Under the pieces are notes generated by a model. That model was not told where the DNA came from and ran no database searches. It was given only the letters and a program-made list of their open reading frames with translations. 64,000 nt of DNA, taken from NCBI RefSeq assembly GCF_001641755.2, contig NZ_LRFG02000002.1, positions 558,001 through 622,000 on the forward strand, read 5' to 3'. The position numbers and the translations under genes are program-made. Shown piece by piece: positions 1 to 64,000 of the stretch. Every line of letters starts with the position of its first letter. Positions within the stretch are counted from its first letter, which is position 1. Origin of the DNA: Microbulbifer flavimaris. Its GTDB lineage: Bacteria; Pseudomonadota; Gammaproteobacteria; Pseudomonadales; Cellvibrionaceae.

Positions 1-839
1 TCGCCCGCCGCCTGACCGCGGAAGACAACCTGCTCAGCAATTTCGACGCCCTGTCGATTCTCACCGGTACCGAGCACGACCAGGTGGCACCACTGGAGGA
101 CGGCTTTACCGTCGCCCCGCCGGAACCTGCCGAGCGCACCGCCTGGGTGGATTTCGCGTTACAGAACAATTTCGACCTGAAAGCGGCCAGCCTTGCCGCA
201 GATGCGGCGCGCAGCAGCGCCCGCGCCGCGGCGGCCGAGCACCTGCCGACGCTGTACGGTTCCGTGAGCTACTCCGACTTCAGCCGTGAAGGCAGCTCGT
301 CAACGTCTGTGCCCGGCGAACCCACGGTTGAACTGCCGATCAACACCTCGACCGAGAGCACCGTCACCGCACTGACCCTCAACGTGCCGATCTTCACCGG
401 TGGCCGCCTGAGCGCCAGCCGCCGCGAGGCCCGTAACCTGTCGTTCCAGGCCCAGGACCTGCGCAACCTGGTACAGCGCAACACCATCCAGGATACCCGC
501 ACCCTGCACCGCAACCTGGTGACCGACGTGTCCCGGGTCAGAGCGCGGGAGCAGGCGGTGATTTCCGCCCAGGCGGCCCTGGAAGCGAACCAGGCGGGCT
601 ACGAGGTGGGCACCCGCAATATCGTCGACGTGTTGCTGGCCCAGCGGACCCTGTTCCAGTCCAAGACGGACTACGCCAACGCCGTTTACGACTATATCGA
701 CAATACCCTGCGCCTGAAGCGCGTGGCCGGCTTGCTGGCCCCAGCGGACCTGCAGGAGCTGGAAGCGAAGCTAAACCCGGCGACCCCGGTTGTCCGGGTC
801 GGCGAGGCCGCTGCCACTGCAGCCGAGCCAACCAAGTAA
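1..839 (+). CDS. tolC: TolC-family outer membrane efflux protein, 3' part
   Basis: This is the C-terminal part of an outer-membrane channel of the TolC/OEP family. The reading frame is open from base 3 of the window, so the start lies outside. Visible signs are the amphipathic helical repeats typical of OEP proteins, the phrase LNVPIFTGGRLSAS at the start of the second repeat, and GYEVGTRNIVDVLLAQ near the end, both close to TolC consensus. Such trimers form the exit duct of tripartite efflux pumps and type I secretion. It ends just before a strong terminator, so it is the last gene of its transcript. Linkage of tolC to waaA resembles Pseudomonas. The family is certain; orthology to TolC itself is likely. 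Confidence 0.88.
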   Translation, partial: ARRLTAEDNLLSNFDALSILTGTEHDQVAPLEDGFTVAPPEPAERTAWVDFALQNNFDLKAASLAADAARSSARAAAAEHLPTLYGSVSYSDFSREGSSSTSVPGEPTVELPINTSTESTVTALTLNVPIFTGGRLSASRREARNLSFQAQDLRNLVQRNTIQDTRTLHRNLVTDVSRVRAREQAVISAQAALEANQAGYEVGTRNIVDVLLAQRTLFQSKTDYANAVYDYIDNTLRLKRVAGLLAPADLQELEAKLNPATPVVRVGEAAATAAEPTK

Positions 840-875
840 CGGCGCAGTGCGGCTGGCGATCAAACGCCAGGAACC

Positions 876-903
876 AAAAGCGGGGCCCAGGCCCCGCTTT
901 TTT
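876..903. terminator. Bidirectional intrinsic terminator between tolC and waaA
   Basis: An 11-bp perfect stem (876-886 with 891-901, AAAAGCGGGGC on the left) closes a CCAG loop. It has T-rich ends in both directions, so it can end the rightward tolC transcript and the leftward waaA transcript, which converge here. Confidence 0.85.
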
Positions 904-946
904 GTTTCGCTCACTGACAGCTATTCAGCCTCCCCATTCCCGGCGA

Positions 947-2236
947 TCAGAGCTGCACCGCCAGCGACTCGATTTCATCCACCAGCCGCCCCAGGGCACC
1001 GGAATTGGCCTCAGCGACCCGGCGACCGGCCGCACCATCCTGGCGCCGCTTCTCCGGATCCTGCAGCCACTCCCCCACGCTATCGGCGATCTCCTGTGCC
1101 GACTCGGCCACTCGCAGCGCCCCCGCGTCCATCAACAGCTCTGCCACCTTGCTGAAGTTGTGCAGGTGGGGACCACATACCACCGGGACGCCCCAGGCAG
1201 CCGGCTCGATCATGTTATGACCGCCCACCGGCACCAGGCTGCCGCCGATAAAGGCAATATCAGAGGCACCGTAAAAGCGCAGTAGCTCACCCATGGTGTC
1301 TCCCAGTAAAACCTGCTCGCCGGCGCTCACCCGTCCGCCGTCACTGCGACGACGACAGACCAGTCCACGGTCACGGCACAGCCGCGCGACGCTGTCGAAC
1401 CGCTGTGGATGTCGCGGGACCAGCACCAGCAGCAAATCCGGGAAACGCTCGCGCAGGAGTGCGAAGGCGTCGAGGAGCAGCTCATCCTCTCCCTCATGGG
1501 TGCTTGCCGCCAACCAGACCGGGCGATTGCCACTGCCCCGCCACTGGTGACCGATGGCCTGGGCTTCGCTGGAAAGCCCGAGATCAATGGTGAGATCAAA
1601 CTTGATATTGCCACTGGTGAGCAGACGCTCCTGCGGCAGCCCCAGGCGCACAAACCGCTCGGCGTCCGCAGGATACTGGGCGACCACCCGCGTAAGCCGG
1701 TTGAGCATGTTATGCGTCAAGCCCCGAAACCGGCCATAGCCTTCCGCCGACTTCTCACTGAGGCGCGCATTGGCCAGCAATACCGGAATATCCCGCCTCT
1801 CACACGACCGCAGCAAGTTGGGCCACAGCTCTGTCTCGATAATGATCAGCAGCCGCGGGCGCAAGCTTTCGAGAAAGGGCCGCAGACACTCCGGAAGGTC
1901 GTAGGGCAGGTAGAAGTGCAGCAGGCGCCCACCCAGTTTTTCAGCCAGAGCGGCACTCACGCGCTCGGAGCCCGTGGGCGTGGTGGTGGTAACCAGCCAC
2001 TGCCAGTCCTGATGTCGACTGGCGAGGGTTTCGATCACCGGCACCGCGGCGAGGGTTTCCCCCACGGACACCGAGTGTACCCAGACCAAGGGGCGCTGAC
2101 TCGCGCGCGGTGGAACCTGCCCCAGACGCTCGCGCCAGCGCTGTCGGTAGGCAGGCATGGAGCGTCCCCGCCACCAGAGGCGCAGTAAAATGATCGGCAG
2201 AGCGAGGCGCAGGAGCCAGGTGTAGAGAAACTGCAT
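947..2236 (-). CDS. waaA: 3-deoxy-D-manno-octulosonic acid (Kdo) transferase
   Basis: WaaA (KdtA, GT30) transfers Kdo from CMP-Kdo to lipid IVA at the inner face of the cytoplasmic membrane, the first step of LPS core assembly. The N-terminus has one membrane-anchoring segment (FLYTWLLRLALPIILL). It is followed by the Kdo-transferase N-domain motif VWVHSVSVGETLAA, then TTTTPTGSERV, and in the C-terminal GT-B domain GGSLVPVGGHNMIEPAAWG. I chose the ATG at 2236 (429 aa) because homologues start right before the LYT-LL stretch. A TTG 11 codons upstream at 2269 would also be in frame but adds residues without counterpart. No strong ribosome site marks either start. It converges on tolC. Confidence 0.93.
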   Translation of the reverse strand: MQFLYTWLLRLALPIILLRLWWRGRSMPAYRQRWRERLGQVPPRASQRPLVWVHSVSVGETLAAVPVIETLASRHQDWQWLVTTTTPTGSERVSAALAEKLGGRLLHFYLPYDLPECLRPFLESLRPRLLIIIETELWPNLLRSCERRDIPVLLANARLSEKSAEGYGRFRGLTHNMLNRLTRVVAQYPADAERFVRLGLPQERLLTSGNIKFDLTIDLGLSSEAQAIGHQWRGSGNRPVWLAASTHEGEDELLLDAFALLRERFPDLLLVLVPRHPQRFDSVARLCRDRGLVCRRRSDGGRVSAGEQVLLGDTMGELLRFYGASDIAFIGGSLVPVGGHNMIEPAAWGVPVVCGPHLHNFSKVAELLMDAGALRVAESAQEIADSVGEWLQDPEKRRQDGAAGRRVAEANSGALGRLVDEIESLAVQL

Positions 2237-2370
2237 GCAGGCGTTGTGTACTCGGTTGAAAGCGCGCAAAGAGCGGCATTTTAACCGCCCGCGACCAATG
2301 CGTCGCCTGTGTCAGCTGTCGCCAGGGGCAGTCAGTCGAGAATAGCTGAGCCGCAGGGCGCAGGCAGGGT

Positions 2371-3282
2371 TCAGGAGTGTGCGCGGCGGTAAAACTGTGA
2401 CTCTGCCCCCAGCACACCACAGGCCATGCCGGCAGAGCGACAGGCCCGCAGCCAGGCGCGTGAGCGCTGGCGGCTGGCGGCGACACTCAGTACGCAGGTC
2501 AGAGAGGCGGTGACCAGCTGCAGAAGGGCTGATGCAAACACATCGATGCGGCCGCGACCTGCCAGCAGTTTTTGCTGGGCCAGGGTGATGCCGACTGAAT
2601 ACTTGCGGCGAGACAACCAGCGCAGGGTGGCGCGGCACTCGGGTATATCCTCGTATACCACCGCTTCCGCACAATGGAGGATGGAGACCCCCTGCAGCGC
2701 TGCCGCAGTGAAGAACATCACGTCTTCGCCGCCGGCGAAGGGGCGCCCCTCGTCGAACCGCAACTGCAGCCGGCGAACCTCGGCGAGCGGGATCAGCACG
2801 TTATTGGTAGCGCAATACGGCAGGCGCTCGCCTGTGCGACGGCGTTTACGGGAAAAGAACATGGTGTAGTAATCAGGTGCCGATGCCGGCAGCAGGCTGA
2901 TTACGCTGCCGCAGACCACGGTGTTTCCGCCCGCATCCTGCGCGAAGCCGAAGAGTTTCTGCAACCAGTCGCCAGCCACCCATTCGTCGTCGTCAATAAA
3001 CACCAGGTAGTCGGCGCCCTTGGACTGCGCCTCATCGAGGCAGCGATTGCGCGCAAAGGGGATGCCGCGCCGGGGTTCGGCGGCGTAGTGAATCGGGAGC
3101 GGGAAGTCGGGCTGCAATCCCTCAACCAGCGGACGGGCACTTTGCGCGGGATCGTTGTCGACCACCGTCACCGATACCCTGACCCCGTCCGGCAATTCCG
3201 TGTTCGAGAGGCTCTCCAGTGCGCGGCGCAGCTGCTCCGGCCTGTGGCAAGTGCAGATACAGATATCCAGCAGTGGTTGCAA
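2371..3282 (-). CDS. Family 2 glycosyltransferase
   Basis: A GT-A fold glycosyltransferase, probably adding one sugar in LPS core or another surface glycan. The N-terminus DICICTCHRPEQLRRALESL is the usual GT2 opening. Residues VVDNDP, then IPFARNRCLDEA and the metal-binding FIDDDEW follow at the expected spacing. The C-terminal third has a hydrophobic segment that may be a membrane association. The start is TTG at 3282, supported by an AGGAG ribosome site 6 nt upstream. It lies 134 bp upstream of waaA on the same strand and is probably co-transcribed. Substrate and acceptor cannot be read from sequence. Confidence 0.85.
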   Translation of the reverse strand: MQPLLDICICTCHRPEQLRRALESLSNTELPDGVRVSVTVVDNDPAQSARPLVEGLQPDFPLPIHYAAEPRRGIPFARNRCLDEAQSKGADYLVFIDDDEWVAGDWLQKLFGFAQDAGGNTVVCGSVISLLPASAPDYYTMFFSRKRRRTGERLPYCATNNVLIPLAEVRRLQLRFDEGRPFAGGEDVMFFTAAALQGVSILHCAEAVVYEDIPECRATLRWLSRRKYSVGITLAQQKLLAGRGRIDVFASALLQLVTASLTCVLSVAASRQRSRAWLRACRSAGMACGVLGAESQFYRRAHS

Positions 3283-3366
3283 CGTTAACTCCTGTCACCA
3301 GCCAAGCCACGGGAAGTGAGCCCCGATCGAGATTTTGGCAGCCTATACCCCCCCGGCGGGGATGTC

Positions 3367-3372
3367 TATAAT
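3367..3372 (+). promoter_or_regulatory. Candidate -10 element for the glycosyltransferase operon
   Basis: A perfect TATAAT lies 148 bp before the ATG at 3521. No good -35 hexamer is present at 16-18 bp, so the call rests on the -10 match and position alone. Confidence 0.35.
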
Positions 3373-3382
3373 ACCCGGCTTT

Positions 3383-3433
3383 GCTTCGCCATTGGTGACA
3401 CCGGCTTGCGCCGTGGCTGACCAATAGCGAAGC
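3383..3433 (+). other. Long leader stem-loop upstream of the glycosyltransferase operon
   Basis: A 14-bp arm at 3383-3396 (GCTTCGCCATTGGT) pairs with 3420-3433 with a single C-A mismatch. An inner CGGC/GCCG hairpin lies at 3402-3413. It starts about 10 nt after a TATAAT, so it would sit at the very 5' end of the predicted mRNA. It has no T tract and is not a normal terminator. Function unknown. Confidence 0.55.
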
Positions 3434-3520
3434 CCAGAGGCGTCGTCAGGACCAGTCCGGACACGCGCCAAACGCTAGCGCAGGATCCATCTCGCGCAAT
3501 GTGCTCATTGTGAGGCCCCG

Positions 3521-4633
3521 ATGAAAGTCATGCAGTTGCTGCCAGCGCTGAACTCCGGTGGTGTCGAGCGCGGTACGCTCGACCTCGCCCGCGCACTGGT
3601 GGCCGCAGGCCATGAATCCGTGGTGGTCTCCAGCGGCGGTCGCATGGTCGAGCAACTGGAAATCGAGGGCTCCCGGCATCTCGCCCTGCCGATTCACCGC
3701 AAGTCCCTACTCAGCCTGCGCCAGGTGCGCCCGCTGCGAGAGCTGATCCTGCGCGAGCAACCGGACATCCTGCATGTGCGCTCGCGGGTGCCCGCCTGGC
3801 TGACTTACTTCGCCTGGAAAAAGCTCCCCGCCCGGACCCGACCGCGCCTCGTGAGCACGGCCCACGGTCTTTATTCGATCAATCGCTACAGCGCCATCAT
3901 GGCCAGTAGCGAGCAGGTTATTGCCATCTCCGAGTGCGTGCGCGACTACCTCACGTCGAATTACCACCGCTACCTGCAGCGGCCGCCGGAAATCATTTAC
4001 CGTGGGGTCGACACCGCGGAATTCTCCCCCGAACTGACACCCCCCCGGGGTTGGCGGGAATCCGTGGAGGCTGAGTTCCCGGGATTGCGCGACCGTCGCT
4101 GGCTCCTGCTGCCGGGCCGGCTGACCCGCTGGAAAGGTCAGGAAGATTTTCTGCAGCTGCTGGCCGACCTGGATCGCGACGACCTGCACGGGGTAGTGCT
4201 GGGAGGTGCAGAAGCCAATAAGCAGCACTATGCAGAGGAACTGCGCCAGCGGGCGCTGGAGCTGGGCCTCGGGGAGCGTGTTTCTTTCGTTGGCCAGCGC
4301 AGCGATATCCGCTACTGGTACAGCGCCTCGACCCTGGTGTACAACCTGTCCAAGCGCCCGGAGCCCTTCGGTCGCACCGTGATTGAGGCGGCGGCCATCG
4401 GCACCCCGGTGATCGGCTACGATGTTGGTGGTCCGGCGGAGTCACTGAAGGCCTGCTTCCCGGAGGGCCTGGTCCCAGACGGCGACATTCAACAACTGAA
4501 AGAAAAAACGCTCGAACTCCTGCAGAGTGATGCTCGACCAGTTCTGCAAAGCGAATTCACCCTGCAAACCCAAGCCGAGCGAACCATCGCGCTCTACGCT
4601 CGGCTGCTGGCCGAAAAAGGGGGAACCGCGTGA
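3521..4633 (+). CDS. Family 4 glycosyltransferase
   Basis: A GT-B glycosyltransferase of family 4, likely acting on lipid-linked or LPS-core acceptors in the cytoplasm. The N-terminal MKVMQLLPALNSGGVERGTLDL has the glycine-rich acceptor-side loop. The C-terminal half has LLPGRLTRWKGQEDFL (donor-domain start) and the EX7E region PEPFGRTVIEAAAIGTPVI. Length (370 aa) is normal. The gene is the first of a rightward set: its TGA overlaps the GTG start of the YrbL-like gene by 4 nt, implying translational coupling. A long stem-loop occupies its leader. The sugar is not predictable. Confidence 0.88.
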   Translation: MKVMQLLPALNSGGVERGTLDLARALVAAGHESVVVSSGGRMVEQLEIEGSRHLALPIHRKSLLSLRQVRPLRELILREQPDILHVRSRVPAWLTYFAWKKLPARTRPRLVSTAHGLYSINRYSAIMASSEQVIAISECVRDYLTSNYHRYLQRPPEIIYRGVDTAEFSPELTPPRGWRESVEAEFPGLRDRRWLLLPGRLTRWKGQEDFLQLLADLDRDDLHGVVLGGAEANKQHYAEELRQRALELGLGERVSFVGQRSDIRYWYSASTLVYNLSKRPEPFGRTVIEAAAIGTPVIGYDVGGPAESLKACFPEGLVPDGDIQQLKEKTLELLQSDARPVLQSEFTLQTQAERTIALYARLLAEKGGTA

Positions 4634-5295
4634 TCGACCTCAGTGGCCTCAGCCCATTTGCCAGCGGCGGCAACCGCCACTGTTACCGGCACCCCGGAGA
4701 TCCACACAAATGTGTCAAGGTCATGCGCGCGGGCCGGATCGAGGAACTGCGGAATCGGGCGCCCTGGTACAAGCGCCTGGCGGGCGACAGCCGCTTTGAC
4801 GACAACCTGCGCGAACTTGCCGGCTACCGGCAGCGAGCGCTGCGCGGGGCGGGCGATGAGAGCCAGGCCTGGCTACACCTGGCGCGCTGGCATGGCATTC
4901 AGGAGACCTCCGAGGGCCCCGGTGCGGTGACGGAGCTGATTGTCGATGAGCGCGACCAGCCGGCAATCACCCTGGAGCGCTACCTGCAGCAGCACGGTCT
5001 CGACAAACCCATTGAGGGGGCGCTCGAACGCTTTTCCCAGTGGCTGTTTGAAACCGGCATCCTGACCAAGAATATCCTGCCTCACAACCTGGTCATCCGC
5101 GATGAGCAGGGCCAGCCGGAGCTCTGCCTGATCGACGGCATCGGCTGCGCCGCCTTCCTGCCACTGGCGGAATATTTCCCGCGTTCCCGCAGGCGCTATA
5201 TCCAGCGGCGGATCGATCGCATGTGGCGGCGCATCCGCTGGGAAATCTCCGACCGCAATATCACCTGGAAAGAGGCAGAGCGCAGCAGCCAGTAA
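4630..5295 (+). CDS. YrbL/PhoP-network family kinase-fold protein
   Basis: This 221-aa protein matches the YrbL family, a kinase-like fold. Shared with E. coli YrbL as I recall it are the opening LSPFASGGNRHCYRHP (glycine-rich loop), KCVKVMR (ATP-lysine position), ILTKNILPHNLVI (catalytic-loop region with Asn but no HRD-type Asp, as in the family) and LIDGIG (the DFG-equivalent). It starts with GTG in a GTGA overlap with the preceding glycosyltransferase and precedes manC. In E. coli yrbL is PhoP-regulated and its function unclear. Here the context suggests a role in LPS or surface glycan synthesis, perhaps sugar phosphorylation. That is inference. Confidence 0.8.
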   Translation: MIDLSGLSPFASGGNRHCYRHPGDPHKCVKVMRAGRIEELRNRAPWYKRLAGDSRFDDNLRELAGYRQRALRGAGDESQAWLHLARWHGIQETSEGPGAVTELIVDERDQPAITLERYLQQHGLDKPIEGALERFSQWLFETGILTKNILPHNLVIRDEQGQPELCLIDGIGCAAFLPLAEYFPRSRRRYIQRRIDRMWRRIRWEISDRNITWKEAERSSQ

Positions 5296-5465
5296 GCGCT
5301 CACAGGTCAAAGCACTCGCAGGTTGAGAGTCTTGCGGCCACCTTCGATTGCCCGGACAGCAACTGCCCGGCAGATCAAACAAAATGGCCTCGCCAGTAGC
5401 GGGGGTCCATAATATTCAGTTCATGAAGGCTTGAATTGGTGCGCTTTGAGGGGCTTCCCACAAAT

Positions 5466-6884
5466 ATGATCTTGCCCGTGATAATGGCCGGCGGTTCCGG
5501 CTCCCGTCTGTGGCCTCTCTCCCGGCAGCTTTACCCAAAGCAGTTCCTGCCACTATCTGGCGAGCAAACCATGCTGCAGGAGACCTGCGCCCGGCTGTCC
5601 GGCCTGCAGCACCTACCTCCCCTGATTGTCTGTGGCGAGGAACACCGCTTTACCGTAGCCGAGCAATTACGCGCAATCCATCAGGACCACGGCGGTATCG
5701 TTTTGGAACCCGCCGGGCGCAACACCGCACCGGCAATCGCCCTGGCGGCGCTACAGGCCCTCGCCTCCGGCGAGGGAGACCCGCTGCTACTGGTGCTGGC
5801 GGCAGATCATGTCATCCGGGATCTGGACGCCTTCACGAAGGCCATTCAAAAAGCCTGCGAATCCGCGCAGCAAGGTGAGCTGGTCACTTTCGGCATCGTG
5901 CCCACCGCGCCGGAGACCGGCTACGGCTACATTCGCCGCAAAAACAGCAACGGCAATAACAGGCTCGACGCCTCGAGAGTGGAGCAATTCGTTGAGAAGC
6001 CCGATTGGGAAACCGCACAGAAGTACGTACAGAGCGGCGATTACTTCTGGAACAGCGGTATGTTCCTGTTCCGGGCCAGCCGCTATATCGAGGAACTGGG
6101 CCGGCACCGCCCCGCCATCCTGAGTAGCTGTGAGCGGGCCATGGCATCCGCGGCGGTGGATGTGGATTTCGTGCGCCCGGAGCGATCCATTTTTTTGCAG
6201 TGCCCGGATGACTCCATCGATTACGCCGTCATGGAAAACACCGCCGATGCGGTGGTGGTTCCGCTGGACTGCGGCTGGAGCGATCTCGGATCCTGGTCGG
6301 CCCTGTGGGAAGTCTCGGACAAGGATGACAACGGCAACACCGCCAATGGCGATGTCATGCTGTACGACAGTCGCAACTGTTATGTGCAGAGCGACCACAA
6401 GCTCATCGCCGCCATTGGCCTCGAGGACCTGGTAGTGGTCGAGAGCGACGACGCCATCATGGTGGCCGCCAAGGACCGGGTGCAGGACGTCAAGAAGGTA
6501 GTCGAGAGGCTGAAGGCAGAAAACCGCCCGGAGGCCATGGTGCACCGCAAGGTCTATCGTCCCTGGGGCTTCTACGATTCGGTGGACGCGGGGGAACGCT
6601 TCCAGGTCAAGCGGATTGTGGTGAACCCCGGGGCACAGCTGAGCCTGCAGATGCACCATCACCGCGCCGAGCACTGGGTGGTGGTCTCCGGGACTGCGCG
6701 GGTGACCTGCGGCGATGAGCAGCGCCTGCTCAGCGAAAACCAATCCACTTATATCCCGCTTGGCGTCAAGCACCGACTGGAAAATCCCGGTGCCATTCCC
6801 CTGGAGCTGATTGAAGTGCAGTCGGGCTCGTATCTGGGGGAGGACGATATTGTGCGTTTTGAGGACAAGTACTCGCGAAGCTGA
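5466..6884 (+). CDS. manC: Mannose-1-phosphate guanylyltransferase / mannose-6-phosphate isomerase
   Basis: Makes GDP-mannose from mannose-1-phosphate and GTP. The C-terminal cupin usually also isomerises fructose-6-phosphate to mannose-6-phosphate. The nucleotidyltransferase signature [12 protein letters not shown] is at the very N-terminus, followed by [16 protein letters not shown] and CGWSDLGSW. The C-terminal isomerase domain shows [18 protein letters not shown] with metal-binding His/Glu. I chose ATG 5466 (472 aa) because family members begin just before IMAGGSGSR; an in-frame GTG at 5436 adds ten extra residues. It supplies donor for neighbouring glycosyltransferases. No phosphomannomutase gene is visible here. 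Confidence 0.92.
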
Positions 6885-6940
6885 ACAGACCCGCGGTCAG
6901 CGCTTTCGCTTTAGGGAGCCGCTGTTAACAAAGAGCGGCG

Positions 6941-8032
6941 TCAATGCAGTGTTTCGAGGAACCGCTCGACCGCTGCAGCCCACTGTCCACTGCCGTGGGC
7001 CAGCTTGGTCGCGTTTTCCCCCATGCGCCGTCGCAGGTCAGCATCACCCAGCAGGGTAAGGATCTGGGCAGTGACATCGGTCTGGTCGCTCGCATCGCAA
7101 AGCAGGCCCGTCTCTCCCTCGATCACGGCATCGGCTGCGCCGCCCTCGCGCCCCGCCAGCGCCGGCACTCCGTACCAATTGGCCTCACGATAAACGATTC
7201 CGAAGCCCTCGACCGAGTCTCCCTCGCGCCGGGCGGGCATCAGGAACACCTCTGCGCGGGCAAACAGGGCCGCTTTCTGTTCCTCGCTCACAGCGCCGGC
7301 AAAGTGCACACAGTCGGCGACTCCCTCTGCCGCGGCCAGCGCCTCGAGCCTGGGCCGATCATCCCCCTTGCCGGCGATGATATAGAGTACATCCGGGTGC
7401 TGCTCGCGCACTTCCGGCAGCGCCCGAATCACCGCATCAACGCCTTTGCGCGGCTCCAGGCGCGCAAGCGTCAACAGCACCGGCGCACGCCCCGCAATCA
7501 CCTGGTCCGCTGCGGCAAGTTGCTCCTGCTGTGCATCCGGCTGCGGACCGATGGGCGGATTGATTACCGTCAGGCGGGCGCTGTCCCCGAGATAAGGGCG
7601 GGCGAGATCGGCGGTGTAGGCGGAGTTGGCGATGACCACATCGGCCGCGGATAACGCCTGCCGGATACGCGCGCGCTTGGCATCACTGGGGCGGGCGGGA
7701 AATTCCATACCGTGGGCCAGCACCACCAGAGGCACATCCAGGTCGGCAAGCAGCTCGGCACTTTTCCAGGAATCCGCGAAAACGCCCTCGATGCCCCCCG
7801 CGCGGACCGCGGACCGCACGGCCCGAGCCTTGCGACGGCGCCGCCAGGATTTCACACCGCCAAAGAAACGCACCTGGTAAGGGCCGCTGACGGTGTCCTC
7901 AGCCCCTTCGACACGATCGGCCAACACCAGTACCTGATGCCCTGCACCGCCGAGATTACTGGCCAGCCCTTCCATGAGCATCTCGATTCCGCCCCGACGC
8001 GGCGGGAAACACTGGGTGGTAATCAGGATCAT
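6941..8032 (-). CDS. Family 4 glycosyltransferase
   Basis: A second GT-B family 4 enzyme. It has the N-terminal MILITTQCFPPRRGGIEML (PP-x-GG-E, typical of mannosyl/glucosyl transferases of this family). The donor domain contains LLTLARLEPRKGVDAVI, IIAGKGDDRPRLEALA and VEGFGIVYREANWYGVPAL with the EX7E glutamates region. At 363 aa it is full length. It is on the opposite strand from manC (convergent, 56 bp apart). It lies 21 bp downstream of the ELM1-like gene in the same direction, so the two probably form an operon. Donor and acceptor unknown. Confidence 0.87.
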   Translation of the reverse strand: MILITTQCFPPRRGGIEMLMEGLASNLGGAGHQVLVLADRVEGAEDTVSGPYQVRFFGGVKSWRRRRKARAVRSAVRAGGIEGVFADSWKSAELLADLDVPLVVLAHGMEFPARPSDAKRARIRQALSAADVVIANSAYTADLARPYLGDSARLTVINPPIGPQPDAQQEQLAAADQVIAGRAPVLLTLARLEPRKGVDAVIRALPEVREQHPDVLYIIAGKGDDRPRLEALAAAEGVADCVHFAGAVSEEQKAALFARAEVFLMPARREGDSVEGFGIVYREANWYGVPALAGREGGAADAVIEGETGLLCDASDQTDVTAQILTLLGDADLRRRMGENATKLAHGSGQWAAAVERFLETLH

Positions 8033-8053
8033 GCGTACCTCAAGAAAGCGGCT

Positions 8054-9004
8054 TCAATCTGTCAGTCGGTCACACCGACGCAGCAGGGCCCGGGCGCAGA
8101 GCACCTCCTGAGCGAGGGGTTCCCGCGGACCTGCCACGGGAATCGATACATCCTCAACCCTGTCCGTCAGCTGCTCCTGATCCACCAGACGCTGCACGGC
8201 GGCACGCACCTTGTTGGCTGGCCGACGGCTCGGCAAAGGAATCACGCCAACGCGCGCCTCGCTCTGCAGGGCCTCGAAAATCATCGACACACTGTCGCCG
8301 GTCACCCAGACCTGCTCCGCCTGCGCCAACTGCTCTGCCAGCCAGCCCGGCGGGCAATCCCGCCAGTGGCAGATCTCGCCCGCAGCAGCGGGCAGGCCAG
8401 ACAGCGTGCCTTCGGGCGTGCGCCGACTGTCGGACAGGGTCCAGTCGAGAGGTTCAGCCAGCAGGCGCTGCAGGTGCTGGCGCACATCACTCGCGTCCCA
8501 GCTGAAGTGCTTGCTCGGCCCTCCAAGTAAAATTAGCCCCTTTCCCGGGCGGCGACGCCCGCGCGGCAGGGGTTCGGTCAGTGCCCCCTGGCTGAGGATC
8601 ACATTCTGCAGCGGCGGGGGTCGATCGTGCTCAGGGATGATGGCGAAATCGAACCAGTGCAGAGGCAACGAGGGGCGCATCACCACCACACTGCGGCCGC
8701 CGAAATAACGGCGTGCAAACAGGACCGACCAGTGACTGCGGTGCCCGGCGCCGACGATGAAATCCGGTTGCGGAAGCGACGATAAATGTGGGTTGAGACC
8801 CCGGCGCAGGAGGGTGCCGAGCTTGGCGGCGGGTATGTCGTGGCAGTCCACCTCGCGCCCGCAGGCACGCAGACCGCTGACCAGCGCCGCTGTCTGTTTT
8901 TCATGGGCGCGATTACCGTCGAGAAAACGCCAGACCGTCAGCCGCACTTGGGAAACCCCGACTCTAGAGATAGGTATTACGCCGCCTCGGGCGCCGGCGC
9001 TCAT
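8054..9004 (-). CDS. ELM1-like (DUF1022) predicted GT-B glycosyltransferase
   Basis: The protein matches the 'mitochondrial fission ELM1' family, whose bacterial members sit in LPS gene clusters and are thought to be GT-B type transferases. The family core starts at TVWRFLDGNRAHEKQ (about residue 23). Later motifs are DFIVGAGHRSHW, LLGGPSKHFSWD, and WVTGDSVSMIFEAL near the C-terminus, typical of the nucleotide-binding half. ATG 9004 gives 316 aa; a GTG at 8947 would start closer to the family core. It is first in a leftward pair with the GT4 gene. The fission name comes from a plant homologue and says nothing about bacterial function. Confidence 0.78.
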   Translation of the reverse strand: MSAGARGGVIPISRVGVSQVRLTVWRFLDGNRAHEKQTAALVSGLRACGREVDCHDIPAAKLGTLLRRGLNPHLSSLPQPDFIVGAGHRSHWSVLFARRYFGGRSVVVMRPSLPLHWFDFAIIPEHDRPPPLQNVILSQGALTEPLPRGRRRPGKGLILLGGPSKHFSWDASDVRQHLQRLLAEPLDWTLSDSRRTPEGTLSGLPAAAGEICHWRDCPPGWLAEQLAQAEQVWVTGDSVSMIFEALQSEARVGVIPLPSRRPANKVRAAVQRLVDQEQLTDRVEDVSIPVAGPREPLAQEVLCARALLRRCDRLTD

Positions 9005-9132
9005 GCTAACCGATCACCCCGGAGGATTGAAGCCGCCGCAGCGACAGGTCACCAGCGTCACAGCGTTACTATCTGGTCCCGCAGGCAGCTCGCACCATTG
9101 CCCGGGCGGTGAACAGCCCGACCCCCTGCAAA

Positions 9133-9162
9133 TGGACGCGCTCTGGGCGCCACCGCTATAAT
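9133..9162 (+). promoter_or_regulatory. Predicted sigma-70 promoter for the CgeB-like GT / ligase / ugd operon
   Basis: A perfect TATAAT at 9157-9162 lies 18 bp after TGGACG (4/6 match to the -35) in the 284-bp divergent interval. The first ATG follows at 9289. Confidence 0.5.
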
Positions 9163-9288
9163 CGCTCCCCTTGAGTCGAGACTATACCGAGACTAGCAAG
9201 TCGATAGCCGAGCCCTTAACGGGTCCATGATTTCCCGAGCCCGCTCTCCGGCGAGCCGCTCACCAGATTACCCAGTGTTACCCACCTT

Positions 9289-10305
9289 ATGCGTATCATC
9301 CACGTCGATAACCATCAGCAGCGCAAGTACGGTCACACCTCCGTCAGCTGGGCACTCAAACTGTACACGGGACTGGTTCGTGCGGGACACAACGTCCTCG
9401 CCTTCAGCGACCGCGATGTAGCCGCGTTCGAGGCACCCTTTCGTATCCGGGAGCTGGTCAGCCGCAAGAAGGTCAACCAGCGCCTGCTGCAGAGCGTGGA
9501 GGCCTTCGAGCCGGACCTGGTGATCCTCGGTCACTGCGACCTGATCGACAACGAGACCTTTGCCGAGATCCGTCGGCTCCGCCCGCAGACCGTGATCGCC
9601 GCCTGCAATAACGATCCGCTGTTCGTGCCGAGGAACTCGGACAACATCGCCAAACGCTGCGAGATCGCCGATGCCATGTTCGTCTCCACCGGCGTTGAAG
9701 ACCTGAAGCGTTACGAGGGCAAGCGGGCGAGCCTCTGGCACATGCCCAACCCGGTGGACCCCTCGGTGGAAACCGCAGACTGCAGCGCCCACAGCGACCT
9801 GGAGGTGGACCTGCTGTTCTGCAGCAAGGCCCAGGCCTACACCGAGCGCGGCAAGATCGTGCAGTACCTGAAAGAAAACCTGCCGGCGGATCTCAATTTC
9901 CGCACCCCGGGCATGTACGACCAGCCCACCCTATGGGGTCGCGACTACGACCATATCCTCGCCAACAGCAAGATGGGCCTGAACCTGAACCGCCAGGAGG
10001 GCTACCACTGGTATTCCTCCGCGCGCATGGCGCAGCTGGCCGGCAACGGTCTGCTGGTATTCACCCATGCGGGGGCGCGCTTCGAGGAGTTTATGCCGGC
10101 GGAGACCCTGGTCTATTTCGATAGCGAGGAATCTCTGTTGCAACGGATTGTCGAATTCCATTCCGACGACGACAAGCGTCGCGACTGGGCCGGCCGCTGC
10201 CGGGAGTTCTTCCATCGGGAAATCAATAACACCCTGTACGCCCAGTACATTGTCGAAACTTCCATGAACCTGCCATACAGCCACAATTATGTCTGGATCA
10301 AGTAG
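9289..10305 (+). CDS. CgeB-like glycosyltransferase
   Basis: A 338-aa protein resembling glycosyltransferases of the CgeB / Glyco_trans_1_2 type. The N-terminus MRIIHVDNHQQRKYGHTSVS fits a Rossmann-like GT-B domain. The middle has LWHMPNPVDPSVE. The C-terminal part holds SKMGLNLNRQEGYHWYSSARMAQLAGNG, which corresponds to the donor-binding region that in this family reads like 'N..N......S.R..E..A.G'. It is the first gene of a three-gene rightward operon; its end overlaps the next start by 17 bp. The role is presumably in LPS outer core or O-chain synthesis. The family is likely; the substrate is unknown. Confidence 0.75.
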   Translation: MRIIHVDNHQQRKYGHTSVSWALKLYTGLVRAGHNVLAFSDRDVAAFEAPFRIRELVSRKKVNQRLLQSVEAFEPDLVILGHCDLIDNETFAEIRRLRPQTVIAACNNDPLFVPRNSDNIAKRCEIADAMFVSTGVEDLKRYEGKRASLWHMPNPVDPSVETADCSAHSDLEVDLLFCSKAQAYTERGKIVQYLKENLPADLNFRTPGMYDQPTLWGRDYDHILANSKMGLNLNRQEGYHWYSSARMAQLAGNGLLVFTHAGARFEEFMPAETLVYFDSEESLLQRIVEFHSDDDKRRDWAGRCREFFHREINNTLYAQYIVETSMNLPYSHNYVWIK

Positions 10306-11590
10306 TACCACCAATCCACTTCGCGGACTCTATCGCCAACCCGACTCCCGCTGGGTTTCCGGGTTGATCACTTTTACCGGCGTCAGCCTGCTGCTGATGC
10401 TGATCGGTTTCCACCTGCTGCCCAACGTGGGCCGCATCCAGACCATCTTCTATCTGACCCTGCTGCCCGCCACCCTGCTGTTACTGGGCTGGCGGCGGGA
10501 CTGGAGATTTCTGCGCTCCTGGCAGTTTGCCTGCTTTATCAGCGTACCCGTGGTGCTGGCGGTATCGACCCTCTGGGCAGACAACTCGACAGCCACGGTA
10601 GAGCGCGATGTCAGCTTCTACTTCAAGGTGCTGGCCTACTTCTTTCTCTTTTACTGCGCCCTCTACCTGGTGATGGAGCAGCGCGGCGAAGAGATGCTGC
10701 ACCGGTGGTTGCGCTGGCTGATCGCGCTCGGCACGGTTTCCTGTGCCGCTTCACTGGTGGTGTATGGCCTCGATGGTGGCTTCAGCAAGCTCTATCGTAT
10801 CGGCGGCATTTCCATGCAGAACAATATCGACAAGACGGCCATGCTGTACGGCTTTCACGTCATCTTCTGCTGCTACGGCCTGTCCCTGGACTCGCGTCGC
10901 TGGCGCGCACTATCGTGGCTGGGACTGGGCCTCGGCTGTGCCTATATCGTCGTTTCCCAGACCAAGATCCCCATCGTGATGGCCGCCTTTGCCATCTGCC
11001 TGGCGGCAGTCGTAAGTCGCTCCGTGGTGCTGCGTGTGCTGGTGCTGCTGGGGGCGGTCGCAGTCCTGCCTGCAGCCTATCTGCTGCTGTATGGCGACCT
11101 GCCGCTGTTGCACCGCAGTAATGCCTACTCAATCCGGCTGGAGCTGTGGGCCAAGAGCCTGGAGGGTTTCCTGCAGTCGCCGTGGATCGGCAGCGGCCTG
11201 GTGCACAAGCAGTTCATCGAGCTGCACACTGTACTGCCCCACCCACACAATTATTTGCTGGACGTGGCCCGCTTCGCTGGCCTGTTGGGAGTCGCGGCCT
11301 GCGTCTGGCAGGGTGTCGCCATCGCCTGGATCGGCCTGCGTAAAGACCAGCTGCTTAGCTGGGTGCCGGGAATGTACCTGATCTGGTTCGGCTTCGGCGT
11401 CATCGCCATGCTGATCTATGCCCAGCAACCGCTGGTAAAGCCCAGCTATATCTGGATCTTCTACTGGATCCCGCTGGCTGTACTGCTGGTGCGGGACCAG
11501 CTGACCGCCCCGAGAACAGAGACAGCGCGCAGCCAGGAGGCACGCCTGTCACAAACTAGCAATCACGCAACGTTAGAGTCGCACGGATGA
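10289..11590 (+). CDS. O-antigen ligase (WaaL)-like membrane protein
   Basis: A polytopic inner-membrane protein of about 11-12 hydrophobic segments (433 aa) of the O-antigen ligase/polymerase superfamily. Ligases move undecaprenyl-linked glycan onto the lipid A-core at the periplasmic face. The large periplasmic loop carries [13 protein letters not shown]; the HPHN..L motif is characteristic of WaaL/Wzy_C proteins. The gene overlaps its upstream glycosyltransferase by 17 bp and its TGA overlaps the ATG of ugd (ATGA). A polymerase (Wzy) cannot be excluded, but no flippase or chain-length regulator is nearby, which makes ligase more likely. Confidence 0.8.
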
Positions 11591-12927
11591 ATGTAACTGT
11601 ATTTGGCACCGGCTATGTAGGCCTGGTGCAAGCTGCTGTGCTGGCGGAGGCCGGCAACAAAGTGGTCTGCATCGATATCGATGAGGACAAGATCACCCGG
11701 CTGAAGCAGGGTCATATTCCCATCTATGAACCGGGCCTGGAGCCGATGGTGAGAGAGAGTATCGCTACCGGCAATCTCTCTTTCTCCACCGATGCCGCTG
11801 TTGGTGTGGAGCACGGGGAATTGATCTTTATCGCCGTGGGCACCCCGCCGGATGAGGATGGCTCTGCGGATCTGCGCCATGTACTCACCGTGGCTGATAC
11901 CATCGCCACCGACATGACAGTGAAGAAATACATCATCAACAAATCCACCGTTCCGGTGGGCACTGCCGACAAGGTGCGCGCGACTGTCACCAAACGCCTG
12001 ACGGAACGCGGCCTCGCTGAATTGCCCTTCGATGTGATCTCCAACCCGGAATTTCTCAAGGAAGGCTCGGCCGTGGCGGACTGCATGCGTCCCGACCGCA
12101 TCATTATCGGCACTTCGGAAAGAGAGTCCGAGCAGAAGCTGCGCCACCTCTATGCGCCCTTCAACCGCAACCATGAAAAAATCCTGGTGATGGATGTAAA
12201 GAGTGCGGAGCTGACCAAGTACGCCGCCAATTGCATGCTGGCCACCAAGATCAGCTTTATGAACGAGATGGCCAATATCGCCGACAAGGTGGGGGCCGAC
12301 ATCGAGGCAGTGCGCCGCGGCATCGGTTCCGATCCGCGCGTAGGCTACCAGTTTATCTATGCCGGCATCGGCTACGGTGGTTCCTGTTTCCCGAAGGACG
12401 TAAAGGCCCTGATCTCCTCAGCCGAACAGCTGGGCCTGTCGGCGGAAATACTCGCGGCGGTGGAATCCCGTAACGAGCAGCAGAAACACTACATGGCCGA
12501 GAAAGTGCTCGAGCATTTCGATGGCGACGTACAGGGTAAGGTGTTCGCCCTGTGGGGACTGTCCTTTAAGCCCAATACCGACGATATGCGCGAAGCCCCC
12601 AGCCGCGTGCTGATGGAACGCCTGTGGGAGAAGGGAGCCCGGGTGCGCGCCTTCGACCCGGAAGCCATGGAAGAGTGCCAGCGTATCTATGGCGACCGCG
12701 AAGACCTGGAACTCTGCGGCACCAAGGAAGCGGCCCTGAAGGGCGCCGACGCCCTGATCGTGGCCACCGAGTGGCAGCAGTTCAAAGCGCTGGATACCGC
12801 CGAAGTCAAAAACCTGCTGAGAGCACCGGTTGTCTTCGATGGCCGCAACCAGTACGAGCCGGAGGAAATGGAAGAGGCTGGCTTCTGCTACTACTGTGTT
12901 GGCCGGCCCGACACCAGCGCCTGCTGA
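11587..12927 (+). CDS. ugd: UDP-glucose 6-dehydrogenase
   Basis: Oxidises UDP-glucose twice with NAD to UDP-glucuronic acid, a precursor for acidic surface sugars or lipid A modification. The NAD-binding start is [25 protein letters not shown] and NKSTVPVGT follow, and the catalytic cysteine is C267 in [11 protein letters not shown]. The C-terminal UDP-binding domain has [19 protein letters not shown]. Length 446 aa is typical. A UDP-ManNAc or GDP-mannose dehydrogenase is less likely, since the Ugd-type GGSCFPKD and KPNTDD match best. It is last in the operon, followed by an intrinsic terminator. Confidence 0.93.
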
Positions 12928-12953
12928 TTTCTGGTGTTTCGCGATCATCGATT

Positions 12954-12980
12954 AGCCCGGGTTTTTCCGGGCTTTTCTTT
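12954..12980 (+). terminator. Intrinsic terminator after ugd
   Basis: A 7-bp stem, AGCCCGG (12954-12960) with CCGGGCT (12967-12973), followed by TTTTCTTT. Confidence 0.8.
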
Positions 12981-13011
12981 ATCTGAATTTCTGAAGGGAT
13001 GGCCCGGTGGC

Positions 13012-13120
13012 GGCGAGGCGCCGGGGGCGACCTCTCGAAAACGCATGAATACATCCCTGTAGCTCCGCTGTGACATCCCTGTCACAGACGGTTTCGAAAG
13101 GTCGCCCCCGACACCCCGCC
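13012..13120 (-). repeat. Palindromic repeat, copy A, with two GGGA hairpins
   Basis: The outer arms 13023-13043 and 13089-13109 (GGGGGCGACC on each strand) pair almost perfectly and extend imperfectly to 13012/13120. Read on the minus strand, the core holds two hairpins. The first is CTGTGACA-GGGA-TGTCACAG (13068-13087, 8 bp). The second is TACA-GGGA-TGTA (13050-13061). The core is a second copy of the sequence at 13291-13357, in opposite orientation. UACAGGGAUGU matches 11 of 12 positions of the CsrA SELEX consensus RUACARGGAUGU when the preceding base is included. Confidence 0.85.
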
Positions 13121-13171
13121 TTCGATTCGAAATTGAGCGCACCACTCCACACCTGCAAGATGAAAACGCCA

Positions 13172-13226
13172 CAACCGAACCAGACCGGTAGAGATACAAC
13201 TCTCTGATCGGACCGGTCTGTAGTTG
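13172..13226. repeat. Palindrome C between the two repeat copies
   Basis: A 9-bp perfect arm CAGACCGGT (13181-13189) pairs with ACCGGTCTG (13212-13220). An inner AGAGA/TCTCT stem (13190-13205) and an outer CAAC/GTTG pair (13172-13175 and 13223-13226) add to it. It is unrelated in sequence to copies A and B but lies midway between them. Confidence 0.75.
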
Positions 13227-13270
13227 CTTGAAGAGTTTGCCCTTCGGAGCCACTGAACGATAAATCTAAG

Positions 13271-13379
13271 GCAGAGTACCGGGTGACTGGTTTCGAAACC
13301 GTCGGCGACAGGGACGTCGCCGCCGGAGCATACAGGGACGTACTTGTGCGTTTTCGAAACCAGTCACCCGGTGCTCAGC
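13271..13379 (+). repeat. Palindromic repeat, copy B, with two GGGA hairpins
   Basis: The outer arms 13279-13298 and 13352-13371 pair perfectly over 20 bp (CCGGGTGACTGG plus TTTCGAAA). The core holds CGGCGAC-AGGGAC-GTCGCCG (13303-13322) and TAC-AGGGAC-GTA (13331-13342). Against copy A (65 nt) the core has 9 substitutions and two 1-nt gaps. Four of the substitutions are two compensatory base-pair changes in the first hairpin (T-A to G-C, T-A to C-G). The outer arms differ completely from copy A yet remain self-complementary. Confidence 0.85.
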
Positions 13380-13490
13380 CGCCACAAAGCGCGCTTGCGG
13401 CCCCGGGGAGCAGTAGGAGATCTTCGAGGCTCAACCGCTGAGGAAGCGAGCCTTCCAATCCTGTTGAAACATCCTGCTCGGCACGCCTAA

Positions 13491-13518
13491 ACAAAAAAGC
13501 CCGGAAAATTTCCGGGCT
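13491..13518 (-). terminator. Intrinsic terminator after ilvE
   Basis: On the minus strand AGCCCGGAAA pairs with TTTCCGGGCT (13498-13518), followed by TTTTTT (13493-13498). Confidence 0.85.
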
Positions 13519-13540
13519 CTCGAATAGATCCAAACAATGA

Positions 13541-14497
13541 TCAGGCGATCTTCGCCGTCACCTCCGGCGGCTGATCGACTACATCGGTCAGCCACCCGCG
13601 ATGCGCCGCGCTGCGACCCTGCACCACGTCAAAGTACAGCTCCTGCAGGCGCCTGGTGATGGGACCGCGGCGGCCCGCTCCGATAGTGCGGCCGTCCAGC
13701 ATGCGGATCGGCAGTACCTCTGCTGCGGTGCCGGTGAAGAAGGCTTCATCGGCGATATAAACCTCGTCGCGGGTAATACGCTTTTCAACCACCTGATAGC
13801 CACACTCGTGCGCAAGCTCGATGACGGTGCTACGGGTGATACCGTCGAGGCAGGAAGTCAGCTCGGGGGTATAGATCACGCCGTCGCTGACGATAAAGAC
13901 ATTCTCGCCACTGCCCTCGGCCACGTAGCCCTCGGGATCCAGCAGCAATGCCTCTTCACAGCCGTTGCGGATGGCCTCCTGCAGCGCCAGCATCGAGTTG
14001 ATGTAATTGCCGTTGGCCTTGGCCTTGCACATGCTGATATTCACATGGTGGCGGGTGTAGGAGGAGGTATTTACCTTAATGCCCAGCTCCCGTGCTTCGG
14101 GGGTCATGTAGCTGGGCCACTCCCAGGCGGCCACGATTACATGGGTCTGCAGGGAATCGGCGCGCAGGCCCATACCCTCAGAACCGTAGAAGACCATCGG
14201 CCGCAGATAGGCTTCGCTCAGGTTATTCTCCCGCACCACCATGCGCTGTGCCTCGTTGAGGGTCTCAGCGTCATAGGGCATGGACATGTTCATGATCTTG
14301 GCGGAGCGAAACAGGCGCCGGGTGTGATCGTGGAGACGAAAGATACTGGCGCCGGCGTCTGTCTCGTAGGCGCGTACCCCCTCAAACACCCCCATCCCGT
14401 AATGCAGGGTGTGGGTCAGTACGTGAACGCGGGCATCCCGCCAGGGAACCAGCTCGCCATCAAACCAGATAACGCCGTCGCGATCGGCAAAAGACAT
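13541..14497 (-). CDS. ilvE: Branched-chain amino acid aminotransferase
   Basis: A class IV PLP aminotransferase that makes Val, Ile and Leu from their 2-keto acids with glutamate. The PLP lysine is K160 in CKAKANGNYINSM, the same position as in E. coli IlvE. GYVAEGSGENVF (about residues 197-208) and the phosphate-binding TGTAAEVLPI near 255 are typical. At 318 aa it is slightly longer than the E. coli enzyme. A good AGGAG lies before the ATG. It follows glnE by 83 bp on the same strand, the order seen in Pseudomonas. It works with ilvD and ilvA, which are elsewhere in this window. Confidence 0.95.
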   Translation of the reverse strand: MSFADRDGVIWFDGELVPWRDARVHVLTHTLHYGMGVFEGVRAYETDAGASIFRLHDHTRRLFRSAKIMNMSMPYDAETLNEAQRMVVRENNLSEAYLRPMVFYGSEGMGLRADSLQTHVIVAAWEWPSYMTPEARELGIKVNTSSYTRHHVNISMCKAKANGNYINSMLALQEAIRNGCEEALLLDPEGYVAEGSGENVFIVSDGVIYTPELTSCLDGITRSTVIELAHECGYQVVEKRITRDEVYIADEAFFTGTAAEVLPIRMLDGRTIGAGRRGPITRRLQELYFDVVQGRSAAHRGWLTDVVDQPPEVTAKIA

Positions 14498-14580
14498 GAG
14501 AAACTCCTACAAATCCGCAAATCGGATTCCTGAAAAACAGTTTATGCACAAAGCACAGCATCCGCAGAAGCGCTCACGCT

Positions 14581-17445
14581 TCAGCCGAAGAGCTGTTGCC
14601 AGTTTGTAGAAACGGTCTTTCTTTCCGCTTTGAACTGGTCACCGTCTACCACTCCCGGCAGCTGTTGTAATGCCAGGCGGTGACCCTCAGATCGGTAGGC
14701 TTTGTAGGCGTCGATCAGATGTCCGGCTTGGTGGGCCGACATCAGGCCTGCCTCATCGAGGCTTTCGAGGATGCGAATGTTATCGGTGTACCGCAGTATC
14801 GAAGGGGCTTTATACGCCCAGGCCAGAGCAGCATATTGAACCATAAACTCGATATCGACAATACCGCCCGGGCCCTGCTTCAGATCGAATGAATCCTTAT
14901 TGCTCTTATCCAGATGCGCGCGCATTTTATCGCGCATCGCCACCACTTCCTCTCGCAATTTCTGCTCGTCGCGCTGCGAACAAAGCAAGTCGAGGCGCAG
15001 CTGGTCAAAATCGCCGCTCAGGCGCTCACTGCCGGCCACGGGGCGCGCTCGCACCAATGCCTGGTGCTCCCAGGTCCAGGCACTCTCCCGCTGGTATTTC
15101 TCGAACGCCGTCAGCGAGGTCACCAGCAGACCGGAATTACCCGAGGGCCGCAGGCGGGTATCCACCTCGTAGAGCGGACCGCTCAGGGTGCGGGTCTGCA
15201 GGATGTGGATCAGCCGCTGCGCCAGGCGGGTGTAGAAGCTGAGGTTGTCGATGGTCCGCTCGCCGCCGGTCGTTCCCTGGGGGTTGGCGTCATGCACGAA
15301 GACGATATCCAGGTCCGAACCATGGCCCAGCTCCAGACCGCCCAGCTTGCCATAGGCAATGATGACAAAGCGCATATCGTCGGCGCTGGCACCTTCCGGC
15401 TCGCCATGTTTCTCCACCACCTGCTGCCAGGCGAGTATCAACGCCTGCTGCAGGATGGCCTCGGCGAGCCAGGTCAGGGAGTCGCTCACCTTCATCAGTG
15501 GCAGCGCGCCGGTGACCTCCTGGGCCGCGATACGCAGCGCCTGCCCCTGTTTGAAATGGCGCAGGGCTTCCATCTGCGCCTCCAGGTCCTCCGGGTCCAC
15601 CCGCAGCATTTCCCGGCGCAGCTCATCGGCAATTTCTGCCGCCGACGAGGGCGCCAGCAGGCGGCGACTGTCCAGCAGCTCGTCCAGCAGGATGGGATGG
15701 CGGGCCAGCTGGTCGGCAATAAAGGGGCTGGCACTGCAGAGCCGCAACAGCTGGCTCAGCACCGGCGGGTTCTCATTGATCAGTACCAGATAAGCACTGC
15801 GGCGCAGGACTGCGCGCACCAGCGGCAAGACCCGCTGCACCGCCAGCAGAGGCTTATCTTCCTGAGCCGCCGCCGCCAGCAGCAGTGGCATAAACTGGTC
15901 GAGCCGCTCCCGCGCGGCATTGGGCAGGGCACGCACCATGGGCGAACAGTGCAGCTCTTCGATGGGCTGCAGGGCCTCCTCGGCGGGCTCAAAACCGGCG
16001 CGTTGCAGGCTCAACAGGTTGACCTCGCGGCTCGACTCGTTGTCGCAACTGGCCCAGAGCCCCTCCCACTCCTCCGCCGCGCTCGGCTCGGCGATTTCCT
16101 CCGGCGGCGCAATGACGATATCGAATTCCCGCTGAATGAGCTGACGCGCCTCGGCCAGATCATCCACTAGCGCCGGCCAGCTGTCCCGGCCCAGGGCATA
16201 GGCCAGCGCTGCGCGATGTTGGTTTTCTGCGGGCAGGGTCTGAGTTTGCTGATCGCGCTCCGCCTGCAGCGCGTGCTCCACCCGCCGCAGCAGTGTGTAG
16301 GCCTGTGCCAGCGCTCCGGCGACACCCTTTTCCAGGTGGCCGTCCCGCTCCAGCAGGGGCAGCAGCTTGAGCAAGTTGCGCTCTCGCAGGGCGGGCTCAC
16401 GGCCGCCCCGGATCAACTGGAAAGCCTGGGCGATGAATTCCACCTCGCGGATACCGCCGCGGCCTAGCTTGATGTTGTCCTCGAGTCCACGCGCCCGCAC
16501 CTGTCGCTGGATCAGTCCCTTCATCTCCCGCAGGGCATCGATGGCACTGAAGTCGATATAGCGGCGATAAGTGAAGGGACGCAGCATTTCCATCAGTTCC
16601 GCACCGAGCCCGGCGTCGCCGGCCACCGGTCTCGCCTTGACCATGGCGTAGCGCTCCCACTCCCGCCCCTGGGTCTGGTAATAGTCCTCCATGGCGGCGA
16701 AGTGGCTCACCAGCGGCCCGCTATCCCCATAGGGACGCAGGCGCATATCCACGCGGAAGACAAAACCGTCGGCGGTCATGGCGTCCAGGGATTTGATGAT
16801 GCGCTGCCCCAGGCGCTGGAAAAACTTCTGGTTTTCCAGTGCTCTCTCGCCATCGGTTTCGCCGGGCTCCGGATAGGCAAAGATGAGATCAATATCGGAG
16901 GAGAGGTTGAGCTCCCGGGCACCCAGTTTGCCCATGCCCAGCACCACCAGGGACTGCGGGTTGCCCTCGCTGTCACGGGGTTCGCCGTAACGGGCCACGA
17001 GGTCGCGATGATGCCAGTCGAGGGCAGTCTGGATACAGGTCTCGGCCAATTCGCTCAACCGGCCGCACACGCGGGGAATCTCCCACTGCCCTGCAAAGTC
17101 ACGCCAGATCGCCTCGGCGGTCACTTGGTTGCGAAGGCGCCGCAGGGCACGATCCAGATCCGCCTCCTCGTCAATGGTGCGCATCCAGTCCGCATCGAGA
17201 CCCAGGTCGTCACTCTCGAGCAGTTGCGGCAGCAGATCCGGCTGGCGACAGCACTGCTGTGCAAAGAAGTCCGAGCCCACGAGGCTGCGGGCGACAGCGA
17301 GCTGCGCCCCGGGAGCGCCCAGGGCCCGGGACACCCTGTCGACCCGCTCTTCACCCGCCGCCTCACACCAGCGCTGCCAGCGCTCCTCCAGCAGAGACTG
17401 CAAATCCGCGGGACAGTGGGCGGCGTCGAACATGGCGTGAATCAT
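14581..17445 (-). CDS. glnE: Bifunctional glutamine synthetase adenylyltransferase / adenylyl-removing enzyme
   Basis: Adenylylates glutamine synthetase when nitrogen is plentiful and deadenylylates it by phosphorolysis when scarce, under PII control. Two nucleotidyltransferase domains are seen. The N-terminal one has LGMGKLGARELNLSSDIDLIF (residues 169-189, adenylyl-removing half). The C-terminal one has YGKLGGLELGHGSDLDIVF at about residue 690 (adenylyltransferase half). Both keep the G-KLG-x4-S-D-x-D pattern. At 954 aa it is full length. ATG 17445 is used; an ATG four codons in at 17433 has a better-placed AAGGA and may be the true start. Confidence 0.95.
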   Translation of the reverse strand: MIHAMFDAAHCPADLQSLLEERWQRWCEAAGEERVDRVSRALGAPGAQLAVARSLVGSDFFAQQCCRQPDLLPQLLESDDLGLDADWMRTIDEEADLDRALRRLRNQVTAEAIWRDFAGQWEIPRVCGRLSELAETCIQTALDWHHRDLVARYGEPRDSEGNPQSLVVLGMGKLGARELNLSSDIDLIFAYPEPGETDGERALENQKFFQRLGQRIIKSLDAMTADGFVFRVDMRLRPYGDSGPLVSHFAAMEDYYQTQGREWERYAMVKARPVAGDAGLGAELMEMLRPFTYRRYIDFSAIDALREMKGLIQRQVRARGLEDNIKLGRGGIREVEFIAQAFQLIRGGREPALRERNLLKLLPLLERDGHLEKGVAGALAQAYTLLRRVEHALQAERDQQTQTLPAENQHRAALAYALGRDSWPALVDDLAEARQLIQREFDIVIAPPEEIAEPSAAEEWEGLWASCDNESSREVNLLSLQRAGFEPAEEALQPIEELHCSPMVRALPNAARERLDQFMPLLLAAAAQEDKPLLAVQRVLPLVRAVLRRSAYLVLINENPPVLSQLLRLCSASPFIADQLARHPILLDELLDSRRLLAPSSAAEIADELRREMLRVDPEDLEAQMEALRHFKQGQALRIAAQEVTGALPLMKVSDSLTWLAEAILQQALILAWQQVVEKHGEPEGASADDMRFVIIAYGKLGGLELGHGSDLDIVFVHDANPQGTTGGERTIDNLSFYTRLAQRLIHILQTRTLSGPLYEVDTRLRPSGNSGLLVTSLTAFEKYQRESAWTWEHQALVRARPVAGSERLSGDFDQLRLDLLCSQRDEQKLREEVVAMRDKMRAHLDKSNKDSFDLKQGPGGIVDIEFMVQYAALAWAYKAPSILRYTDNIRILESLDEAGLMSAHQAGHLIDAYKAYRSEGHRLALQQLPGVVDGDQFKAERKTVSTNWQQLFG

Positions 17446-17496
17446 CCTTAAAGCATGGCCGGAAACAGAAAATTTGGGGTGCTGTGGTCGTGGCCG

Positions 17497-19281
17497 TCAG
17501 AAGGCAATATCCGGTGGCGGTGCCACTCGCAGCACCTCCGCCACCGTGGTGATGCCGGCAGCGACCTTTCTGGCACCGGAAAGGCGCAGACTGTTCATTC
17601 CCTCGCGCATCGCCTGGCGGCGCACCCCCTGCAGATCGCAGTCCGCTGTCACCAGTCCCTGGATCGACTCGGTGAATGGCAGTATCTCGTAAATCCCCTG
17701 GCGGCCGCGGTAACCGGTGTTGCGGCATTCGAGACAGCCCTCCGGGCGGTACACCACCCCGGGCTTGGGCGCTTTCCAGGGCTTGGTCAGGGCCTGCCAG
17801 TCGTCATCGCTGACACTGTCGGGCTGCTTGCAGGCCGGGCACAGGGTGCGCACCAGGCGCTGGGCCATCACGCCGAGTACGGAGGATTTCAGCAGGTAAT
17901 GGGGTAACCCGAGATCCAGCAGGCGAGTCACCGCGGTGGGCGCATCGTTGGTATGCAGTGTGGAAATCACCAGGTGACCGGTGAGCGCTGCCTGCACGGC
18001 CATCTGGGCCGTTTCCAGGTCGCGGATCTCCCCCACCATGATGATGTCCGGGTCCTGTCGCATCAGCGTGCGGATACCGGCAGCGAAATCGAGACCGATA
18101 GCGTGGTGTACCTGGGTCTGGTTGAAGCTTTCCTCCACCATCTCAATCGGGTCTTCGATGGTGGAGACATTCACTTCGCTGGTGGCCAGCTGCTTCAGCC
18201 CCGTGTAGAGCGTGGTGGTTTTACCGGAACCAGTGGGACCGGTCACCAGCACGATGCCGTTGGGCCGGCCCAGCATCGTCTGCCAGCGGGCCAGGTCCTC
18301 GCCACCGAGACCCAGGTCGCTATAGGAGCGCGCCAGCACCTCCGGATCAAAGATCCGCATCACCAGCTTCTCTCCGAACGCAGTGGGCAGGGTGGAGAGA
18401 CGCAGCTCCACCTCGCGACCGTCCGGGCGCTTGGTCTTGATGCGCCCGTCCTGCGGTTTGCGCTTTTCCGCCACGTTCATGCGCCCGAGAATCTTCAGGC
18501 GGCTGGTAACGGCGGCATTCACCTGGTCCGGCAGGTCGTGGATGGGGTGCAGCACGCCGTCGATGCGGAAGCGGATGCGGGCCACTTCCCGCCGCGGCTC
18601 GATATGGATATCACTGGCACGCTGGTCGAAGGCGTGCTGTAACAGCCAGTCGACGATATTGACGATATGCTGGTCATTGGCCTCCGGGTCCTTGAGACTG
18701 CCCAGCTCCAGCAGCTGTTCGAAGTTGCCACTGGAGGAGCTGCCCTTGAGACCGCTGGCGCCGGAGATGGACTTGGCCAGGGAATAGAATTCGACGCAGT
18801 AGCGCTGGATGTCCGCCGGGTCCGCCACCACCCGCTGCACCGAGCGGCCGCTGGTATGCTCCAGCTGCTCCTCCCAGCCGTGGGTAAACGGCTGCGCCGT
18901 GGCCACCAGCAGGGTGTCCTTGCTGGCCTCGACGCAGAGAATCTGGTGGCGCTTGGCAAACTGGAAGCTCATCACCTCGGTAATGGCCGCCACGTTTACC
19001 TTCAGTGGATCGATATGAAACAGGCGGTGTGAAGCGCTATCCGCCAGCCACTGGGTCAGGGTCTCGCTGTCCAGGAGCCGCCCGGGTGACTTCAGGTTCT
19101 CCAGTTCGCTGCTGGCGATATAGGAAAGCGGGTGCATCTGTGCCTGCTCGGCGGTGCGCGGCGTGCCGATCAGCCGGTTGGCATCGGTGCGGCTCACATA
19201 GCCCTCGGCCACCAGGTCCTCGAGCAACCCCGCCAGATCCAGCAACCTGTCCGCCAATTTGCTTACCGCCATAGGAAACAC
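17497..19281 (-). CDS. GspE/PilB-family secretion or pilus assembly ATPase
   Basis: A hexameric ATPase of the type II secretion / type IV pilus family. An N-terminal MshEN-like region (about 50-170) is followed by the catalytic core. The core has Walker A GPTGSGKTTT (348-357), an Asp box near 373-380, Walker B PDIIMVGEIRD (411-421), a His box HLVISTLHTND (436-446), and a tetracysteine zinc motif (C481, C484, C516, C519). All catalytic elements are present. A GTG at 19281 or ATG at 19272 could start it; neither has a strong ribosome site. No pseudopilin, secretin or platform gene is nearby, so it is physically an orphan. Whether it serves T2SS or pili cannot be told here. Confidence 0.88.
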   Translation of the reverse strand: MFPMAVSKLADRLLDLAGLLEDLVAEGYVSRTDANRLIGTPRTAEQAQMHPLSYIASSELENLKSPGRLLDSETLTQWLADSASHRLFHIDPLKVNVAAITEVMSFQFAKRHQILCVEASKDTLLVATAQPFTHGWEEQLEHTSGRSVQRVVADPADIQRYCVEFYSLAKSISGASGLKGSSSSGNFEQLLELGSLKDPEANDQHIVNIVDWLLQHAFDQRASDIHIEPRREVARIRFRIDGVLHPIHDLPDQVNAAVTSRLKILGRMNVAEKRKPQDGRIKTKRPDGREVELRLSTLPTAFGEKLVMRIFDPEVLARSYSDLGLGGEDLARWQTMLGRPNGIVLVTGPTGSGKTTTLYTGLKQLATSEVNVSTIEDPIEMVEESFNQTQVHHAIGLDFAAGIRTLMRQDPDIIMVGEIRDLETAQMAVQAALTGHLVISTLHTNDAPTAVTRLLDLGLPHYLLKSSVLGVMAQRLVRTLCPACKQPDSVSDDDWQALTKPWKAPKPGVVYRPEGCLECRNTGYRGRQGIYEILPFTESIQGLVTADCDLQGVRRQAMREGMNSLRLSGARKVAAGITTVAEVLRVAPPPDIAF

Positions 19282-19457
19282 CCATCTTCTATTCTTTTGC
19301 TTGGAAGCCCCGGGTTTGCCTTACCCCGGGCGAAGCCGACGGGGCATTGTAGCCCCTATGGCGGCACACAGCAGTGCAATCTGTCCACCGGTTACCGTGA
19401 TCACCACCGTTTAAGGTACCATGCGCGCCATCCCGATCCCGAGCCAAGGAGCTGACC

Positions 19458-20135
19458 ATGGCCCTGACCAACATTGCCAACCTGTTTGGCCGCTCTCCGA
19501 TCAAACCGATCAAAGAGCATATGGCGACCGCCCACGAGGCCTCCGCCGACCTGGTTCCCTTCTTCGAGGCCCTGATTCAGGGCGATCTGGCCAAGGCCGA
19601 GGAAATTCAGAAACGTATTTCCGCCGCCGAAAACCGTGCCGACGATATCAAGCGCGACCTGCGCCTGCACCTGCCGGACAGCCTGTTTATGCCGGTATCC
19701 CGCTCCGACCTGCTGGAGCTGCTGCACGCCCAGGACAAGATTGCCAACACCGCGCAGGATATCGCCGGCCTGTCCATCGGTCGCAAGATGGAGATCCCCG
19801 CCAAGCTGCACAACCAGATGGCCACCTTCGTCGAGAGTGCCGTCGTTACCTCCGCCCAGGCACTGCGGGCCATCAATGAACTGGACGAGCTGCTGGAATC
19901 CGGCTTCGCTGGCCGCGAAGTGGACATCACCCAGCGCATGACCGAGGAGCTGGACGACCTGGAGCGCAAGTCCGACAAGCTTGAGGTGGAAATTCGTGCC
20001 GCACTGTTCGAGATCGAGAAAGACCTGCCGCCGGTGGATGTGATCTTCCTCTACCGGGTCATCGAGTGGATCGGCGACCTGGCGGACTGCGCCCACGGCG
20101 TAGGCAACCGACTGCAGTTACTACTGGCGCGATAA
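19458..20135 (+). CDS. DUF47 (PhoU-like) phosphate transport accessory protein
   Basis: A 225-aa all-helical protein of the TIGR00153/DUF47 family, distantly related to PhoU. The opening SPIKPIKEHMATAHEASADLVPFFEAL and the later metal-binding-type helices (E..AD.IK.DLR, ELDDLERKSDKLEVEIR) are characteristic. Members are usually encoded right upstream of a Pit phosphate permease and are thought to modulate it. The same arrangement is seen here, with 12 bp to pitA. AGGAG lies 6 nt before the ATG. Its direct biochemical role is not established. Confidence 0.9.
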   Translation: MALTNIANLFGRSPIKPIKEHMATAHEASADLVPFFEALIQGDLAKAEEIQKRISAAENRADDIKRDLRLHLPDSLFMPVSRSDLLELLHAQDKIANTAQDIAGLSIGRKMEIPAKLHNQMATFVESAVVTSAQALRAINELDELLESGFAGREVDITQRMTEELDDLERKSDKLEVEIRAALFEIEKDLPPVDVIFLYRVIEWIGDLADCAHGVGNRLQLLLAR

Positions 20136-20147
20136 GGGGGAAGTACG

Positions 20148-21422
20148 ATGGAGATTATCAGTCAGTACGGGCATATCTTCCTGATCATGGCCTGTGTATT
20201 CGGCTTTTTTATGGCCTGGGGCGTGGGCGCCAACGATGTCGCCAACGCCATGGGCACGTCAGTGGGCTCCCGCGCCCTGACCGTCAAGCAGGCGATCCTG
20301 ATCGCCATGATCTTCGAGTTTGCCGGCGCCTACCTGGCTGGCGGCGAGGTGACCTCCACCATCCGCAAGGGCATCATCGACTCGGAAATATTCTCCACGC
20401 AGCCTGAACTGCTGGTATACGGCATGCTGTCGGCGCTACTGGCCGCCGGCACCTGGCTGTTGATCGCCAGCATCCTCGGCTGGCCGGTCTCCACCACCCA
20501 CTCCATCGTTGGTGCCATCGTCGGTTTCTCCGCCGTAGGTATCTCCGTCGACGCGGTGGCCTGGGGCAAAGTGGGCAGCATCGTCGCCAGCTGGGTAGTA
20601 TCCCCCGTTCTGGCCGGCACCATCTCCTTCCTGTTGTTCCGCAGTGTGCAGCGGCTGATCCTCAACACAGAGGATCCTTTCGCCAACGCCAAGCGCTACA
20701 TCCCCTTCTACATGTTCGCGGTGGGCTGGATGATCGCCATGGTCACCCTGACCAAGGGCCTCAAGCATGTGTTCAAGGACGCCAATATCCAGCTGAACTT
20801 CCTCCAGGATGCCGGCATCGCCGCCATTGCCGGCCTGGGCGTGATGGGGATCGGCATCGTGATGCTGAAGCGCGTCAAGCGCGATCCCAGCCGGGAGAAG
20901 GACAACCGCTTCTACAACGTGGAGCGGGTCTTCGCCATCCTGATGGTCTTCACTGCCTGCGCCATGGCTTTTGCCCACGGTTCCAACGATGTAGCCAACG
21001 CCGTCGGCCCGCTGGCGGCGGTGGTGAACACCGTACAGATGGGGGCCGTCACCGCCAAAGCCACCATGCCGTCCTGGATCCTGCTGCTGGGTGGTGCCGG
21101 TATTGTGGTGGGTCTCGCCACATACGGCTTCAAGGTCATGGCGACCATCGGCCGCAAGATCACCGAGCTGACGCCGAGTCGCGGTTTTGCCGCCGAGCTG
21201 GGCGCGGCGGCCACCGTTGTACTGGCCTCCGGCACCGGCCTGCCAATCTCCACCACCCACACCCTGGTCGGTGCGGTGCTGGGTGTAGGCCTGGCGCGGG
21301 GTATCGGCGCGCTGAACCTGCGCATGATAACCACCATCGCCGCATCCTGGGTGGTTACCCTGCCCGCCGGCGCCGGTCTCGCCATCCTGTTTTTCTTCTT
21401 CTTCAAGGGCATCTTCGGCTAG
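20148..21422 (+). CDS. pit: Low-affinity inorganic phosphate transporter (Pit family)
   Basis: An inner-membrane phosphate permease that imports metal-phosphate complexes with protons. The duplicated PiT signature is present as GANDVANAMGTSVGSRA (near residues 26-42) and GSNDVANAVGPLAA (about 283-296). Around ten hydrophobic segments flank a long middle loop. Both repeats also carry the downstream GWPVSTTHSIVGA and GLPISTTHTLVGA motifs. At 424 aa it is full length. It follows the DUF47 gene by 12 bp with a GGGGGAAG ribosome site, and a strong terminator ends the pair. Confidence 0.94.
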   Translation: MEIISQYGHIFLIMACVFGFFMAWGVGANDVANAMGTSVGSRALTVKQAILIAMIFEFAGAYLAGGEVTSTIRKGIIDSEIFSTQPELLVYGMLSALLAAGTWLLIASILGWPVSTTHSIVGAIVGFSAVGISVDAVAWGKVGSIVASWVVSPVLAGTISFLLFRSVQRLILNTEDPFANAKRYIPFYMFAVGWMIAMVTLTKGLKHVFKDANIQLNFLQDAGIAAIAGLGVMGIGIVMLKRVKRDPSREKDNRFYNVERVFAILMVFTACAMAFAHGSNDVANAVGPLAAVVNTVQMGAVTAKATMPSWILLLGGAGIVVGLATYGFKVMATIGRKITELTPSRGFAAELGAAATVVLASGTGLPISTTHTLVGAVLGVGLARGIGALNLRMITTIAASWVVTLPAGAGLAILFFFFFKGIFG

Positions 21423-21444
21423 CCGCCGACCCCGCAGCCCTGTT

Positions 21445-21488
21445 AAAAAGGGGGAGCGACGCCAGTGCGTCGCTCCCCCTTTTTTTTA
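21445..21488 (+). terminator. Strong intrinsic terminator after pit
   Basis: A 17-bp stem (21445-21461 with 21468-21484) around a CCAGTG loop, ending in a run of T. Confidence 0.93.
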
Positions 21489-21528
21489 CTCACTTTCCGG
21501 GACAGCCAAGACAGGACAGGAAATAGCC

Positions 21529-22326
21529 ATGCAACTGCCCATATTCCAGGCGGACGCTTTTACCAGTGCAGTTTTCGGCGGCAACCCCGCGGCGCTGGTG
21601 CCACTGGAGCAGTGGCCTGAGGATCAGCTACTGCAGCAAATCGCCGCCGAGAACAATCTGTCCGAGACAGCATTCGCCGTAAAGGTGGACGGCGGATTCG
21701 AGCTGCGCTGGTTTACCCCCGTAGCGGAAGTGCCGCTGTGTGGCCACGCAACCCTCGCCGCAGCGCACCTGCTGTGGACCGAGCGAGGTTATCCAGCGGA
21801 TGCGATTCACTTCTTCACCCAAAGCGGGCCTCTGGTTGCCAGGCGCGAGGGCAACCTCATTGCCCTGGATTTTCCGGCACAGGCACTGCGGGCAGTGGAC
21901 GTGGAGTCGCCCTTTGCCGAGCCTTTTGGCGCAGCCCCCTGTGAAGCCTTCGCCGAGAATACCGACGGCGGCAAGCTGCTGCTGGTTTTTGCCGACACGG
22001 CGACAGTGGCCGATCTGCGCCCGGACTTCCGCGGCGTGGCGGCCCTGCCCCATCAGGGCGTGATCTGTACAGCGCACGGAGAGGACTGCGACTTTGTCAG
22101 CCGTTTTTTTGCCCCCAATGTGGGCATCGACGAGGACCCGGTGACCGGCTCCGCCCACACGCTCCTCACCCCGTTCTGGGCCGGTCGCCTTGGAAAAAAA
22201 GTGATGCGGGCGAGGCAGATCTCGGCCCGTGGGGGAGAACTGGAATGCGAACTGCGGGAGGATCGGGTCATTCTGCGGGGCGCGGCGGTCACCTACCTCC
22301 GCGGCGAAATTGTCATTGCGCGCTGA
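21529..22326 (+). CDS. PhzF-family isomerase/epimerase-like protein
   Basis: A 265-aa member of the PhzF superfamily, a duplicated diaminopimelate-epimerase fold. The N-terminus PIFQADAFTSAVFGGNPAALV, the conserved catalytic glutamate E46 in NNLSETAF, PLCGHATLAAAHLL and, in the second half, GIDEDPVTGSAHTLL all match the family. Real PhzF acts in phenazine synthesis, but no phenazine genes are present. Like the many other family members it probably acts on an unknown small metabolite. An AGGAA site precedes the ATG. It is monocistronic, since the next gene is on the other strand. Confidence 0.9.
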   Translation: MQLPIFQADAFTSAVFGGNPAALVPLEQWPEDQLLQQIAAENNLSETAFAVKVDGGFELRWFTPVAEVPLCGHATLAAAHLLWTERGYPADAIHFFTQSGPLVARREGNLIALDFPAQALRAVDVESPFAEPFGAAPCEAFAENTDGGKLLLVFADTATVADLRPDFRGVAALPHQGVICTAHGEDCDFVSRFFAPNVGIDEDPVTGSAHTLLTPFWAGRLGKKVMRARQISARGGELECELREDRVILRGAAVTYLRGEIVIAR

Positions 22327-22335
22327 CGTGAGCGG

Positions 22336-22791
22336 TTACCAGTAGTGATAGTGAAGCCGCTCCTCCTTGTGTGGCCCGGCGATGGTCCAGATCAATTCGA
22401 TTTCACTACCGTGTAGCAACAGGTCCGCGGTGTAGCGATCGCGCCCGCACAGGTGCGGTGCCACCTGTCGCAGGCCGTGCGCGGTCACCGGTTCCAGTTC
22501 AAACAGCAGCACCGGCTCCTCGCGTCGCTGATGTTCCAGCCGCACACGGTGCTCCAATCGGCCCCAGCGATAGCGATTGCGCATCGGCAGTTTCAGGCCA
22601 TCACTGCGGGTAAACTGCGCTGCTTCATCAAACAGCAGCAGCTCACCACAGCGTGACACCTCGACCTGGCCGCGCCCGTGTCCACGCCAGTCGGTTCCCG
22701 AGCCGGCACCATTGCTGGCGGTGAAGCTGAGTTCCGTGATTTTTGCAAGGCGAAACCATAACGCCTCGATGACTTTACGTTGATCAACCAC
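22336..22791 (-). CDS. DUF6314 family protein
   Basis: A 151-aa protein that looks like the DUF6314 family. It has a GSGTDWRGHGRGQVEVS segment, FTRSDGLKLPMRNRYRWGRLE, an ELEPVTAHGLRQVAPHLCGRDRY segment interrupted by little else, and the typical ending W.I.GPHKEERLHYHYW. The short predicted strands suggest a small beta-barrel. Function is unknown. The only in-frame start is GTG at 22791, with a poor ribosome site. It is divergent from the EamA transporter with just 13 bp between starts, so each promoter must lie inside the other gene or upstream. Family assignment is by motif recall. Confidence 0.7.
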   Translation of the reverse strand: MVDQRKVIEALWFRLAKITELSFTASNGAGSGTDWRGHGRGQVEVSRCGELLLFDEAAQFTRSDGLKLPMRNRYRWGRLEHRVRLEHQRREEPVLLFELEPVTAHGLRQVAPHLCGRDRYTADLLLHGSEIELIWTIAGPHKEERLHYHYW

Positions 22792-22804
22792 CGGTTAGGA
22801 AACC

Positions 22805-23692
22805 ATGTCGCTTCTGATTTTCGTCACTGTACTCTGGGCCTTTTCATTCAGCCTGATCGGTGTATATCTCGCCGGCCAGGTGGACAGTTATTTCGCCGTG
22901 CTGACCCGCATCGTGTTGGCGGGCCTGGTCTTTTTACCGCTGTTCCGCTGGCGCGGCTGTGACCGTCGCACGGCGCTGACGCTGGTGATTATCGGCGCCG
23001 TGCAGCTGGGGTTGATGTACCTCTTCTACTATCAATCTTTCCTGCTGCTGAGTGTACCCGAGGTTCTGCTGTTCACGATCTTCACCCCCGTGTATATCGC
23101 AGTTTTTTACGACCTGCTGGAGCGCCGCTTCTCGCCCTGGAACCTGGCCGTGGCCGCGCTTGCTGTGGCCGGAGCCGCAATCATTCGCTGGGACCAGCCC
23201 GCCGGCAGTTTCTGGCGCGGTTTTCTCATCGTCCAGGGGGCCAACATCTGCTTCGCCCTTGGCCAGGTTGCCTACAAACAGTTTATGCAGCGCCGCCCCG
23301 GCCTGCAGGCCCATACAGCTTTTGCCTGGTTCTACGTAGGGGCGGGCATTGTGGCCCTGTTGGCGTGGCTGCTTCTGGGTGAGCCTGACTACCCCAGCAC
23401 CGCCGTGCAGTGGACAGTACTCCTCTGGTTGGGGCTGGTCGCCTCGGGACTGGGCTACTACCTGTGGAACCAGGGCGCCACGCGTGTCTCGGCCGGCACC
23501 CTGGCAGCCATGAACAACGCCCTGATTCCGGCGGGGCTGCTGGTAAATCTGTTAATCTGGAACCGGGATGCAGACCTCGCGCGGCTCGGCGTGGGTGGCG
23601 CCATCATCGTCACTTCCGTGCTGTTGAGCGAATGGCGAGTCCGGCAAAACAAACCCGGGAATACACAATCGGCAGGGAATCCTCATGGCTGA
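22805..23692 (+). CDS. EamA (DMT superfamily) transporter
   Basis: An inner-membrane transporter with ten predicted helices in two EamA repeats (295 aa). The first repeat opens LLIFVTVLWAFSFSLIGVYL; the second starts near GFLIVQGANICFALGQVAYK and ends with RVSAGTLAAMNNALIPAGLLVN, typical of the family. The sequence resembles the YhbE-type carboxylate/amino acid/amine group. The substrate cannot be assigned. Its end overlaps the argE start by 8 nt, so it is co-translated with argE and may export or import a related metabolite; that link is inference. Confidence 0.87.
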   Translation: MSLLIFVTVLWAFSFSLIGVYLAGQVDSYFAVLTRIVLAGLVFLPLFRWRGCDRRTALTLVIIGAVQLGLMYLFYYQSFLLLSVPEVLLFTIFTPVYIAVFYDLLERRFSPWNLAVAALAVAGAAIIRWDQPAGSFWRGFLIVQGANICFALGQVAYKQFMQRRPGLQAHTAFAWFYVGAGIVALLAWLLLGEPDYPSTAVQWTVLLWLGLVASGLGYYLWNQGATRVSAGTLAAMNNALIPAGLLVNLLIWNRDADLARLGVGGAIIVTSVLLSEWRVRQNKPGNTQSAGNPHG

Positions 23693-24845
23693 CACGCTTC
23701 CATCTCTTAAGCAGCAACTGGCACAGTTGGTGGCGGCCCCCAGCGTCAGCGCCACCGATCCAAAGCTGGATATGGGCAACAGGGGTGTTGTGGAGCTGCT
23801 GGCGGCCTGGCTGGAAACCCTCGGCTTCAAGGTAGAACTGATACCTCTCCCGGACCAGCCCCACAAAGCCAACCTGATCGCCACGCTGTCCGCTGGCGGC
23901 CCCGCCGACGGTGGCCTGGTCCTAGCCGGACACACGGACACCGTGCCCTATGACGAGGGCCGCTGGAAGACAGACCCTTTCACCCTGGATGACCGGGATA
24001 ACCGCTTCTATGGTCTCGGCAGCACCGACATGAAGGGTTTTTTCCCCATCGCCATCGAGGCAGCCAGGAGCTTTATCGACAAGCCGCTGCGCCAGCCGCT
24101 CATCATTCTCGCTACCGCTGACGAAGAAACCTCCATGGCCGGCGCCCGCGCCCTGGTGAAAGCCGGTCGGCCAAAGGCCCGCTATGCGGTAGTTGGTGAG
24201 CCGACCGGGCTGAAACCCATCCATATGCACAAGGGCATGATGATGGAATCGGTGCGGATCACCGGCCAGGCCGGCCACTCCTCCAATCCGGCCCTGGGCG
24301 CCAATGCCCTCGAGGCCATGCACGAGGCGATTGGTACGCTATTGCGAGTGCGGGCGGAGTGGCAGGCCCAATACCGCAATCCCGGCTTCGCCGTGCCGGT
24401 GCCAACCATGAACCTGGGCTGTGTTCACGGCGGGGATAACCCCAACCGGATCTGCGGCCATACCGAGCTGCAGTTTGATGTGCGCCCCCTGCCCGGCATG
24501 CACCTGGACGATCTGCGCGCGGAGCTGGACCGGCGACTGCACGCCGCGATTCAGGATGAAAAACTGACGCTCGATTACGGGCCGATTTTTCTCGGCACCG
24601 AGGCTTTCGCACAAGACCGGGAGTCAGAACTGGTCAGGGCCGCCGAAAAGCTCACCGGCCACAGCGCCGAGAGCGTCGCCTTCGCCACCGAGGCGCCCTA
24701 TTTCAAGAGTATGGGCATGGATACGATCGTGCTGGGCCCGGGAGATATCGACCAGGCGCACCAGCCGGACGAGTACCTGGGGCAGGACAGGATCCAGCCA
24801 ATGGTGCGGGTACTGCAGGGATTAATCGCCAAGTTCTGCCTGTGA
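23685..24845 (+). CDS. argE: Acetylornithine deacetylase
   Basis: A zinc peptidase-fold enzyme (M20) that hydrolyses N-acetylornithine to ornithine in arginine synthesis. Metal-site motifs are LAGHTDTVPYD, GSTDMKGFF and ADEETSMAGAR (acid/base Glu pair), then AVVGEPTGLKPIHMHKG, with a final metal His expected in the C-terminal region. Length 386 aa agrees with E. coli ArgE (383). It overlaps the upstream transporter gene and is followed by argA 82 bp downstream, so two consecutive arginine genes share a direction. Succinyl-diaminopimelate desuccinylase is the main alternative, but the EPTGLKPIHMHKG segment is ArgE-like. Confidence 0.92.
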   Translation: MADTLPSLKQQLAQLVAAPSVSATDPKLDMGNRGVVELLAAWLETLGFKVELIPLPDQPHKANLIATLSAGGPADGGLVLAGHTDTVPYDEGRWKTDPFTLDDRDNRFYGLGSTDMKGFFPIAIEAARSFIDKPLRQPLIILATADEETSMAGARALVKAGRPKARYAVVGEPTGLKPIHMHKGMMMESVRITGQAGHSSNPALGANALEAMHEAIGTLLRVRAEWQAQYRNPGFAVPVPTMNLGCVHGGDNPNRICGHTELQFDVRPLPGMHLDDLRAELDRRLHAAIQDEKLTLDYGPIFLGTEAFAQDRESELVRAAEKLTGHSAESVAFATEAPYFKSMGMDTIVLGPGDIDQAHQPDEYLGQDRIQPMVRVLQGLIAKFCL

Positions 24846-24927
24846 GGATATAGTTTCCGGCTCGCACTTGCCCGAACCGGAATCGAGGAACCTCTGTTCC
24901 GGCCGGGTATCGATAAGGAAAATCAGA

Positions 24928-26232
24928 TTGAGCGACAATAAAGCCCCTTTACACTGGTTCCGACACGCCGCGCCCTACATCAATGACCTGCGCAGCCGCA
25001 CGCTGGTGATCGCTATTCCAGGCGATGCGCTGGAACACAGCAATTTTCGCAGCCTTATTCACGACATGGCCCTGCTGGCCAGCCTCGGGGTACGGCTGGT
25101 CGTTGTCCACGGTGCGCGCCCCCAGGTGAATCGTGCGCTGGCGGATCGACAGCTCGAGCAGCGCTTTCATGGTCGCAACCGGGTAACCGACCGCGAGACC
25201 CTGGAGGTCATCAAGGCCGCGGTGGGCAAGCTGCGTTTCGATATCGAGGCGGCTTTCTCCCAGGGGCTGCCGGACTCCCCCATGGCGCGCTCCGCGCTAA
25301 AAGTCATCTCTGGAAATTTCGTCACCGCCCGCCCGATCGGCGTGCTCGATGGGGTGGATCTCGGCTGGACCGGTCGTGTACGGCGAATGGAGGTCAACAC
25401 CATCCGCCGCACCCTGGATCAAGGAGGACTGGTGCTGCTGTCACCACTGGGAACCTCACTCACCGGGGAATCGTTTAACCTCAATTACCTGGATCTGGCC
25501 GCCGAAGCTGCGCGGACATTGCAGGCCGAAAAACTGGTGATTTTTCGCGAGTCGCCACAACTGCAAGTAAACGACGAGCCGGTGCAGGAACTGAGCCTGG
25601 TCCAGGCAGAGCAGGCCGTCGCCAGCACCGACAGCGACGCCCTGCGCTGTGCAATCCGCGCCTGCAATGCCGGTACTTCCCGCACACATTTACTCAGCTA
25701 CGCCCAGGACGGCGCTCTGGTACAGGAGCTCTTCAGCCGTGAGGGGACCGGGACCATGGTGTACCGGGATAGCTACGAAGTGGTGCGACGGGCGCGCATT
25801 ACCGATGTGGGTGGCATTCTCGGCTTGATCCGGCCGCTGGAAAAGCAGGGCATACTGGTGCGCCGCTCCAGGGAAAAGCTTGAGGCAGAAATCGAACATT
25901 TCACCCTCGTGGAAGTGGACGGCACACCGGTGGCCTGTGCCGCGCTTTACCCCATCTCCGATCCGCAGGGTACGACCGTTGCGGCGGAGATTGCCTGCGT
26001 TGCGATCCACCCGGACTTTCGTGGCGGCGGGCGCGGGGCCAAGCTGTTACACCATCTGACACGCCAGGCCAGTGTGCTGGGGATCCCCGAGCTGTATGTT
26101 CTAACCACCCAGGCGGAACACTGGTTTATTGAGCAGGGATTTGAGCAGGTGGCGGTGCCGGACCTGCCTGCGGCACGACAGTCTTTGTATAACATTCAGC
26201 GCAACTCCCGGGTTTTGCGCAAGGTCCTTTGA
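24928..26232 (+). CDS. argA: N-acetylglutamate synthase (amino-acid N-acetyltransferase)
   Basis: Catalyses the first step of arginine synthesis, acetyl-CoA plus glutamate to N-acetylglutamate, and is normally inhibited by arginine. It has an N-terminal amino-acid-kinase-like domain (residues about 1-280) and a C-terminal GNAT domain with IACVAIHPDFRGGGRGAKLL (acetyl-CoA loop). I chose TTG at 24928, giving 434 aa: AAGGA lies 8 nt upstream and the protein then begins, as in Pseudomonas, just before HWFRHAAPYIN. Longer in-frame starts from 24868 add residues with no counterpart. It lies downstream of argE. Confidence 0.93.
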   Translation: MSDNKAPLHWFRHAAPYINDLRSRTLVIAIPGDALEHSNFRSLIHDMALLASLGVRLVVVHGARPQVNRALADRQLEQRFHGRNRVTDRETLEVIKAAVGKLRFDIEAAFSQGLPDSPMARSALKVISGNFVTARPIGVLDGVDLGWTGRVRRMEVNTIRRTLDQGGLVLLSPLGTSLTGESFNLNYLDLAAEAARTLQAEKLVIFRESPQLQVNDEPVQELSLVQAEQAVASTDSDALRCAIRACNAGTSRTHLLSYAQDGALVQELFSREGTGTMVYRDSYEVVRRARITDVGGILGLIRPLEKQGILVRRSREKLEAEIEHFTLVEVDGTPVACAALYPISDPQGTTVAAEIACVAIHPDFRGGGRGAKLLHHLTRQASVLGIPELYVLTTQAEHWFIEQGFEQVAVPDLPAARQSLYNIQRNSRVLRKVL

Positions 26233-26384
26233 TTGGGCAACGCACTTGCCTCAACCCTCACGCAACGAAAGAAGCATCCTAATACACCCATAAATAACCA
26301 GACTATTTGCGAAATCATCCCGCCAGCGGCAGTTTTTTGTTAAGCTGTCGCACCTGTTTTACTCACCTTGCCGGATGAATTGTT

Positions 26385-28220
26385 ATGCCTGCTTATCGCT
26401 CCCGCACTTCCACCGCCGGACGCAATATGGCCGGTGCCCGCGCCCTCTGGCGGGCCACCGGGATGAAGGACGACGACTTCCAGAAGCCGATCATCGCCGT
26501 CGCCAATTCTTTTACACAGTTCGTGCCCGGGCACGTACACCTGAAGGATATGGGGCAACTGGTCGCCCGCGAAATTGAGCGTGCCGGCGGAGTGGCCAAG
26601 GAGTTCAATACCATCGCCGTGGATGACGGCATCGCCATGGGACACGACGGCATGCTCTACAGCCTGCCAAGCCGCGAGATCATTGCCGACTCGGTGGAGT
26701 ACATGGCCAACGCCCACTGCGCCGATGCGCTGGTGTGTATCTCCAACTGCGACAAGATCACACCGGGCATGCTGATGGCAGCCATGCGCCTCAACATTCC
26801 GGTGATCTTTGTTTCCGGTGGCCCGATGGAGGCCGGCAAAACCAAGCTGGCGGACCACAAGCTGGATCTGGTGGACGCCATGGTGATCGCAGCCACTGAC
26901 TCCGCCAGTGACGAGGAGGTGGCCGAGTACGAACGCTCTGCCTGCCCAACCTGTGGTTCCTGCTCCGGTATGTTCACGGCCAACTCCATGAATTGCCTGA
27001 CCGAGGCGCTGGGCCTGTCCCTGCCCGGCAATGGCACCATGCTTGCCACCCATGCGGATCGCGAACAGCTCTTCCTGCGTGCCGGGCGCGAAATCGTCAA
27101 CCTGACCAAGCGCTATTACGAGCAGGATGACGAATCGGCGCTGCCACGTAGTATTGCCAACCGGGCCGCATTCGAAAATGCCATCGCCCTGGATATCGCC
27201 ATGGGCGGCTCCACCAATACCATCCTGCACCTGCTGGCCGCGGCCCAGGAGGGGGAAGTCCAGTTCGACCTGTCGGACATTGACCGCATGTCGCGCAAGA
27301 TTCCGCAGCTGTGCAAGGTGGCACCCAACACGCAGAAATACCATATCGAGGATGTACACCGGGCCGGCGGCGTGATGGCCATCCTCGGGGAGCTGGAGAC
27401 GGCTGGACTGATCGATGCATCGCTGCCCACCGTCCACAGCAACTCAATGCGCAGCGCCCTGGACCAATGGGATATCCGTCGCACTGACGACCCGGCAGTG
27501 CACGAGTTCTATCGGGCCGGTCCCGCCGGCATTCCAACGCAAACCGCTTTCAGCCAGGACTGCCGCTGGACCAGCCTCGATGGCGATCGCCGCAGCGGCT
27601 GCATCCGCTCCGTGGAGCATGCTTTTTCCAGCGAGGGCGGGCTCGCGGTGTTGTTTGGCAACCTCGCACCCGGTGGCTGCGTGGTCAAAACCTCGGGCGT
27701 GGATGAATGCCTGTGGCAGTTCGAGGGGCCTGCTCACATTGTCGAAAGCCAGGAGACGGCGGTGCGGCACATCCTTGATGGCGAAGTGAAAGGCGGTGAG
27801 GCGGTCATCGTGCGCTATGAGGGCCCCAGGGGCGGTCCGGGTATGCAGGAGATGCTGTACCCCACCAGCTACCTGAAATCCAAAGGGCTTGGCCAGTCCT
27901 GCGCCCTGATCACCGACGGGCGCTTTTCCGGCGGCACCTCGGGCCTGTCCATCGGCCATGTATCACCGGAGGCGGCTTCCGGAGGCAACATTGCCCTGGT
28001 GCAAAACGGCGACACCATCCGTATCGACATCCCTCAGCGCAAGATTGAGATTGTCCTATCTGATGAGGAACTCGCACAGCGACGGGCAGCCATGCAGGAG
28101 AAGGGATCCCAGGCCTGGAAACCTGCGGAAAAACGTCCGCGCAAAGTCAGCACCGCACTGAAGGCCTACGCGATGCTGGCCACCAGTGCCGACCGCGGTG
28201 CAGTGCGCGAGATTGACTGA
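26385..28220 (+). CDS. ilvD: Dihydroxy-acid dehydratase
   Basis: Dehydrates dihydroxy-acids to the 2-keto acids that IlvE transaminates to Val and Ile. The length of 611 aa and the N-terminal half with [19 protein letters not shown] (C122, K125) and the cysteine-rich [19 protein letters not shown] segment (C187-C204) place it in the E. coli-type class with an oxygen-sensitive [4Fe-4S] cluster. The C-terminus has [21 protein letters not shown]. Upstream 26233-26384 holds no obvious attenuator. A rho-independent terminator follows. Confidence 0.95.
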
Positions 28221-28247
28221 GCCCTGAATTCGAGGACTCAGACAGTA

Positions 28248-28275
28248 AGGCGGCGCACTGCGCCGCCTTTTTTTG
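28248..28275 (+). terminator. Intrinsic terminator after ilvD
   Basis: AGGCGGCGC (28248-28256) pairs with GCGCCGCCT (28260-28268) around ACT, followed by TTTTTTT. It lacks T residues on the other strand. Confidence 0.88.
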
Positions 28276-28302
28276 TCAATAAAACTTCTGCTCGCTAGGA
28301 CT

Positions 28303-28953
28303 TCACTCGGCCAGTTTGAACCGAATCCGATTGCGCACACCGTGGCGTATCACCGCCCTGCCATCTTCCATCTGTGGACGATATTTAAAACGTTGCACAG
28401 CTGCCAGTGCCGCGCGATTGAAAATCTCTGTGGCATTGCCTGCTGAATCGTAACCACCAATAACCACCGCGTTCTGCACGCTGCCACTCTTTCCGATACT
28501 GAATTCCACCACCACGTAACCCTCAATGCCCCTGCGCAGTGCCGAGGCAGGATAGCGGGGAGCGGGCTTGAATATCGGCACCGGCCCACTGGTAGATAGC
28601 ACGGGCCCCTCGAACTCTCCGCCCGGGACAGGCGCGGCGATTTTGACCACTGATGTACTCTCCTCCACCCGGGTACGGTTTTTTAGCATGGGGGGTGGCT
28701 GCTGGGGGTCCTGCACCCTCACCGGGGGTTCGAATTTCTGCACCGTCGGCTTCAGGTCTGGCAAGTGAATATTCTCGACTTTAACAAAGTCGTCGGTGTC
28801 CGGTTCCGTATATTTTTTTGTGATCAACTGACTCATGGCCAGTAGCAACAGCAACGTGACAATCGCGGCCAGCATCCAGTTGGATAGCGAGCGCAGCAGG
28901 GGCTGGAAAACGGTGAAAACGGTGATGGGATTTCGCAGATAAGCTCTGTCCAT
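28303..28953 (-). CDS. Energy transducer TonB (separate paralogue)
   Basis: A 216-aa TonB-family protein. A single N-terminal membrane helix (AAIVTLLLLLAMSQL) is followed by a proline-rich periplasmic linker (KFEPPVRVQDPQQPPPML) and the C-terminal domain with APRYPASALRRGIEGYVVVEFSI and FNRAALAAVQRFKYRP. It transmits proton-motive force to TonB-dependent outer-membrane receptors. I chose ATG 28953 because GGAGAGG lies just upstream; an ATG-like start 11 codons earlier has no site. It is transcribed alone, 236 bp from the TonB operon on the same strand, past a terminator. A Fur-like site lies upstream. Confidence 0.9.
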   Translation of the reverse strand: MDRAYLRNPITVFTVFQPLLRSLSNWMLAAIVTLLLLLAMSQLITKKYTEPDTDDFVKVENIHLPDLKPTVQKFEPPVRVQDPQQPPPMLKNRTRVEESTSVVKIAAPVPGGEFEGPVLSTSGPVPIFKPAPRYPASALRRGIEGYVVVEFSIGKSGSVQNAVVIGGYDSAGNATEIFNRAALAAVQRFKYRPQMEDGRAVIRHGVRNRIRFKLAE

Positions 28954-29037
28954 AACACCTCTCCTCATTATTTTTTGGGGTGTCAATTGCGGCTGCCGGA
29001 GCGGCCGGATATGGAAAAGCTGATCAGCTACTTTAAT

Positions 29038-29080
29038 TTATTAGTCGAAACTGGCGAATTTGCAAATAATTCTCAGTCAG
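29038..29080 (-). promoter_or_regulatory. Predicted tonB promoter with a Fur-box-like site
   Basis: On the minus strand TTGCAA (29060-29065) and TAATAA (29038-29043) are 16 bp apart. The overlapping stretch TGCAAATAATTCTCAGTC (29061-29078) matches about 14 of 18 positions of an AT-rich Fur-type site TGATAATAATTCTCATTT. Weak hexamers and a partial box; suggestive only. Confidence 0.3.
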
Positions 29081-29137
29081 AAGGTGGAAATCTACCAGGT
29101 CAAAGCCCTGATCCTCACCTTCATTGCCCGCACAGGC

Positions 29138-29170
29138 AAAAAAAAGGCCGCACTGCGTGCGGCCTTTTTT
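29138..29170. terminator. Bidirectional intrinsic terminator after the TonB operon
   Basis: GGCCGCAC (29146-29153) pairs with GTGCGGCC (29157-29164) around TGC, flanked by A8 on the left and T6 on the right. It ends the leftward TPR-gene transcript, 20 bp after its stop. Confidence 0.9.
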
Positions 29171-29189
29171 GCGAGAGTCCCTCCGGCAA

Positions 29190-30527
29190 TCACATTACCA
29201 GCTGGTCCTCACGCTTCTTCTCGTTCTCTACGTAAGAGATCCACTGCTCGGCGAACTTCTTGGAGCGCTCGTCCTTCAGCGCTTTCTTCAGCTGCTTGAG
29301 AGCCTCGTCGTACTCTTTCTGGTTGGCATGCGCCATACCCAGCACGATGTACAACTGATCCGGGCGCTTGAGGCCGCCCTTGTTCAGTGCACGCTTGGCC
29401 ATCGTTACGGCTTGCTCATTCTTGTCCAGGTCCAGGTAAATACCGGCCAGACGGGAGTAGAGCTCACCCTTGTCGGACAGCTTGGCCGCACCTTCGAGCT
29501 GCGGAATTGCCTTCTGCAGCTCCTGCGCCATCTGGTATGCCTGAGCCAGGGTTTCCAGGTTCTTGGAAGTGCGCTCGATCTTCTTCTGGTCGAGGCCCTT
29601 CTTGATCACCTTGGCACCCTTGTAAGGCATTTCGTTGCCCATGAAGAGATAGGCCATGTTCAACAGCTCTTTCTCTTTCTCCAGGGCACCCGCGATGTAG
29701 GCCGCCTCCATCATGTGCAGCTGGTCTTTTTCACGCTTCAGCTCACCGTACATGCCAGAGAGCTGCTTGTAGTACTCCCCTTTCGGGTAGTGCTTGACCA
29801 GCTTCTCCAGGATATCGGTAACCTTCTTGTAGTCGTTCTTCTCAAAATAGAAGTAACGCTGCAAGCCGTACCAGTTCTCCTTGGGCACCTTGCCCTCGCT
29901 CTCGTACATCGACACCGCTTTGTTGATGTCAGCGAGAGCCTTGCCTTCCTGGCCAGCCTGGTAGTAGACCTGGCCACGCAGGGCGTAGTCGGGGGCACCG
30001 ACATTATCGGCACGGCTGAACCACTGGTTCAGGTAGTTGAGCGCGCTGTTCCAGTTTTCGGTAACGAAGTAGAGCTGGGCAATGGTCTTGAGCGTGTTCA
30101 GCTCGACGCCCACCGGGATGTTCTCCACACCCTGGGACAGTACTTTCTTGTACGCGTTGATCGCGTCTCTGTACCGCTCCATGCTGTAGTAGACAAAGCC
30201 GTAGAAGTAGTACATCTGCGCACGCTCGTACGCGTTGTACTTGTCAGCGCCGGCTTCCATGTCCCGCAGGGCCTGCAGGGCCGCGGGCCAGTTTTCAGCG
30301 TCGGCTGCTTCCTGGACCTTACCGAGCTTCTTGAACACGTTCTCCCGCATCGCCGGGACCTTGCGTGTCTCCTCGCTGCTCTGTGCCTCCGCCTGGGCGA
30401 AGGGCGCGGAAACGCCTACCGCTTCCAGGACGGTAACACTGACCGCGGGAGCCAAGACCAAGGGCAGCGCCACGGACGTTCGCAAGACGAATTTGGAGAA
30501 TCCCTTCGTCATGGTCGTCAACTTCAT
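29190..30527 (-). CDS. Periplasmic TPR protein of the TonB2-type operon
   Basis: A 445-aa protein with an N-terminal signal peptide (hydrophobic VALPLVLAPAVSVTVLEAVGV, then AQAEAQ). At least seven TPR-like units follow, for example ALQALRDMEAGADKYNAYERAQ, DAINAYKKVLSQ, ALADINKAVSMY and EALKQLKKALKDERS. It is the last gene of the DUF3450-TtpC-ExbB-ExbD-TonB operon, 11 bp after tonB. TPR proteins recur in this position in marine gammaproteobacteria, but their role (a periplasmic scaffold for TonB or for a receptor) is not settled. A GGGGAAG precedes the ATG. Confidence 0.88.
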   Translation of the reverse strand: MKLTTMTKGFSKFVLRTSVALPLVLAPAVSVTVLEAVGVSAPFAQAEAQSSEETRKVPAMRENVFKKLGKVQEAADAENWPAALQALRDMEAGADKYNAYERAQMYYFYGFVYYSMERYRDAINAYKKVLSQGVENIPVGVELNTLKTIAQLYFVTENWNSALNYLNQWFSRADNVGAPDYALRGQVYYQAGQEGKALADINKAVSMYESEGKVPKENWYGLQRYFYFEKNDYKKVTDILEKLVKHYPKGEYYKQLSGMYGELKREKDQLHMMEAAYIAGALEKEKELLNMAYLFMGNEMPYKGAKVIKKGLDQKKIERTSKNLETLAQAYQMAQELQKAIPQLEGAAKLSDKGELYSRLAGIYLDLDKNEQAVTMAKRALNKGGLKRPDQLYIVLGMAHANQKEYDEALKQLKKALKDERSKKFAEQWISYVENEKKREDQLVM

Positions 30528-30538
30528 ATGCTTCCCCT

Positions 30539-31162
30539 TTAGTTCTCGGCCATATTAAAGCTGATTTTGGTCTTCACTCCGGGGACCTCAATCGGCTCAC
30601 CATCGACCACCCGCGGCTTGTACTTGTACTTCAATGCAGACTTGATTGCCGCACGATTGAAGATGGTGGTCGGGCGGCCGTCATTGGTGAAGGCTTCCAC
30701 AACCCGCGCATCTCGCACAGAGCCATTTTTGGTTACGGTGTATTCGACAATCGCATAGCCCTCGATTCCGCGCTGCAGAGCGCGACGGGGATACTGCGGC
30801 GCCACTTTCACGATGGGCAGGTAATCACCCTCGCTGGCGAAGCCGCCGATTCCGCCAACCTGTATACCACCACCGGTACGCGGTGCGGACATATTGATGG
30901 TGTCGTCCAGGTTAGGATCGTCGAACTCAGGTTCCGGCATTTCGGGGGGCGGCTGCTCCGGCTCCTCCGGCTTGTCCGGCTTGCTGGTGTCGTACTGGGT
31001 TTCGATCTTCTGCTCCGGCATGACGATGTCGGCAACCTTGATCTGCTCCTCCTCTTCGGGAGCACCGAGGTTGGCCTCGATCAGCGCATGCATGGTGAAG
31101 ATCAGGGCAAAGGTGGTGGCGACTGCCAATACACCCGCCCCTAATAATCTTACCGGGTTCAT
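30539..31162 (-). CDS. Energy transducer TonB (TonB2-type)
   Basis: A 207-aa TonB with an N-terminal membrane helix (VLAVATTFALIFTMHALIEA) and a short acidic-proline linker (KPDKPEEPEQPPPEMPEPE). The C-terminal domain has APQYPRRALQRGIEGYAIVEYTV, FNRAAIKSALKYKYKPRV and ends VKTKISFNMAEN. The C-terminal YP..A...G.EG.V...... pattern marks contact with receptor TonB boxes. It lies 5 bp after exbD and before the TPR gene. The short linker is typical of TonB2 rather than TonB1. It is a paralogue of the separate TonB at 28303-28953, sharing the same C-terminal motifs. Confidence 0.93.
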   Translation of the reverse strand: MNPVRLLGAGVLAVATTFALIFTMHALIEANLGAPEEEEQIKVADIVMPEQKIETQYDTSKPDKPEEPEQPPPEMPEPEFDDPNLDDTINMSAPRTGGGIQVGGIGGFASEGDYLPIVKVAPQYPRRALQRGIEGYAIVEYTVTKNGSVRDARVVEAFTNDGRPTTIFNRAAIKSALKYKYKPRVVDGEPIEVPGVKTKISFNMAEN

Positions 31163-31167
31163 AGCTG

Positions 31168-31569
31168 TTAACTCTTTTCTGTCGCGACCGAAACTTTCTC
31201 GATACCGATTCTCCTGGCGGCGTCCGCAATCAGGGCAACCTTCTCGATACTTGCTTCCTTATCGGGCTGAATCACCAACCAACCCTTGGGGTTTTCGGCA
31301 TACAGACGCTCGAGGGTGACCTTCACCAAGCGATCATCTACCTGCTCTTTGGCAATCCAGATTTCGTCGTTTTCGTTAATCGCTACCAGAATAGAGGCGG
31401 CTTTGAGTTCTGCGGTTGTCGCTTCCGGCTTCAACACGTCGACGCCCGGCTCCTTGATAAAGGTCGCGGTGACGATAAAGAAGATCAGCATGATAAACAC
31501 CACGTCCAACATGGGCGTGAGGTCAATTGCTCCAGCTTCTTCTTCTGCCGTTTTTTGTCTCTTGCTCAT
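31168..31569 (-). CDS. exbD: ExbD/TolR-family biopolymer transport protein
   Basis: A 133-aa protein with one N-terminal membrane helix (LTPMLDVVFIMLIFFIVTATFI) carrying the conserved proton-path Asp (D in MLDVVF). A periplasmic domain ends with KVSVATEKS. ExbD pairs with ExbB in the proton-driven motor energising TonB. It is preceded by a 125-bp gap after exbB2 that contains a small hairpin, and followed 5 bp later by tonB. The sequence upstream of the ATG has a GAGAG-type site. Confidence 0.93.
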   Translation of the reverse strand: MSKRQKTAEEEAGAIDLTPMLDVVFIMLIFFIVTATFIKEPGVDVLKPEATTAELKAASILVAINENDEIWIAKEQVDDRLVKVTLERLYAENPKGWLVIQPDKEASIEKVALIADAARRIGIEKVSVATEKS

Positions 31570-31596
31570 AGCAACTCTCTTAGCGAACTTCCTCGA

Positions 31597-31617
31597 CGGA
31601 GCCCCTGCGGGACTCCG
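31597..31617 (-). other. Hairpin in the gap between exbB2 and exbD
   Basis: CGGAG (31597-31601) plus CCC pairs with GGG plus CTCCG (31609-31617), leaving a small loop. It lies in the only sizeable gap (125 bp) of an otherwise tight operon. No T tract follows, so it is not a terminator. Confidence 0.4.
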
Positions 31618-31694
31618 CGAGAGTTTCTGGCTTGGCTAAACCTTCACAGCAAATAAGCTACGCCTCGGCCTGGCTCATTGCCTTATGCGGTGCC

Positions 31695-32222
31695 TTAGTG
31701 ATCCATCGTCAGATGGTCTTCCAGCAGCTGGGTTTCGCGCTCCGCTTTACCCTGGAGGTAAGTATTGGCAAACACGCCAGACAGTGCGGTCACCATACCC
31801 GCCATTGTCGGGATGGTAGCCATGGATACACCACTGGCCATCTGTTTGGCATCACCACCACCGGTAATCGCGAGAACTTCGAACACATTGATCATGCCCC
31901 AGACCGTACCCAGCAGCCCGAACAGGGGCGCCAGTGATACACAAGCCTGAATCATGTCCATGTTGTCCTGAATCTTCTCGGATACCCGGGAGATCAGCGC
32001 GTAGCGGATCTGGTGCGCACCCCAGGACTTGCGCTCGGGGCGCGCCTCCCACTGGTCGAGGGCACCTTGCACATCACCCTTCAAGCTCTTGTTGAAGTAG
32101 AAGATGCGCTCAAAGATCAGCGTCCACATAAAGAAGGTCAGGATGGCGATCAGAAGCAGTACTGGCCCGCCCGACGCCATAAAGGCGTTGACGGCGGCCC
32201 ATGCGTCATTTAATGCGTGCAT
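31695..32222 (-). CDS. exbB: MotA/TolQ/ExbB-family proton channel protein (ExbB2)
   Basis: A 175-aa inner-membrane protein with three hydrophobic segments: GGPVLLLIAILTFFMWTLIF, then ACVSLAPLFGLLGTVWGMI, then MAGMVTALSGVFANTYL. The LFGLLGTVWGMINVF block is the ExbB/TolQ signature. It is the short ExbB partner of the long TtpC-like protein upstream; both share this motif. AGGAGG precedes the ATG at 32222, and the gap from the ttpC stop is 14 bp. Confidence 0.93.
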   Translation of the reverse strand: MHALNDAWAAVNAFMASGGPVLLLIAILTFFMWTLIFERIFYFNKSLKGDVQGALDQWEARPERKSWGAHQIRYALISRVSEKIQDNMDMIQACVSLAPLFGLLGTVWGMINVFEVLAITGGGDAKQMASGVSMATIPTMAGMVTALSGVFANTYLQGKAERETQLLEDHLTMDH

Positions 32223-32236
32223 GTTGCCGCCTCCTC

Positions 32237-33619
32237 TTATTTACGCTCGGCGTTTTCCGCCACGATACCGGCACTCTGCTCTTCCAGAATGTGCAGGATA
32301 CGCTTGGCGCGGCCGTTAACGATGGTGTGCATCAGTACGGTCGGGATCGCCACACACAGACCCAGTACGGTAGTTACCAGAGCGGAGGAAATACCACCGG
32401 CCATGGCTTTCGGGTCACCGGCACCAAAGATGGTGATTGCCTGGAAGGTGATGATCATACCGGTCACGGTACCCAGCAGACCCAGCAGCGGGGCGACCAT
32501 GGCGATGATCTTCAGCAGGTTCAGGCCGGACTCGATCGCCGGGCGCTCCTTCAGGACCGCTTCTTCCATCTTAAGCTCGAGAGTTTCACCGTCCACGCCC
32601 TTGTTCTCTTCGGCAACGGCCAGAACACGACCCAGCGGGTTGTTGGTGTTCGGGGTGTCGGAGCGCAGCTGGGCGTTCACGCGGCTATTTACACCGGACA
32701 GCACGATCAGACGCCAGATAGCCAGCAGCATGGCGATCACACCAACAGCGGTGATGATATAACCAACGATCTTACCCTGGTGCCAGCGCTCAACAATGCT
32801 CGGGCTGTTGATCATGGCCTTCAGCAGGGAGCCACCGGTAGGACCAGTCGGGTCAACACCGAAAGCGGAGAAGCCGGTAGTGGCATTCTGCAGGTCTTGT
32901 GCCATGGACAGGTACTTGCCATCGGGCTGACGGATCAGCTCGGCCATTTTGTTGGCATCGGTCATTTCCAGGTACTTGCCGTTGGAAACCAGGTTGAAGT
33001 TACCAACGCGGACAACTTCCTGCTCCACCTGCTCACCGTCGGGCTTGATCACGGTGCCGTTGAACTTGACCACTTTGCCGGATTCAACGATTTCACGCTG
33101 CATCTCGTACCACAGACGCTCGATTTCCTCGATAGTCGGCAGCTTGGTCTGGGAGTTCATCTTCTCGATCAGGGTATCGAGGAACTCGGTACGGCCCGGG
33201 TACTGTGCGGAAACGATGGAGGACTCCATGTTGCCGCGCAGGTCGCCAGCGGTGGAAGTCATGTGACCGAACAGCTCTTTCAGGGAGCCCATGCGCTCGT
33301 CCAGCTGGTCGCGCTTCTGCTGAACCATCACTTCCTGCTCCTGGTACTTGGCTTCCAGGCGCGCGGAACGCTCTTCTTCGGCAGTGCGGGTTTGCTTGGC
33401 CTGGTTCAGCAGGGACTGCTGATTGGCCTTCTGGCGACGGAACTCCGCTTCGCGCTTTTTGTGCTCGGCAGATTCGGCGATTTTGGATTGACGCACCATT
33501 TGCAGCAGCTGGTCCAGGGACTTGGCTTCTTCCTGGGCCACTGCAGTGCTGTTGATCAGACCTGCCGCCAGTACTGCGGCCGTCATGGATACTAGGCGTT
33601 TGGCGATAGTGGTTTTCAT
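32237..33619 (-). CDS. ttpC: TtpC-type long MotA/TolQ/ExbB protein
   Basis: A 460-aa protein with an N-terminal signal-like segment (MTAAVLAAGLINSTAVAQ) and a long periplasmic coiled-coil region (residues about 30-130, rich in K, E, Q). A middle domain precedes a C-terminal ExbB-like membrane domain containing AMVAPLLGLLGTVTGMIITFQAI. Vibrio TtpC is an essential component of the TonB2 system with the same architecture. It overlaps the preceding DUF3450 stop by 4 nt (ATGA) and has GGAGG upstream. It presumably extends the ExbB-ExbD motor into the periplasm. Confidence 0.9.
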   Translation of the reverse strand: MKTTIAKRLVSMTAAVLAAGLINSTAVAQEEAKSLDQLLQMVRQSKIAESAEHKKREAEFRRQKANQQSLLNQAKQTRTAEEERSARLEAKYQEQEVMVQQKRDQLDERMGSLKELFGHMTSTAGDLRGNMESSIVSAQYPGRTEFLDTLIEKMNSQTKLPTIEEIERLWYEMQREIVESGKVVKFNGTVIKPDGEQVEQEVVRVGNFNLVSNGKYLEMTDANKMAELIRQPDGKYLSMAQDLQNATTGFSAFGVDPTGPTGGSLLKAMINSPSIVERWHQGKIVGYIITAVGVIAMLLAIWRLIVLSGVNSRVNAQLRSDTPNTNNPLGRVLAVAEENKGVDGETLELKMEEAVLKERPAIESGLNLLKIIAMVAPLLGLLGTVTGMIITFQAITIFGAGDPKAMAGGISSALVTTVLGLCVAIPTVLMHTIVNGRAKRILHILEEQSAGIVAENAERK

Positions 33620-34398
33620 TGCGCAGCCTCCGGAGCGTGGATCGGCATTGTCATGATGTCTTGAGTGGCCTGCTTACGAGCAATCTTCAGACCATTCTGA
33701 ATGGCGCGGCGGTAGTCGCCAGCGTCGATCTCAACCCACGCTTTCTGCTCTTTGTCATACGCCAGGGAAACCTTGGAGTCAGTAGTCTGGGCAACCAGTG
33801 CGATACGACCGATTTGCAGAACGTTGACTTCGCGATCCTGACCGTCCACAACCAGGGTATCCCCGTAGCTGTCGATCTTACGCGCGTATTCGGCTTCAAA
33901 GTTGTACAGCTCCAGCACCTGACGGAATTTCTCCGCAACGGTGACGTCGGAACGGTCCATATTGTTCTTCACGCCCTGCAGGTTCGCCATGCGCTCTTCC
34001 AGCTTGAACGGTGCGTCCAGCTTGATGAACTGCTCCAGGCCGTCGAGCATGCGAAGAATCAGCGGCTGGATCTGGCGCTCGATCACGGTGACGTTCTCGA
34101 TGGACTCATCCAGGTCCTTGATGACCGCCAGCTGGTTGGCCAGCTGCTTTTCGAGCTGGGCGTTGTAGACGCGCAGACCGTCGATCTCTTTGTTTACCAC
34201 CTTGAAGTCCTGCAGCAGGCTGGTGGTTTCTTCGGCAATCTTGTCGATGCGCTTTTGGGACGCCTGAGCGGCAGCAGTTTTCTGCTGGCCAACAGCCAGG
34301 ACGTTGTCGAGTGTATCCGCAGTGGCTACGCTGCCATAGAGTGCGCCGGCAGACAGCGCAGTGGTCAGCGCCACAGCCATGAATCGCTTGGTTTTCAT
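33616..34398 (-). CDS. DUF3450 family periplasmic coiled-coil protein
   Basis: A 260-aa protein with a signal peptide (AVALTTALSAGALYGSVATA) and a predominantly coiled-coil N-terminal half (QQKTAAAQASQKRIDKIAEE and the following 60 residues). The rest has LEQFIKLDAPFKLEERMANLQ and RALVAQTTDSKV-like strands. It is the DUF3450 gene that begins TonB2-type operons in many marine gammaproteobacteria; function unknown. I used ATG 34398 with TGGGGGGTC upstream. The longer frame adds 33 residues without signal-peptide logic. It overlaps ttpC (ATGA). Confidence 0.85.
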   Translation of the reverse strand: MKTKRFMAVALTTALSAGALYGSVATADTLDNVLAVGQQKTAAAQASQKRIDKIAEETTSLLQDFKVVNKEIDGLRVYNAQLEKQLANQLAVIKDLDESIENVTVIERQIQPLILRMLDGLEQFIKLDAPFKLEERMANLQGVKNNMDRSDVTVAEKFRQVLELYNFEAEYARKIDSYGDTLVVDGQDREVNVLQIGRIALVAQTTDSKVSLAYDKEQKAWVEIDAGDYRRAIQNGLKIARKQATQDIMTMPIHAPEAAQ

Positions 34399-34497
34399 TA
34401 GACCCCCCAGTGGGTTCAATATTTCACAACATGGTCGCGATGGTTTAGCTGCCACAACGCGGTGTGATTTTGGTTTGAAGACAGCTAAGAGCCGCAC

Positions 34498-34525
34498 ATT
34501 GTAAACAGCCGAATTGATTATTCAA
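34498..34525 (-). promoter_or_regulatory. Predicted promoter of the DUF3450-TonB operon
   Basis: On the minus strand TTGAAT (34520-34525) and TACAAT (34498-34503) are 16 bp apart, giving a leader of about 95 nt before the ATG at 34398. Confidence 0.5.
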
Positions 34526-34671
34526 ATGCCGATTGACAGTCTCGGCCCGCGTGTGTAGCCAGGTAACACTTGGGTAACAAACCCGGGTCTGATGCACACA
34601 ATTGCGGCGGTGCTCAATGTGAAAGCAGTCACGAAAACTATCAGAAAGGTTAAAAGTTGATCAAGTAGATT

Positions 34672-35184
34672 TTATTTTGACCTGTCGTACTGGACTAAGC
34701 AGTAGTTGTATTCGTCCCTGTCCGACGCCGAGTAACAATCCCGACGGGTTTCTGACCACCCACCCGCAAATTCCGGGAAGAAGGCATCGCCTTCCACGTC
34801 GGCATCCACTTCCGTGACATAGAGCCGCTTTGCCAGCGGCAAGGCTTGGCGGTAGATCTCCGCCCCCCCGATCACCATCACCTCCTCAGCGCCGCCCAGC
34901 CGGGCCGACTCCCCAGCCAGCCGCAGGGCCTCCTCCAGGCTGGTGACGACAGAGACACCCTCCGCGTGCCATTCAGCGTTGCGGGTGATGACAATGTTTA
35001 GCCGGCCGGGCAGCGGTCGACCGATGGATTCGAAGGTCTTGCGCCCCATGACCACAGGCTTCCCCATGGTCACTCGCTTGAAAAACTTCAGGTCGCCGGA
35101 GATGCGCCAGGGCAGGGCGTTTTCGCGGCCGATGGCGCGATTGCGCGCCATGGCGGCGATCATGGCAATGGGGACATCCTTCAT
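34672..35184 (-). CDS. folA: Dihydrofolate reductase
   Basis: Reduces dihydrofolate with NADPH to tetrahydrofolate, regenerating the cofactor oxidised by ThyA. The N-terminus IAMIAAMARNRAIGRENALPW has the active-site loop; the catalytic acid is in LPWRISGDLKFFKRVTMGKPVVMGRKTFESIG. GGAEIYRQALPLAKRLYVTEVDADVEGD follows. At 170 aa it is slightly longer than E. coli FolA (159). It begins on the base next to the thyA stop, so the two are translationally linked. This is the trimethoprim target family. Confidence 0.95.
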   Translation of the reverse strand: MKDVPIAMIAAMARNRAIGRENALPWRISGDLKFFKRVTMGKPVVMGRKTFESIGRPLPGRLNIVITRNAEWHAEGVSVVTSLEEALRLAGESARLGGAEEVMVIGGAEIYRQALPLAKRLYVTEVDADVEGDAFFPEFAGGWSETRRDCYSASDRDEYNYCLVQYDRSK

Positions 35185-36018
35185 CTATATAGCCACCGGT
35201 GCCGGGATATGGGGATGGGCCTCGTAGCCCTGAAGCTCGAAGTCCTCGAAGCGGAACGCAAAGAGATCATCGACCTCTGGATTGAGCCGCATCTGCGGCA
35301 GCGGCAGCGGCTCCCGTGACAGCTGCTCTTCTACCTGCTCCAGGTGATTCAGGTACAGGTGCGCATCGCCAAAGGTATGAATGAATTCCCCGGGCTGCAG
35401 ATCGCAGACCTGCGCCAGCATCAGGGTCAGCAGGCTGTAGGAGGCGATATTGAACGGCACCCCCAGGAAAATATCGGCGCTGCGCTGGTACAGCTGGCAG
35501 GACAGCTTGCCGTCGGCCACATAGAACTGGAACAGGGCGTGACAGGGCGCGAGAGCCATACGGCCGGCGGCGGCATTATCCGCCGGGGAAACGCCCTCAT
35601 CCGGCAGGTCCGCCGGGTTCCAGGCGCTGATGATCAGGCGGCGGGAATCGGGCCGGGTCTTCAACTGCTCCACCAGCTCCGAAATCTGGTCAATCTGGCG
35701 GCCGTCCGCTGTCGGCCAGGAGCGCCACTGGTGACCGTAAACAGGACCGAGATCGCCACTTTCGGTCGCCCAGCCATCCCAGATGCGCACGCCGTGTTCC
35801 TTCAGGTAGCCGATATTGGTGTCGCCTTTCAGGAACCACAGCAGCTCGTGAATGATCGAGCGCAGGTGGAGCTTCTTGGTGGTCACCAGGGGAAAGCCCT
35901 CGGCGAGATCGAATCGCATCTGGTAGCCGAACACGCTGATAGTGCCGGTGCCGGTACGGTCGCTCTTGCGGGTGCCGTTGTCGCGCACATGGCGCATGAG
36001 TTCGAGATACTGCTTCAT
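35185..36018 (-). CDS. thyA: Thymidylate synthase
   Basis: Methylates dUMP to dTMP using methylene-tetrahydrofolate and releases dihydrofolate for FolA. The motif [13 protein letters not shown] carries the catalytic cysteine. [11 protein letters not shown]-type (here [18 protein letters not shown]) and [16 protein letters not shown] bind substrate. At 277 aa it has a short extra stretch ([17 protein letters not shown]) just before the catalytic loop compared with E. coli (264). It lies between lgt and folA, with 6 bp to lgt. Confidence 0.95.
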
Positions 36019-36024
36019 CTTTAT

Positions 36025-36846
36025 TCAGGTTCCACTCTTGGCCGCGGTGCGCCCTTCGGGCAGCGGCTGGGTACGGTAGCTCCACACCAGCAGGGCAATA
36101 CCGGCGGCGATCATGGGTAAACTCAACAACTGGCCGCGGGTCATCCAGCCGAACAGGTCGAAGCCGATGTGGCCGTCCGGCTCGCGCACAAACTCCACCA
36201 GGAAACGGAACACACCGTAGAACAGCACGAACATACCGCCCACTGCCAACCGCGGTCGCGGCTTGCTGGAGAACCACCACAGTATTGCGAACAGCACCAG
36301 GCCCTCGAGAAATGCCTGGTAAAGCTGCGACGGGTGGCGCACCAGTTGCTCCGGATCCCGCGGGAATATCATGCCCCACGGCGCATCCGTGGGGCGCCCC
36401 CAGAGCTCCTGCCCGATAAAGTTGCCGAGCCGCCCGAGACCGAGGCCAATCGGCACCAGGGGCGCCACGAAATCAATCAGCGCGGGGAAAGTGGTGCCGA
36501 TCTTGCGAGCATAGATAGCGGCGGCCAGCATCACACCGATGAGGCCACCGTGGAAGCTCATGCCCCCCTCCCAGACTTTAAACAGCGACAGAGGGTCGGC
36601 GACAAGCTGTGGGAAGTTGTAGAAAAACATGTATCCGAAACGACCACCGACCACCACACCGACAGCGCAATAGAGGATCAGGTCCTCCACCTCAGACTTG
36701 ATCACCGGCGACCAGGACTTGCGGCTGCGGCGCAAAGCCAGCCACCAGGCGGCAATAAAACCGCCGAGGTACATCAGGCCATACCAATGCACCTTGAGCG
36801 GGCCGATGGCTACGGCGACGGGATCGATCTGCGGATAGGGAATCAT
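36025..36846 (-). CDS. lgt: Prolipoprotein diacylglyceryl transferase
   Basis: Transfers diacylglycerol from phosphatidylglycerol to the lipobox cysteine of prolipoproteins in the inner membrane, the first step of lipoprotein maturation. Seven hydrophobic segments are visible. Signature motifs are MSFHGGLIGVML and GRLGNFIGQELWGRPTD. It starts the lgt-thyA-folA run and would act on the imelysin-like and SLT-type lipoproteins also encoded in this window. Length 273 aa is normal. Confidence 0.95.
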   Translation of the reverse strand: MIPYPQIDPVAVAIGPLKVHWYGLMYLGGFIAAWWLALRRSRKSWSPVIKSEVEDLILYCAVGVVVGGRFGYMFFYNFPQLVADPLSLFKVWEGGMSFHGGLIGVMLAAAIYARKIGTTFPALIDFVAPLVPIGLGLGRLGNFIGQELWGRPTDAPWGMIFPRDPEQLVRHPSQLYQAFLEGLVLFAILWWFSSKPRPRLAVGGMFVLFYGVFRFLVEFVREPDGHIGFDLFGWMTRGQLLSLPMIAAGIALLVWSYRTQPLPEGRTAAKSGT

Positions 36847-36978
36847 CGGCTGTTCACTATGGTTGGCGTGTAGAATCAGGCGGAAATCTTACCAGAAGCC
36901 CGCAGCCGAGTAATGGCCTCACAGTCGCCCGCGCGACTGGCTATCATTCCCCCTCCGGAGCGAAAAGCCTGACGACCT

Positions 36979-37815
36979 ATGTGCCTGCTGCTGTTTGCCT
37001 ACCACTGCCACCCGAACTACCCGCTGCTGATGCTGGCCAACCGGGACGAGTTCTATCAGCGCCCCACTGAAGCAGCCGCCCCCTGGCCCGGGGGCCAGAT
37101 GGTAGCCGGGCGGGATCTGGAGGGCGGTGGTACCTGGGCGGGGATTGCACCCGGCAGGGTGGCGGCGGTGACCAATATCCGGGAACCCCATATCCCCGGC
37201 CCACCCGATGCCCTGTCGCGCGGCGATATCCCGCGGGGATTCCTGCAGGGCGACAGCGCCCCCCTCGACTATGCCAATTCACTGCAGAGCGACCGCTACC
37301 GGGGCTTCAATACCGTCCTGTTCCGGCTGGGCGCGGATGACGAACTGGTCTGCGCCGGCAACCGACACCAGCCGTTTCGCTTCGCCCCCGGGGTTCACGG
37401 CATTTCCAATGGCGCCCCCGATGCCCCCTGGCCCAAGGTGGAGCGGGGACGCGCCGCCCTGGCCGAGCTGCTCAATGGCCGGGGCCCCGACCTCAGTCAC
37501 GACAGTTTTGTCGAGCGGGCCATGGAGCTGCTACGGGATGAGCGGCCTGCGCCCCGCGGGGAACTGCCGCACACCGGCGTCGGCACGGACCTGGAGAAGG
37601 CCCTGTCGCCGATTTTTGTCCGCATCGAGCGAGGGGACTTCCCCGGCAGCATCGCCGGCGAGGCTCCCGGCCCCTATGGCACCCGCGCCAGCACAATAAT
37701 TGCCGTCACCCGGGATGGCACTACCCAGCTCTGGGAACAGACCTATCAAGATGGCAAGCCCGCCGGCCAGATCCGCCAGTTCACCCTCTCCGCGACTCAG
37801 CAGGGCCACCTGTGA
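36979..37815 (+). CDS. NRDE (TANGO2-like) family protein
   Basis: A 278-aa protein of the NRDE family, named for the motif present here as LANRDEFYQRPT (residues about 19-30). The N-terminus MCLLLFAYHCHPNYPL with Cys2 as potential nucleophile after Met removal recalls N-terminal nucleophile (Ntn) folds. Other family features are GGTWAGIAPGRVAAVTN, ISNGAPDAPWPKV and YGTRASTIIAV. Human TANGO2 is linked to metabolic disease, but the biochemical function of bacterial members is unknown. It is monocistronic. Confidence 0.9.
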   Translation: MCLLLFAYHCHPNYPLLMLANRDEFYQRPTEAAAPWPGGQMVAGRDLEGGGTWAGIAPGRVAAVTNIREPHIPGPPDALSRGDIPRGFLQGDSAPLDYANSLQSDRYRGFNTVLFRLGADDELVCAGNRHQPFRFAPGVHGISNGAPDAPWPKVERGRAALAELLNGRGPDLSHDSFVERAMELLRDERPAPRGELPHTGVGTDLEKALSPIFVRIERGDFPGSIAGEAPGPYGTRASTIIAVTRDGTTQLWEQTYQDGKPAGQIRQFTLSATQQGHL

Positions 37816-38110
37816 CCAGTATTTCCCAGCCGGGCCATGCATTTTCCTAGGGTGAAATGATTCCAGCGCCAAGCAAATTTCGCATTTGTTGCCATACTTA
37901 CTTTCACGGGTCCGATTTGGTTGAGTTTCGTGCCGCCAAGCCGGCCCATATAAGGAAAGTCGCGCGGGACGCATGACAATGGCGAGCCGTCGATAGATAT
38001 CGACGAACAACAGGACCGGCTCGCCGCAGGTTGGGAAGGTATGAACGATCTGGCGCCCGGCTTCTAATCATGGATTCGCAGACCGGGCCCTGCAGCATCG
38101 CTGAGGTACC

Positions 38111-40069
38111 ATGTCGTATTTCAACCCAGAGCGCCGCAAACGCAAGTCGCCTTTACCGCTGCTGATTCTCGGCAGCCTGTGCGTTTTTGCCCTTTATTAC
38201 GCCTTTAGTGCAAACCAGAAAACCGTTCCGGTGCTACCCGAAAATGCGGTAAAGCAACACCTGATCCGCTGGCTGGTGGACAACCCGGAATCCTGGCCCG
38301 CACAGGACCCCATCTTCAACCCGGCAGCGGTCAAGCGTATCTATGAACGCACCGACTACCGGCTGCTCTGGTTCGACAACTACAGCCTGAGCGACACCGC
38401 CAATGACCTCATCAAGCAGCTGACTGCGGTCAGTTCCGGCAACCACAGCAGCATGGTGGGCTATCGCTATCACCTGGGCTATTTTGACCGCACGCTGCGG
38501 GATTCCCCCCAGCGGTTGCAAATGGCCGCCGTGCTGGACGTGCTGCTGACCGACGCTTTCGTGTCCTATGCCCAGGATACGCAGCTGGACAAGCTCAAGC
38601 CCCGCAGCCGCCCCAAGCGCGACGTCACTCCGGTAAGCACCCTGGAGACGGGCTTCCGCCTCGCCAGCCACCGCGTGGGCCGCCAGGGCTCCCCCAACCC
38701 GAGTGGGCGCCAGTATTTCCGTGGCTACAATCGCGCCGACACCAGCGGCAATAGCCGCTATCGTCGCGACTCGAACATCGACCGGTCGCAGCACTACTCC
38801 GGCAGCAACCGCTCTTCCTACCGCGCGCTGCCGCGCCCCTCTTACCGCAGCAACGCCACTGCGCGCCAGAACAACACCCGCTTTGCGCCCGGCGGCCTGC
38901 CGCCCCGCAACGGCTACCAGCGCTACCTCCGCAATGAGGGGGGAATGCCCACGGTGGGCCGGGTTCCGGAAAACAGCGAGGGACCCTATTACCCGGGCAA
39001 TGACCCCTTTGGCAACGATGCCTCTGCCCTGCGCTATGAGCTGGATCGCTACCGTCAGATCGCTGCCAGTGGCCGCTGGCGCCCGATGCCCCGGGGTCCG
39101 GCCATGACCATCGGCGCCAAGCACCCCCACGTGGCCCTGCTGCGCGATATGCTGACCCTGTACGGGGATTACCGCGGCTACTACGGCTATGGCGGCGAAC
39201 GCGACAAGTTCGATCGCGGCCTGCACGAGGCAGTCCTGCGCTTCCAGGAGCGCCACGGCCTCAAAGCCGACGGCATTGTCGGCCGCGAGACCCGCAAGCG
39301 CCTCAACCTGTCACCAACCGCGCGGATTCGCATTATCGAGACCAACATCCGGCGCCGGGAGAAGCTGCCGGCCGAGCTTGGCGAGCGCTTTATTCAGGTC
39401 AACATTCCCGCGTACCGCCTCAAATATGTGGAGAACGATCGCGTGCGCCTGTCCATGAAGGTGGTCGTGGGTAAACCCAAGCACGCCACACCGGAAATCA
39501 ACACCCGGGTGAGCCGGGTGGTCTTCAACCCCACCTGGACGGTGCCGCGCAGCATCCTGGTCAAGGACATTCTGCCCAAGGCCAAGGCCGACCCCGGTGG
39601 TATGCAGCGCATGGGTTACCGGGTCGTAAACGGCAGTGGGGACCACCTGCCACTGACCCCGAAGAACCTGTCCGCCGCGCGCCAGGGCTCCTACCTCATG
39701 CGCCAGCTGGGTGGCGGGGAGAATATCCTGGGCAGGGTCAAGTTTGAGATCCCCAACAGCGATGAGATCTACCTCCACGACACCCGCGCCCGCAGCCTCT
39801 TCTCCCTCACCGAGCGGGGTTACAGCCACGGCTGCATCCGCCTGGAAAAACCCCGCCACCTGGCCGAGGCCCTGCTGAGCCCGGAGGGCGACTGGGACCA
39901 GTGGCGCATCGACCAGTTGACCGTGGGCGATGAAACCACCGAGGTGCGCCTCAAGGAGAACGTGAAGGTGTATCTCACCTACTGGACCGCCTGGGTGGAC
40001 GGCCAGGGGCGCCTCAACTTCCGCCCGGACATCTACGGCAAGGACGGGTTGTCCGCCAACCAGTTCTGA
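38111..40069 (+). CDS. YcbB-type L,D-transpeptidase with a low-complexity insert
   Basis: Catalyses 3-3 (mDAP-mDAP) cross-links in peptidoglycan, bypassing D,D-transpeptidases. The N-terminus has one signal-anchor (LPLLILGSLCVFALYYAFS). The scaffold region (about 50-165) precedes a Ser/Arg/Tyr/Asn-rich low-complexity insert (about 175-300). A peptidoglycan-binding domain follows (ALLRDMLTLYGDYRG..FQERHGLKADGIVG, about 345-400). The C-terminal YkuD domain has the catalytic site in GYSHGCIRLEKP, with H573 and C575. At 652 aa it is the full YcbB-like architecture. It is the first of three tandem paralogues. Confidence 0.9.
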   Translation: MSYFNPERRKRKSPLPLLILGSLCVFALYYAFSANQKTVPVLPENAVKQHLIRWLVDNPESWPAQDPIFNPAAVKRIYERTDYRLLWFDNYSLSDTANDLIKQLTAVSSGNHSSMVGYRYHLGYFDRTLRDSPQRLQMAAVLDVLLTDAFVSYAQDTQLDKLKPRSRPKRDVTPVSTLETGFRLASHRVGRQGSPNPSGRQYFRGYNRADTSGNSRYRRDSNIDRSQHYSGSNRSSYRALPRPSYRSNATARQNNTRFAPGGLPPRNGYQRYLRNEGGMPTVGRVPENSEGPYYPGNDPFGNDASALRYELDRYRQIAASGRWRPMPRGPAMTIGAKHPHVALLRDMLTLYGDYRGYYGYGGERDKFDRGLHEAVLRFQERHGLKADGIVGRETRKRLNLSPTARIRIIETNIRRREKLPAELGERFIQVNIPAYRLKYVENDRVRLSMKVVVGKPKHATPEINTRVSRVVFNPTWTVPRSILVKDILPKAKADPGGMQRMGYRVVNGSGDHLPLTPKNLSAARQGSYLMRQLGGGENILGRVKFEIPNSDEIYLHDTRARSLFSLTERGYSHGCIRLEKPRHLAEALLSPEGDWDQWRIDQLTVGDETTEVRLKENVKVYLTYWTAWVDGQGRLNFRPDIYGKDGLSANQF

Positions 40070-40076
40070 ACCCGTT

Positions 40077-40106
40077 GCCGGGGCGGAGCGCACGATCCGC
40101 CCCGGC
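40077..40106 (+). other. Strong hairpin between the first and second L,D-transpeptidase genes
   Basis: An 11-bp perfect stem GCCGGGGCGGA (40077-40087) with TCCGCCCCGGC (40096-40106), 8-nt loop. There is no T tract downstream, so it is not a classic terminator. It could be a processing or Rho-related site. Confidence 0.45.
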
Positions 40107-40241
40107 GCCGATATTCCCACCGCTCGCCCGCCCTGCGGGCAACCCATCGCGCAAAAGACTTGGGGCCACCCCGGTCACAAGTTACTACTGTGAGCACGGC
40201 AACCCGTCAGCCTGACGCTTTCCGACTCACAGGGGTAAGTT

Positions 40242-41513
40242 ATGGGTGTTGGCAATTCCCTCAATCACTTCCAGGTGCGCTCTCAGCATTGCAGTGCGGC
40301 GGCCCTGGCACTCTTCTTCCTTCTCGGCACAGAACCGCTGGTCGCCGGTGAGACACCGGAACCGGGGGCAGCGGCAGCGACAGAACTCACCAGTCCCGAC
40401 CCGTTTACCCCCTACGGTCGCCAGCATGCGCTGATGCGCGAAGAGCTGGCCCGCTACCAGGCGCTCGCCGGGGGAGACCTGTGGCAGCCGCTGCCCAAGG
40501 GCCAGACACTGGCGCCCGGAGCCCGGGAACCGCGAGTGCTGCAGCTGCGCAGCCTGATGATGCTGTATGGCGACCTGCCCCTGCATGATCACGATGGCGG
40601 TGATGGCCGGCATGCCGATGAGTACGACCCCGACCTGCAGGCTGCGGTGCGCCGCTTCCAGCGCCGTCACGGCCTCAGGGAAGACGGCCTGGTGGACGAG
40701 CGCACCCGCGCTCGCCTGAATGTCGCGCCAGCCGACAGGGCCCACACCCTGGCGGCCAACCTCAGCCGCCTGCAGCAACTGCCCCGGGAACTGGGGCCCC
40801 GCTACATCCTGGTCAACATTCCCGATTTCAGCCTGAGACTGATGGAACAGGGCCGCGAGCAGTACCGCATGCGCGTCGTGGTGGGCAAGCCCAAACACGC
40901 CACACCACAGCTCTCCACCCGCATGACCCGCGTGGTCTTCAACCCCATCTGGCGGGTACCCCCCAGCATCGCCCTGAAGGAGCTGCTGCCCAAAGGCAGT
41001 GCTGCACTGCGTGCAAAGGGCTTCCGCCTTGTCAGCCACAGCGGCCGCTCGGTACCGTTCACCTCCGGTAATATCGCCGGTATCCGGCGCGGCAAGGTCA
41101 GCCTGCACCAGCGCGGTGGACCGGAGAATGCGCTCGGCCGGGTGAAGTTTGTGATTCCCAACCGGGACGCGATCTTTCTCCACGACACCAACAGTAAACA
41201 CCTGTTCAAGCGCCCGCAGCGGGCCTTCAGCCACGGTTGTATCCGCCTGGAAAAACCGCTGGAGTTCGCCCGCATGATGCTGCTGGAACAAAACGAGTGG
41301 CAGCCCGCCCGCGCTGAACAATACCTCAACAGCGGCCGCACCCGCGCCGTTACCCTGAAGAAGCCCCTGCCGGTCTATATCGCCTACTGGACGGCCTGGG
41401 TGGACGAGGACGGCTTGCTGCAGTTCCGCCCCGACATCTACGAGCGCGACGGTAATAACAGCCAGAGCGCCAGTGAAAAGAGTGCGGGGCCGGAGCAAGA
41501 CCAACCGGGGTGA
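40242..41513 (+). CDS. YcbB-type L,D-transpeptidase, shortened
   Basis: A 423-aa paralogue of the preceding gene that lacks the scaffold. It has a signal peptide (AAALALFFLLGTEPLVA), a peptidoglycan-binding domain (AVRRFQRRHGLREDGLVDE, about 125-150) and a YkuD domain with H331 and C333 in AFSHGCIRLEKP. The catalytic-domain lead VVGKPKHATP and NPIWRVPPSI match its neighbours. An AGGGG site precedes the ATG. It ends 6 bp before the next paralogue, so the two are co-transcribed. It likely forms or edits L,D-cross-links; its exact substrate preference is unknown. Confidence 0.88.
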   Translation: MGVGNSLNHFQVRSQHCSAAALALFFLLGTEPLVAGETPEPGAAAATELTSPDPFTPYGRQHALMREELARYQALAGGDLWQPLPKGQTLAPGAREPRVLQLRSLMMLYGDLPLHDHDGGDGRHADEYDPDLQAAVRRFQRRHGLREDGLVDERTRARLNVAPADRAHTLAANLSRLQQLPRELGPRYILVNIPDFSLRLMEQGREQYRMRVVVGKPKHATPQLSTRMTRVVFNPIWRVPPSIALKELLPKGSAALRAKGFRLVSHSGRSVPFTSGNIAGIRRGKVSLHQRGGPENALGRVKFVIPNRDAIFLHDTNSKHLFKRPQRAFSHGCIRLEKPLEFARMMLLEQNEWQPARAEQYLNSGRTRAVTLKKPLPVYIAYWTAWVDEDGLLQFRPDIYERDGNNSQSASEKSAGPEQDQPG

Positions 41514-41519
41514 TGAGCC

Positions 41520-42731
41520 ATGTCGCGCAAGCCATGCCGCTGGCATTTACTGGCGGCGACTATCGCAATCTCCATCAGCGCCCTCAGCGCCAGCTGGGCC
41601 GCGGAGCCTGGCGAGGGCACGGAAGAGCCAGCCCTGGATCCGGGCGCCGCGGCTCCTGCGCTGCACTCTGCCGCGGAACGCTACCGTGCCCTGATGGATC
41701 GCTGGAAGCCCCCCACCCCGGGACAACCCCTGTCACCGGGTGACCGCACCCCGCGCGTGGCAGAACTGCGGAACATCCTGAAACTCTATGGCGACTACCG
41801 CGGCACACCGGGCCCGCTTGCCGCCGACAGCCAGCCCGACTCCCAGCGCTACGACAGCGCCCTGTCCCGCGCGATCGAAAGCTACCAGCGGCGCCACGGC
41901 CTGGAGGTCACCGGTGATGCGGACCCCGCCACACTGGCACAGCTGTCCGTCTCACCCGCAGATCGGGCCGGGCAGCTGGAGGTGAATGCCGCGCGCTGGC
42001 AAAAACTGGCAAAGGGGACAGGCGACCGCTACCTGCTGGTCAATGTGCCCGCTTTTGAACTGCAACTGGTGGAGAAAGGCCGGGTAACCCTGCGCATGAA
42101 AACCGTGGTGGGCAAGACCAGTACACGCACGCCGATGCTGCGCAGCCGCGTGACCAATGTGGTCTTCAACCCCACCTGGACGGTGCCGCGCAGCATCCTC
42201 CTCACCGACCTGCTGCCAAAAGCGCGCAATAACCCGGAGGCCATGCACAAGCGCGGCTATCGCGTGGTCAATTACGGCAGCAGGGAAACCCGTCCGATCT
42301 CGCCGGAGACGATTTCAAGTGCCGCCGAGGGTCAGGCTACCCTGCGCCAGATCCCGGGGCACGGTAACTCTCTGGGGCGGGTCAAATTCGTGCTGCCCAA
42401 CAAGCAGGCCATCTTCCTGCACGATACCCAGGCCCAGAGCCTGTTTGAGCATAACGAGCGCGCCTTCAGCCACGGCTGTATCCGCCTCAAGGAACCGGAG
42501 GAGCTGGCCTATGCCCTGCTGCGCCCCCAGGGTTGGGACCGCACGCGGGTAGCAGAAGCCACCACCGGTGACGAGACCCTCAACATTCGTGTCGAGAATC
42601 CACCGCGCCTGTTTATTTCCTATCTCACCGCCTGGATCGATGCCGACGGGCGCCCGCATTTCCGCCGCGACATCTATCAACAGGACTCCCGCGAGGCGCC
42701 AGAGAACGCCGGAGACCGCCGGGGAGAGTAG
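41520..42731 (+). CDS. YcbB-type L,D-transpeptidase, shortened
   Basis: The third paralogue (403 aa), also missing the scaffold. A signal peptide (LLAATIAISISALSASWA) is followed by an acidic Pro/Ala-rich stretch, the peptidoglycan-binding segment (RAIESYQRRHGLEVTGDAD, about 120-140) and YkuD with H318 and C320 in AFSHGCIRLKEP. FNPTWTVPRSILLTDLLPKA is nearly identical to the first copy. It overlaps the ribosome-site region of the second gene. Nearly all YkuD residues are kept, so it should be active. Three copies suggest division of labour, for example polymer or growth-phase specificity; this is inference. Confidence 0.88.
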   Translation: MSRKPCRWHLLAATIAISISALSASWAAEPGEGTEEPALDPGAAAPALHSAAERYRALMDRWKPPTPGQPLSPGDRTPRVAELRNILKLYGDYRGTPGPLAADSQPDSQRYDSALSRAIESYQRRHGLEVTGDADPATLAQLSVSPADRAGQLEVNAARWQKLAKGTGDRYLLVNVPAFELQLVEKGRVTLRMKTVVGKTSTRTPMLRSRVTNVVFNPTWTVPRSILLTDLLPKARNNPEAMHKRGYRVVNYGSRETRPISPETISSAAEGQATLRQIPGHGNSLGRVKFVLPNKQAIFLHDTQAQSLFEHNERAFSHGCIRLKEPEELAYALLRPQGWDRTRVAEATTGDETLNIRVENPPRLFISYLTAWIDADGRPHFRRDIYQQDSREAPENAGDRRGE

Positions 42732-43076
42732 CGCCGCGCGCCTGTAAGCCGCCAATTCACTCGCTTACCGCCAAATTGAGTGCCTCCCGCACAAAATAAA
42801 ACCCAGCAGTCACAGAAAAATGGAATTTCAGCACGAAAGGCCTAAATGACAACGTTGTCGCGGAAAATGGACCTTATTTCGACTGAAAAGCATCAGATGA
42901 GTCGGCAGCCCTTAGCCTAAAAGAAAAAAATTCCAAGGCGAGGGTTCAATCAATTCCTGATTACCGCTCTACGGTTTGTAACCAATGGTTATTTTTTGTA
43001 CATTGACTCCCGAGCCCAACGGCAGTAACGCCACAGAGGGCTTGCCACGAGAACACCGAGAGGCGGAGATTAGGTT
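42732..43076. other. 345-bp intergenic interval before the mepK-like gene
   Basis: No gene or repeat is visible. It is AT-richer than the surroundings and holds the promoter-like pair TTGTAA/TACATT (42976-43004). Confidence 0.6.
42976..43004 (+). promoter_or_regulatory. Predicted sigma-70 promoter for the mepK-like gene
   Basis: TTGTAA (42976-42981) and TACATT (42999-43004) are separated by 17 bp. The ATG follows at 43077. Confidence 0.5.
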
Positions 43077-43622
43077 ATGAAACAGGAAATGAAAAATCCT
43101 TCCAGACGTCGATTCCTGGCTGTGACAGGTGCAGCAGCAGCAACCGTCGCCGCCGGACCGACTTTCGCCAAAGTAGGCAACGCGCGTACCCTGAAGATGC
43201 GCAACCTGCACACCGGCGAGCGTCTGAGCGCAGCTTACTGGTCTGGTGGTAGTTATGACAGCGCTGGCTTGAAGCAATTCAACCGCCTGCTGCGTGACCA
43301 CCGCGCCAACGAGGTAACACGCATGGACCCGAAACTGTTCGACATCGTGTACAAGCTGAAAGAAAAGCTGAACTTTAACGGCGAAGTGGAGATCATCTCC
43401 GGTTACCGTTCAGCCAAGACCAACGCCAAGCTGCGTGCCGCCGGCCGCGGTGTTGCCCGCCGCAGCTACCACACCCGCGGCATGGCACTGGACATCCGGA
43501 TGCCGGGCATCAGCACCACGCGACTGAAAAATGCCGCGAAGGCACTGCGTGCAGGTGGTGTAGGTCACTACCCGAAGAGCGGCTTCGTACATGTGGACAC
43601 CGGTCCCGTACGTAGCTGGTAA
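43077..43622 (+). CDS. MepK-like (YcbK, DUF882) peptidoglycan endopeptidase
   Basis: A 181-aa M15-type zinc hydrolase. E. coli MepK cleaves the 3-3 cross-links that YcbB-type transpeptidases make, and ycbB-ycbK are neighbours there as well as here. A Tat signal is seen (SRRRFL at 9-14, then [17 protein letters not shown]). The metal site fits H132 and D139 in YHTRGMALDIRMPG and H172 in VHVD, with ISGYRSAKTN before it. A good GGAG precedes the ATG. A terminator follows. The substrate preference is inferred from E. coli MepK. Confidence 0.9.
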   Translation: MKQEMKNPSRRRFLAVTGAAAATVAAGPTFAKVGNARTLKMRNLHTGERLSAAYWSGGSYDSAGLKQFNRLLRDHRANEVTRMDPKLFDIVYKLKEKLNFNGEVEIISGYRSAKTNAKLRAAGRGVARRSYHTRGMALDIRMPGISTTRLKNAAKALRAGGVGHYPKSGFVHVDTGPVRSW

Positions 43623-43658
43623 GCACCGCGGCCGGCCCGAGGGTCGGCTCCGCAACCA

Positions 43659-43688
43659 AAAAACCCCGGCAACAGCCGGGGTTTTTTG
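43659..43688. terminator. Bidirectional intrinsic terminator after the mepK-like gene
   Basis: CCCCGGC (43665-43671) pairs with GCCGGGG (43676-43682) around AACA, flanked by A6 and T6. It can end both the mepK-like transcript and the leftward imelysin transcript. Confidence 0.9.
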
Positions 43689-43714
43689 CTTTTCGCACAG
43701 GAGATTACGACCCA

Positions 43715-44893
43715 TTACTGGTCCCGTACAGAGACCGGCGTCATGTCCTCCTCCGCAGCCGGCACCTCCACGGTACCGCTCATCAGGCCCGCGAGCGCCT
43801 CAAGTAACTGCCGCGCTTCGCCCAGTTCCTCCAGCTTGGCCAACTCGATGGGATCCTCCATCTTGAGCAAAAGCTCTTCCAGCGCTACGAAGCGTTCGGC
43901 CAACGCTTCCTGTTGGTAGCGATCCAGTAACAGCACAGAGAGCCCTGGTCCGCTCGCAGGCTGCCAGTTGGCCTGCAATGTCCTCAAGGCGGCCAGTATC
44001 GCCTGTTTGGAGTCCGCAGCCCGACTGCTCTCCACATCACTCTCGGAGCTTTCCGGCAGCCGGCGCAGCAACTCCTCATCCAGGACCTGGGTGTGGATCG
44101 CGCGAATCTGCTGGAGTCGCGCCACCGGGTCGAGTGCCAGAAAGGGACGAGAGAGATCGTTGGCCCCGTAGGGCAGACGCCGAGCCAGCTTGTCGAAATC
44201 CTCCGCCAGCGCCTCGGCCATCAGTCCGGTCAGCGCACGACGGCGGTTGGCGGCCAGGGCCTCGGGCTTTTCCCCAGCACTCACCGCGGTGAAATCACTC
44301 GCAGCACGCTCACTGGTCGGCCCCCAGAGCATCACCTCCAGCGCGTGAAAGCCGGTGCTGGCCTCTTCGTGCGCCGTGAGCCGGTGCTGGCGCCGGAGAT
44401 TGGCGAGGGTCAGTTCCACCGCCGTGTCGTTGACGATGCCGCTCTCGGAGTACCCGGGCACGGTATCCAGGTAGCCCGGCTGCGCGGGCCAGCTGTCCAC
44501 TGCCAGCAGGAGCTCACGGCCCTGTTCACGCATTGATGCGGGCGCGAAAGCGAGGCGAATGTAGGGCAAAGCCGCAGCAAACTCCCGGTGGGCATCGAGC
44601 CAGGCCAGCTTGGCGGCTTCAAGGTGGTCTTCAGAGGGCTTCTCCAACAGGGTCGCCACGGCACGGTTCAGGGCCTCGACCGCCGCCTGAGTGTCGGCGA
44701 CCTGGGCCTGACCAGCGTCCCATATGGCGCGGGAAAGGGATTCCGCAGCCTGCGGGTCAACGGCCTCGACCGCCGGACCAGGTGTCTCCTCCGGCGGCGT
44801 CTCATCAGTTCGCTTGGCCTCGCAGGCACCGAGACCAGCCAGCGCGACCAACAACAGCGCCGCGCGGGCGCCCCCAATCATCGCTCTTATCAC
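43715..44893 (-). CDS. Imelysin-family lipoprotein
   Basis: A 392-aa lipoprotein with an N-terminal signal and lipobox ending at C24 (ALAGLGACEAK). It has the imelysin/ICMP-type helical fold, with the GxHxxE signature as GFHALE (181-186, H183 and E186). Proteins of this family are periplasmic or outer-membrane-attached and have been tied to iron acquisition; peptidase activity is disputed. Usual partners (dicytochrome peroxidase-like or iron-permease genes) are absent. The start is GTG at 44893 (GGGGAATTTT upstream) or ATG 44881, four codons in. It converges on the mepK-like gene. Confidence 0.85.
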   Translation of the reverse strand: MIRAMIGGARAALLLVALAGLGACEAKRTDETPPEETPGPAVEAVDPQAAESLSRAIWDAGQAQVADTQAAVEALNRAVATLLEKPSEDHLEAAKLAWLDAHREFAAALPYIRLAFAPASMREQGRELLLAVDSWPAQPGYLDTVPGYSESGIVNDTAVELTLANLRRQHRLTAHEEASTGFHALEVMLWGPTSERAASDFTAVSAGEKPEALAANRRRALTGLMAEALAEDFDKLARRLPYGANDLSRPFLALDPVARLQQIRAIHTQVLDEELLRRLPESSESDVESSRAADSKQAILAALRTLQANWQPASGPGLSVLLLDRYQQEALAERFVALEELLLKMEDPIELAKLEELGEARQLLEALAGLMSGTVEVPAAEEDMTPVSVRDQ

Positions 44894-44957
44894 AAAATTC
44901 CCCAGTCAAGCCAAAACACGTTTGCCCCCGGACACACAACCGCGGACCGCGGGCAAC

Positions 44958-45623
44958 TCACTCTTCCTCACGCAGGCTGATAATGGGCCAGCCGCGCTTC
45001 TCGGCCTCTGCCCGCAGCCGCGGGCAGGGATCCACCGCTACCGGGTGGTCCACCTCCTGCAACAGCGGCAGGTCATTGATGGAATCGCTATAGAACCACT
45101 TTTCGTTACCGCCAAACTCGGGGTTGTGGGCGAGCCACTGGTGCAGACGCACCACCTTACCCCCCTGGTAGCAGGGCTCACCGACAACCTTGCCGGTAAA
45201 CCGGCCCTGCAATTCCTCCGGTTCGGTGGCCAACAAGCTGTCCACACCGAGGCGCTGGGCAATCGGCTCCACCACAAACCGGTTGGTAGCGGTAATGATC
45301 ATAATATGGTGGCCCTGGCGACGATGCCGACTGATTAACTCTTCTGCGCGTGGCAACCAGATTTCACTGACCACTTCCTGCATGAACTCCCGGTGCAGGT
45401 TATTCAGCTGCGCCCTGGTCATCTGGGCCAGGGGCTCGAGGGCGAATTCGAGATAGGCGAAAATATCCAACTCGCCGCGCTGGTAGTCCCGGTAAAAGCG
45501 GTCGTTGGCGGAACGATAGCGCTCGCTATCGACATGCTCTCGCTCGACCAGAAACTCGCCCCAGGCGTGATCGCTGTCGCCGCCAATGAGGGTGTTATCC
45601 AGGTCAAAAATTGCCAGCTGCAC
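44958..45623 (-). CDS. HAD-IB family hydrolase
   Basis: A cytosolic phosphatase-like protein (221 aa) of the SerB-related HAD-IB branch. Motif I is [11 protein letters not shown], motif II ITATN, and motif [16 protein letters not shown]. Relatives hydrolyse small phosphate esters, for instance phosphoserine or histidinol phosphate; the substrate is unknown. I chose GTG at 45623 because AAGGGGG lies 7 nt upstream; an ATG at 45641 is that same site and would be too close. The gene is divergent from rppH, as in Pseudomonas. Confidence 0.85.
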
Positions 45624-45824
45624 GGCCGTGCCCCCTTTCAATATAGATGCAATGTGTGGTTTTTTCCGCCGGCGCGGTGTGCACCGACGGCGGCCATTTT
45701 ACCCTCCCAGGGGAGTCCGCACACGACCGCAGTGGCGAATTGCCGTAATACCGTCGCTGTGGAACAATGCGGGACAAGTATGCGCGGCGGCAGGCCGTGC
45801 GACAGAGATATCGAGGACAGTATT

Positions 45825-46460
45825 TTGGGCGACGGTAAGCCGGCATCCGCCGGACGCAAGAACCGCCGCAGGTCCGCCAGGCCATCGAACCGCAATGATG
45901 CGCCCGCCAACAGCGGCCGCAAGAAAGGCGGACGCGGTGCCGACAACAGCAGCAACATCGATGCCGAGGGCTTCCGCCCCAATGTCGGCATCATCGTGTT
46001 GAACGACCGCGGCCAGGCGCTGTGGGCGAGACGGATCGGCGGCAAAGACGCCTGGCAGTTTCCCCAGGGCGGCATCAACCCGGGTGAGAGCCCCGAGCAG
46101 GCGCTCTATCGCGAGCTCTACGAGGAAATCGGCCTGACCCGGGACCAGGTGAGTCTGATCGCCTGTACTCGAGGCTGGCTCCGCTACCGGCTGCCGCAGC
46201 GACTGGTGCGCAGACGCTCCGAACCGCTGTGTATCGGCCAGAAACAAAAGTGGTTCCTGCTGAAGCTGGAGGCGGCGGAGAGCTCAATCAGCTTCAATAA
46301 CGGCTACAAACCCGAGTTCGATCACTGGCGCTGGGTGAGTTACTGGCACCCGCTGACCAAAGTGGTGACCTTCAAGCGGGAGGTATACCGTCGCGCGCTC
46401 ACCGAATTGGCGCCACAGCAAATACAATTGGAGAAGCGCTGGGAGCGGGAACAGGACTAG
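45825..46460 (+). CDS. rppH: RNA pyrophosphohydrolase with a basic N-terminal extension
   Basis: Removes pyrophosphate or phosphate from mRNA 5' ends, starting RNase E decay. The Nudix box [22 protein letters not shown] lies after [22 protein letters not shown], the usual RppH start. Unusually, about 45 residues precede that start, and they are rich in K, R, S and N (for example [18 protein letters not shown]). TTG at 45825 has GAGGA 7 nt upstream and is my choice (211 aa); an ATG at 45780 gives a longer form. No in-frame start lies right before the Nudix domain. It is followed 44 bp on by ptsP. Confidence 0.88.
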
Positions 46461-46504
46461 TCCCGCGGCACTTCCCCTACTCCATCGTTGGCGAGGACAG
46501 GCCT

Positions 46505-48763
46505 TTGCTCGGATCACTGCGCAGCATCGTTCAGGAAGTCAACGCGGCACGTGACCTGCCCGCAGTGCTCGACATCATCGTGCACCGCGTGCGCGAGGTC
46601 ATGCAGACCCGCGTTTGCTCCGTTTACCTGCGCGACAAGCAATCCGGCTCCTATGTGTTGATGGCCACCGAGGGCCTCAATCCCGACTCCGTCGGCCAGG
46701 TCAGCCTGGAACCCGGTGAGGGCCTGGTGGGCAACGTGGTTACCCGGGAGGAACCCATCAACCTGGAGCGGGCCGAGGCCCACCCCGCCTACCAGTATTT
46801 TCCCGCCACCGGCGAGGAGCGCTTCAGCGCCTTTCTCGGCACCCCCATTATTCACCACCGCAACGTGCTGGGCGTGCTGGTGGTACAGCAAGCCGAGCAG
46901 CGCCGTTTCGACGAGGGCGAGGAAGCTTTTCTCGTCACTCTGTCTGCGCAGCTGGCCGGCGTCATCGCCCATGCGGAGGCGACCGGCGCACTGGCCACCA
47001 TTGGCCAGCAACGCCGCGAAGCCAAGTTCACCGGCATCGCCGCCTCCCCCGGTGTCGCCATCGGCAGCGTCCACATCGTCGCCCCGCCGGCCAGCCTTTC
47101 CACTGTGCCCTACAGCTGCTGCATGGACGTGGAAACAGAGCTGGAACTCTTTCACCAGGCCCTGGTGGCCGCGCGGGAGGAGATCCGAGCGGTGGGTGAG
47201 CGGCTGAAGGACGAGCTCAACCGGGAGGAGCGCGCGCTGTTCGATGCCTATATCAGCATGCTCGACGACAGCTCCCTGGCGGTGGAGGTCTGCGACCGCA
47301 TCCGCGGCCAGCAACTCAGCGCCAGCCGCGCCTGGGCAGAAGTGATGCTGGAACATGTGCGCCGCTTTGAAGCCATGTCCGACTCCTACTTCCGCGACCG
47401 CGCAGCGGATGTGCGCGATCTGGGCGGGCGCGTATTGATGCACCTGCGCCAGCAGCAGCAGAGCGAGCGGGACTATCCGGATAACGCCATTCTGATCGGG
47501 GAGGAGCTGACCGCCGCTGCGCTGGCAGACGTGCCACGGGAAAAGCTCATCGGCCTGGTTTCGATCAAGGGCTCCGCCAACAGCCACGTGGCCATTATCG
47601 CCCGCGCCATGGGATTGCCAGCGGTCATGGGCGCCCAGGAGCTGCCGTTTGAGCGCATCGACGGTGCGGAACTGGTGGTCGATGGCTATCGCGGTGAACT
47701 GTACGTACACCCCTCGACAGAACTGCGGCGCCGCTACGACTCCATCGTTGAAGAAGAGCGCGAAATCGCCCGGCACCTGGACCACCTGGCCGGCCTGCCC
47801 GGGGAAACCGCCGATGGGCACCGGGTGCGCCTGTGGGTAAATACCGGGCTGATGGCGGATGTGGTGCGCTCGCTGGAGCGGGGTGCCGAGGGGGTGGGCC
47901 TCTACCGCACGGAAGTGCCCTTCTTGCTGCGCGATCGCTTTCCCTCCGAGGAGGAGCAGCGGGAGATCTACCGCGAACAGCTGGAGGCTTTTGCACCGCG
48001 CCCGGTCACCATGCGCACGCTGGATATCGGCGGTGACAAGGCGCTGGCTTACTTCCCCATTGAGGAAACCAATCCGTTTCTGGGCTGGCGCGGTATTCGC
48101 GTCACCCTGGACCATCCGGAGATTTTCCTGGGCCAGGTCAGGGCCATGATGAAAGCCAGCCTCGGCCTCGACAACCTGCGCATCATGTTGCCCATGATCA
48201 GCGGGCTGGGCGAACTGGAGGCAGCCCGCAAGCTGGTGGAGCGGGCGCACCGGGAACTGGTGGACGAGGGCTACCGGATCGCCATGCCCCCCCTGGGAAT
48301 CATGATCGAAGTGCCCTCTGCCGTGTACCAGGCCCGCGAACTGGCCGAACGCGTCGATTTCATGTCCGTGGGCAGCAACGACCTGACCCAGTATCTGCTG
48401 GCGGTGGATCGCAACAATAGTCGCGTGGCCAACATCTATCACGCCCTGCACCCGGCGGTGTTGCGCGCATTGCATCACGTGGTGCAAGCCAGTCACGTGG
48501 CCAATACCAAGGTGGGCATCTGCGGTGAACTGGCCGGGGACCCCGGCGGCGCGCTGCTGCTGGTGGCCATGGGCTACGACGTCCTGTCGATGAATGCCAC
48601 CAACCTGCCCCGGGTGAAGGCGGCCCTGAGGGCGGTCACCAAGACCGATATGAACCACCTGCTCGAACAGAGCCTGAACCTGCAGTGCCCGGAGCAGATC
48701 GAGGAGACCCTGAGCAGCTACCTGAAGCGCGTCGGCCTCAAGTCACTTTTGCAGCCGATGTAG
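46505..48763 (+). CDS. ptsP: PEP-protein phosphotransferase PtsP (nitrogen PTS enzyme I)
   Basis: Enzyme I(Ntr) phosphorylates NPr from PEP and helps sense nitrogen and carbon status. An N-terminal GAF domain (about 1-165) precedes the PEP-utilising domain (TGIAASPGVAIG), the phosphocarrier His in SIKGSANSHVAIIARAMG, and the PEP-binding barrel with GADKALAYF-like (here GGDKALAYFPIEETNPFLGWR), VGSNDLTQYLLAVDR and the catalytic GICGELAGDPGG. At 752 aa it is typical. The start is TTG at 46505 with GAGGA upstream. Order rppH-ptsP is conserved in Pseudomonas. GlnE and PtsP together give the window two nitrogen-regulatory proteins. Confidence 0.94.
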   Translation: MLGSLRSIVQEVNAARDLPAVLDIIVHRVREVMQTRVCSVYLRDKQSGSYVLMATEGLNPDSVGQVSLEPGEGLVGNVVTREEPINLERAEAHPAYQYFPATGEERFSAFLGTPIIHHRNVLGVLVVQQAEQRRFDEGEEAFLVTLSAQLAGVIAHAEATGALATIGQQRREAKFTGIAASPGVAIGSVHIVAPPASLSTVPYSCCMDVETELELFHQALVAAREEIRAVGERLKDELNREERALFDAYISMLDDSSLAVEVCDRIRGQQLSASRAWAEVMLEHVRRFEAMSDSYFRDRAADVRDLGGRVLMHLRQQQQSERDYPDNAILIGEELTAAALADVPREKLIGLVSIKGSANSHVAIIARAMGLPAVMGAQELPFERIDGAELVVDGYRGELYVHPSTELRRRYDSIVEEEREIARHLDHLAGLPGETADGHRVRLWVNTGLMADVVRSLERGAEGVGLYRTEVPFLLRDRFPSEEEQREIYREQLEAFAPRPVTMRTLDIGGDKALAYFPIEETNPFLGWRGIRVTLDHPEIFLGQVRAMMKASLGLDNLRIMLPMISGLGELEAARKLVERAHRELVDEGYRIAMPPLGIMIEVPSAVYQARELAERVDFMSVGSNDLTQYLLAVDRNNSRVANIYHALHPAVLRALHHVVQASHVANTKVGICGELAGDPGGALLLVAMGYDVLSMNATNLPRVKAALRAVTKTDMNHLLEQSLNLQCPEQIEETLSSYLKRVGLKSLLQPM

Positions 48764-48816
48764 TTGCGGCCAGGCAGAATCCCTCCCGCAGCCTGCAAAC
48801 CCCTTCAGACTGCGAT

Positions 48817-48853
48817 AAAAAAAGCCGCACAGTTTCTGCTGCGCGGCTTTTTT
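48817..48853. terminator. Bidirectional intrinsic terminator between ptsP and gcvH
   Basis: GCCGC (48824-48828) pairs with GCGGC (48843-48847); A7 on the left and T6 on the right serve both convergent genes. Confidence 0.8.
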
Positions 48854-48879
48854 GTTACCGGGACGGTCATCAGGGATGA

Positions 48880-49266
48880 TCAGTCCTCCGCTTCCTCGCG
48901 GTAGGCATCGGCGTCCAGCATGTTGTCCAGTTCGCTGGTATCGCTGGGCTTTACGCGGAAGAACCAGCCGTCATCGTAGGGAGAGCCGTTCACGGTTTCC
49001 GGTGCGTCCTCGAGATCCTCGTTGATCGCAACCACTTCGCCGGAGATCGGGGAATAGATATCGCTGGCCGCCTTCACGGACTCGACAACACCGGCCTCAT
49101 CACCAGCGGCCAGGGTAGCGCCCACTTCCGGAAGCTCCACATACACAACGTCGCCCAGTGCATCCTGGGCGTGATCACTGATACCAACGGTGACGGTACC
49201 GTCCTCTTCCAGCCGCGCCCACTCGTGACTGGACAGGTATTTCAGTTCGCTGCGAATCTCGCTCAT
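48880..49266 (-). CDS. gcvH: Glycine cleavage system H protein
   Basis: A lipoyl carrier that passes the aminomethyl group between GcvP and GcvT. The lipoylation lysine is K65 in [15 protein letters not shown]. At 128 aa it is full length. AGGGAACACAG lies before the ATG. It follows gcvT by 105 bp on the same strand. gcvP and lpd are not in the window. Confidence 0.95.
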
Positions 49267-49371
49267 TCTGTGTTCCCTCGATTAAGCTCTCTTGAATTGA
49301 GTTGTCAGCTGCAGGGGCGGGTGAGCTCTGGTTACGGCCAGCGCCGCGCCCCTGACAACGCGAATATGGTT

Positions 49372-50460
49372 TCAGATTACGGATTTCCCGTTGCGGACAA
49401 AGCTGGGCTTGACCACCTTCACCGGTACCAGTTTTTTGCGGATCTCCACCTGGGCTGTGTCGCCCACGGCCACCGGTACCCGCGCCAGGGCAATAGAGTA
49501 GCCCAGGGTTGGAGAGAAGGTTCCGCTGGTGATGATACCGCGGTCTTCCGTGCCGTCCACCACTACCGGCTGACCTGCACGCAGGACGCCGCGCTCCTCC
49601 AGGACCAGGCCCACAAGTTTTTCCTTCGGCCCATCTGCCTTTTCCTGCTCCAGCGGCTTGCGGCCGATAAAGTCACGCTCTTCGGGCTTCCAGGCAATGG
49701 TCCAGCCCATATTGGCCGCCAGCGGCGAGGTGTCATCGTCCATCTCGTGACCGTACAGGTTCATACCCGCCTCCAGGCGCAGGGTATCCCGCGCGCCCAA
49801 GCCACAGGGGGCAACACCGGCGTCCGCCAGCGCCTGCCAGAAACCGGGGGCGTCGTCGCCCGCGAGCATGATCTCCAGGCCATCCTCACCGGTATAGCCA
49901 GTGCGCGCCACGAACCAGTCGCCGCGAGCCACGCTCTCGAACACTTTCAGGCCGTCGATGATCGCGGCCCACTCGATCCCCAATACGGCCTTGGCCTTCT
50001 CCAGTGCCTCCGGGCCCTGGACAGCCACCATGGCAAGCTCCGGGCGCTCGGTCAGGGTCACGTCAAAATTCTGGGCCTGCTGCTGCATCCACGCCAGATC
50101 CTTATCCCGCGTTGCACAGTTCACCACCACCCGGTAGCCCGGGTCCCGCAGGTAGACAATCAGGTCATCAATAACGCCACCGTCCTCGTTCAGCATACCG
50201 GTGTACAGTGCCTTGCCTGGCTTGCCATCGAGCTTGGCCACGTCGTTGGCCAGCAGGTAGCGCAGGTAGTCCCGCGCGCCGTCGCCGTCGATATCGACCA
50301 CGGTCATATGGGACACATCGAACATACCCGCAGCAGTGCGCACCTTGTTGTGTTCCTCGAGCTGGGAGCCGTAGTGCAGAGGCATATCCCATCCGCCGAA
50401 ATCAACCATTTTGCCGCCCATGGCGACATGAGTGTCATACAGAGGCGTTCTGTTTCCCAT
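49372..50460 (-). CDS. gcvT: Glycine cleavage system T protein (aminomethyltransferase)
   Basis: Releases ammonia from the H-protein-bound aminomethyl group and makes methylene-tetrahydrofolate, feeding ThyA and FolA chemistry. The N-terminus [29 protein letters not shown] matches E. coli. The folate-binding region and the C-terminal [15 protein letters not shown] are as expected. I used ATG 50460 (362 aa), which matches homologue starts; an in-frame start 8 codons upstream is less likely. No glycine riboswitch is recognisable in its leader. It is divergent from the 2OG-Fe(II) oxygenase. Confidence 0.94.
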
Positions 50461-50632
50461 CTTTTGTTCTCGAATCAGTGGCAAATAAAGCCGCGTATTC
50501 TACCGGCGCGGCGGCCAGCCTTTCCAGACGGCAATCTTCTGCAAGCCTAGCAGGCGCCGGGATGAAAACCTGCGCCAATCCGGGATCACCGACAAAACTG
50601 CTTGCAGTGCCGATGGCAGCGGGGAGAAGGCT

Positions 50633-50660
50633 TTGTCGAAGCGGCAATCCGGTATATAAC
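50633..50660 (+). promoter_or_regulatory. Possible promoter of the 2OG-Fe(II) oxygenase gene
   Basis: TTGTCG (50633-50638) and TATAAC (50655-50660) are 16 bp apart, about 50 bp before the TTG start. Confidence 0.4.
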
Positions 50661-50710
50661 GCGCCCCCTGCGCAGCCGGCGGTTGCCGCCCTCCCGCCCT
50701 GGAGTTCTCT

Positions 50711-51403
50711 TTGACCACAACGCTCGATCTGGCCCCGCCAGCACCCAACCCCTCTCTGGAGGAACCGGTGCTGGAGAGCATCGCCGGCGCCCTGCGCACG
50801 GACGGTTATATTGTGCTGCGCGCCCCACTGCCACCGGCCCTGCTGGGTGGCCTGCTGCGCCATTTTCGCTCCATCGACGACCGCCGCTTCAAGCGCGCGG
50901 GTATTGGCCGTGAGGACGAGCACCAGCTGGACCGCACCATTCGTAGCGACCGGGTTTTCTGGCTGGATCGGGGTAACGCCTACGTGTCGGCGTACCTGAA
51001 CTGGATGGAAGAATTGCGGCTGGGCCTCAACCGGCAACTGATATTGGGCCTGTTCGATTACGAGTGTCACTACGCCTTTTACGACCGCGACACTTGCTAC
51101 AAAAAACACCTGGACGCCTTTCACGGCAACACCAACCACGTACTCAGCACCGTGCTGTACCTGACCCCAAACTGGCAGCCGCGCGATGGCGGCGAGCTGG
51201 CGATCTACCCCTCGGTGATCCACGGCGATCCGGAGGCGGAAGCCCCGCTCCTGAAGGTGGCGCCGCGTTTTGGCCAGATGGTGATTTTCCTGAGCGAGGA
51301 GTTCCCCCACGAAGTGCTGCCGGTGCAGCGCCCGCGCTACAGTGTCACAGGCTGGTTCCGGGTCAACAACAGCACCGCCGCGCACCTCGACCCGGCACAC
51401 TGA
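50711..51403 (+). CDS. 2-oxoglutarate/Fe(II)-dependent oxygenase
   Basis: A 230-aa double-stranded beta-helix oxygenase. The iron ligands fit H133 and D135 in KKHLDAFHG and H200 in FPHEVLPV; the 2-oxoglutarate arginine fits R208 or R217 in RPRYSVTGWFR. It resembles the prolyl-4-hydroxylase/SM-20 type, so a protein or ribosomal hydroxylase is possible but the substrate is not predictable. The start is TTG at 50711 with GGAG upstream. It ends 1 bp from the convergent CNNM gene. Confidence 0.85.
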   Translation: MTTTLDLAPPAPNPSLEEPVLESIAGALRTDGYIVLRAPLPPALLGGLLRHFRSIDDRRFKRAGIGREDEHQLDRTIRSDRVFWLDRGNAYVSAYLNWMEELRLGLNRQLILGLFDYECHYAFYDRDTCYKKHLDAFHGNTNHVLSTVLYLTPNWQPRDGGELAIYPSVIHGDPEAEAPLLKVAPRFGQMVIFLSEEFPHEVLPVQRPRYSVTGWFRVNNSTAAHLDPAH

Positions 51404-51404
51404 G

Positions 51405-52562
51405 TCATCCGCTCTTGTCCGTGGGCGGTTCCCGATCTGCCGACTCGCGCGGATCCTCCCCTGACGAAGTCTCCTGTTCACCCGAATCGTCATCGGGCTC
51501 CTGGGCGGTCTCATCCACTTTCAGGCCATAGCGCTTGGAACGCCAACGCCACAAGCGGCGGGCCAGGGCCTGGCGGTCAGCCGTCTTGTCTGCCTCATCG
51601 ATAATCTCCTCGCCCAGCAGGGTCTCGAGCAGATCTTCGAGAGTCACCAGGCCTTCCAGGCTGCCGTATTCATCCACTACCGCGCTGATCTGCACTCGGC
51701 GGGCGAGCATTTTCTGGAACGCCTGGTAGATGGTGGCCGTCTCCGGCAGCATCAGCATATCCCGGCGGAATTGCGCCAGCTTTTCGTCGCGATCACCTTT
51801 GGCGTAAGCCAGCAACAATTCCTGCTTCAATACAAAACCGACAACGCAGTCGGGGTCGTTGCGCTCGTAGATGGGAATACGGGAGAAGCGGCTCTTCTCC
51901 ACATCGTCGTAGGATTGTTCCACGGTGTCGTCCCGGGACAGGGAATAGACCACCGTGCGCGGGGTCATCACCTCCCGCACCGAGTGATCACGCAGGGTGA
52001 AGAAAAGGTTGCGCAGGATATTTGACTCGCGCTCTTCCAGCTGCCCTTCCGCCTGGCCGAGCTCTGCCATCACGGCAAACTCCTCGCGGCTGAAGCCGGT
52101 CAGTGTTGGACCGTGAGATAAACCGCGGGTCATCCACTCGGACATCTTCACAAAGGGGAACAACACCCACACCATAAAGCGCACCGTATAGCCGGTCACC
52201 GGTGCCAGCTGGCGCCAGTACACTGCCCCCAGCGTCTTGGGAATAATCTCCGAGAAAATCAGGATCAGCAGGGTAAGCACCGCCGAGATCAATCCCAGGT
52301 ACTGGCTGCCAAACACCGCCGCAGCCTGGGCGCCGGCACCCGCCGCGCCCACCGTGTGCGCCACGGTATTGAGGGTCAGGATCGCCGCCAGAGGTGCATT
52401 GATATCATCCTTGAGACGGCGCAATACCCGCCCGGCGCGGTGCCCTTCCCGTTCCAGCAAACTGATGTAGGGCTTGGTCACGCTCAGGATGACGGACTCG
52501 GCGATGGAACACAGGAAGGAAAAACCCAGCGCAATCAGCACATAGACAATGAGCAGAGTCAT
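51405..52562 (-). CDS. CNNM/CorC-type transporter (DUF21 and CBS domains)
   Basis: A 385-aa inner-membrane protein of the CNNM/HlyC-CorC family. The N-terminal DUF21 domain has about four hydrophobic segments (TLLIVYVLIALGFSFLCSI, AAILTLNTVAHTVGAAG, ISAVLTLLILIFSEIIPKT, FMVWVLFPFV), with the SEIIPKTLG motif. Two CBS domains follow (REVMTPRTVVYSL and DEYGSLEGLVTLEDLLETLLGEEI). The C-terminal transporter-associated domain is missing and an acidic tail ends the protein. Members are linked to Mg/Co transport. Its start overlaps the rhomboid stop by 4 nt, so the two are co-translated. Confidence 0.9.
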   Translation of the reverse strand: MTLLIVYVLIALGFSFLCSIAESVILSVTKPYISLLEREGHRAGRVLRRLKDDINAPLAAILTLNTVAHTVGAAGAGAQAAAVFGSQYLGLISAVLTLLILIFSEIIPKTLGAVYWRQLAPVTGYTVRFMVWVLFPFVKMSEWMTRGLSHGPTLTGFSREEFAVMAELGQAEGQLEERESNILRNLFFTLRDHSVREVMTPRTVVYSLSRDDTVEQSYDDVEKSRFSRIPIYERNDPDCVVGFVLKQELLLAYAKGDRDEKLAQFRRDMLMLPETATIYQAFQKMLARRVQISAVVDEYGSLEGLVTLEDLLETLLGEEIIDEADKTADRQALARRLWRWRSKRYGLKVDETAQEPDDDSGEQETSSGEDPRESADREPPTDKSG

Positions 52563-53563
52563 GGAGCTTTCGTCGTTCCTCTCACTTCAGAAAAATTGCG
52601 GGTACCGCCAAACAGGCAGTAGAGCAGCGTCAGCAACAGACCGCTGACAAAGCCTCCCAGATGCGCCGCATTGGCCACGCCGACACCGAATATCAGGGTG
52701 AATAACCCGGAGGCACAAATGAGCAGCCAAGCGACTGCCAGTGTCACGATGCCCGGCGGCACATCGTGCCAGGCCGGTGCCATTCGCTGCAGCACCAGCA
52801 CGGCGCCCACCAGACCGTAGACCACACCGGACATTCCACCGAATACTGTCTCCGGGGACCAGAGGTACTGGGCCAGGTTGGATACCGCAGCGCTCACCAG
52901 CACCAGAAGCAATAGCGGCAGGGTACCAGCGCGGGCCTCCAGGGAGCGGCCCAGAATCCACACACCGAGGGCATTGAACAATGCATGGGGCAGGGAAAAG
53001 TGCACCACCGCCGGCGACCACAAGCGCCAGAACTCACCGCGGGACCAGTGCCACGCCAGAGTGGAGGAAGCCAGCTCGAAATCCTCTCGCCGGTCGGGAA
53101 AAATCACCAGCCCCTGCACCAGGTTTTCCCGCAACAACAGCCAGCCGATAAAGCACAGGCCGATCAGCAACAGGCACAGGGGGGTTGTCCGCAGGGGCCA
53201 GTTCGGCAGTGGCGAGGGACTTACGGCATCCACTCTCACCTCTTCACCGGGCGGCGCGTGCCCCGGCTCCTCCCTCACCCCATCCGGTTGGGGAGGAACG
53301 TCGACCGATACTGAAGATTGCTCCGCATCGGCGGTCTCTGCCGCGGGCTCGATGCGCACGTCGGCGAGCCGGATTTCCCCGGCATTCCAGCGCTCCAGCA
53401 CAGGGAGCAACAGCTGCTCGAAGCGCGGGTCCGGCGCCCAGAGCACCTGCCGGTTGTTTTCTTCGGTGATACGCAGGGGCAAGCGGGCGCGCGCGATGAA
53501 TTGCGCCAATTCGCCGAGGTCTTTGTCGATGGGAAATTGATAGACAGCGGTCCAGTCGCTCAA
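52559..53563 (-). CDS. Rhomboid family intramembrane serine protease
   Basis: A GlpG-like protease that cleaves transmembrane helices. An N-terminal cytoplasmic domain (about 1-70) and a disordered linker precede six hydrophobic segments. The catalytic dyad is S245 in GGMSGVVYGLVG and H301 in NAAHLGGFVSG. The conserved HALFNALG (H193, N197) sits in the expected helix. At 334 aa it is longer than E. coli GlpG because of the Pro/Glu-rich linker (about 74-120). The start is TTG at 53563. Its coupling with the CNNM gene is an unusual partnership for which no function is known. Confidence 0.88.
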   Translation of the reverse strand: MSDWTAVYQFPIDKDLGELAQFIARARLPLRITEENNRQVLWAPDPRFEQLLLPVLERWNAGEIRLADVRIEPAAETADAEQSSVSVDVPPQPDGVREEPGHAPPGEEVRVDAVSPSPLPNWPLRTTPLCLLLIGLCFIGWLLLRENLVQGLVIFPDRREDFELASSTLAWHWSRGEFWRLWSPAVVHFSLPHALFNALGVWILGRSLEARAGTLPLLLLVLVSAAVSNLAQYLWSPETVFGGMSGVVYGLVGAVLVLQRMAPAWHDVPPGIVTLAVAWLLICASGLFTLIFGVGVANAAHLGGFVSGLLLTLLYCLFGGTRNFSEVRGTTKAP

Positions 53564-53665
53564 GAGTCAGTCCGGGCCTTTACAGAATTGAGGCGAAAGC
53601 TCGATGACGAGCGCTGCCAGCGATATTGGGTTCGCCCAATGAAAAAACAAGCGCCTTGGCCGGGC

Positions 53666-54901
53666 TCATACCGCCATCGCGCGCAGGATGATCCTTTTTT
53701 TCAGCAGCGGGCTGGCATCCACCATACTCAATCCGGTATTGCGCAGCCAGCGCCAGTGCAGTTCGCCCGCGCCAAACAGCGATTTGAAAGTGCTCATCGC
53801 CTTCAGGGTCGCCGCGTTATCACCGCGACGGCGGCGCTGGTAACGGGCCAGCACGGAATGGTCAGATGGCTCCAGGCCACGCTTGAGGGCACGCTGGATT
53901 TCCTCGCTGAGAACACGCACATCCTGCAACCCGAGATTGACGCCCTGGCCCGCCAGGGGATGAATGGTGTGAGCCGCATCCCCCACCAGCACGGCTCCGG
54001 GGCCATAATACGCCTCGGCATGGCGCCCGCGCAGGGGAAAAGAGAAGCGCTCGCTGACCGACTCGATCGGGCCCAGGCGGCTCTCGAACGCCTTTTCGAG
54101 ATTGAGCGCGAAGGCCGTGTCGTCCAGCATCAGCAGCTCGCGCGCCAGGTCATTGTCCGCCGACCAGACCACCGCGCAGTGATGCTCGTCGCCGAGACCG
54201 GCAAGCGGCAGAAAGGCGAGCGGGCCGGTGCGCAGGAAGCGCTGCCAGGCGGCATGTCGATGCTCCTGTGCACAGCGGGCCACACAGACCAGAGCGGTCT
54301 GGTGGTAGTCAGTATCCTTGCAGCGGATGCGCAACAGGTCACGCACCCGTGAGCGGGCGCCGTCGGCGCCGATCAGCAAGCGGGTCTCCACGATCTCGCC
54401 CCGGTCCTCGAGGCCTTCCACCAACTGCTCATCCCTGGGGCGGGACTGCAGGTGCCAATGGCCACAGTCGCGCCACCAGCTGTCGAGCCGGAAGCCGTCG
54501 ATGAGCTCCACATTGGGCAGGGCCTCGAGCCGCGTCCGCAGCGCCTCGCTTACCACGCTGTTCTCGACAATATGACCGAGATTGGGCTGGTGTACATCGC
54601 GACAGCTGAAGCTGACAGAGCCGGTGCCCTCGGCATCCCAGACACGCATATCCGTGTAGGGGCAGGCCCGCACAGCAATGATGTCATCCCAGACGCCAAC
54701 TTCCGCCAGCAGTTCCTGCGAGGCCTGGGTCAGGGCTACCACGCGGGGGTCGTAGTGGTCCGCCGGGACTGACGGGCGCTCAGCAGAGGCTTCCAGCACG
54801 GCGATGCGCAGTTGCGGATGCCGTACAGCCAGGAGCGCAGCCTGGGCCATGCCCACCATGCCGGCGCCGACGACAGCGATATCCAGACGGTTTCTGTTCA
54901 T
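53666..54901 (-). CDS. ubiI: UbiI-type ubiquinone C5 hydroxylase (FAD monooxygenase)
   Basis: A 411-aa FAD-dependent monooxygenase of the UbiH/UbiF/UbiI family, probably making the C5 hydroxyl in ubiquinone synthesis (VisC/UbiI role). The FAD-binding GxGxxG is VVGAGMVGMAQA. The family signature GADGARSRVRDLL and the second FAD motif VLVGDAAHTIHPLAGQGVNLGLQD are intact. I used ATG 54901; an in-frame start 20 codons upstream has no counterpart. It is last in the ygfB-pepP-ubiH-ubiI run, 96 bp after ubiH. The distinction from UbiF rests on position. Confidence 0.88.
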   Translation of the reverse strand: MNRNRLDIAVVGAGMVGMAQAALLAVRHPQLRIAVLEASAERPSVPADHYDPRVVALTQASQELLAEVGVWDDIIAVRACPYTDMRVWDAEGTGSVSFSCRDVHQPNLGHIVENSVVSEALRTRLEALPNVELIDGFRLDSWWRDCGHWHLQSRPRDEQLVEGLEDRGEIVETRLLIGADGARSRVRDLLRIRCKDTDYHQTALVCVARCAQEHRHAAWQRFLRTGPLAFLPLAGLGDEHHCAVVWSADNDLARELLMLDDTAFALNLEKAFESRLGPIESVSERFSFPLRGRHAEAYYGPGAVLVGDAAHTIHPLAGQGVNLGLQDVRVLSEEIQRALKRGLEPSDHSVLARYQRRRRGDNAATLKAMSTFKSLFGAGELHWRWLRNTGLSMVDASPLLKKRIILRAMAV

Positions 54902-54997
54902 ATTCTGACCATTTCGCGATTCTTGGCGCGTAATTGCCGCTGTTAACTGCACACCATTCACCTGGTAATGATACCCGGCCGACAGCGGTGCGGATTA

Positions 54998-56296
54998 TTA
55001 AAGCCCAAAACCGGCTGCCTGACTCAGAAAACTGGCCCGCACCGGAGGCGCAATAGCGAGCCCCAGCAGGCCTAGCTGACGTGAGCCCCGAATCAGCGGA
55101 TTACCCGAGGCAAACAACGGCGGGATCCGGTCGCTGAAACCAATGGTCAACTGCTGATCCAGTTGCCGCTCGCGGCCATAGCCTTCCAGTAAGTCTAGTG
55201 CGCCTGTGGAATCCTGCGCCAAAGACTCGCTACGTCGGTGTGACAGCGCTAGCGCGAGCGCCTCACAGTCCCGCAGGGTCAAATTAAAACCCTGTCCGGC
55301 CACAGGATGCAGAAAATGCGCACAGTTGCCCACCAGGACCAGGTGACGGCGCCACTGCTCCCGCGCCACACTGAGACTCAGGCGGTAAGAGGCCACCTCG
55401 CCGCTGCGCACCAGGCGCCCGGCCCGCCAGCCAAAGGCCCGCTGCACACGCGCTAGGAATGCCTTGCTGTCGAGGGCACAGAGGGCGTCTGCATCGGCCT
55501 CATCACAGGTCCAGACCAGCGCGGCACGGTGGGCGCCCTCCCGATCCGGTAATGGCAGCAAGGCCATGGGGCCGTTCTCGGTAAAGCGCTCGTAGGCCAC
55601 TCCGCCGTGATCCCGCTGCAGACCGAGGGTAGTGACCAGGGCCTTCTGCCGGTATTCGACCCGCTCCGTCTCGATCCCCAGCTGCCGACACAGCGGCGAG
55701 TCGACACCGTCCGCCGCCACCAGCAGAGCGGCCCGCAGGTGCTGCTCTGCCCCAGCGCCATCCCGCCAGGACAGTCGCGCCCCGCGCTCATCAAAGCGCA
55801 CCTGCCGCACCTCTGCCGGTGCAACGGCCTCAATGGACGTCTCCGCCATTGCCCGGTAAAGCACCGGGCCCAGGGCCGCGTTCTCCACTACGGCGCCAAA
55901 CATGCCGTCGAACCGGGCGCGATCCTCCAGCGCCGCATCCAGCCGGGCGCCCAGGCCGCGCCCGCGATCACTGACATGGATCTCACGTATCGGCGCACAG
56001 TATTTTTTCAGTTCCGACCAGAGTCCGAGCTGTTCCAGCATTTGCAGGCTGCCGGCCGCCAGTGCCGTGGCACGGGTGTCGAAACTGGGCAGCGTCAGTC
56101 CGGTGCCGTTGCCGGGTAGCGGTTTCTGCTCCAGCAGCACCACCCGAAGATCGGGGCAGTACCGGGCGAGCATCAGCGCCAGGCTGGCACCCGCCATGCC
56201 ACCGCCGACAATGGCGACGTCCACGTGCCGCTCCCCCGTGTTTGCGCCCGCGTTTGCGTCCGCTCGGCGGCTGTTTCCCATGTCCGCTGACTTCAC
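54998..56296 (-). CDS. ubiH: UbiH-type ubiquinone biosynthesis monooxygenase
   Basis: A 432-aa FAD monooxygenase of the ubiquinone pathway (UbiH, C4 hydroxylation). The N-terminal FAD motif is VDVAIVGGGMAGASLALML, the family signature AADGVDSPLCRQLG, and the C-terminal FAD motif LVGNCAHFLHPVAGQGFNLTLRD. I chose GTG at 56296: AGGAGG lies 7 nt upstream and the GTG overlaps the pepP TGA (GTGA), implying translational coupling. A longer frame would extend into pepP without purpose. It is the third gene of the conserved run with ygfB and pepP. Confidence 0.9.
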   Translation of the reverse strand: MKSADMGNSRRADANAGANTGERHVDVAIVGGGMAGASLALMLARYCPDLRVVLLEQKPLPGNGTGLTLPSFDTRATALAAGSLQMLEQLGLWSELKKYCAPIREIHVSDRGRGLGARLDAALEDRARFDGMFGAVVENAALGPVLYRAMAETSIEAVAPAEVRQVRFDERGARLSWRDGAGAEQHLRAALLVAADGVDSPLCRQLGIETERVEYRQKALVTTLGLQRDHGGVAYERFTENGPMALLPLPDREGAHRAALVWTCDEADADALCALDSKAFLARVQRAFGWRAGRLVRSGEVASYRLSLSVAREQWRRHLVLVGNCAHFLHPVAGQGFNLTLRDCEALALALSHRRSESLAQDSTGALDLLEGYGRERQLDQQLTIGFSDRIPPLFASGNPLIRGSRQLGLLGLAIAPPVRASFLSQAAGFGL

Positions 56297-57621
56297 CAAA
56301 GTGCCTCCTGAAACTCCCCCTGCCCCATGGCGTGCTCGATATCCGCCACCGTTTTCGGCGCCGCTGCCGATAGCACCCGCGCGCCGTCTTTGAGCAGGGC
56401 GACGTCGTCCTCGATACGGATGCCGATACCGCGGAACTGCTCCGGCACATCGGCATTCACCGGAATGTACAGCCCGGGCTCGATCGTCATCACCATACCC
56501 GGCTCCAGTTGTCGCCACTGCCCGTGCACGCGGTAATCCCCCACGTCGTGGACATCCATACCGAGCCAGTGCCCGGCCCGGTGCATATAGAACTGACGGT
56601 AAGCCCCCGACTGCATCAGCTCGCCCGGGTCGCCCCTGAGCAAACCCAGATCCACCAGCCCGCGGGTAATCACCTCGACACTGGCCATGTGGGGCTGGTC
56701 CCAGTGGTTGCCGCTGCGGACCTCTTCAATGGCCGCCAGCTGTGCCGCCAGCACCACCTCGTACAGGGCCCGCTGCGCGCCGCTGAAACGACCGTTTACC
56801 GGATAAGTGCGCGTGACATCGGCGGCGTAGCCGCGATATTCACAACCCGCATCCACCAGCACCAGGTCACCATTTTTCAATGCCATGTGATTGCTGCAGT
56901 AATGCATCACCAGCCCGTTGGTGCCACCGCCGACAATCGAGGGGTAGGCGGGCTCACGCGCGCCGGCGTCGGCGAAGGCATGGAGAATTTCGGCCTCGAG
57001 CTGGTACTCAAAAATTCCCGGGCGGCAACGGCCCATCGCGCGCCGGTGTGCCTCTGCGGTAATTTCCGCGGCCCGGGTCATCAAGCGAATTTCTGCGGCA
57101 CTCTTGAACAGGCGTAACTCGTGCAGCAGGTGATCGAGATCCACCATCTCCGGCGCCCCGCCACTGGAGGGCGCCTGCTCGATCCCGCGCAAATAGCCCT
57201 GCAGTCGGCGATCCAGTTGCGGGAAGCGCCCCATGGTGAAGTAAATCCGCTCGCGGCCCTCCAGCAGCCCCGGCAGAATGTCATCGAGGTCGCCAATGGG
57301 AAAGGCATCGCAGAAACCGCATTCATCGGCGGCCCGTTCGGGACCGAGACGCGGGCCATCCCACAGCTCCTTCTCCGCATTGCGCTCGCGACAGAAAAGT
57401 ATTTCCTCGCCGGATGCACGCCCGGGTGCGAGCACCAGCAGCGCCTCCGGCTCACGGAATCCGGTCAGGTAAAGGAAGTCGCTGTCCTGGCGAAAGGGGA
57501 AATAGGTATCACGGGAGCGCAGCTGCTCCCGCGCCGCTGGCACGATGGCGAGACTCCCCTCCGGCAGGCTCGCGATCAGCCGCGCACGGCGTCGTGCGTA
57601 TTCCGCCTTGCCGATACCCAT
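56293..57621 (-). CDS. pepP: Xaa-Pro aminopeptidase P
   Basis: Cleaves the N-terminal residue from peptides with proline second. The M24B metal ligands are present in VLVDAGCEYRGYAADVTRTYP, HRAGHWLGMDVHDVG, TIEPGLYIP and RIEDDV. The N-terminal domain opens with ARRRARLIASLPEGSLAIVP and YFPFRQDSDFLYLTGF. The 442 aa equals E. coli PepP. It overlaps ygfB by one base (TGATG) at its start and ubiH by 4 nt at its end. Confidence 0.95.
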   Translation of the reverse strand: MGIGKAEYARRRARLIASLPEGSLAIVPAAREQLRSRDTYFPFRQDSDFLYLTGFREPEALLVLAPGRASGEEILFCRERNAEKELWDGPRLGPERAADECGFCDAFPIGDLDDILPGLLEGRERIYFTMGRFPQLDRRLQGYLRGIEQAPSSGGAPEMVDLDHLLHELRLFKSAAEIRLMTRAAEITAEAHRRAMGRCRPGIFEYQLEAEILHAFADAGAREPAYPSIVGGGTNGLVMHYCSNHMALKNGDLVLVDAGCEYRGYAADVTRTYPVNGRFSGAQRALYEVVLAAQLAAIEEVRSGNHWDQPHMASVEVITRGLVDLGLLRGDPGELMQSGAYRQFYMHRAGHWLGMDVHDVGDYRVHGQWRQLEPGMVMTIEPGLYIPVNADVPEQFRGIGIRIEDDVALLKDGARVLSAAAPKTVADIEHAMGQGEFQEALW

Positions 57622-58181
57622 CAGTGCAGCGTGGCCCCTTTGCTGCCGCCAGCGGGCCGGGGCGCGGTCTCGGTAAAAATATTCATCACGGCCACGCGGA
57701 GGAACTCCTCAACTTGCAGCAGCTGGTTCTCCGTCTCTTCGCCCTCGGTAGCAGTATCGGCGTCCACCTGGCTGATCGCGCTGATATCATCCAGCGCCTC
57801 TTTGCTGGTGGGCGGCAGGTCTCCCTGAAAGCCGCCGACCCCGAAACCATGCAGGAAGCCCTGACACCACTGGGCCAGGGACAACGTGCGCTCGGTAATG
57901 CCGGTGTCCTCTGACAGCAGCAACTGGAAGTCGAAATTGCGATCCTCCAGCTGCGCCAGGCTTTCATCTGCGACCCGCTGAAACTCCGCGGACAAATCCG
58001 CGGGCACCGCATCCAGATCCAGTAGCTGGCCCAGCTCATCCTGCCAGCGCCCGCGATCGGGGCGGGCTCCTGCGGCTAGCACTCCACAGACGAAACCGTG
58101 TAGCTCACTGGGACTGGTATGCCCACCAGCGGCGAGGATTCCGTTGGCGAGTTTGTCGAATTCACTGAGGTTACTGGTCAT
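57621..58181 (-). CDS. ygfB: YgfB/UPF0149 family protein
   Basis: A 186-aa helical protein of the UPF0149 family. Typical features are SELHGFVCGVLAAGARPD near the N-terminus, SLAQWCQGFLHGFG and EVEEFLRVAVMNIFTE-type ending. E. coli and Pseudomonas YgfB lie upstream of pepP-ubiH; in Pseudomonas the protein has been tied to control of peptidoglycan amidase expression. I used ATG 58181 (the longer frame to 58253 has no counterpart). It opens the run ygfB-pepP-ubiH-ubiI, with a 308-bp divergent gap to TIGR02449. Confidence 0.92.
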   Translation of the reverse strand: MTSNLSEFDKLANGILAAGGHTSPSELHGFVCGVLAAGARPDRGRWQDELGQLLDLDAVPADLSAEFQRVADESLAQLEDRNFDFQLLLSEDTGITERTLSLAQWCQGFLHGFGVGGFQGDLPPTSKEALDDISAISQVDADTATEGEETENQLLQVEEFLRVAVMNIFTETAPRPAGGSKGATLH

Positions 58182-58489
58182 CGTCACTGCCCGACTCTTG
58201 CTGAGACGCAAACACTGTACAGAGTTTGCGCAAACTGTCTTTTTCTGCCGCAATTACCCCGGATGTGGGCGCAAATGCGGCGCAGATAGGGAATGGGTGC
58301 ACAAATTTGTGATTGGCCGCTCTGGCAGGGCAATTGACCCTCTCATGAGCCGGCAATATAGTAGCGGAATCCCTCGCAGTCTGTCGTGTTGCATGCATAA
58401 GTGGGTTGCTGACATCCAGCAGCCCTGGCGCCACGAAGTGCGGTGTCGGATCGGGACACCTCGAGGCGCAGTCAAAAAACGCAGGATTT
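58182..58489. other. 308-bp divergent promoter interval, ygfB to TIGR02449
   Basis: No gene is seen. It carries a strong rightward promoter (58334-58362). The leftward ygfB promoter was not clear. Confidence 0.6.
58334..58362 (+). promoter_or_regulatory. Strong sigma-70 promoter for TIGR02449-zapA
   Basis: TTGACC (58334-58339) and TATAGT (58357-58362), both 5/6 matches, at 17 bp spacing. The leader to ATG 58490 is about 120 nt. Confidence 0.68.
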
Positions 58490-58693
58490 ATGGATAAGTT
58501 ACAAGCGTTAGAAAGCACCGTGGAGTCGCTGATAACCCGCTGTCAGCAGCTGTCCGAGGACAACCGCGCGCTGCGCCAGCAGGAAGCCGACTGGCAGCGC
58601 GAGCGCCAGCGCCTGATTAAAAATAATGAAGTTGCCCGCACGCGGGTAGAAGCCATGATCAATCGCCTCAAGGGGCTAGCGCAAGATTCCTGA
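58490..58693 (+). CDS. TIGR02449-family small coiled-coil protein
   Basis: A 67-aa protein with a near-continuous coiled-coil (ALESTVESLITRCQQLSEDN, then QQEADWQRERQRLI) and a conserved end VEAMINRLKGLA. Family members sit beside zapA, as here. The role is unknown, possibly in division or chromosome terminus organisation through ZapA. ATG 58490 follows GCAGGA. Its TGA overlaps the zapA ATG (TGATG). Confidence 0.85.
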   Translation: MDKLQALESTVESLITRCQQLSEDNRALRQQEADWQRERQRLIKNNEVARTRVEAMINRLKGLAQDS

Positions 58694-59013
58694 TGGGTGA
58701 CTCAGCCACAAAATCCGAAACCGTCACGGTCTCCATTCTCGACAAGGAGTACCGCGTGGCATGTGCAGACGACGAGCGCGCCGAACTCGAGGCCTCCGCA
58801 CGCCTGCTGCATGAACGCATGACCCGAATCCGCGCCAGTGGCTCAGTGATCGGTCTCGAGCGTATCGCCGTCATGGCTGCACTCAACATCGCCCACGAAC
58901 TCATCCAGGCCAAGGCAGAGTTGACCCGCGTTCCGCTGGAACAGGAAATGCTTGATCGCCTGCAGGACAAGGTCCAGTCCGCACTCTCCTCCATCGACAC
59001 GGAAAAGGACTGA
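58693..59013 (+). CDS. zapA: Cell division protein ZapA
   Basis: A 106-aa protein that bundles FtsZ filaments. The N-terminal head VTVSILDKEYRVACADDERAELEASARLLHERMTRIR in short spans matches ZapA, followed by a helical stalk (ERIAVMAALNIAHELIQAKAEL). It overlaps the TIGR02449 gene by one base and is followed by 6S RNA, the order zapA-ssrS-fau seen in E. coli. Confidence 0.93.
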   Translation: MGDSATKSETVTVSILDKEYRVACADDERAELEASARLLHERMTRIRASGSVIGLERIAVMAALNIAHELIQAKAELTRVPLEQEMLDRLQDKVQSALSSIDTEKD

Positions 59014-59066
59014 CCAGCCGTCGAGTTGACAAACGGCGAAATCCTCGCGGGCTGAAAGCTGCGGCC

Positions 59067-59096
59067 TTAGCCTTTTAAAGGCATGAGGGTTATACT
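59067..59096 (+). promoter_or_regulatory. ssrS: Predicted promoter of 6S RNA
   Basis: TATACT (59091-59096) with a weak TTAGCC (59067-59072) 18 bp upstream, ending 7 bp before the predicted RNA start. Confidence 0.5.
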
Positions 59097-59102
59097 GCGT
59101 TT

Positions 59103-59282
59103 AAGCCCTGAGGTGTTGGCCAGTTGACAATGTCCTGAGCCGATACTTTTACCCTGGAGGTTTCCAGCGGATGTTGGTGTGCAAGTCCGCCATGCAGCGG
59201 AAAGCCTTATGCATTCCGGAGACCACCACCTTGAACTTAACGGTTCAAGGCTACGTCATCAGCCGCACGCTCGGGGTGTCCT
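59103..59282 (+). ncRNA. ssrS: 6S RNA
   Basis: About 180 nt between zapA and fau, exactly the E. coli location of ssrS. Conserved 6S blocks are readable: the 5' CCCTGAGGTGTT, GTCCTGAGCCGATAC, the 3' arm CCTTGAACTTAACGGTTCAAGG and CGCTCGGGGTGTCC. The last pairs with the 5' end to close the structure. 6S RNA mimics an open promoter and binds the sigma-70 RNA polymerase in stationary phase. The ends are estimated from the pairing. Confidence 0.9.
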
Positions 59283-59339
59283 AATTAAAGCGGTTCTTCC
59301 AATACAGAGAAAACACCGCAGCCGGGTTCCTCGCCAACC

Positions 59340-59972
59340 GTGTCAAAGATTACCGACCGCAGCGCCGACTTCCTCTCCGGCATTGATGCCTCCAGAATCG
59401 AAAGCAAGCCCCAGTTGAGGCGCCACATGCGCGCCGCCCGCAGGGCACTGGACGCCAATCAGCAGAGACTCGCTGGCCAGGCCATCGTCAACCGACTGAG
59501 TCACCACCCGACACTTCTGCGCGCCCGGCACATCGGCCTGTACTGGCCGATGGATGGCGAAGCGGACGTGCGCGGACTGGTGCAACGCTTTCCCGAAAAA
59601 CGCTTCTACTTACCCGTCCTGCCCCACGCGCCGCACCCTCAGTTGCGCTTCGTGCGCTGGCACGGCCGGGCCCTGACCTATCGCAACCGCTACCATATTC
59701 CGGAGCCGGTGCGGGGCCACAGTCATCCGCCCGAGCAGCTCGACCTGGTGCTGATGCCCCTGGTGGCTTTTGACCCCAGCGGCGCCCGCCTGGGGATGGG
59801 GGCAGGCTTCTACGACCGCACCTTCGCCATACAGCACCTGCTGCCCGGGGCCGGCCCGCGCCTAGTGGGCATCGCCCACCAGCTGCAGTGCGTGCCCCGG
59901 TTGCCCACGGACAGCTGGGACATCCCGCTGCACGGCGTTGTCACGGAGAGTCACAGCTACCGCTGCCGCTAG
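59340..59972 (+). CDS. fau: 5-formyltetrahydrofolate cyclo-ligase
   Basis: Converts 5-formyltetrahydrofolate to methenyltetrahydrofolate with ATP, returning stored folate to one-carbon metabolism. The ATP-binding end motif is RLGMGAGFYDRTFA (consensus GMGGGFYD with one Gly to Ala). Other family pieces are KPQLRRHMRAARRAL and LVLMPLVAFDPSGARLG. 210 aa, GTG start at 59340. It lies just after 6S RNA, and in E. coli ssrS and ygfA are co-transcribed. Confidence 0.92.
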   Translation: MSKITDRSADFLSGIDASRIESKPQLRRHMRAARRALDANQQRLAGQAIVNRLSHHPTLLRARHIGLYWPMDGEADVRGLVQRFPEKRFYLPVLPHAPHPQLRFVRWHGRALTYRNRYHIPEPVRGHSHPPEQLDLVLMPLVAFDPSGARLGMGAGFYDRTFAIQHLLPGAGPRLVGIAHQLQCVPRLPTDSWDIPLHGVVTESHSYRCR

Positions 59973-60010
59973 ACTCCACCGGCCGACAGGGAAACCCGCA
60001 GCCCAGATAC

Positions 60011-60044
60011 AAAAAAGCCGAACGCTCGCGCGTTCGGCTTTTTT
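60011..60044. terminator. Bidirectional intrinsic terminator after fau
   Basis: A 15-nt arm AAAAAAGCCGAACGC (60011-60025) with GCGTTCGGCTTTTTT (60030-60044), TCGC loop. T runs on both sides suit fau and the small leftward gene. Confidence 0.93.
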
Positions 60045-60067
60045 GCTTTGCGGTGGAGGCGTCGCGC

Positions 60068-60208
60068 TTAGCGCGTTACGACTCCCTGTTGCAGCGCTGC
60101 CGGGGGTTCCGCTTCCTCCGAGGAGAAAACCTCGGTGAGACCGGTACTGCTCAGCAGCACGCCCGCAACAAAGACAACCACAGCGATTGTCAGTGCATCG
60201 GGTTTCAT
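60068..60208 (-). CDS. Small membrane protein, 46 aa
   Basis: I do not recognise this protein. It runs from ATG 60208 with AGGA about 8 nt upstream to TAA at 60068. Its N-terminal part is one hydrophobic helix (LTIAVVVFVAGVLLSS) after the short charged MKPDA. The rest is a small hydrophilic tail with acidic residues (EVFSSEEAEPP) that ends VVTR. It faces leftward and shares the fau terminator. A dyad lies upstream. The likely topology is a single-pass inner-membrane protein; function unknown. Confidence 0.7.
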   Translation of the reverse strand: MKPDALTIAVVVFVAGVLLSSTGLTEVFSSEEAEPPAALQQGVVTR

Positions 60209-60347
60209 GGGGACCATCCTGTAAGTAGGTATTGTTCTTTTGTTATGAGCATTTCACCCCGGGTTGGACTCCCGCTGACACGGAAGTTCCACAGCGGATG
60301 AAAATCTTGACCAACGGTGAAATAGTAACCGATTCTCGCTTAAATTT

Positions 60348-60363
60348 TGAGACACTTGTCTCA
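60348..60363. promoter_or_regulatory. Operator-like dyad upstream of the small membrane protein
   Basis: A 7-2-7 dyad TGAGACA-CT-TGTCTCA. On the minus strand TACTAT, a possible -10, lies about 20 bp downstream, so the dyad would overlap the -35 region. Confidence 0.4.
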
Positions 60364-60462
60364 TTTTTACTCACAATTATTCGACATCTGTGAATTGATG
60401 GTCTACCCGAGGGGTGTCCGGGGCCTTCCCGCCTGCCCCAACTGTCCTGGCTGCCCGACCAG

Positions 60463-61977
60463 TCAGCTGGCCAGAAAGAAGCTGTAGGCCGGGTTGTCGG
60501 TCTCGTCCCAGAAGGGGTAGTGCAACTGCTCCAGCAGGGTCCGCAGCGCCTCGCGCTCCTCCGACGGCACCTCCATCCCCACCAGCACGCGCCCATAGGC
60601 GGCCCCGTGGTTGCGGTAATGGAACAGGGTGATGTTCCATCGCCCCGCCAGCTGCTCGAGAAACTTGCGCAGCGCCCCGGGTCTCTCCGGGAATTCGAAG
60701 CGATAGACCACTTCATCGGCCAGTCCCGGCGCCCGACCGCCGACCAGGTGGCGAATATGGAGTTTTGCCATCTCATTGTCAGTCAGGTCCGTCACCCGAT
60801 AACCGCCGTCGCTGAGGCGGCCCAGCAACTGGTGGCGATCGGCATCGGCGGCCACCTGCAGGCCAACGAAAATGTGTGCCTCGCCGCCATTGGCGTAGCG
60901 ATAGTTGAACTCGGTAATAGCGCGGTCGCCGAGATCGCGACAGAACTGCAGATAGCTGCCCGGACGCTCTGGAATGGTCACCGCCAGCACCGCCTCCCGT
61001 TTCTCGCCGATTTCAGTGCGCTCACTGATATAGCGCAGGCGGTCGAAATTGGTGTTGGCACCGCTGCAGATGGTCGCGAGCGCCTGGTTACTGCCGCCCT
61101 GCTCCTGGATGTACTTCTTGAGACCCGCCAGCCCCACGGCCCCGGCCGGCTCGGCGATGGAGCGCGTGTCCTCGAAGATATCCTTGATGGCCGCGCAGAC
61201 CTCATCGGTGGAGACTGTGATCACACCGTCCACGGTTTCCCGCAACACCCGAAAAGTCTCTTCACCAATCTGCGCAACCGCCACACCATCGGCGAAGAGC
61301 CCCACCTGCGGCAGACGCACGCGCTCACCCGATTCCAGCGCCACCTTGAGGCACGCGGCCTCCTCCGGCTCGACGGCAAAGACCTTCACCTCAGGGCGCA
61401 CGTACTTGATATAGGCCGCCATACCGGCGGCCAGGCCGCCGCCACCAACCGGGATAAATACGGCATCCAGATGGCCGGGATGCTGGCGCAACAGCTCCAT
61501 TCCCACCGTGCCCTGGCCCGCAATCACATCTGGATCATCGTAGGGGTGGACGAACACCAGACCGCGCTCTTCCACCAGCTGCCTGGCCAGCGCGGCCGCC
61601 TCGTCAAAGGTGTCGCCATGCAGCACCACCTCGGCGCCGCGCATGCGCACTGCATTGACCTTGATCTGCGGGGTGGTGGTGGGCATGACGATGGTGGCCC
61701 GTACCCCCAGCTGCGCCGCGCCCAGTGCCAGGCCCTGGGCATGGTTGCCCGCAGAGGCGGCTATCACCCCCTGGGCGCGCTGCTCCGCGGGCAGCTGCAA
61801 CAACTTGTTGTAGGCACCGCGCACCTTGAATGAAAAGACCGGCTGCAGGTCCTCGCGCTTGAGCAGAATGCGATTGCCAAACCGGTGTGACAGCTGGCGC
61901 ATTGGCTCCAGCGGGGTCTCGGTGGCGACATCGTAGATGCGCGCGTCTAAAATGCGCTTGATATAGGACTTGGGCAT
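60463..61977 (-). CDS. ilvA: Threonine ammonia-lyase, biosynthetic
   Basis: Deaminates threonine to 2-oxobutyrate, the first isoleucine step, and is inhibited by isoleucine. The PLP lysine is K51 in [12 protein letters not shown]. The [10 protein letters not shown] loop lies near residue 177. The C-terminal part has two ACT-like regulatory domains ([16 protein letters not shown] and [17 protein letters not shown]). The 504 aa equals the E. coli biosynthetic enzyme. It is divergent from rpiA. With ilvD and ilvE it leaves only the acetolactate synthase and reductoisomerase steps outside the window. Confidence 0.95.
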
Positions 61978-62161
61978 GGCGAAATTCAGCAGCCGTCTTT
62001 GTCAGATAGTGGTCGGTAGACAGGCACGGCCACAGACCCTGCCCGGGCTCGCCAGTCTAATCCTCCGCCAGCAGGATTGCCACCAAAAGGCTCAATCGGC
62101 GAGAGTTTTTCTCATCAAAAGCGCGATTTCCAAGAAAACATTGCACAGGACCAACAGCACC

Positions 62162-62836
62162 ATGACCCAGGACGAACTGAAGCGCGCCACTGCACGCGCC
62201 GCGATCGACTATATCGCCCCCAAACTGGAGGCAGATGGCATCGTCGGCGTCGGCACCGGCTCCACCGCCAACTTCTTTATCGATATGTTGGCGGAGATCA
62301 AGGGGCGCTTTGACGGTACTGTGGCCAGTTCAGAGGCCTCCGCGGAGCGCCTCAAGTCCCATGGCATTCCGGTGTACGATCTCAATGCAGTGGATGGTAT
62401 CCAGGTCTATGTCGATGGCGCAGACGAGGCCAATGCGGCGCTCGAGCTGATCAAGGGTGGTGGCGCCGCATTGACGCGGGAAAAAATCGTCGCCGCCTGC
62501 TCTGATGAATTCGTCTGTATCGCCGACGAGAGCAAGTGGGTACCCGTGCTGGGCACTTTTCCGCTGCCGGTGGAGGTCATCCCCATGGCCCGCTCGCTGG
62601 TGGCCCGGGAGATCGTCAAACTGGGTGGCGACCCGATCTACCGACAGGGTGTGACCACGGACAACGGCAATGTCATCCTCGACGTGCACAATCTGCATAT
62701 TACCCAGCCCAGGGCCCTGGAAGAGGCAATCAACAACATCACCGGCGTCGTCACCAATGGCCTGTTCGCCCACCGCCCCGCAGACCTCCTGCTGCTGGGC
62801 ACCGCCGCAGGAGTCAAGACCTTCACCGCCTCCTGA
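62162..62836 (+). CDS. rpiA: Ribose-5-phosphate isomerase A
   Basis: Interconverts ribulose-5-phosphate and ribose-5-phosphate. The phosphate-binding [21 protein letters not shown] and [14 protein letters not shown] motifs are complete, and it ends [18 protein letters not shown] 62162 gives 224 aa, like E. coli (219); longer frames add residues without counterpart. The rpiA-ilvA divergent pair also occurs in Pseudomonas. Confidence 0.95.
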
Positions 62837-62910
62837 GGGCGCCCAGCCCGGGGGCAACGCCTGGCCAAGAGGGCCCATTCACAGACTGAGATTCGCCGGT
62901 AGCGAGAGAC

Positions 62911-63543
62911 ATGCAGCAAAACAATAACAATTGCCCGATCACAAGAGTGCTCCTGTTACTGCTGGCCGGCAGCCTGGCCGGCTGTGCCACCAGTCCGCCA
63001 AGCAACCCGGACGATATCTGCAGTATCTTCCGCGAGAAAAAGGGCTGGTACGGCGCAGCCAAGGATGCAGAGGAAAAGTGGGGGTCCCCGGTGGCTACCA
63101 CCATGGCCTTCCTGCATCAGGAGTCGCGCTTTGTCCACGACGCCAAGCCGCCGCGGACCAGGATTTTGTGGATTTTCCCCGGCCCACGCCCGTCCGACGC
63201 CTACGGCTACTCCCAGGCCCTCGGCACGACCTGGCGCGGATACCAGCGCTCCACTTTCAATTACGGCGCCGACCGCGATGACTTCGACGACGCCATCGAC
63301 TTTGTGGGCTGGTACAACAACACCAGTGCCCGCCAGTGCCGCATACGGCCTGACGATACCTATCACCTGTACCTGGCCTATCACGAGGGCCACGGCGGCT
63401 TTAATCGCCGCAGCTTCCGCAACAAGACCTGGCTCAAGCAGGTGGCCAGGAAAGTCTCCGCGCGATCACAGAAGTACCAGCGGCAACTGGCCAGTTGTGA
63501 AAGCAGTCTCACGCGGCGAAAAAAATTCCTGGGGATTTTCTGA
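62911..63543 (+). CDS. Transglycosylase SLT-like lipoprotein
   Basis: A 210-aa lipoprotein with signal and lipobox LLLAGSLAGCATS (Cys at position 25). The mature part begins near PDDICSIFREKKGWYGA. It shows a lytic-transglycosylase-like core: the catalytic glutamate is probably the E in AFLHQESRFVHDA, followed by AYGYSQALGTTWRGY and a C-terminal YLAYHEGHGGF. It likely cleaves peptidoglycan glycan strands at the outer membrane, but activity is inferred from fold. It lies 74 bp after rpiA and may share its transcript. Confidence 0.83.
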   Translation: MQQNNNNCPITRVLLLLLAGSLAGCATSPPSNPDDICSIFREKKGWYGAAKDAEEKWGSPVATTMAFLHQESRFVHDAKPPRTRILWIFPGPRPSDAYGYSQALGTTWRGYQRSTFNYGADRDDFDDAIDFVGWYNNTSARQCRIRPDDTYHLYLAYHEGHGGFNRRSFRNKTWLKQVARKVSARSQKYQRQLASCESSLTRRKKFLGIF

Positions 63544-63568
63544 GTCTCAGGAACTCATCGGCATAAGT

Positions 63569-63593
63569 GGCGCCCAATGACCCATTGGGGGCC
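63569..63593 (+). other. Hairpin after the SLT-type gene
   Basis: CCCAATG (63573-63579) pairs with CATTGGG (63583-63589) around ACC; outer GG/CC may extend it. No T tract follows. Confidence 0.35.
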
Positions 63594-63626
63594 TAAAAAC
63601 TGTCTACCCTGACGGGACGAATCCCC

Positions 63627-63645
63627 ACTTTTGCCCGGCAAAAGT
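63627..63645. promoter_or_regulatory. Perfect dyad upstream of the DUF4168 gene
   Basis: ACTTTTGCC-C-GGCAAAAGT, a perfect 9-1-9 inverted repeat about 90 bp before the next start. It may be an operator or a small hairpin; no T tract. Confidence 0.4.
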
Positions 63646-63734
63646 CCGGCGTTTGCAGACCTGCCGCAGCGGGCACTCTCGCCATCCCCTAACTTCACCG
63701 AAGCCCAGCCAAAATGCTCCGAGGAGAGACGCCC

Positions 63735-64000
63735 ATGAAAACCTCCCCTATTCTGTTCACGTTCCTGGCACTGCTGTTTGTGATTCCCCTGGCACAGGCC
63801 CAGGGCACCGCGCAGCCCGCTGCTCAGGCAGCGGCGAAATATACCCAGCCGCAACTGGAACAGTTTGCCAACGCCTACCGTTCAATCGTGATATTGAGCC
63901 AGGAGTACGCGCCTAAGCTGAAGGCCGCCGCGGACATCCAGGAGGCCGAGGCCATCAACCAGGAAGCGCAGGGCAAGATGGTCTCCGCGATTCAGGATGC
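63735..64000 (+). CDS. DUF4168-type secreted protein, 5' part
   Basis: The gene continues beyond the window. GAGGAGAG precedes ATG 63735. The first 88 codons give a signal peptide (ILFTFLALLFVIPLAQAQ) and a helical mature part (QPQLEQFANAYRSIVILSQE, YAPKLKAAADIQEAEAINQE) that resembles DUF4168 proteins. Function unknown. No frameshift is seen in the part visible. Confidence 0.72.
   Translation, partial: MKTSPILFTFLALLFVIPLAQAQGTAQPAAQAAAKYTQPQLEQFANAYRSIVILSQEYAPKLKAAADIQEAEAINQEAQGKMVSAIQD

Follow-up and report, generated by a model that had tools for sequence, protein, structure and literature searches.

The window analysed here, a stretch of 64,000 nucleotides of Microbulbifer DNA, contains the convergent genes ugd, which encodes a nucleotide sugar dehydrogenase, and ilvE, which encodes a branched-chain transaminase. 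The gap between them (window 12980-13487), past a terminator-like hairpin belonging to each gene, holds two copies of a structured element on opposite strands, at 13007-13125 (minus strand) and 13265-13385 (plus strand) when their short feet are included. We refer to these as copies A and B. In each, a helix (P1) encloses two hairpins (P2 and P3), and the features of the locus are listed below. The ugd protein is 95% identical to the ugd protein of M. guangxiensis.

11587-12927: ugd, nucleotide sugar dehydrogenase
12954-12980, plus strand: terminator-like hairpin 3' of ugd, outside the element, seen from the sequence and its inverted-repeat partner
13007-13125, minus strand: copy A with feet; covariance model match at 13014-13118 (G000:C2:571014-571118, minus), 103 bits
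13007-13014, minus strand: copy A, 3' foot GCCGCCAC
13014-13040, minus strand: copy A, 3' arm of P1, 27 nt
13050-13061, minus strand: copy A, P3 hairpin, UAC-AGGGAU-GUA
13065-13091, minus strand: copy A, P2 hairpin, loop AGGGAU at 13075-13080, 3' side one base short
13092-13118, minus strand: copy A, 5' arm of P1, 27 nt
13118-13125, minus strand: copy A, 5' foot TCGAAGGC
13126-13264: spacer between copies A and B
13265-13385, plus strand: copy B with feet; covariance model match at 13272-13378 (G000:C2:571272-571378, plus), 111 bits
13265-13272, plus strand: copy B, 5' foot TCTAAGGC
13272-13298, plus strand: copy B, 5' arm of P1
13299-13326, plus strand: copy B, P2 hairpin, loop AGGGAC at 13310-13315
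13331-13342, plus strand: copy B, P3 hairpin, UAC-AGGGAC-GUA
13352-13378, plus strand: copy B, 3' arm of P1
13378-13385, plus strand: copy B, 3' foot GCCGCCAC
13491-13521, minus strand: terminator-like hairpin 3' of ilvE, outside the element, seen from the sequence and an inverted repeat
13541-14497, minus strand: ilvE, branched-chain transaminase

The original prediction for this locus described two inverted copies of a structured repeat. Sequence, inverted repeats and folding all bear this out, and the repeat is far beyond chance, since TACAGGGAYGTA occurs 25 times in the 3.64-Mb Microbulbifer genome and its reversed control not once. The 65-nt cores of the two copies are indeed alike, with 55 of 65 positions identical on realignment where 56 had been given. 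The two-sided compensatory change in P2 between copies A and B is real, and P3 agrees, as claimed, with the CsrA SELEX consensus RUACARGGAUGU (PMC7652899) at 11 of 12 positions. Self-complementary outer arms are present (84% complementarity in copy A, 13012-13043/13089-13120, and 91% in copy B, 13270-13301/13349-13380), but P1 spans about 27 bp and not about 20, and the element reaches beyond the predicted box of 13012-13379. The arms had also been called unrelated between copies; this holds between diverged copies only, and across the family they keep their pairing through two-sided changes.

The GGA-carrying strands fold with a z-score of -10.6 in both copies; the opposite strands reach -7.9 and -9.2, and in each case none of 200 shuffles folded as well. 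The sole Rfam match in the window at gathering scores is a 6S RNA (RF00013) at 59102-59281 on the plus strand, with 111 bits.

Structure of the element

The element is about 120 nt long and consists of a P1 outer helix of 27 bp that meets the P2 and P3 hairpins at a three-way junction. Read on its GGA strand, a typical copy comprises the foot GCGAAGGC, a P1 arm of 27 nt, a P2 hairpin of 10-11 bp with the hexaloop ANGGAX, the linker AGC, the P3 hairpin UAC-ANGGAX-GUA, the tail UUCAC.GCGU, the second P1 arm and the foot GCCGCCAC. The feet GCGAAGGC...GCCGCCAC carry recurring mismatches, and a tandem U.G/G.U pair is frequent in outer P1 (columns 5-6). A first run of RNAalifold on a plain MAFFT alignment gave almost no structure, because the arm sequences are not conserved; an anchored alignment resolved it. 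A further stem outside the feet was considered and rejected: the duplex energies of a copy's own flanks equalled those of cross-paired controls, and 2 of 42 copies were under the 5% level.

Copies in the genome and in other taxa

A covariance-model search of the genome and its relatives, as the original prediction had proposed, found further copies and confirmed a dispersed repeat. The model, built from seven copies, matched 43 distinct places at 34 sites in the own genome, one of them weak. A rescan of the fetched sites at E ≤ 1e-6 also gave 43 copies, at 33 sites, with one copy new and the weak one not recovered; the count of at least 43 is a lower bound, as the best 150 of 897 candidates were scored. 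The weak 44th match (C8:44819, 32 bits, E = 0.002) lies outside these 43 copies at 33 sites and inside the set of 99 sites used below.

Opposite-strand pairs, 40-153 bp apart, occur at 10 of the own sites, where about 0.2 such neighbours would be expected by chance. The 99-site set joins the own sites to 60 loci from relatives, which are the best-scoring among the matches listed and therefore a non-random sample leaning to one subtype. It holds 25 pairs, in which the GGA strands point outward (-/+) in 22 and inward (+/-) in three, with none on the same strand.

The range extends well beyond this genome. Among the relatives, 26 of 38 genomes match, the own genome included, and the number of matches reaches at least 103 (the best 103 candidates per genome being scored), as in G005, where the matches are of much the same score. 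When the best 9-10 candidates per genome were scored, matches were found in 68 of 369 gammaproteobacterial genomes, representing 61 of 272 genera, and in 27 of 398 genomes of a phylum-wide sample, all 27 within the own class, although the listing does not give what share of that sample lies outside the class. Collections of plasmids, phages and viruses, queried with one core or one pattern, gave no match.

Covariation and selection on one strand

The pairing is maintained by extensive two-sided change. In 42 copies from the own genome, 41 of the 43 pairs change on both sides, with a covariation score of 0.858 against at most 0.163 for slid controls; in 33 cross-genus copies, which are the best hits per genome and hence lean to the model, the corresponding figures are 40 of 43 pairs and 0.973 against at most 0.156. 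Of five measures on which the cross-genus set was also compared with 500 shuffles, four were matched by no shuffle and one (further pair types) by 48. Across genera, the sequence of P1 is almost free to vary, yet 98% of its cells are paired.

The P1 cells of the 42 own copies comprise 964 Watson-Crick pairs, 83 G.U, 5 A.C and 40 others. Copies found with the covariance model are biased towards paired stems; the 25 copies found by a 12-mer alone form a less biased set, and they contain 49 G.U against one A.C. Some of the G.U pairs, in two P1 columns, are inherited. Once the G.U-rich columns are excluded, G.U still exceeds A.C by 35:4 among the own-genome copies and by 25:1 in the genus set (41 of 42 and 80 of 81 copies, respectively, one copy longer than 112 nt being omitted per set). 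With copies longer than 112 nt again left out, the ratio of G.U to A.C is 53:1 in copies that are sense to their tandem neighbours and 46:4 in antisense ones.

We read the large excess of G.U over A.C as the mark of selection on the folded GGA-carrying strand, more likely in the form of RNA than of single-stranded DNA. Since the bias is alike in sense and antisense copies, transcription from neighbouring genes does not explain it. Selection on a single-stranded DNA hairpin could likewise favour G.T over A.C, which is a point against the RNA reading.

The loops as probable CsrA-type sites

According to NMR work on RsmE, the high-affinity site is an ANGGAX hexaloop that sits immediately on a stem and from which N and X are flipped out; sites without N are weaker (PMC4005645). 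Among the 33 copies from 29 genomes, loop 2 is ANGGAX in all 33 and loop 1 in 31, the other two being a pentaloop AGGAU and a GGGGAU. The closing pair is C-G at both loops in all 33, and N and X take several bases. Of 81 copies from the genus, 79 retain A(N)GGA in loop 1 and likewise 79 in loop 2, and loop 1 reads A(N)GGAX in 79; the site is lost in two copies per loop, for example as ATAGAC in M. guangxiensis copy A. Two own-genome copies have an AGGGG loop, some copies have AGGAC or AGGAU pentaloops, and G-C replaces C-G as the closing pair in 12 of the 41 P2 loops of the own genome. With the exception of the pentaloops and G-C closures, the loops agree with the high-affinity consensus of an ANGGAX hexaloop on a stem closed by C-G (PMC4005645).

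The distance from GGA to GGA could be measured in 77 of the 81 copies; it is 21 nt in 58 of them and 20 nt in the other 19, inside the range of 10-63 nt over which CsrA bridges sites (PMC7652899). A model with masked loops recovered 20 own-genome copies, each found before and each carrying A(N)GGA in its two loops; this control is limited, covering 20 of 43 copies, mostly of one subtype, with the best 150 of 1425 candidates scored.

By their pattern, the loops would be CsrA sites, an assignment that the comparison between copies strongly supports, and we infer from it that the element binds CsrA. The original prediction had seen CsrA/RsmA-type loops in the two window copies, and the family as a whole points the same way, with A-N-GGA-X loops, mostly C-G closing pairs, freely varying stems and apparent selection on the GGA strand. 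The pattern that it had named as telling against the idea, in which the arms are conserved and the loop GGA is not, is excluded by the conservation of the loops across copies.

Mobility and movement

In G005, most of the 20 fetched copies make up the interior of a MITE about 213 bp long, whose ends, of 20 bp, are GGAACCTCTGATTAATTCGC (for example, L205:442-654). An exact 4-bp duplication, mostly YTAR, accompanies 14 of the 20 copies examined, and G005 is the only genome in which we found terminal inverted repeats together with a short target duplication. We take these ends and duplications to suit the IS5 family. Around the own-genome sites generally, candidate terminal inverted repeats proved to be only chance or terminator matches. 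Mobilisation there by a RAYT was also rejected, as PF01797 (Y1 transposase) had no match in the own genome, leaving the element without the transposase of a REP/RAYT system.

We aligned 18 of the MITE copies, omitting L200 and L207 of the 20 loci because one end matched poorly. Variation is seen in 68 of the 107 flank columns but in only 4 of the 52 core columns (p = 5e-12), and three of the four variable core columns are loop N or X positions. P1 varies at 16 of 54 columns without a broken pair, through 20 two-sided and 5 one-sided changes that all preserve pairing. The differences between MITE copies within P1 lie in its middle, as matched two-sided changes. Transposition should need the ends only, and the core has therefore probably been kept for another reason.

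Two loci show the element repeated on one strand. At L214 in G005, a further head-to-tail element lies within about 270 nt upstream of a MITE copy, which suggests that the unit can also duplicate in tandem. In G580, a tandem array at L316:1788-3152 holds about six elements in the same orientation, five matching the model in full and one in part, with a period of 227 bp; its units also carry a REP-like palindrome, TATCGCGGCTGAAGCCGCTCCTACA, and about twelve ANGGA sites would fall on one possible transcript.

The ugd-ilvE junction has no copy in three other Microbulbifer genomes (L120-L122), of which L121 and L122 have one clear terminator-like hairpin there. In M. guangxiensis, the junction (L119:3915-4288) has a pair, apparently swapped relative to window 13007-13385. 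Own copy A is identical to M. guangxiensis copy B at 111 of 123 columns, on the opposite strand, compared with 89 of 127 for its copy A. The assignment of own copy B is weak (98 of 125 columns to M. guangxiensis A and 99 of 130 to B, with scores of 67.5 and 64.0); a 63-nt stretch of it is 95% identical to M. guangxiensis, on the opposite strand. The spacers of the two pairs gave no blastn match to each other. Because the pair looks swapped, the comparison suggests inversion or exchange between its copies.

Gene context, promoters and csrA

A coding explanation was set aside, as only 3 of the 99 sites overlap an ORF called by our home-made gene caller. Sites between divergent genes likewise number 3 of 99. 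Single copies between tandem genes show no preference of orientation, with 28 co-directional and 26 anti-directional, and these 54 lie at a median of 51 nt from the upstream stop codon, a figure given without a genome-wide baseline. In keeping with the earlier remark that no convincing promoter lies inside the element, the regions upstream of the 42 own copies showed neither a clear -10 enrichment nor an AT peak, and the 23 pair spacers of the genus, including that of the window, shared no 7-mer beyond the level of shuffles.

The own genome has one csrA, beside an ORF that is presumably aspartate kinase-like. Among the 68 element-bearing genomes, csrA is present in 63. Among well-assembled genomes, it occurs in 56 of the 57 that carry the element and in 224 of the 257 that do not (p = 0.01). 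All these counts include the own genome, were read by hand from tables and are uncorrected for phylogeny. The main counter-example is G233 (98% complete, in 270 contigs), with at least eight copies and no detectable csrA; four drafts that are 67-88% complete (G045, G106, G137 and G380) also have the element and no detectable csrA.

Interpretation

We interpret the family as a divergent, dispersed and mobilisable variant of the TwoAYGGAY type of CsrA-binding RNA, with dual loops for one dimer, and give this reading a probability of roughly two in three. The GGA strand of each copy would encode a three-way-junction RNA, with P1 as the closing helix and P2 and P3 as two docking hairpins that would present their ANGGAX hexaloops to one CsrA/RsmA dimer. 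The further steps are less certain. Copies may be transcribed by read-through from either side, which we favour because their orientation is neutral and no promoter is visible, and the resulting RNA might act as a distributed CsrA buffer or decoy. Locally, it could provide a stable, CsrA-protected 3' or inter-cistronic RNA. Of the original prediction, the dispersed repeat is upheld and the CsrA-like loops are strongly supported. A sponge is a possible role only; against a simple one stand the failure to find a promoter, the lack of sense bias and a near-complete genome that has copies and no detectable csrA.

The main rival for the pairing is mobility at the level of DNA, with a REP/REPIN-like hairpin that a transposase would recognise as a folded single strand, so that loops and pairing would be conserved for mobility and not for CsrA. 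Dispersed and almost entirely intergenic sites, recurring feet, opposite-strand doublets of fixed polarity, the absence of a copy at the ugd-ilvE junction of three other Microbulbifer genomes and the REP-like palindrome in the G580 array would all be at home in such a system. We nevertheless consider it unlikely: the own genome lacks a PF01797 transposase, mobility in G005 is explained by the MITE ends, which should not need the core, yet it is the core that is conserved, and loops that vary at N and X alone are a specific mark of the CsrA consensus.

The position of single copies shortly after stop codons, and their rarity between divergent genes, would also suit generic structured 3' ends, that is, stable stem-loops that block exonucleases or terminate transcription and whose GGA loops are incidental. 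This would not predict a near-invariant ANGGA in two loops with free flipped-out bases; roughly every second single copy between tandem genes is antisense, the window copies sit beyond terminator-like hairpins that ugd and ilvE already have, and we regard the explanation as improbable. We think it very improbable that the pairs are divergent sRNA genes served by a promoter in the spacer: the outward direction of the GGA strands in 22 of 25 pairs is what such genes would show, but the spacers have no shared motif, and upstream of the own copies a clear -10 signal and an AT peak are both absent.

The current view of CsrA control is built on a small number of decoy RNAs. If the CsrA-binding reading is true, the element, at two consensus-like sites per copy and with 43 copies or more here and about 100 in some relatives, would form a large and unrecorded sink for CsrA; transposition could place ready-made CsrA sites next to genes. 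A CsrA role for a dispersed repeat would also become directly testable. More tentatively, and with some doubt on our part, each gammaproteobacterial genome with the element might hold dual-site CsrA decoys that are mobilisable and number from tens to about a hundred or more, as transposon cargo selected as RNA. Transcription of intergenic regions would then set the level of free CsrA, and a global regulator would have a distributed, genome-wide buffer spread by mobile DNA.

Comparison with known systems

The links to TwoAYGGAY RNA and to mobile DNA were absent from the original prediction and are added here. TwoAYGGAY (RF01731) is a probable RNA of the human gut, gammaproteobacteria and Clostridiales (Weinberg 2010, PMC2864571), for which CsrA binding was proposed by Gardner and Eldai (PMC4333381), and it shares Rfam clan CL00106 with CsrC and RsmZ. 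Like the element, it has an outer stem, described as poorly conserved, around two GGA-loop hairpins. Its loops are AYGGAY, whereas the element has two ANGGAN loops in a three-way junction with a second loop base that is mostly G; the element is also multi-copy (at least 43 in the own genome) and MITE-borne in one relative, while the available part of the TwoAYGGAY description mentions no dispersal. The RF01731 model does not match the window copies at E ≤ 10, and it matches one of 27 cross-genus loci scanned (of 29; E ≤ 1 or 0.5), below its gathering score. That one match, a copy in an AT-rich gammaproteobacterium (L230), aligns to the whole model on the same strand with 38.3 bits, the gathering score being 43.

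The CsrB, CsrC and RsmX/Y/Z decoys (CL00106) resemble the element in having GGA hairpin loops spaced for dimer bridging. Unlike CsrB/RsmZ-type decoys, the element has two sites per unit rather than many, is dispersed, has no promoter of its own that we found and is enclosed by a 27-bp stem. In the own genome, the best match to the RsmZ model is 27.1 bits, under the threshold of 44. The 3' part of the CsrC model gives sub-threshold matches of 25-29 bits at L310:1598-1643 (own C5, both strands) and L222:1027-1058, perhaps through the model's terminator region only.

REP, BIME and REPIN sequences (PMC2817692) are likewise intergenic, dispersed palindromes, often in inverted doublets. They are linked to RAYTs, in contrast to the element, a 120-nt three-way junction in a genome without a Y1 transposase; in G580, the element coexists with a REP-like palindrome.

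The model of Ysr224 (RF02770), a Yersinia sRNA that a review places among the 20 most prevalent bacterial sRNAs (PMC9029176), matches the same elements, with 28.3 bits in the window and 38 at best elsewhere, below its gathering score of 70. Unlike the element, it reads the strand opposite GGA, and did so in all matches compared, six of the nine in one scan not being among them. In our reading, the Ysr224 model would describe an enterobacterial copy from the other strand.

In the open-licence literature searched, we found no paper that links such a dispersed repeat to CsrA, and the form described here, scattered in many copies and carried by a MITE in one species, seems to be unrecorded there. 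The kind of element is already known from TwoAYGGAY and the Csr decoys; the present analysis contributes its anatomy, covariation, strand-specific selection, loop pattern, dispersal and carriage by a MITE in one species. If our reading is true, TwoAYGGAY and Ysr224 would be parts of one repeat family, with Ysr224 apparently on the other strand.
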